Positions 1 to 20,410 of a DNA stretch of 20,410 nt are shown here, piece after piece. This DNA comes from a virus. Under the pieces are notes generated by a model. That model was not told where the DNA came from and did no database searches. It saw nothing but the letters and a program-made list of their open reading frames with translations. Numbering within the stretch: the stretch's first letter is position 1; each line of letters starts with the position of its first letter. Position numbers and translations under genes: made by a program. Location: positions 1-20,410 of the IMG/VR virus record IMGVR_UViG_3300042465_000140; one strand, given 5' to 3'.

Positions 1-90
1 TTGAACGTAGCGACCAAGGGGCAGATCAGCGCCACTTGCAGCGGCAACGCCTCCATGTCGGTTGTTGGGCTGTTTAGCGATTACGTCTAA
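1..90 (+). CDS. C-terminal end of an unidentified upstream protein
   Basis: Frame 1 is open from the window edge to a TAA at 88-90 and gives the last 29 residues of a protein, ending GLFSDYV. The stop overlaps the portal start as TAATG, which indicates translational coupling and one transcript. The fragment is rich in small and hydroxylated residues, alternating with hydrophobic ones, so it looks like beta-structured protein. It does not look like the usual C-terminus of a large terminase, which would commonly sit before a portal gene. The fragment is too short to assign, and its start lies outside the window. Confidence 0.6.
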   Translation: MNVATKGQISATCSGNASMSVVGLFSDYV

Positions 91-2111
91 TGGAAGGCAT
101 ACTGCAACCGGAACTGGAAAAGTACCTAAAGGTTATCGGGCAGTACGATAACGAGTTCGCCAAATGGCAGGCGCGAACCAAGAAGATCGTTAAGCGTTAC
201 CGCGACGATAGCCGAGGGCAGGGTGGCAACGAAGCCGCCCGCTTTAACATTCTCTGGAGCAACATCCAGACGTTAAAGCCCGCTGTGTACGCCAAGTTAC
301 CGAAGGCCGACATCAGCCGCCGCTTTGGCGATAACGATCCCGTAGGCCGCGTGGCAGGGCTGCTGATTGAACGCGCCATTGACTTTGAGATTGAGCATTA
401 CCCCGACTTTCGCTCAACCATGTCCTACGCCGTGGAAGATCGTTTCCTCGGCGGCCGCGGTACGGCATGGGTGCGCTACGAGCCGCACGTTGCCCCGATT
501 GGCATTGAGGACGATGGCTTATCCATCACCTCCAACATTGAGCAGGGTGAGGGTGCGCCGCCTGACCTAGAGCGCATTGAATACGAGTGCGCCCCAACCG
601 ATTACGTCCATTGGAAGGATTTTGGACACTCACAGGCCCGCACATGGGAAGAAGTGTCGCAAGTATGGCGCTGGGTCTATATGACCAAGGAAGCCCTCGC
701 AGAACGCTTTGGCGACGAAATGGCGCGGAAGATTCCGTTAGACCAAGGCCCAGAGCCGCTGAACGCCTACAACGAAGCCAAGCGCACCTACAACCGTGCA
801 AAGATTTGTGAACTTTGGGACAAGGAAACGCAGAAGGTCTATTGGTTCTGCAAGGGGATGCCGCAGATCATTGATGTGCGCGACGACCCGCTCGGCCTTG
901 AGGGATTCTTCCCTTGCCCGAAGCCGCTCTTTGCGACGACGACGAGTGACACCCTCGTCCCCGTCCCCGATTTCATCCTGTACCAAGATCAGGCGATGGA
1001 GTTGGACATCCTGTCCGACCGCATTGACGGGCTAGTGAAGGCGCTGCGTGTGCGCGGCGTGTACGACGCCAGCCAACCGGCGCTGCAACGGCTGATGACG
1101 GAGGGCGACAACAATGCGCTTATTCCAGTTGATAAGTGGATGGCTTTCAGCGAGAAAGGTGGCCTTAAAGGAAGCATTGATTTGCTACCTCTGGATACCC
1201 TCGCAAACGCACTCCTCAACTGCTACCGAGCCAGAGAAGACATCAAGTCCCAAATCTACGAAATCACGGGCATCTCGGACATCATCCGCGGCACCTCGTT
1301 CGCCTCGGAAACCGCGACAGCGCAGCAAATCAAAGGCCAGTACGCGGGATTGAGATTGCGCTCCATGCAGGAGGACGTTGCCCTCTTTGCATCGGAATTG
1401 ATTCGTCTCAAGGCGCAGGTGATGTGCAAGCACTACCAGCCCGAGACAATCCTTGCTTACGCCGCTGCGAGCCAGATGACGCCTGCCGATCAGCAACTGA
1501 TCCCGCAGGCCATTGAACTGCTGCGCGACAAGCCGCTGCGTAACTTCCGCGTGGACATTGCCGCCGACAGTCTTGTGATGTTGGACGAGAACCAGATGAA
1601 GCAGGATCGTATGCAGTTCCTGCAAGCGTTTGGTGGCTTCCTCGCGCAAGCCCTGCCGGTGGGTCAGGCCAGCCCGCAGATGGTGCCGATGATGATGGAG
1701 TTGCTGCGCTTTGGTATGCAGGCATTTAAGGCCGCACGACCGATTGAAGGGCAGATTGACTCCACGTTGCAGCAGTTGCAGCAAGCGGCGATGCAGCAAG
1801 GCCCAGACGGCGAGCAACAAGGCAAGCAAGCCGAGTTGCAGCAGAAGGGTCAGATGGAGCAGGGCCGTATGCAGATGGAGGCCGCGTTACAGCAGGCCAA
1901 GTTGCAACAGCAGATGCAGATGGAGCAACTCAAGAACCAGACCAAGATGGCGATGGAGCAGCAAAAGCAGCAGTTTGAGGCGCAGTTGGAGGCCATGAAG
2001 CTGCAAAGCCAGCAGGAAGCCGCCAAGTACAAGGCCGATATGGACGCCCAAACGCGCTTGATCATCGCGCAAATGAACAAAACGCTACCCCCGACTACGT
2101 TTAATCAATGA
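90..2111 (+). CDS. Portal protein (podovirus/P22-like type)
   Basis: This 673-residue protein is most likely the portal, the dodecameric ring at one capsid vertex through which DNA is packaged and ejected and on which the adaptor sits. The call rests on family resemblance of the N-terminal 400 residues (a helical start with FAKWQ, then the NILWSNIQTLKPAVY and FLGGRGTAWVRYEP stretches), on its size close to P22-class portals, and on its position just before scaffold and capsid genes. Residues about 555-660 are extremely rich in Gln, Met and Lys and should form a long coiled coil, the place where P22-type portals have a C-terminal helical barrel. The ATG at 90 overlaps the previous stop (TAATG). 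The gene ends in ATGA shared with the next gene. Confidence 0.88.
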   Translation: MEGILQPELEKYLKVIGQYDNEFAKWQARTKKIVKRYRDDSRGQGGNEAARFNILWSNIQTLKPAVYAKLPKADISRRFGDNDPVGRVAGLLIERAIDFEIEHYPDFRSTMSYAVEDRFLGGRGTAWVRYEPHVAPIGIEDDGLSITSNIEQGEGAPPDLERIEYECAPTDYVHWKDFGHSQARTWEEVSQVWRWVYMTKEALAERFGDEMARKIPLDQGPEPLNAYNEAKRTYNRAKICELWDKETQKVYWFCKGMPQIIDVRDDPLGLEGFFPCPKPLFATTTSDTLVPVPDFILYQDQAMELDILSDRIDGLVKALRVRGVYDASQPALQRLMTEGDNNALIPVDKWMAFSEKGGLKGSIDLLPLDTLANALLNCYRAREDIKSQIYEITGISDIIRGTSFASETATAQQIKGQYAGLRLRSMQEDVALFASELIRLKAQVMCKHYQPETILAYAAASQMTPADQQLIPQAIELLRDKPLRNFRVDIAADSLVMLDENQMKQDRMQFLQAFGGFLAQALPVGQASPQMVPMMMELLRFGMQAFKAARPIEGQIDSTLQQLQQAAMQQGPDGEQQGKQAELQQKGQMEQGRMQMEAALQQAKLQQQMQMEQLKNQTKMAMEQQKQQFEAQLEAMKLQSQQEAAKYKADMDAQTRLIIAQMNKTLPPTTFNQ

Positions 2112-2455
2112 AACGCACTTACGTTTACATAGACGGCGAGTTTGTTGAGCGTAAAAAGGACGACAAAGGTCGTTATCACTACGTCGTGCCTGACATCGTG
2201 CCATACAAGAGCATGATTGACGGCAAGATGGTCACCTCCCGCTCGGAACACCGCCGCCACCTCAAGGCTCACGGCTGCGAAGAGGTGGGTAACGACGACC
2301 CAAGCAAGCACATTCGGCGTGAAAAGTCGGTAGATACCCGACTTGAGCGCATCAAGCATATGGTCAACACCCGACTGACCAATGAGCAAGCGGATCGCAT
2401 ACTGCGCGACCTGCGCCAGCAAGTAAATTTCACCAATCCCCACAGGAGAGGCTAA
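2108..2455 (+). CDS. Small conserved phage protein between portal and scaffold
   Basis: This encodes a 115-residue basic protein of unknown function. The N-terminus reads like a short beta hairpin (YVYIDGEFVERK). Residues 28-62 hold a stretch common in phage head operons, with VPDIVPYKSMIDGK followed by SRSEHRRHLKAHGC and then EEVGND. The C-terminal 45 residues are helical and charged. The single His-Cys pairing (HLKAHGC) recalls a zinc-knuckle-like element, but there are not enough Cys residues for a classical finger. The start overlaps the portal stop as ATGA without a strong Shine-Dalgarno sequence, so it is probably translated by coupling. Its position in the operon suggests a packaging or assembly role, which is inference only. 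Confidence 0.7.
   Translation: MKRTYVYIDGEFVERKKDDKGRYHYVVPDIVPYKSMIDGKMVTSRSEHRRHLKAHGCEEVGNDDPSKHIRREKSVDTRLERIKHMVNTRLTNEQADRILRDLRQQVNFTNPHRRG
2435..2448 (+). promoter_or_regulatory. 14-nt translation leader, copy 1 (before scaffold)
   Basis: The 14 bases AATCCCCACAGGAG contain a strong AGGAG ribosome-binding core. The same 14 bases occur again at 6610-6623 before another gene. Here they lie inside the last codons of the preceding gene, with the AGGAG 9 nt upstream of the GTG start at 2458. This supports the GTG rather than the internal ATG at 2470 as the scaffold start. Confidence 0.6.
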
Positions 2456-2457
2456 TC

Positions 2458-3465
2458 GTGGATGAGCAAATGGAACGAGACGACGCCCCACAGGCCGAGG
2501 TCGTAGACCGACGAGCGATGCTGGAGCAAGGATTAGAGGCCGCAGAGAAGGGCGAGCCGATTGAACCCGTTGTGCGCGACCCGAAAGGGCGCTTTACGTC
2601 GCAAAAGGCCGAGGACCCCGCCGAAGAACCGCAGGTGGAGGAAGAACCGCCTGTCTGGAAACGTCCTCCGGCGTCATGGAAAAAGGATTTCCACGAAATC
2701 TGGCAGAAAGCCGACCCAAAAATGCAGGAATACGCATGGCAGCGTGAGGAGCAGATGCGGGCGGGCGTGGAACCGCTGCTCTCCAAGGCGCAGTTTGCCG
2801 ATGCGATGCAGGAAGCCATCTCGCCGTATATGACGACCATTCAGGGGCTTGGATTGACGCCCGATAAGGCCGTTGCCGCCCTGATGGAAGCCGACCACAA
2901 GTTGCGTAACAGCGACCCGCAGACGCGCATGGTGTATTTCCAGCAACTCGCGCAGTCGTATGGCATCAACTTGGGTGCCGTGCAACCGACCGCCGCACCG
3001 GGACAGGCTCCGCAGCAGCAAGCGGTAGACCCGACCGTATGGGCGTTGCAAAACGAACTGAACAAAGTCCGTGGCGAAGTCATGGGCTGGAAGCAACAGC
3101 AGGAGATGGCCGAAAACCAACAACTGCTGAACGAAATCAACCAATTTAGTCTAAAGGCCGAGTATTTTGAGGATGTCCGACCGACCATGATCCAACTCCT
3201 ACAGAGCGGGGTCGCGCAGACGTTAGACGATGCCTATGAAAAGGCCGTTAGACTTGATCCTAACTTGTTTGAGCAGATGGCGAAGGCCCAACAGGCTGAA
3301 GTCGCCGCCAAACAGGCGAAAGAGCAAAACAGGGCAGCGAAAGCCGCCCGAGCAGCAGCGGTGAGTGTCAGAAGCGCCACACCCGGCGTAAACACGGCTC
3401 CCAAAACTAGCGACCGTCGTGCGCTTTTGGATGAGCTTTTAAGCGAAACCGAAGCGCGAATGTAA
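2458..3465 (+). CDS. Scaffolding / capsid assembly protein
   Basis: This 335-residue acidic, helix-rich protein sits directly before the major capsid gene, the usual place for the internal scaffold that guides procapsid assembly and is then lost. Residues 1-60 are acidic and probably disordered. Residues 64-110 carry a block characteristic of podovirus scaffolds: a proline-rich WKRPPASWKKDFHEIW segment, then DPKMQEYAWQREEQMRAGVEPL. A Gln/Pro-rich linker (about 175-192) separates this from a second helical half. The C-terminal 60 residues are Lys/Arg/Ala-rich (KQAKEQNRAAKAARAAA) and end in DRRALLDELL. A basic helical tail of this kind binds coat protein in P22, and by analogy probably does so here. 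The start is GTG at 2458, supported by AGGAG 9 nt upstream. Confidence 0.82.
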   Translation: MDEQMERDDAPQAEVVDRRAMLEQGLEAAEKGEPIEPVVRDPKGRFTSQKAEDPAEEPQVEEEPPVWKRPPASWKKDFHEIWQKADPKMQEYAWQREEQMRAGVEPLLSKAQFADAMQEAISPYMTTIQGLGLTPDKAVAALMEADHKLRNSDPQTRMVYFQQLAQSYGINLGAVQPTAAPGQAPQQQAVDPTVWALQNELNKVRGEVMGWKQQQEMAENQQLLNEINQFSLKAEYFEDVRPTMIQLLQSGVAQTLDDAYEKAVRLDPNLFEQMAKAQQAEVAAKQAKEQNRAAKAARAAAVSVRSATPGVNTAPKTSDRRALLDELLSETEARM

Positions 3466-3489
3466 TCAACTGATATAGGAGTAACTTAA
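3466..3489 (+). promoter_or_regulatory. Ribosome-binding leader of the major capsid gene
   Basis: This 24-nt AT-rich gap is one of the few true gaps in the operon. It holds AGGAG at 3477-3481, 8 nt before the ATG at 3490, a near-ideal arrangement for the most abundantly needed virion protein. Low GC content here would keep the initiation region unstructured. I do not see a separate promoter. Confidence 0.6.
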
Positions 3490-4515
3490 ATGGCATTTGC
3501 CAACTCTAGTATCAGCGACATCATCGCTACGACCATTCAGAGCCGTAGCGGCGAACTCGCTGACAACGTGACGAACAACAACGCGTTGCTTCGTCGCTTG
3601 AAGGAGCGCGGGAACGTCAAGACGTTCTCGGGCGGTAACGTGATTTTGCAAGAAATCATGTACAACGATCCGACCACCAACAACACGAATTCCTACTCGG
3701 GATACGAGGTGTTGAACGTCGGCCAGAACAGCCCGATTTCGTCGGCGCAGTTCAGCATCACGCAGTACGCCAGCGCGGTGACCATCTCGGGTCTGGAGAT
3801 GATCCAGAACTCGGGTAAGGAAGCGATCATTGACCTCCTTGACGGCCGCATGGCTGTCGCCGAGGCTCAACTCGCCAACCGCATCTCGGGCGACCTGTAT
3901 GGTGACGGCACCGGCAACGCGGGTAAGAACCTCACGGGTCTTGCTGCTGCTGTGCCGGATGACCCGACTGTCGGCACCTACGGCGGCATCAACCGCGCCG
4001 TGTGGACGTTCTGGCAGAGCAAGAAGTTCTCGGCTGCCGCTGATGGCGGTGGTGCGGGCGCTGTCTCGTCCACGACGATCCAAGGCTACATGGACGCTCT
4101 CGCTGTCCAGTTGGTGCGTGGCACCGACAAGCCTGACCTGATCGTGGCCGACAACAACTACTATCGTTTCTACCTGCAATCGCTCCAAGCGATCCAGCGT
4201 ATTACCGAGAGTGGTTCGGGCCTCGCTGGCGCGGGCTTCGCTTCGCTCAAGTACTACGGTGCTGGTATGGCCTCCGACGTTGTGTTGGACGGTGGTATCG
4301 GTTCCTCGTCGTACAACAGCGGTGCTGGCAACGCGAACCATATGTGGTTCCTCAACACCAAGTACCTGCACTTCCGCCCGCACAAAGATCGTAACTTTGT
4401 GCCGATCGGCGGCGAGCGGCAGGCCGTCAACCAAGACGCCATTGTGAAACTGATTGGCTGGGCCGGTAACCTCACCTGCTCGGGCGGCCAGTTCCAAGGC
4501 GTGTTGATCGCTTAA
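3490..4515 (+). CDS. Major capsid protein
   Basis: This 341-residue protein is the probable major capsid (coat) subunit. It follows portal and scaffold, has a strong Shine-Dalgarno sequence, and reads like phage major capsid proteins: a short helical N-terminus (SISDIIATTIQSRSGELADNV), then NALLRRLKERG and the SGGNVILQEI strand. After these come a central helix (DLLDGRMAVAEAQLANRISG) with the adjoining GDGTGNAGKNLTGL loop, and later LIVADNNYYRFYLQSLQAIQRI. The C-terminal part ends with a conserved aromatic segment around HMWFLNTKYLHFRPHKDR. No cleavable N-terminal delta domain is evident, consistent with a separate scaffold gene. An HK97-type fold is expected from known tailed-phage capsids but is not proven by reading. 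Confidence 0.85.
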   Translation: MAFANSSISDIIATTIQSRSGELADNVTNNNALLRRLKERGNVKTFSGGNVILQEIMYNDPTTNNTNSYSGYEVLNVGQNSPISSAQFSITQYASAVTISGLEMIQNSGKEAIIDLLDGRMAVAEAQLANRISGDLYGDGTGNAGKNLTGLAAAVPDDPTVGTYGGINRAVWTFWQSKKFSAAADGGGAGAVSSTTIQGYMDALAVQLVRGTDKPDLIVADNNYYRFYLQSLQAIQRITESGSGLAGAGFASLKYYGAGMASDVVLDGGIGSSSYNSGAGNANHMWFLNTKYLHFRPHKDRNFVPIGGERQAVNQDAIVKLIGWAGNLTCSGGQFQGVLIA

Positions 4516-4520
4516 GGAGG
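4514..4520 (+). promoter_or_regulatory. Strong Shine-Dalgarno that fixes a GTG start
   Basis: AAGGAGG begins inside the capsid stop codon and lies 8 nt upstream of the GTG at 4529. The match is nearly perfect and explains high translation from a non-ATG start. It supports 4529 rather than the in-frame ATG at 4550. Confidence 0.6.
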
Positions 4521-4528
4521 GCATCAAA

Positions 4529-5005
4529 GTGTCTATTTCTGTTAGCAATATGATCGGTGTTTCTCTTGAATACACCGATACCTCGCCCTCGTTCGCTGTT
4601 GGCACCGTTGTCAACTTGAGCGATGGCGGTCAAGCCATTTATGTGCAGGCCGCTTCAACCTGCGCTGAATGGTCGGCTGTAACTGTCAACGTCAACAACA
4701 CGGTGGCCCCGTTGACCACGACCAACTCTGCCAATTCAAAGGCGGTTGGTTTTGCTCAAGTGTCCATTGCCTCGGCCTATTACGGCTGGGTGCAGTTGGG
4801 CGGCAAGCCGCGTGTCAGCGTGTTGGTCGGCTGTCAGCCGAACGTCCCGCTGTTCACCACCGCAACCGCAGGGTCGCTTGACGACGCTACGGTGACGGGT
4901 GGCTTGGTGGCGGGCCTTGTGGCCACAACCTCGGCGGCTTCGGCCTCTGCGGTCACTTGCATCGCGGGCTACCCGCACATCGCCACGGGCGTTGTCGGGT
5001 TCTAA
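4529..5005 (+). CDS. Putative capsid decoration protein
   Basis: This 158-residue protein is low in charge, rich in Ala, Thr, Val and Ser, and predicted to be almost entirely beta-structured. It lies immediately downstream of the major capsid gene behind a very strong ribosome-binding site, so it is probably made in high copy. Recognisable pieces are the FAVGTVVNLSDGGQAIYVQA segment (22-41), IASAYYGWVQLGG (80-92), and LFTTATAGSLDD (108-119). This arrangement is familiar in small head proteins encoded next to capsid genes in many phages, some related to DUF2190-type decoration proteins. The exact family is uncertain. A role stabilising or decorating the capsid surface is inferred from position and composition. 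Confidence 0.6.
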   Translation: MSISVSNMIGVSLEYTDTSPSFAVGTVVNLSDGGQAIYVQAASTCAEWSAVTVNVNNTVAPLTTTNSANSKAVGFAQVSIASAYYGWVQLGGKPRVSVLVGCQPNVPLFTTATAGSLDDATVTGGLVAGLVATTSAASASAVTCIAGYPHIATGVVGF

Positions 5006-5007
5006 CG

Positions 5008-5784
5008 ATGCAGCCTCTGGAGATCACGGTACAAGCGGCGGGTACAGCGGAGGAGCTTTGCTCCAACATTCGCTCGGCGCTTGGCCGTGGTCTGCCAGAA
5101 CTGACGCCCGCTCCTATCAAGCACGATGGTCACATCGTATTGGTGGCGAGCGGGTGGTCTATGCCCGATTTTGTAGAGGAAATCAGAGCGCACCGCAAAG
5201 CCGGTCGGCCCATCGTGGCGATCAAAGCAGCGCATGACTTCCTGTGCGAAAACGGCATCCAGCCGGATATGTGGGTCAACCTTGACCCGCGTGACCGCAC
5301 TAGCGGCATCCAAAAGGCGAACGATCGTACCGTGTACCTCGTTGCCTCGCGTTGCCCGCCCGTGACGTTTGACTACCTACAAGGAAAAAACGTATGGCTA
5401 TGGCACTCATGGGCAGAAGGCCCCGAGATGCAGGCGATTGGCCCCGGCAAGTTGGCCGTGGGTGGCGGGACGACATCGGGACTTCGTGCCATCAACATTG
5501 GTTATCTGCTCGGGTTCCGCAACTTCGTGCTGTACGGGTACGACAGCTGCAACCGGGCAGATGGCTTGAAGCGTTTTACCGGCGAATACACCGGCCCATC
5601 CATTGACGTTCATGTGGGTGGCCCCGCCGGCAAGAAGTTCAACTGCAACATGGCGATGGCCCAACAGGCCAACGAATTCCAGAAGCTCTTTGAGGTGATG
5701 GGCGATATCAACGTGGATGCGCGTGGCCCCGGCTTGATTGCCGAGATCATGCGAGTGCGCCACGAACAGGCAAAGGCAGCCTGA
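5008..5784 (+). CDS. DUF115 / MptE-like protein, possible virion-modifying transferase
   Basis: This 258-residue soluble protein resembles the DUF115 (MptE-like) superfamily, which includes archaeal 6-hydroxymethylpterin pyrophosphokinase and Maf-type flagellin glycosyltransferases. Visible family features are a beta-strand plus glycine turn at VLVASGWSM (44-52, where family members usually have G-x-G-P-S) and a second nucleotide-fold unit at IVAIKAAHDFLCENGIQPD (69-87) leading into DPRD (93-96). The signature GGGTTSGLRAINIGYLLGF (152-170) follows, then LYGYDSC (175-181). The start is taken at the ATG at 5008, just after the previous stop, rather than an upstream in-frame TTG at 4957 that would overlap it. 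The gene lies between a decoration-protein gene and a fibre-like gene and ends in TGATG coupling, so it is co-expressed with the virion. The substrate is unknown. Glycosylation of a head or fibre protein is a hypothesis. Confidence 0.65.
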   Translation: MQPLEITVQAAGTAEELCSNIRSALGRGLPELTPAPIKHDGHIVLVASGWSMPDFVEEIRAHRKAGRPIVAIKAAHDFLCENGIQPDMWVNLDPRDRTSGIQKANDRTVYLVASRCPPVTFDYLQGKNVWLWHSWAEGPEMQAIGPGKLAVGGGTTSGLRAINIGYLLGFRNFVLYGYDSCNRADGLKRFTGEYTGPSIDVHVGGPAGKKFNCNMAMAQQANEFQKLFEVMGDINVDARGPGLIAEIMRVRHEQAKAA

Positions 5785-6611
5785 TGGCTATTCCCTCTCG
5801 CGTACTCGGCAGCGGCATTAGCCAACTGTCTACCGTTAGCATTTGCGGCGACGGTATAGCGTCGGTATCAGCAGCGGGGACGTCAGCAGGTAATGCGACG
5901 CAAATCACTTACGTCTACACGAACGTCACAACAACTGCCTCGGGCGCTGGCGTTAAGCTGCCAAAGGCCGAGATGGGCGAGACGATTATTGTTAAAAACA
6001 GCGGCGTCAACCCGCTGACGGTATACCCATATAGCGCGACCGACACAATTAACAACGCAGGCTTTGGCACGATCAATGCTGATTGTTCCGCAATGTTTTT
6101 TGCCGTCAGCAATACGCTATGGGAAGAACTGCAAGGATTTGGCCGCTCGGTACCGATTCTGCATTACGGTGCGTTTAGCGACACGACGTTACAAACGGCG
6201 GCATCTATTAACACCGCTTACGGCATGGTTTTTAACACCACCGATAGCAGCAACGGCGTATCTATCGGATCGCCGTCGTCCCGGCTTGTTGTGGATAACC
6301 AAGGCGTCTACAACGTGCAGTTTTCGGCACAGTTAGACAAAACCTCGGGCGGCACAGGAAATATCTACATTTGGCTGCGTAAAAACGGAACCAATGTCGC
6401 CAACACCGCCACGACGGTTGCAATACAGGGTTCAGCGGCGCGTACCGTTGCTGCATGGAACTTCATCATCCAGCTTGATCCTACTAATTACGTTGAATTG
6501 ATGTGGGCGACGGATGACACAAGCGTTAGAATTCTTGCGGCCAGCGCCACAAGCGTATGGCCTGCGATCCCCTCGGTCATTTGTACCATCACACAGGTCA
6601 ACAACCTGTAA
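5784..6611 (+). CDS. Beta-rich virion protein, possible head fibre
   Basis: This encodes a 275-residue protein with hardly any charged residues and many Thr, Ser, Ala, Asn and Val, typical of beta-structured phage surface proteins. It appears to have two parts. Residues about 1-115 contain YVYTNVTTTASGAGVKLPKA, GETIIVKNSGVNPLTVYP and AMFFAVSNTLWEEL, a pattern common to phage fibre or decoration domains. Residues about 125-275 look like a jelly-roll of C1q/TNF-like type, with VYNVQFSAQLDKTSGG, IYIWLRKNGTNVANT and WNFIIQLDPTNYVELMW. It is coupled to the DUF115-like gene by TGATG. Being encoded in the head module rather than with the tail fibre, it may be a capsid fibre and could be a substrate of the upstream enzyme. 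That link is inference. Confidence 0.6.
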   Translation: MAIPSRVLGSGISQLSTVSICGDGIASVSAAGTSAGNATQITYVYTNVTTTASGAGVKLPKAEMGETIIVKNSGVNPLTVYPYSATDTINNAGFGTINADCSAMFFAVSNTLWEELQGFGRSVPILHYGAFSDTTLQTAASINTAYGMVFNTTDSSNGVSIGSPSSRLVVDNQGVYNVQFSAQLDKTSGGTGNIYIWLRKNGTNVANTATTVAIQGSAARTVAAWNFIIQLDPTNYVELMWATDDTSVRILAASATSVWPAIPSVICTITQVNNL

Positions 6612-6623
6612 TCCCCACAGGAG
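6610..6623 (+). promoter_or_regulatory. 14-nt translation leader, copy 2
   Basis: These 14 bases are identical to those at 2435-2448 (AATCCCCACAGGAG). They begin at the stop codon of the preceding gene and put AGGAG 8 nt before the ATG at 6632. This supports 6632 as the true start of the next gene rather than an in-frame start at 6557 that would overlap the upstream coding region by 55 nt. Confidence 0.6.
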
Positions 6624-6631
6624 CAAGGACA

Positions 6632-7177
6632 ATGCCATTAGATAGCGACATCAGCAACGCCGACGCCCAACTGCACGTTGAGTTTTACGAGCGTGAGGAC
6701 GGCCCCAACAAGGGTAACGTCTATTGCCGTATTCAGTCCCCCGGCGACAAGACTAACGTGATTGACCAACCCTTACGCGAGGAGCATAAAGCGCGGTTTT
6801 CTCGCCAATGGCTGTACTTTCAGATGCAGCAGAGCGAGGGCGCTGCGGCGCAGATCGGCACCCCGTTGTCGCAATGGCAAAAAGATTGCCCAGATGATGT
6901 GAACAAAGACCAGATCGCTGAACTGTCCATTATGAAGTTCTTGACGGTGGAGCAACTTGCCCTTGCCTCTGACGCTCAAATGCAGCGCGTCGGCATGGGT
7001 GGCATCGGACTGCGCGAGAAAGCGCGTCTGTACCTCAACCGTAAGAACAAGATTGAAAGCAACGCCGAGTTGGAAGATACCAAGCGGCAGTTGGCTGAAC
7101 TGCAAGCACAAATGGCGGCCTTGATGGAGGATAAGCCCCGTCGTGGTCGCCCGCCGAAAGAACTAACGGAGGCATAG
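6632..7177 (+). CDS. Helical phage protein with AT-hook-like C-terminus, function unknown
   Basis: This encodes a 181-residue protein recognisable as a type often found between capsid and adaptor genes in podoviruses, but with no assigned function. The N-terminal 65 residues look like a small alpha/beta domain containing HVEFYEREDGPNKGNVYCRI. Residues about 98-137 (IMKFLTVEQLALASDAQMQ, then GMGGIGLREKARLYL) look like a helix-hairpin-helix-like element with a GMGGIG turn. Residues 140-166 form a short coiled coil (ELEDTKRQLAELQAQMAAL). The tail, KPRRGRPPK, contains the RGRP core of an AT-hook, a minor-groove DNA-binding motif. The HhH-like turn and basic tail together suggest nucleic-acid contact, perhaps at the portal or with packaged DNA. 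This is inference. Confidence 0.6.
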   Translation: MPLDSDISNADAQLHVEFYEREDGPNKGNVYCRIQSPGDKTNVIDQPLREEHKARFSRQWLYFQMQQSEGAAAQIGTPLSQWQKDCPDDVNKDQIAELSIMKFLTVEQLALASDAQMQRVGMGGIGLREKARLYLNRKNKIESNAELEDTKRQLAELQAQMAALMEDKPRRGRPPKELTEA

Positions 7178-7178
7178 C

Positions 7179-8090
7179 ATGAGCAGCACGATGATTCAGC
7201 TCATAACCGAGTGTACGCAAGAACTCGGTATCCCGACCCCCTCCACGGTCGCGGGTAACAACAGTCAGGACGTAGTGCAATTACTCGCCCTGATGAACGC
7301 TTGTGGTTATGAGTTGCTTCGTCGTGCTGATTGGCGCGAGTTGACCCGCCAGCACACTTTTTACACCGAAGCCTCTACGGCAACGGCGTCGTGGGTGGAC
7401 GGCGTGGCTGTGATCACGGGGCTTGCCTCTACGGCGGGGCTGTCCACGCAGTATCAGGTGCAGGGCGTCGGTATCCCGAACGCCACCTACATCACAGGCG
7501 TTGGCCCGACGAGCGTGACGCTCAACTACGCCCCAACCGAGACGGTGGTAAACGGTCAGGTCATCTTCCAAAAGGTGAAGTACGACCTCCCCGCTGATTA
7601 CGTCAGCACCGTCAACCGCACCCATTGGGACAAGAGCAAGCGTTGGGAAATGCTCGGCCCCGAATCGGCGCAGCAATGGGAATGGCTGCTGTCGGGTTAC
7701 ATCAGCACCGGCCCGCGTATCCGCTGGCGTTTGCTCGGCAAATACTTCCAGATTTGGCCGGGAACCAACGCAGGCGAGTTGCTTGGCTTTGAGTACCGCA
7801 GCGCGGCGTGGGCAGAAGCCGCAGACGGTACGCCGAAGAACAGTTTTACCGCTGACAACGATACCTGCATCTACCCCGACCGCCTTATGGTGTTGGGTAC
7901 CAAACTCAAGTACTTTGAGGCCAAGGGCTTTGACACGACCGCCCTCTACCGTGACTACCTCATGGAGTTTGAGACGGCGGTGGCGCAAGACACGGCGGGC
8001 GCTAACCTCTCGTTTGCCCCGCGACCGGGTACGGTGTTGATCGGCTACGACAACATCCCCGACAGCGGCTATGGCACGGGTAGCACCTAA
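7179..8090 (+). CDS. Head-to-tail adaptor, P22 gp4-like, with inserted beta domain
   Basis: This 303-residue protein is the likely adaptor that binds beneath the portal and closes it after packaging. The N-terminal helices (MIQLITECTQELGIPTPSTV, then VVQLLALMNACGYELLRRADW) and the downstream YDLPADYVSTVNRTHWDKSK, RWEMLGPESAQQWEWL and FQIWPG segments match the familiar gp4-type layout. Residues about 61-132 look like an extra beta domain with VQGVGIPNATYITGVGPTSV, the GxGIP repeat found in many phage surface proteins. It is placed just before the conserved YDLPADY segment. The start at 7179 is supported by ACGGAGG at 7166-7172. The stop overlaps the hub gene as TAATG. Confidence 0.75.
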   Translation: MSSTMIQLITECTQELGIPTPSTVAGNNSQDVVQLLALMNACGYELLRRADWRELTRQHTFYTEASTATASWVDGVAVITGLASTAGLSTQYQVQGVGIPNATYITGVGPTSVTLNYAPTETVVNGQVIFQKVKYDLPADYVSTVNRTHWDKSKRWEMLGPESAQQWEWLLSGYISTGPRIRWRLLGKYFQIWPGTNAGELLGFEYRSAAWAEAADGTPKNSFTADNDTCIYPDRLMVLGTKLKYFEAKGFDTTALYRDYLMEFETAVAQDTAGANLSFAPRPGTVLIGYDNIPDSGYGTGST

Positions 8091-9667
8091 TGGCGTCTCC
8101 CGTTCGCAGGCGGTTAATCCAGCGCACTAGCAACAACGTCGCGTCGTTGCCCGCCCCCGTGGGCGGCTGGAACGCCCGTGATGCGCTAGCCAACATGGCA
8201 CCGACTGATGCGGTGACGCTGGACAACCTATTCCCCGGCGTCTCTAGCGTTAGTTTGCGCGGCGGTTGGGCTCCGCACGTTACGGGCATCAGCGGGCAAG
8301 TAGAAACGCTGATGACGTTTAACGGCGGCAACACAGACGAGATGTTTGCCATCGCACAAGGTTCGCTGTACGACGTTACAACGGCAGGGGCGGTGGGTGC
8401 GGCATCAGTATCAAGCCTGACTAACTCGCGTTGGGAATACACCAACATTACGACCGTAGGCGGTAGTTATCTGTATGCCGCAAACGGCGTGGATAAGCCG
8501 TTGCTGTACAACGGCAGCACTTGGACGGCCATTGACGGCTCGTCTACGCCTGCCATTACGGGCGTCACGACGACAACGCTGCATTGCCCGACGTTGTTCA
8601 AGAACCGTATGTGGTTCATCCAAGCCGATACGCTCAAGGCGTGGTATCTGCCGACCGCATCGGTAGGCGGTGCTGCCAACGTACTTGACCTGTCATCGGT
8701 TGCCCGTAACGGCGGCAAGCTCATTGCAATGGCAACGTGGACGATTGACGCAGGCTACGGCGTGGATGACAACCTTGTGTTTGTCACCGATCAAGGCGAA
8801 ATCATCGTTTATCGCGGCACCGACCCCTCCAGCGCCTCTACATGGGCGCTGATCGGCGTTTGGCAGGTTGGTTCGCCCATCTCGCGCCGCTGTGTGACCA
8901 AGTACGGCGGTGATTTGCTGATTTTGACGCTAGATGGCCTGATCCCGATGGCCTCGGCGCTGCAATCGTCGCGGCTTGACCCGCAAGTGGCGCTGTCGGA
9001 CAAAATTCAAGGCGCATTTGCTGCCGTCACGCGCCAATACAAGAGCAATTTTGGCTGGGGGCTGCTCTACAACCCGCTTAACAATGCGTTGATTGTTAAC
9101 ATTCCAGTAGGCACAAACTCGCAACAACAGTTTGTGATGAACAACATCACTAAAGCGTGGTGTCGGTTCACCGGCTGGTACGCCAATTCGTGGACTTTGC
9201 TCAACGACACGCCCTATTTCGGCGGTGACGGCGTTGTGGCAAGAGCATGGACGACGGGAACGGGGTCAGAAAGCTACGCTGACAACGGTTCTGCAATTGC
9301 GACGCGCGCTTTGCAAGCGTTTAACTACTTTGAGACGCGCGGCGTCATCAAGTATTTCACCCGTGGCCGCCCGACCATTTATAGCAACGGTCAACCGGCC
9401 ATCAGCATCGGCGTCAACGTGGACTTTCAGACCGCCGACATCGTAGGCCCGCTTTCCTTTTCGCCCACCGCTTATGGTTTGTGGGATGTAGGACTGTGGG
9501 GAACGGCTCTATGGGGGTCAGATACGGTCGTCACGAACAACTTTGTGGGACTTCAAGGCATCGGATACTGCGCTGCCGTCAATTTCAACAGCAGCAGCAA
9601 GAATCTGACGCTGGAGTGGGCATCAACTGACATCGTTTATCAACTCGGATGGGCTGGCGCATCGTAA
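8090..9667 (+). CDS. Tail hub / stabilisation protein, P22 gp10-like
   Basis: This 525-residue, predominantly beta protein follows the adaptor gene, as gp10 follows gp4 in P22. Its start, with PAPVGGWNARDALANM (21-36) and then DAVTLDNLFPGVSSVSLRGG (40-59), is typical of phage hub or stabilisation proteins that seal the adaptor and hold the tail fibres. Successive blade-like units, such as the ANGVDKPLLYNGSTW and FVTDQGEIIVYRGTDPSS segments, suggest a propeller-like body. Near the C-terminus there is a short tryptophan-rich repeat (YGLWDVGLWGTALWGSD). The start is coupled to the adaptor stop by TAATG. The last 19 nt overlap the next gene in another frame. Confidence 0.75.
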   Translation: MASPVRRRLIQRTSNNVASLPAPVGGWNARDALANMAPTDAVTLDNLFPGVSSVSLRGGWAPHVTGISGQVETLMTFNGGNTDEMFAIAQGSLYDVTTAGAVGAASVSSLTNSRWEYTNITTVGGSYLYAANGVDKPLLYNGSTWTAIDGSSTPAITGVTTTTLHCPTLFKNRMWFIQADTLKAWYLPTASVGGAANVLDLSSVARNGGKLIAMATWTIDAGYGVDDNLVFVTDQGEIIVYRGTDPSSASTWALIGVWQVGSPISRRCVTKYGGDLLILTLDGLIPMASALQSSRLDPQVALSDKIQGAFAAVTRQYKSNFGWGLLYNPLNNALIVNIPVGTNSQQQFVMNNITKAWCRFTGWYANSWTLLNDTPYFGGDGVVARAWTTGTGSESYADNGSAIATRALQAFNYFETRGVIKYFTRGRPTIYSNGQPAISIGVNVDFQTADIVGPLSFSPTAYGLWDVGLWGTALWGSDTVVTNNFVGLQGIGYCAAVNFNSSSKNLTLEWASTDIVYQLGWAGAS

Positions 9668-10089
9668 GCGGCCCCCATGTGGGGCATTGGGTCACCGCAC
9701 AGACGGACGGCGGCTATCACGCCGAACGATCCAATGCTCTCGGGCTTGAGAAAGACGGAAAGTTGGTCGCAGGGACAGTTTTTGAGATGTGGAACGGCAG
9801 ATCGGTCGTCTGCCACATCGCATGGGAGCGTGTTACGCCGACGTATATGGCAGCCGTTTACGATTATGCCTATAACGTCTGCAATGTTGATAAGATAATA
9901 GGGCCGATTTCCAGCAACCATACCCGGGCGCTGAAACTGGTCACGAAAATGGGGTTTTCCGAGGAAGCGCGCATCAAGGATGGCGCACCCGACGGAGACA
10001 TTGTTTTTATGACGCAGACACCTGACAAGTGTCGTTTTTTGGAGCCGAGGTATGGGCAAAAGATCACCAGCACCGCCGCCAGCGCCTGA
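9649..10089 (+). CDS. GNAT-like acetyltransferase-fold protein
   Basis: This encodes a 146-residue protein whose C-terminal half resembles the last part of the GNAT N-acetyltransferase fold. Residues 79-108 read NVDKIIGPISSNHTRALKLV followed by TKMGFSEEAR, the strand, N-x-x-A helix and K-x-G-F segment seen in RimI/RimJ-like enzymes. The hydrophobic strand VVCHIAWERV (53-62) would be the central beta strand. The expected Q/R-x-x-G-x-G/A acetyl-CoA phosphate loop after it is not visible (VTPTYMAAVYDYAY stands in its place), so catalysis is uncertain. It overlaps the hub gene by 19 nt and the next gene by 38 nt, indicating it is an integral operon member. Its start has no clear Shine-Dalgarno and probably relies on coupling. 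Its target is unknown. Confidence 0.68.
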   Translation: MGWRIVSGPHVGHWVTAQTDGGYHAERSNALGLEKDGKLVAGTVFEMWNGRSVVCHIAWERVTPTYMAAVYDYAYNVCNVDKIIGPISSNHTRALKLVTKMGFSEEARIKDGAPDGDIVFMTQTPDKCRFLEPRYGQKITSTAASA

Positions 10090-12220
10090 TTACGCCGCAT
10101 TAGCGCGACAACAGGGCGCAGCCAACGTGGAAGCCGCCAGAACGTCGGCTTACATGAGCAATCCCAACGTCTATACGCCGTATGGGACGCAGACCGTTAC
10201 TTGGTCGCGCACCCCGAACTTTGACGAGGCGGCGTATCAGAAGGCGTTGGAGCAATATCAATCGGGCAGCATCCTAGACGGCGACGGTAGCCGCGGCCAG
10301 ATGCCGACCCGCGAGCAATTTACGACATACATTGAGCAGCCGACGGTACGCCAAGAGTTGCCGTATTGGGCGCAGACCGCCGTCAACAACGAACAGCAAG
10401 CGCAGGCTCGTCTTGCGATGGCGGCTAACGAAGCGTCAGCACGACTCGGCAATCTTCCCATCGCGCAAGAGTTTACGGGCGCAGGTATCCCCGGCATTGA
10501 TTACTCTGGCGCTGGCGTTCGCCCGATTGAGGCGCACCTCAATCTGATGGGCTACGGCACTCCGGTGTCGCAAGTCTCCCCGCTCGCCACACCCGAGCCG
10601 GTGCGTGTCGCAGGGCAAGCCGGTGCCAACATTGAAGGTGTCGGCCAGATTCCGTTCGCCCCTGACCTGATGGGCATGGGCTACGCAGGCGGCGGCCCGC
10701 AGCCGTACAACCTGCAAGGGTTAAATCTCTCCAATGTCGCGCAGGTGCAAGGCGCACCCGCAGGCGGCTTGTTCGGCATGGCGTCAGGCGGCCCCGGCGG
10801 GCTGAACCTGCAAGGGCTAGACACCAGCGGCGTCGGTGGCGTGGCACAAGGCCCGCAACAAGGCCAGTTTGGTCAGGCGCAGCGCAGCGTTCAAGGGCCA
10901 GAGTTGCAGCGTCAGATTGACATCGGCAACTTGCCGCAAGGCCCGGTTAACGCAGGCATGACGGCGCAAACGGCGCTGCTCTCGCGTTTGTCGCCGCAGT
11001 TGCAAGGCGAGCGTCAGCAGCTGCAAACGCAACTGATCAACCAAGGTTTGCGACCGGGCGGTGAGGCGTACAACTCTGCAATGCAAGCGCAGATGCAGAA
11101 GGAAAACGACCTATTGCTGCAAGCCGCCGCACAGGGCATCAGCCTTGACCAAGCGGCCCGTCAGCAGGCGTTTGCCGAACAGCAATCCCGCGCTATGTTT
11201 GCCAACCAAGCCGCTCTGCAAGGCTTTGGTGCGGGCATGGAGCAAGCAGGGCTGTACAACACGGGTATGCAGCAGGACTTGCAATCCGCATTGGCAACGC
11301 AAGCCGCGCAGAACCAAGCCCAACAGCAAGCCTTCCAGCAGCGTCTGCAAGCCGGCGAGTTTGGGCAAGAGGCGCAATTGGCGTCCTTTGGCACCCAACA
11401 GCAGGCGGCAGAGGCGTACAACCGCGCTATCGCGCAGAACTACCAACAAGCGTTGCAAGCACAGCAGGCTGCTAACGCCGCGCAAGCGCAACAGTTTGGT
11501 CAGGCGGTCGGTGCGGGTGAGTTTGACCGCGCACGGTTGATGGAACAGTTTGGCATGGCGTCCTCGGCGCAAGAAATGGCGAACCGAGCCATTGCCCAAA
11601 ACCAAGGCGCACTTACGCAGCAATACCAGAACGTGCTGGGCGGCCAACAGCAGTACATTGACCAGCAAATGGCTGCCGAACAGTTGCGTAACCAAGCCAT
11701 CGCGCAGAACCAAGCGGCACAGATTGCTGTGCAGCAAGCCAACCTTGGTCGTCAGCAGCAAAACTTTGGTCAGCAGATGTCGCAAGCTGAATTGGCTAAC
11801 GCCGCCCTCGCGCAACAGCGTCAGGCCGCGATTGACCAAAACACTTTCTACAACCAAGCGTTGCAGCAGATGTATAACCAAGAGATGGGGCAGAGCCAGT
11901 TCTACAACACGGCTGTGCAACAGGCTCTCGCGCAACAAGCAGCGATCCGCTCGCTCCCGATCAACGAGATTAGCGCGTTGCTCTCGGGCGGTCAGGTCAC
12001 GGTGCCGCAATTCCAAGGCTATAGCGGCGTCACGGTTGCCCCTGCTCCGATATTCCAAGCGGGTCAGGCGCAAGGCGACTTTGCACAACGCAATTACGCC
12101 AACCAAGTCGGCGCATACAACTCGCAAATGGGGCTGCTCGGCAGTCTTGCTGGCATGGCTGGCACCGCCTTCGGTGGTCAATTTGGCGGGGCGCTTGGCA
12201 AAGGATTATTCGGAGGCTAA
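10052..12220 (+). CDS. Large Gln/Ala-rich virion protein, probable ejection protein
   Basis: This encodes a 722-residue protein dominated by Gln, Ala and Asn. The N-terminus, GKRSPAPPPAPDYAALARQQ followed by NPNVYTPYGTQTVTW, is a recurrent start of virion proteins encoded after the tail hub in podoviruses. A Gly/Pro-rich middle (about 150-290) leads into a very long helical region (about 300-650). This region carries the recurring pentad AIAQN at 459-463, 513-517 and 549-553 among many shorter Q-rich heptad-like units. The last 30 residues form a glycine-zipper hydrophobic segment (GSLAGMAGTAFGGQFGGALG), suitable for membrane insertion or oligomerisation. By position it corresponds to P22 ejection proteins, which leave the capsid with the DNA. 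A strong GGAG at 10041-10044 supports the ATG at 10052. Confidence 0.65.
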   Translation: MGKRSPAPPPAPDYAALARQQGAANVEAARTSAYMSNPNVYTPYGTQTVTWSRTPNFDEAAYQKALEQYQSGSILDGDGSRGQMPTREQFTTYIEQPTVRQELPYWAQTAVNNEQQAQARLAMAANEASARLGNLPIAQEFTGAGIPGIDYSGAGVRPIEAHLNLMGYGTPVSQVSPLATPEPVRVAGQAGANIEGVGQIPFAPDLMGMGYAGGGPQPYNLQGLNLSNVAQVQGAPAGGLFGMASGGPGGLNLQGLDTSGVGGVAQGPQQGQFGQAQRSVQGPELQRQIDIGNLPQGPVNAGMTAQTALLSRLSPQLQGERQQLQTQLINQGLRPGGEAYNSAMQAQMQKENDLLLQAAAQGISLDQAARQQAFAEQQSRAMFANQAALQGFGAGMEQAGLYNTGMQQDLQSALATQAAQNQAQQQAFQQRLQAGEFGQEAQLASFGTQQQAAEAYNRAIAQNYQQALQAQQAANAAQAQQFGQAVGAGEFDRARLMEQFGMASSAQEMANRAIAQNQGALTQQYQNVLGGQQQYIDQQMAAEQLRNQAIAQNQAAQIAVQQANLGRQQQNFGQQMSQAELANAALAQQRQAAIDQNTFYNQALQQMYNQEMGQSQFYNTAVQQALAQQAAIRSLPINEISALLSGGQVTVPQFQGYSGVTVAPAPIFQAGQAQGDFAQRNYANQVGAYNSQMGLLGSLAGMAGTAFGGQFGGALGKGLFGG
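11426..11710 (+). repeat. Imperfect Gln/Ala-rich repeats within the putative ejection protein
   Basis: The coding sequence for the pentad AIAQN recurs in frame at 11426-11440, 11588-11602 and 11696-11710. The first and third copies are nearly identical in DNA (GC-ATCGCGCAGAAC core), while the second uses different codons (GCCATTGCCCAAAAC). The surrounding units share EMANRA or QLRNQA before and a Gln run after. Codon divergence in the middle copy argues that the repeats are old and kept for protein structure, probably a segmented coiled coil, rather than being a fresh duplication. Confidence 0.55.
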
Positions 12221-12223
12221 CAG

Positions 12224-12625
12224 ATGAACGGATTTAGACCTGACCGACCGCAGCGCATGGCGCAGATGCTGGCAATGCAGGAGCGCAACCGTTCCATCGG
12301 TGCGCCCGCAGGCCAACGCGACGGGATGCCCGCAATGCGTCCTAGCCTCGCCTATAGCGGCGCTACGCCGAACACCGCCTCTGGCGTACCTCCGCAGGCC
12401 ATGAACTTCAACGGCCCACAGATGACGCCGCAGCCCGGTATGGGCGGCATGATGCAGGGAATGGGTCGCCCGCAAATGGGTCAGACCCGTATGCCGCCGC
12501 AACAAATGGCAGACACGGCACCGCAGATCGGCAATCGCCCGATGCGTCCACGGATGCCCTCTCCCGCAGGCATGACGACGCCGCAGGGAGGTTCTTACAG
12601 AGGGGATTTTGAAAATGCCTCCTAA
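12224..12625 (+). CDS. Small Met/Pro/Gly/Gln-rich protein, function unknown
   Basis: This encodes a 133-residue protein of low complexity. It is unusually rich in Met, Pro, Gln, Gly and Arg, with segments such as GMGGMMQGMGRPQMGQTRMP and a basic N-terminus (RPDRPQRMAQM). No domain is visible, and most of the chain should be disordered. GGAGG at 12212-12216 lies 7 nt before the ATG, so initiation is well supported. The end overlaps the next gene by 11 nt. Its location between two putative ejection-protein genes suggests a small virion or assembly component, but nothing in the sequence fixes a role. A large reading frame on the opposite strand here is a codon-bias shadow. Confidence 0.6.
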   Translation: MNGFRPDRPQRMAQMLAMQERNRSIGAPAGQRDGMPAMRPSLAYSGATPNTASGVPPQAMNFNGPQMTPQPGMGGMMQGMGRPQMGQTRMPPQQMADTAPQIGNRPMRPRMPSPAGMTTPQGGSYRGDFENAS

Positions 12626-13985
12626 ATATGTCAGCACTTTCCGCGCACCGAGCGAGTACGAGCGTCAGTTAGAGGAAGCTCGTCGCCGTGCAATGTTGGC
12701 CGAAGCACTCGCCCAACAAGAATATCAGCCGATGGAAGGCACCGCAGCGCCGATCCCGAAGGCCGCACCGCTTGTGAAGGCGTTGCAGAGCTTTATGACC
12801 GCCCGTGCGGGTCGTCAGGCCGAGGAAGCCAAGACCGCCGCAGAGAAGGCGGGGCGTACCGAGTTTGCTGATTACATCCGTTCGTTTGAGCCCGAGCAGC
12901 GCAACGTCAATATGGCCGAGTTGGCCGCGATGGAAGCGCCTATGCCGATGATCAACACCGAGCCGGGTGGTGGCCCTGCCGTGCCGTATGGTCAGCCGGG
13001 GTTCCGTAGCACCGAATACGCACAGCCGAGCGCCATCGCAGCGCCTAATCAGCGTTTGATGCCCGTGATGGGCGCAGACGGTCAGCCTGATTTCAGCCAG
13101 CCGATGCAGATGCAAGTTGGCGGCCCGCTGACGGCAGCGCAGAAACGTGCGCGAGCATTGGAAGGCTTTGAAAGCAGCAACCCGATGGTGCAGCAGTTTG
13201 CTATGTCGCAGTACGAAGCGACGATGCCCAAGCCAAGGGAAGTAAAAATTGCTGACCTTGATGCAAGCAAATATACGCCAGAAAGCCTTGCTGAAGCGCA
13301 ACGCACCGGAGACATTGGCAAGATAAAAGAAAAGGAAGCGCCCGTGAAACCCAAAACCATCGTAAAAGAGGTGGATTTGGGCAACGTGGTTGAGTTGCAT
13401 TACAGCGATGGAACCGTGCAAACGCGAACGAAAGGCGTTGCGCCGTCTGCTGGCGGTGGTTCTAAAGAAACCGCTGAAGGTTTGCGTAAAGAGTTTACAA
13501 CTCAAACTACCCCGTATCGTGGCGTTGCTGATGCGTTCCAAAAAATCAAAACCGCCGCACTCAACCCTAGTGCCGCAAATGATTTGTCTTTGATTTTTGG
13601 ATATATGCGGGCGCTTGACCCCGCATCTACCGTCCGAGAGGGTGAATTTGCAAACGCTCAAAACGCGGGCGGTATAGACGCCACAATTCGCAACATTTAC
13701 AACAAAGTTGCAAGCGGTGAGCGGTTAACACAATCGCAACGACAAGACTTCTTGCAATCAGCTTACGGGTTGGTTGAAAGCCAAGCCCCTAATGTTCAGC
13801 AAGTTATTGATCGGTATACATCAATAGCGGGGCGATCTGGGCTGAACCCAGAGGACATTGTGTCTGACCCGTTTGCAAGCGTTCGTATTCCGCGTTTGCA
13901 AGGCGACAATGATCCAATGTTTGAAAAGTTAAAGAGTGGCGACCTGTTTATTGCGCCTAACGGCAAAATGATGAGGAAGCGGTAA
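12615..13985 (+). CDS. Putative internal virion / ejection protein
   Basis: This encodes a 456-residue hydrophilic protein in the ejection module. The N-terminus (FRAPSEYERQLEEARRRAML) is helical and basic. Residues about 90-190 are Pro/Met/Gln-rich and probably disordered. The C-terminal half is again helical, including LRKEFTTQTTPYRGVADAFQ and KVASGERLTQSQRQDFLQSA. The latter resembles C-terminal regions of many phage proteins annotated as structural or DNA-transfer, in which a helical bundle ends near an APNGKMMRKR-like basic tail. The start is set at the ATG at 12615, with GAGGGG at 12600-12605; an in-frame TTG at 12609 is too close to that site. Base composition drops sharply from about 13240 onward. 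The stop overlaps the next start as TAATG. Confidence 0.6.
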   Translation: MPPKYVSTFRAPSEYERQLEEARRRAMLAEALAQQEYQPMEGTAAPIPKAAPLVKALQSFMTARAGRQAEEAKTAAEKAGRTEFADYIRSFEPEQRNVNMAELAAMEAPMPMINTEPGGGPAVPYGQPGFRSTEYAQPSAIAAPNQRLMPVMGADGQPDFSQPMQMQVGGPLTAAQKRARALEGFESSNPMVQQFAMSQYEATMPKPREVKIADLDASKYTPESLAEAQRTGDIGKIKEKEAPVKPKTIVKEVDLGNVVELHYSDGTVQTRTKGVAPSAGGGSKETAEGLRKEFTTQTTPYRGVADAFQKIKTAALNPSAANDLSLIFGYMRALDPASTVREGEFANAQNAGGIDATIRNIYNKVASGERLTQSQRQDFLQSAYGLVESQAPNVQQVIDRYTSIAGRSGLNPEDIVSDPFASVRIPRLQGDNDPMFEKLKSGDLFIAPNGKMMRKR

Positions 13986-15451
13986 TGGGTTGGCGAGATC
14001 AAAGCGAGCCAGTCGGCGGTTCTGCCGAGGACAATAACGACTTGCTGAAGGCGCTTCGTGACCGACTGCGCCAAGCGGGCGGCTACATTAAATCAGAAGT
14101 GGAAGGATTGCCTAGCCAAATGCCAAGGCAATTAGGTTTGGCCGCCAGATCGGCTGTTACTGGCGTCACCGCATTACCCGGTATGGCTGCTGATGCGGCC
14201 ATGGCTGGATATAACTACTTAACTGGCTCCAACCAGCAAATGCCGACTCAAGCCACACAAAACTTGATGACGCAAATAGGATTGCCAGAACCGCAAGGAA
14301 CGCTTGAAAATGTCAATCAGTTCCTTGGCAGCACAATTGCGGGCGCAAAAGTTCCGTTGCCCGGCATTGCAAATCCTGCCCCCGCAAATTTCCAGCCAAC
14401 ATTGACTCGCCCGCAGCGCACGTTTGATGTTGGGCAGCGAGAAGGCTATGTAGTGCCTCCCGCCACAATTCAGCCAAACATTCGCAACATTGCGCTGGAA
14501 AGCATCGGCGGCAAGCAAGCCACCGAACAAACGGCTCGCGCAACCAACCAACAAGTCACCAACAGACTTGCTAATCGCACCCTTGGGTTGCCAGAAACCC
14601 GCGAAATTACGCGAGACACGCTTGAGCAAGTGCGAGATGAAGCGGGCCAAGTGTATGACATGGTGAAATCGGCTGGCCGAATTGCAACAGACGATGATTA
14701 CAAGGCGAGTTTGCAAGGCATAAGGGCAAGCATTGAAAAAATTAGAGAGGATTTCCCAAAAGCCAATGTAGCCGCATCAAAAGAAATCAAGGATTTAGTG
14801 GATTCGCTTGATGTTCCTGAATTTGACACAAATTCAGGTATGGAATACTTAAAGCAGTTGCGTAATGAAGCTGCTGACAATCTTGCGTCTTTAGACGAAC
14901 CGACAAGAAAAGCATTAGGCCGAGCGCAACGAGAAGCGGCCGAAGCACTTGAAGAAATGATTTTTCGGCAATTGAAAAAAGCCGGGCAAGGCAATCTTGC
15001 CCAGCAGTTTGACAACGCTCGTCGCCAAATTGCCAAGTCATACACCGTTCAGGCGGCTTTGGATGAGGGTAGCGGCAGCGTTGATGCTATGAAGCTGTCG
15101 CAAATTCTCAACAAGGGTAAGCCGTTGTCGCCCGAGTTGGAATTAGCGGCTCGCATGGGCAGTTCGTTCCCTCGCGCAATGATTCGCCCAGAGCGAACCG
15201 GAAGCGTTGGCTCTAACGCATTAGATTTAGCAATGACCGGAGCGGGAGCAGTCTCGTTCCCACTTATGTCAGTTTCACCATACGCAGCCCTAGGAATCAT
15301 CCCTGCAAAATATGGCGCACGACGCTTGGCATTAAGCAAAGCGTTGCAGCGGCAGTTGTTGGGCGAACAGTTTACGTTACCGTCACAAGTTGTTGGCGGC
15401 GCGGCAGGTGCAGAGGCTGAAAGGCAGCGGCAAAGGAGTAAAAAGCAATGA
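13985..15451 (+). CDS. Putative DNA-transfer / ejection protein
   Basis: This encodes a 488-residue protein with features of podovirus ejection proteins. The N-terminal 45 residues are charged. A semi-hydrophobic segment at about 50-80 (LGLAARSAVTGVTALPGMAA) could be an amphipathic or membrane-active helix. Residues about 200-400 form a long charged helical region, including EITRDTLEQVRDEAGQVYDM and RKALGRAQREAAEALEEMIF. A second hydrophobic stretch at 412-441 (ALDLAMTGAGAVSFPLMSVS then PYAALGIIPA) precedes a basic C-terminus (AEAERQRQRSKKQ). No catalytic motif is visible. Its place, last before the fibre, mirrors P22 gp20/gp16. Most of the gene is AT-richer than its neighbours. It ends in ATGA shared with the fibre gene. 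Confidence 0.6.
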   Translation: MGWRDQSEPVGGSAEDNNDLLKALRDRLRQAGGYIKSEVEGLPSQMPRQLGLAARSAVTGVTALPGMAADAAMAGYNYLTGSNQQMPTQATQNLMTQIGLPEPQGTLENVNQFLGSTIAGAKVPLPGIANPAPANFQPTLTRPQRTFDVGQREGYVVPPATIQPNIRNIALESIGGKQATEQTARATNQQVTNRLANRTLGLPETREITRDTLEQVRDEAGQVYDMVKSAGRIATDDDYKASLQGIRASIEKIREDFPKANVAASKEIKDLVDSLDVPEFDTNSGMEYLKQLRNEAADNLASLDEPTRKALGRAQREAAEALEEMIFRQLKKAGQGNLAQQFDNARRQIAKSYTVQAALDEGSGSVDAMKLSQILNKGKPLSPELELAARMGSSFPRAMIRPERTGSVGSNALDLAMTGAGAVSFPLMSVSPYAALGIIPAKYGARRLALSKALQRQLLGEQFTLPSQVVGGAAGAEAERQRQRSKKQ

Positions 15452-18420
15452 GTTTCACGGGAAATGGCACTTTTGTTATCAACACGGCAGGGCAACCTGT
15501 CGTCGCTAACACCGTCATCTCGGCTACGGTCTTTAACGCCTTAACGTCAGACCTTGCTACGGGCCTCTCTACCTGTATCACCAAGGACGGTCAAACCACC
15601 GTTACGGCCAACATCCCGTTTGGCAATAACAAGATCACTAGCCTTGGCGCAGGCACGGCGGCAACTGACGCCTCCAACATGAGCCAAGTGCAGTCCACCG
15701 CCGCCAAACTGATTACGGTCACGGGAACGGACACGATCACAGGCACGATGTCGCCTGCATTGGCCTCTTACGCTGCGGGGCAGTTGTTCTATTTCATCGC
15801 CAACGCCGCTAATACGGGCGCAATGACGATCAACATTGATGGCCTCGGCGCAAAGTCCATCACCCGCGACGGCTCTACCGCGCTGATCGCAGGTGATGTG
15901 AATACGGGCGAAATCGTCGTCATTTGCTACGACGGCACCCGGTTCCAGATGATTAACGCCGCCAACTCGTTTGGCAACACGACGATTAACGGCACCCTGA
16001 CGGTTACGGGCAACACCGGCCTGCAAGCCAACGTATCCATCACCTCGGCGCTGTCGGTCGGCGGTGTGTTTGCCGTCACGGGCGCTGCAACGCTCGGTAG
16101 CACCCTCGCCGTTACTGGCAAGTCAGACCTGCCGACCGTCTCTACAGCCTCTATGAACGCCGCTGTGGCCGTTGTGACGACCGGAACGGTGACTAACCTC
16201 ACCTCTACGTCAGCCTCTATTGCCAGCATGAACGCGGGCGTTGCGCTGCTGACCACGGCCACGGTCACGACGCTGACCGCCACGGGTGCCTCTATCGCCT
16301 CGGCTAACCTTGGCAACGCGGTGATTAGCTCCATGACGCTGACCGGAGCCTCGGTCGCCTCGGCTAACGTCGGCACGGCCACGATTACGGGCAACCTCAC
16401 CCTCTCCGGCGGCACCGCCAACGGCGTCCTGTATCTGGACGGCAGCAAGGTAGCGACGAGTGGAACGGCGCTGATATTTGACGGCAGCAAGTTGGGCATT
16501 GGCGGCACCCCGCCCACCACGCTGTATGTCAAAGGCACGGCTGGCGGAACCGATCCGACAGTTGTTACTGGCGAGCGTGTGCGAATTCAAAGTAACGACA
16601 CAACGGGCCGAAGCACTTATCTGTCAACAATTGCGGGAACGGCGGCAAATTCGGGAATTCTTTTTGGCGACCAAGATGCCGCAGACGTAGGCCGTATTCT
16701 TTACGCGCACGGCACTAACTCATTGCAGTTTTTTACCAACAGCGCGGAAGTCGGAAGGTTTGATTCCTCTGGCAACTTCGGTGTTGGGACGAGTTCGCCT
16801 GCAAACAAATTGACCGTTTCATTTTCAGATGCAACAGGCAGCACTCTTGGTTTTTCATTATCAAATACTTCAACATCCACTAATCAGTCGTATGTTGGCA
16901 TGGCACTGTCCTCGCAAAATGGAACCGTACTAGGCGACGTATTTTGCGTGCCAACAGCAGGCACTGTTTTATCCGGTGGTGGCTTGGTTGTTAGAACGCA
17001 AAGCACTTACCCAATAGCGTTTCAAACCAACAACACCGAGCGTATGCGCATCACCTCTGCCGGTGAACTGCTCGTCGGCGGGACGACGGCGATTAACTCG
17101 TCAAGCGGGTTTATTGCTTGCGAAAAATTAAACGGGCAATCGGGTATTGCTCTTTTTAGAAACGATACTTCTATTGTCGCAGGCAATCCGTTTGGATCAA
17201 TAGATTTTTACGGTAACGACACGACCGCAAATGCCGTAACTCTTCATGCATATTTTGCCGCTGTGGCCTCTGGCACGCACTCCGCTGGCAGCAACCCGAC
17301 CGATCTTACTTTCGGCACCACTGCAACCGGCAGCGCAACTGTTACCGAGCGTATGCGCCTTGACGCCTCCGGCAACCTCGGCTTGGGCGTGACGCCGAGT
17401 ATTTACACCACCGGAAAAGCGATTGACGTAGGAACAGGATCGGCTTTTTGGGGCGTGAGCAATACACAAACCCAAATACTTAACAACGCATATTTAAATA
17501 CTGACTTTAAATACAAAAACGGCGGTGCCGCATCTCGTTTGCGGATGGTTGATAGTGCTTTTGAGTTTTATACCGCCCCCTCCGGCACCGCAGGCAACAC
17601 CATCACGTTCACGCAGGCGATGACGCTGGATGCGAGTGGGAATTTGGGCGTGGGGACGACTTCGCCTTCACGAAGGCTCCATGTCTATAGCACGGGCAAC
17701 ATTCCAGTCCGTATTGAGACAAATACTTCTGACACCAAAATTGAAATTCTGACAAGTTCGGGAACGCAGTATGTTCAAGGCAGCGTTAACGATTTGCTGT
17801 TTGGCACCAACAACACCGAACGCGGCAGGTTCACGGCGGGTGGGTACTTTAAGGCGAGTGATAACGGGGCGTATGTTGGAGTGACAGGCACTTACCATGA
17901 GTTTAGAAGCACCGCCGCGACTTATATTTCTTATTTAACAAACACCAACGCAGCACCGTTAGGGCAAGTAATTGAATATACAACCGCAACCCCTAACGGA
18001 ACTGGAAATGTATTTTTATATTGCAGCGACGCCACGGCAGTTCGCGCCACAATCCGTTCTAACGGTGGCTTGGCCAACTACCAAGCCAATAACGTAGACT
18101 TGTCCGACGCTCGCACGAAGAAAGAAATTAACCCGGCTTCGTCCATGTGGGACAAAATCGGCGCATTGGAAATTGTTACCTATAAGTACAACGACCAGAC
18201 GCACGATGATGTAAATGTCGGTGTCATCGCGCAGCAAGTTGAATCGGTTGAGCCGGTGTGGGTGGACAGCGATGGCTTCGGCGAGACGCCGGAAGACGAG
18301 GAACCGCTGAAAACGGTTTACACCAAAGACATCACGTTCGCCGCCATCAAAGCCCTGCAAGAAGCGATGGCGCGTATTGAGCAACTTGAGGCCAAAGTCG
18401 CCGCATTGGAGAGCAAATAA
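15448..18420 (+). CDS. Tail fibre / receptor-binding protein with self-cleaving S74 chaperone
   Basis: This 990-residue protein is the likely host-recognition fibre. Residues 1-80 (FTGNGTFVINTAGQPVVANT, then KITSLGAGTAATDASNMSQ) resemble N-terminal virion-anchoring domains of phage fibres. Residues about 170-320 are a Thr/Ala/Ser beta-repeat shaft. Residues about 345-880 alternate variable beta modules with recurrent turns such as DASGNLGVGTTSP and NTERMRITSAGELLVGG, suggesting a trimeric beta-helical shaft. Residues 886-990 are an S74-type intramolecular chaperone, with SDARTKKEI and a closing coiled coil (ALQEAMARIEQLEAKVAALE). AAAGGAG at 15432-15438 supports the ATG at 15448. The alternation of AT-rich and GC-rich DNA inside the gene indicates module exchange. 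No enzymatic glycan-degrading motif was recognised. Confidence 0.85.
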   Translation: MSFTGNGTFVINTAGQPVVANTVISATVFNALTSDLATGLSTCITKDGQTTVTANIPFGNNKITSLGAGTAATDASNMSQVQSTAAKLITVTGTDTITGTMSPALASYAAGQLFYFIANAANTGAMTINIDGLGAKSITRDGSTALIAGDVNTGEIVVICYDGTRFQMINAANSFGNTTINGTLTVTGNTGLQANVSITSALSVGGVFAVTGAATLGSTLAVTGKSDLPTVSTASMNAAVAVVTTGTVTNLTSTSASIASMNAGVALLTTATVTTLTATGASIASANLGNAVISSMTLTGASVASANVGTATITGNLTLSGGTANGVLYLDGSKVATSGTALIFDGSKLGIGGTPPTTLYVKGTAGGTDPTVVTGERVRIQSNDTTGRSTYLSTIAGTAANSGILFGDQDAADVGRILYAHGTNSLQFFTNSAEVGRFDSSGNFGVGTSSPANKLTVSFSDATGSTLGFSLSNTSTSTNQSYVGMALSSQNGTVLGDVFCVPTAGTVLSGGGLVVRTQSTYPIAFQTNNTERMRITSAGELLVGGTTAINSSSGFIACEKLNGQSGIALFRNDTSIVAGNPFGSIDFYGNDTTANAVTLHAYFAAVASGTHSAGSNPTDLTFGTTATGSATVTERMRLDASGNLGLGVTPSIYTTGKAIDVGTGSAFWGVSNTQTQILNNAYLNTDFKYKNGGAASRLRMVDSAFEFYTAPSGTAGNTITFTQAMTLDASGNLGVGTTSPSRRLHVYSTGNIPVRIETNTSDTKIEILTSSGTQYVQGSVNDLLFGTNNTERGRFTAGGYFKASDNGAYVGVTGTYHEFRSTAATYISYLTNTNAAPLGQVIEYTTATPNGTGNVFLYCSDATAVRATIRSNGGLANYQANNVDLSDARTKKEINPASSMWDKIGALEIVTYKYNDQTHDDVNVGVIAQQVESVEPVWVDSDGFGETPEDEEPLKTVYTKDITFAAIKALQEAMARIEQLEAKVAALESK
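16135..16410 (+). repeat. Imperfect tandem repeats in the fibre shaft
   Basis: About 20-residue units recur here, each with an S-x-A-S-[IV]-A-S-x-N core followed by two short Thr/Val strands (SASIASMNAGVALLTTATV; GASIASANLGNAVISSMTL; GASVASANVGTATITGNL). At DNA level the units share blocks such as CGCCTCGGCTAAC in two copies. The repeats keep nearly constant spacing, as expected of one strand-turn step per unit in a trimeric beta shaft, and they could vary in number by slippage or unequal exchange. Confidence 0.65.
17026..17049 (+). repeat. Recurring linker block in fibre, copy 1
   Basis: The first 14 bases (17026-17039, ACCAACAACACCGA) are repeated at 17806-17819. The last 15 bases (17035-17049, ACCGAGCGTATGCGC) are repeated at 17344-17358. 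The block encodes the NNTERMR turn that starts a collar between beta modules, and it is GC-rich compared with the flanking modules. Confidence 0.6.
17344..17358 (+). repeat. Recurring linker block in fibre, copy 2
   Basis: These 15 bases are identical to 17035-17049 and encode the TERMR turn. They continue into the DASGNLGLG segment, whose DNA is a diverged relative of the segments near 16765 and 17628. Confidence 0.55.
17806..17819 (+). repeat. Recurring linker block in fibre, copy 3
   Basis: These 14 bases are identical to 17026-17039 and encode the TNNTE turn. After it the sequence diverges to RGRFTAGG instead of RMRITSAGE, so the copies share the boundary rather than the whole collar. 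Confidence 0.55.
18103..18420 (+). other. S74 intramolecular chaperone domain coding segment
   Basis: This segment codes for residues 886-990 of the fibre. It opens with SDARTK, matching the S-D-x-R-x-K signature of endosialidase-type chaperones, in which Ser and the Lys five residues later drive self-cleavage directly before the Ser. The equivalents here are Ser886 and Lys891. Downstream, VNVGVIAQQVESVEP and TKDITFAAIKALQEAM match the rest of the domain, and the final 25 residues form a coiled coil. Release of a roughly 105-residue fragment after trimerisation is expected from the family, not observed. Confidence 0.85.
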
Positions 18421-18750
18421 ATGGCTACCGTGATTACATGGAACATCAGCCAACTGGACTGCGTACCGCAAGCCCCCGAAGGCGCTGACTACGTTGTTAC
18501 CGCACATTGGTCGTGCAACGGCGTGAACGGCGACTACAGCGGCAGCGTCTATGCCACCTGTTCGTTTGCCGTGGTGCAGGGCGAGGCTTTCACGCCTTAC
18601 GCTGACCTCACGCAAGATCAGGTGCTGGGTTGGTGTTGGGCTAACGGCGTGGACAAAGAGTCTGCCGAGGCTGCGGTAGAGCAGCAGATTCAAAACCAGA
18701 TTAACCCGCCGATTGTTTCGCCGCCGTTGCCGTGGTCGGCACAACCGTAA
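18421..18750 (+). CDS. Small protein downstream of fibre, DUF7936-like
   Basis: This encodes a 109-residue acidic protein. It begins VITWNISQLDC, has a central beta segment (ADYVVTAHWSCNGVNGDYSG then SVYATCSFAV), a FTPYADLTQDQVLGWCWANG helix (57-76), and ends with a Gln-rich helix and NPPIVSPPLPW. From memory this pattern matches small phage proteins of the DUF7936 type, which lie next to fibre genes. The assignment is not verified. GGAG at 18408-18411 supports the ATG immediately after the fibre stop. A fibre-assembly or fibre-associated role is inferred only from position. The conserved C-terminal Pro-rich WSAQP end has no recognised purpose. Confidence 0.6.
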   Translation: MATVITWNISQLDCVPQAPEGADYVVTAHWSCNGVNGDYSGSVYATCSFAVVQGEAFTPYADLTQDQVLGWCWANGVDKESAEAAVEQQIQNQINPPIVSPPLPWSAQP

Positions 18751-18784
18751 TAACGCTTATATCAACCATCACAAGGCATAACAG

Positions 18785-18946
18785 ATGCTAGAAGCAAAGT
18801 TAGAGATGACGCTAGAAGAAGCCGTCGCTATCGTGAACTTGTTGGGGTCACTCCCGACGAGTCAGGGCGGCTATCCGCTGTGGCAGAAGTTGAAGGCACA
18901 GGTTGAGGCGCAGATGCCGAAGCCGGAAGAAGTGACGCAGCAATGA
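18785..18946 (+). CDS. 53-residue hypothetical protein
   Basis: A short reading frame runs from the ATG at 18785 to the TGA at 18944-18946, with AAGG 8 nt upstream. The product starts MLEAKLEMTLEEAVAIVNLL and continues GSLPTSQGGYPLWQKLKAQV, then ends acidic and Gln-rich. It should form two helices joined by a Gly/Pro loop. There is no signal or membrane segment. The stop overlaps the next start (ATGA), consistent with a genuine coupled gene. The L-P-T-S-Q-G-G-Y-P-L-W-Q-K-L pattern occurs in small helical phage proteins near lysis genes, but I cannot assign a function. Confidence 0.55.
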   Translation: MLEAKLEMTLEEAVAIVNLLGSLPTSQGGYPLWQKLKAQVEAQMPKPEEVTQQ

Positions 18947-19206
18947 ACCTTGCTTTCCTTGCGCTTTTTATCCTGCTCCAGATTGGCGATGTATGGACAA
19001 CGCTAACGGCGCTAAAAATGGGCGCGAGGGAGGTCAATCCGCTGCTCGCCAAACTGTTTCTGCGCTTTGACCCGCTTGGCGTGATGGTCGTGACCAAAGT
19101 GTTTGCGACTTGGGCGCTGTGGTACGCCGATATGTGGATGATCACGATGGTGCTGTGTGCGTTTTACGTTTGGATTGTTATTAACAATTGGAGAGTAATT
19201 CGGTGA
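18943..19206 (+). CDS. Small DUF5658-like integral membrane protein
   Basis: This encodes an 87-residue hydrophobic protein with three likely membrane segments, at about 1-14 extending to 23, 44-62 and 64-83. It carries a pattern resembling DUF5658, namely D16-x-x-T-T (19-20) followed by G27 and E30-x-N32-P33-L, in the order GDVWTTLTALKMGAREVNPL. The family has no established function. It is coupled to the previous gene by ATGA and to the next by GTGA, placing it in the putative lysis cassette, where it might act as a holin or holin partner. Polar residues inside the first hydrophobic segment (Gln13, Asp16) would suit a regulated membrane oligomer, but this is inference. Confidence 0.62.
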   Translation: MNLAFLALFILLQIGDVWTTLTALKMGAREVNPLLAKLFLRFDPLGVMVVTKVFATWALWYADMWMITMVLCAFYVWIVINNWRVIR

Positions 19207-19397
19207 CTACTGTTCAAGAGCTAGAAACAACGGTAACGAGCCACATTGACGTTTGCGCGGTGCGTTACGAGGCGATCCATGCGCGACTGAAGCGCCTTGA
19301 GCAGCTCATGCTGAAAGTTGGCGGCGCGATTATCCTCATCCTCCTTGGCGCGCTCGGCAGCATGGGAATGTTGCTCCTTGAGGCTGTGCAGAAATGA
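19203..19397 (+). CDS. 64-residue coiled-coil plus single transmembrane protein
   Basis: The start is taken as the GTG at 19203, which overlaps the preceding stop as GTGA and has GGAGAG at 19190-19195, 7 nt upstream. An in-frame TTG at 19188 lies too close to that site. Residues 1-36 form an amphipathic helix (VTSHIDVCAVRYEAIHARLK). Residues 38-59 are a single membrane helix (GGAIILILLGALGSMGMLLL). This layout, cytoplasmic coiled coil then C-terminal anchor, resembles XhlA-type small haemolysin/holin-associated proteins. The assignment is structural and tentative. Confidence 0.6.
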   Translation: MTTVQELETTVTSHIDVCAVRYEAIHARLKRLEQLMLKVGGAIILILLGALGSMGMLLLEAVQK

Positions 19398-19807
19398 CTG
19401 AATCTACCGACATCCAACTGCTGAAAGTGCAGATACAGGCCGAATTGCAGCGCCTAGAAGCGCACAGCAGCGCCAAGGATGTTGCGGGCAAGGCTATCGG
19501 CAAGGACGGCCTTAAATACATCACCGCCATTGTGGTGATTGGTGTGTTGTCTAGCCTTGCGCTAGATAGCGACAAGATCGCCGCCGTGATGGGGTTGCTC
19601 GGTGCCTCGCTGACCGCCCTCATCTCCATGCTTGCCAGCATTGCAGGCACGGTGGAGAAGGAAGAAAAGCCCGAGTTTGAGGTCATCAAGGAGCTCATCG
19701 CCAAACTGGATCGGCTGGATCGCAAAGAGCAACCCATGCGGGTTGACGTTGAAGGCGATCATGTGACCGTGACAAAGGGCGACGATGTAGTGAGGGCAAG
19801 CAAATGA
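19394..19807 (+). CDS. Two-transmembrane holin-like protein
   Basis: This encodes a 137-residue protein with a charged helical N-terminus (1-35), two closely spaced membrane segments at about 41-57 (KYITAIVVIGVLSSLAL) and 61-86 (AAVMGLLGASLTALISMLAS), and a charged C-terminal tail. The tail contains a helix (EVIKELIAKLDRLDRK) and a short beta-like end. Two membrane helices with both tails on one side match class II holin topology, though the C-terminal tail is long for a holin. ATGA overlap at its start and ATGATG overlap at its end couple it to its neighbours. No family was recognised. Confidence 0.6.
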   Translation: MTESTDIQLLKVQIQAELQRLEAHSSAKDVAGKAIGKDGLKYITAIVVIGVLSSLALDSDKIAAVMGLLGASLTALISMLASIAGTVEKEEKPEFEVIKELIAKLDRLDRKEQPMRVDVEGDHVTVTKGDDVVRASK

Positions 19808-20289
19808 TGACGATGGTTAGCACGTTCCTGTCGTTTCTTGCGGGCGGGCTGCCCAAAATCCTGCAAATTTTCCAAGATCGGCAGGACAAGAAACATGAGC
19901 TTGCCTTGGTTGCTGCACAGAAGGAGCGCGAATTAGCCCTCGCAGAACGTGGGTTTGTCGCGCAGGCACGGGTTGAAGAAATCAAATTGGAGCAAATTCA
20001 AACGCAGACAGCAGGCGAGGAGCGTCAGGCGCTGTATAGCCACGACGTTGAGATCGGCAAAGGCGCAAGCCAATGGATGATTAACCTTCGTGCCTCGGTG
20101 CGCCCGGTTGTGACCTACATCTTCGTGCTAGAACTAGTCGCCATCAACATCGCAGGCGTTTGGTACGCCTACAACACGGGTGTGCCGTTTGCCGCCGCAA
20201 TGGCCGAAGTGTTCTCTGACGACGAGATGCTAATTTTGAGCAGCATTATCGCTTTCTGGTTTGGTACGCAGGCTTTCGGCAAAAAGTGA
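19804..20289 (+). CDS. Holin of the GTA 3TM type
   Basis: This 161-residue protein has an amphipathic or hydrophobic N-terminal segment (3-22), a charged coiled coil (24-75), then a conserved RASVRPVVTYIFVLELVAIN stretch. This S-x-R-P motif followed by a membrane helix (about 102-122) is characteristic of 3TM holins related to gene-transfer-agent release. A second membrane helix follows at about 141-156 (EMLILSSIIAFWFGTQAFG), preceded by acidic FSDDE. Holins of this kind form inner-membrane lesions that let endolysin reach the cell wall. The ATG at 19804 sits in an ATGATG overlap; the second ATG (19807) is also possible. No endolysin gene is seen beside it in this window. Confidence 0.72.
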   Translation: MMTMVSTFLSFLAGGLPKILQIFQDRQDKKHELALVAAQKERELALAERGFVAQARVEEIKLEQIQTQTAGEERQALYSHDVEIGKGASQWMINLRASVRPVVTYIFVLELVAINIAGVWYAYNTGVPFAAAMAEVFSDDEMLILSSIIAFWFGTQAFGKK

Positions 20290-20410
20290 CAGCGGTATAC
20301 CACATTAGGGAACGATCAAGCCTTGCGCTTGATGAAGGGTACGTTGGAATCAGCGTAAACCCTGCTGTTAGGTTTTACCAACACAAAAATGCTGCAAAGA
20401 CTCGCCGCAA
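20286..20410 (+). CDS. Start of a GIY-YIG-type nuclease, cut by the window edge
   Basis: A frame opens at GTG 20286, overlapping the holin stop, and remains open to the window end (41 codons). The product contains TAVYHIRE (2-9), then GYVGIS (18-23) and NPAVRFYQHKNA (25-36). This reproduces the start of the GIY-YIG fold: the GIY-position Tyr5, the YIG-position Tyr19-Val-Gly, and conserved Arg29 on the following helix. The catalytic Glu would lie beyond the window. No Shine-Dalgarno sequence is clear, so the start could differ slightly. Such proteins are homing endonucleases or repair-type nucleases; which applies cannot be judged here. Confidence 0.6.
   Translation, partial: MTAVYHIRERSSLALDEGYVGISVNPAVRFYQHKNAAKTRR

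Follow-up and report, generated by a model that had tools for sequence, protein, structure and literature searches.

Background

To our knowledge, glycosylation of the virion has been proven in only few phage isolates. Mycobacteriophages are described to glycosylate their own capsids with enzymes of their own (PMC12363180, PMC11256854, citing Freeman 2023). A phage glycosyltransferase that acts on the phage's own capsid is also the role that we propose here; for Che8, Corndog and Myrna this role is proven by experiment, whereas for the locus described here it is a proposal. From what is known of the mycobacteriophage enzymes, we judge them to be unrelated to DUF115. Closer to the protein itself are the Maf glycosyltransferases, whose central domain (pfam01973) is Cst-II-like and O-glycosylates Ser/Thr, and which accept CMP-Neu5Ac and CMP-Kdo (PMC11339370). 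The gene analysed here lies on a 20,410-base IMG/VR virus record, which is called the window in the following.

The gene and its position in the head operon

The sequence-only reading had described an enzyme-like gene between a decoration-protein gene and a fibre-like gene, inside a phage head operon. The open reading frame and its flanks are located there, and the surrounding genes for portal, major head and tail have PHROG matches (12082, 9953 and 6013), thus the label of a head operon is right. The gene extends from ATG to TGA, and the motifs VASGWSM, DPRD and GGGTTSGLRAINIGYLLGF are present in its product exactly as they had been quoted. The relevant features of the window are the following:

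90..2111, + strand: portal gene (phrog_12082)
3490..4515, + strand: major capsid protein gene (phrog_9953, Mx8 type)
4529..5005, + strand: decoration-type gene, 158 aa, candidate acceptor (phrog_29386 virion structural protein, 1.8e-4; Mx8 type; 22.8% Ser+Thr)
5008..5784, + strand: DUF115/PF01973 gene, 258 aa, putative Maf/GT42-like transferase domain (PF01973 match at residues 20-183)
5145..5162, + strand: codons 46-51, V-A-S-G-W-S, where the nucleotide loop is canonically V-G-G-G-P-S (changed in 28/28 window-clade representatives)
5461..5484, + strand: codons 152-159, GGGTTSGL loop, kept across clades (elsewhere GGGTTVGL; TSG recurs in the Cst-I alignment)
5784..6611, + strand: fibre-like gene, 275 aa, candidate acceptor (22.5% Ser+Thr; its start overlaps the DUF115 stop, TGATG)
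6632..7177, + strand: Mx8 p50-type gene, 181 aa, right edge of the slot
7179..8090, + strand: neck/tail adaptor type gene (phrog_6013)

The complete order is portal, small gene, scaffold-like gene, major capsid, decoration-type, DUF115, fibre-like, p50-type, adaptor and tail genes. The decoration gene stops 2 nt before the ATG of the DUF115 gene. Neither the DUF115 gene nor the fibre gene is preceded by a clear Shine-Dalgarno sequence, unlike the capsid and decoration genes; together with the overlap of stop and start, this suggests that the decoration, DUF115 and fibre genes are probably translated together. Rfam and tRNA scans of the window gave no matches.

Further genes of the window deserve mention. 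A GNAT-type acyltransferase gene (9649-10089; phrog_4470, 1.9e-25), to which we assign no role, is found at the same place of the tail module in the relatives of the window, in Mx8, BUCT555 and others, and is a second conserved enzyme among the structural genes. The gene at 8090-9667 bears the PHROG label 'amidase' (phrog_5107, 2.4e-125); its position and MW202489 ('phage stabilization protein') point to a structural neck/tail gene instead, and the label may be wrong. At 18421-18750, a 109-aa gene has a sub-threshold match to the NCBIfam laterosporulin bacteriocin family (6e-4, 20.1 of 40 bits), which is probably due to chance.

Family and predicted fold

The protein matches PF01973 (MptE-like/DUF115) with E=6.1e-15 and 55.9 bits, above the curated cut-off of 34.6, which bears out the family that had been proposed from sequence motifs. 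Structure prediction, suggested earlier as a check of the fold, agrees with it: two AlphaFold models of moderate confidence (pLDDT 68 and 72, pTM 0.70 and 0.75; weak at residues 1-36 and 134-155) both indicate a DUF115-type Rossmann-like fold. In Foldseek searches against the PDB, the Maf glycosyltransferase 5mu5 is ranked first and the HPPK of Methanocaldococcus jannaschii (8sd5/8sbu) second, for the first model (6.7e-7 and 3.5e-6) as well as for the second (3e-6 and 1.2e-5), followed by SteA and, far below, by thiamine pyrophosphokinases and sialyltransferases. The fold alone separates transferases from pyrophosphokinases poorly. A search of the PDB with a profile of five diverse phage members resulted in 5mu5 at 2.2e-11 (spanning residues 35-191), Cst-I at 0.19, HPPK at 0.26 and Cst-II at 1.0; this diverse profile was needed, as phmmer returned noise and a weak match to 5mu5. 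By profile and by Foldseek rank, the closest solved relative is thus Maf.

With the central domain of Maf from Magnetospirillum magneticum (5mu5), the phage protein shares the Pfam family, the fold, the profile match and an LGFR-x-LFG-D motif. It differs in its architecture, since Maf is a 666-aa chain with additional N- and C-terminal domains whereas the phage protein is a single domain in which only PF01973 is found, and in its loop, which reads ASGWS instead of GSGPS. Judged from these features, the phage protein may work like Maf, but we do not class it as a Maf. The Campylobacter GT42 sialyltransferases Cst-I and Cst-II (2p2v, 1ro8) are remote: the TSG-x-LG-GxD region aligns, but the family match is not significant, neither in the profile search nor for phrog_4603 (0.17). 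The MptE/HPPK of M. jannaschii shares the Pfam family and the fold; however, its DLDGD stretch is missing in the phage protein, which has VNLDPRD (xLDARP in relatives), and the phage gene lies in a context of virion assembly and glycan enzymes.

A comparison with predicted viral structures gave best matches to proteins from uncultured phages, 540-714 aa long and labelled 'MptE-like' or 'methyltransferase domain'. The 'MptE-like' proteins in BFVD/UniProt, whose names are automatic only (e.g. A0A6J5L5C1, 540 aa; A0A6J7XC21, 685 aa), have structural matches of 5e-21 to 2e-17 and 32-38% identity. These proteins are longer, as expected for fused forms, and are in line with the fusions seen in relatives.

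Close relatives

Close relatives are encoded on at least 305 IMG/VR stretches; as for the other loci of this analysis, these are not independent of each other, and some contigs were retrieved repeatedly. The relatives that we collected, here called the window clade, are 65-98% identical, their dN/dS against the window ranges from 0.06 to 0.14, indicating purifying selection, and 114 positions are invariant among 35 representatives. Furthermore, PF01973 was matched by 12/12 diverse homologues tested (E<=0.01). Considering the match above the cut-off, the family shared by all tested homologues, the number of stretches and the purifying selection, the gene is not a product of chance.

In every collected close locus with flanks (~128 loci), the order is major capsid protein (MCP), decoration, DUF115, fibre, p50 and adaptor. 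A one-base overlap between the DUF115 stop and the fibre start is seen in 176/185 loci, and a four-base overlap in 4 more. The fibre-like protein has a constant N-terminus of ~120 aa and, in 73 of the 79 distinct complete relatives, a C-terminal C1q-like domain. As the six others keep DUF115 without C1q, we rejected the C1q domain as an obligatory partner.

Searches of INPHARED for cultured phages (tblastn of the window protein and of two distant homologues, L406 and L433) yielded nothing relevant within the sensitivity of tblastn, and no relative was found on plasmids. The pattern W-[VIM]-N-L-D-P-R-D matches only inside the window clade, where it should be considered that scans with short patterns miss remote relatives. 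The L433 domain as a seed in IMG/VR gave zero finds, and the DUF115 alignment found no relative in GTDB contigs, for which the capsid protein was the productive query. Related contigs are binned in metagenome-assembled genomes (MAGs) of Acidithiobacillales, Lysobacterales, Rhodopila and others, although such binning of phage contigs is unreliable for the host.

Distant relatives and fusions to glycan enzymes

Distant DUF115 homologues (25-46% identical) occupy the same slot. When GTDB contigs were scanned with the capsid protein, homologues of 29-32% identity were found there in L406, L409 and L410, of which one carries a methyltransferase fusion. With L406 and L409 as seeds, 61 IMG/VR loci were detected, and the slot is unchanged wherever flanks exist. 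Among the frames of 65 distant loci, 43 combine DUF115 with a SAM methyltransferase, three combine a glycosyltransferase (GT) with DUF115, and four consist of GT, DUF115 and FkbM; for the other 15, no partner was detected. The fused GT is a phrog_1962 glycosyltransferase (1.7e-25 and 2e-37) and the fused FkbM is PF05050 (3e-12 to 3e-14). For instance, L433, which also came from the capsid-based scan of GTDB contigs, encodes a single 710-aa frame composed of the glycosyltransferase (1.7e-25), DUF115 (1.6e-14) and the FkbM methyltransferase (3e-12). Partners can also be neighbours: in L492, the nearest sister (46% identical), DUF115, a GT1-like gene, a methyltransferase (Methyltransf_11, 1.2e-10) and a GT8-like gene lie in a row between the decoration and p50 genes, where both GT Pfam scores are under their curated cut-offs, and in L485 a hexapeptide acyltransferase (3e-28) adjoins DUF115. 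In the window clade, no fused or adjacent GT or methyltransferase is found.

Glycosyltransferases, FkbM-type and other SAM methyltransferases and hexapeptide acyltransferases are typical glycan-building enzymes, and fusion into one chain is a classic sign of a shared pathway. Together with the Maf-like profile, these fusions make glycosyl transfer the best reading. The sequence-only reading had named known relatives that transfer sugars or pyrophosphate groups; glycosylation gains support from the GT and methyltransferase fusions in the same slot, whereas the profile comparison speaks against pyrophosphate.

In 698 genomes from two bacterial orders, a search for DUF115 found only proteins of Maf length, L433 and one further prophage. 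This prophage, in a Burkholderiales genome and with a distant Mx8-type head, carries DUF115 between terminase and portal, a different slot that is still part of the head operon. It is the one exception to the expectation that homologues always neighbour decoration or fibre genes, which holds for every other IMG/VR and GTDB locus with flanks.

DUF115 alleles are exchanged: in L406, L410 and L443, MCP identities of 84-87% go with DUF115 identities of only 25-31% (87% and 31% in L406). The distances still correlate overall (Spearman 0.42 and 0.54, above all 500 permutations). A stable slot with replaced content would fit a surface-determining locus.

The slot in Mx8-type phages

Capsid and portal proteins related to those of the window (about 50% and 34-39% identical) are encoded by Myxococcus phage Mx8, Stenotrophomonas phage BUCT555 and Bradyrhizobium phage ppBjS10J-1. 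Mx8 lacks DUF115, and its MCP gene is followed by the genes for a virion structural protein, p50 and the tail; BUCT555 has lysis genes at this spot. PF01973 was found anywhere in the record in none of eight cultured or GenBank relatives and in none of 34 IMG/VR relatives with BUCT555-like capsids. We thus conclude that DUF115 and the fibre-like gene are additions to an Mx8-type head module. The lysis genes of BUCT555 also show that the slot is an insertion site in relatives, so that position alone is no proof of a head function. In ~150 capsid-related loci without DUF115 (not all independent), no GT, methyltransferase or other DUF115 partner domain was found, and we rejected the idea that the slot hosts glycan genes in DUF115-negative relatives as well.

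Several observations were made in these and other related records. Five DUF115-negative loci (L151, L175, L185, L192, L197) have 4-7.4 kb between MCP and adaptor, presumably with other cargo. The sequenced isolate Pandoraea iniqua strain LMG 31009 (L411) contains a related head module without DUF115 (MCP 70% identical) and is a possible culturable control with an empty slot. A group I intron (L465 3366-3588; Rfam RF00028, 51.8 bits) lies in a gap of the major capsid gene, which is also interrupted in L446, L452, L454, L455 and L478, there with no Rfam match. Far from the head operon, record G035 (L405 14032-14691) encodes a 219-aa protein (phrog_28018, unknown function) that looks by eye like a glycosyltransferase. 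In record G042 (L402 9452-10930), a 492-aa protein just upstream of the terminase region combines a stretch resembling ADP-ribosyltransferases (ART-PolyVal, 29.8 of 31.2 bits) with a GNAT stretch.

The altered nucleotide loop

Nearly all distant phage members have GGGPS or close variants, whereas ASGWS replaces the canonical GxGPS loop in the window clade (28/28 representatives), a departure that the sequence-only reading had not noted. In all or nearly all of these 28, N73 is changed to K and HAYxQ to KRFTG. L492 is intermediate, with a GSGPS loop, K73 and KR-Y at the second site. Positions kept across both clades include S51, D93, R95, S114, C116, H133, G152-G154, T156, G158, D179, M217, Q220 and F224. 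Because of the changed loop, the donor of the window clade may differ from that of its relatives. We read the loop change as a probable alteration of donor specificity; a loss of catalysis with a retained structural role is less likely.

Proposed function and alternatives

We consider it fairly probable that the gene encodes a Maf/GT42-like glycosyltransferase, translated together with the decoration and fibre genes, which adds a host-made sugar to one or both of their proteins. A stand-alone Maf/GT42-like domain (PF01973) would be produced together with its candidate acceptors, the host would make and activate the sugar, and the sugar would be attached to the decoration protein, the fibre protein or both, late in infection. 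Glycosyl transfer, an O-linkage to Ser/Thr and a CMP-activated ulosonic acid as donor are what the protein families suggest. That the acceptor is a head or fibre protein is suggested by position and co-translation, and is less certain than glycosyl transfer. Both flanking proteins are rich in Ser/Thr, and the putative transferase is encoded by the phage and linked to virion genes, as would be expected of a virion glycosylation system. Among the scanned genes of two ~35-kb relatives, none was recognisable as part of sugar-nucleotide biosynthesis, thus the donor likely comes from the host. CMP-Kdo is made by nearly all Gram-negative bacteria and would be at hand in a Gram-negative host.

The changes in the window clade could also mean that the domain is no longer catalytic and has become a structural protein, a chaperone or an assembly protein, which is translated along with the fibre gene. 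The three fixed or nearly fixed replacements, the missing GT or methyltransferase partner, the very strict conservation and the overlap with the fibre gene would all suit such a protein. Nevertheless, we regard this as unlikely, since loss should relax the other positions that are kept across clades (including D93, R95, S114, C116, H133, GGGxTxG, D179 and Q220), and since L492, which combines the canonical loop with K73 and KR-Y, looks like a stepwise change of specificity and not like decay. Also unlikely is an enzyme that alters a host surface glycan (LPS or capsule) during infection, so as to exclude other phages or to aid release, and merely sits in an insertion site of the late operon. 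Phage glycosyltransferases that modify host surface glycans are well known, the slot takes other cargo such as lysis genes in relatives, and allele exchange is not in step with the capsid gene; however, hundreds of loci have the gene immediately after the decoration gene and co-translated with a virion gene, and late expression would leave little time to change the cell surface. In addition, enzymes of the Maf branch are known to O-glycosylate proteins in the cytoplasm (PMC11339370).

We consider the remaining alternatives to be very improbable. An MptE-like pyrophosphokinase, or another nucleotide-dependent small-molecule enzyme, is brought to mind by the name of the Pfam family, which refers to MptE, and by the HPPK structures as second-best fold match. 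Yet the profile favours Maf over HPPK by about ten orders of magnitude (2.2e-11 compared to 0.26), on which grounds we rejected an MptE or folate role; furthermore, the DLDGD of HPPK, probably a metal site, is replaced by NLDPRD, the fusion partners are of glycan type, and the scanned genes included no recognisable folate gene. Glycosylation of phage DNA or of another intracellular target might be considered as phage DNA glucosyltransferases exist, but those enzymes belong to different families, no gene of a hypermodified-base pathway was recognised among the genes scanned, and the DUF115 gene sits among head genes.

Returning to the glycosylation of virion proteins, we tentatively extend this reading to the clade level, as a possibility about which we have some doubt: the slot between decoration and neck genes in Mx8-like podoviruses may be a virion glycosylation locus. 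Exchangeable DUF115-based enzymes, alone, fused with GT or methyltransferase or clustered with an acyltransferase, would equip capsid decoration proteins with glycans that are clade-specific and partly methylated, and allele swaps would change the surface type of the particle, similar to bacterial O-antigen loci.

Our analysis suggests that these phages sugar-coat their own particles. If this is true, an abundant lineage of uncultured phages would have virion glycosylation as a fixed trait, and a Maf-type domain would serve in a role that has not been described for such domains. There would be one-chain enzymes of GT, DUF115 and methyltransferase whose acceptor is probably encoded next door, so that co-expression of two or three neighbouring genes would directly test acceptor, donor and effect. 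These phages would then also be a source of small soluble tools for protein O-glycosylation.
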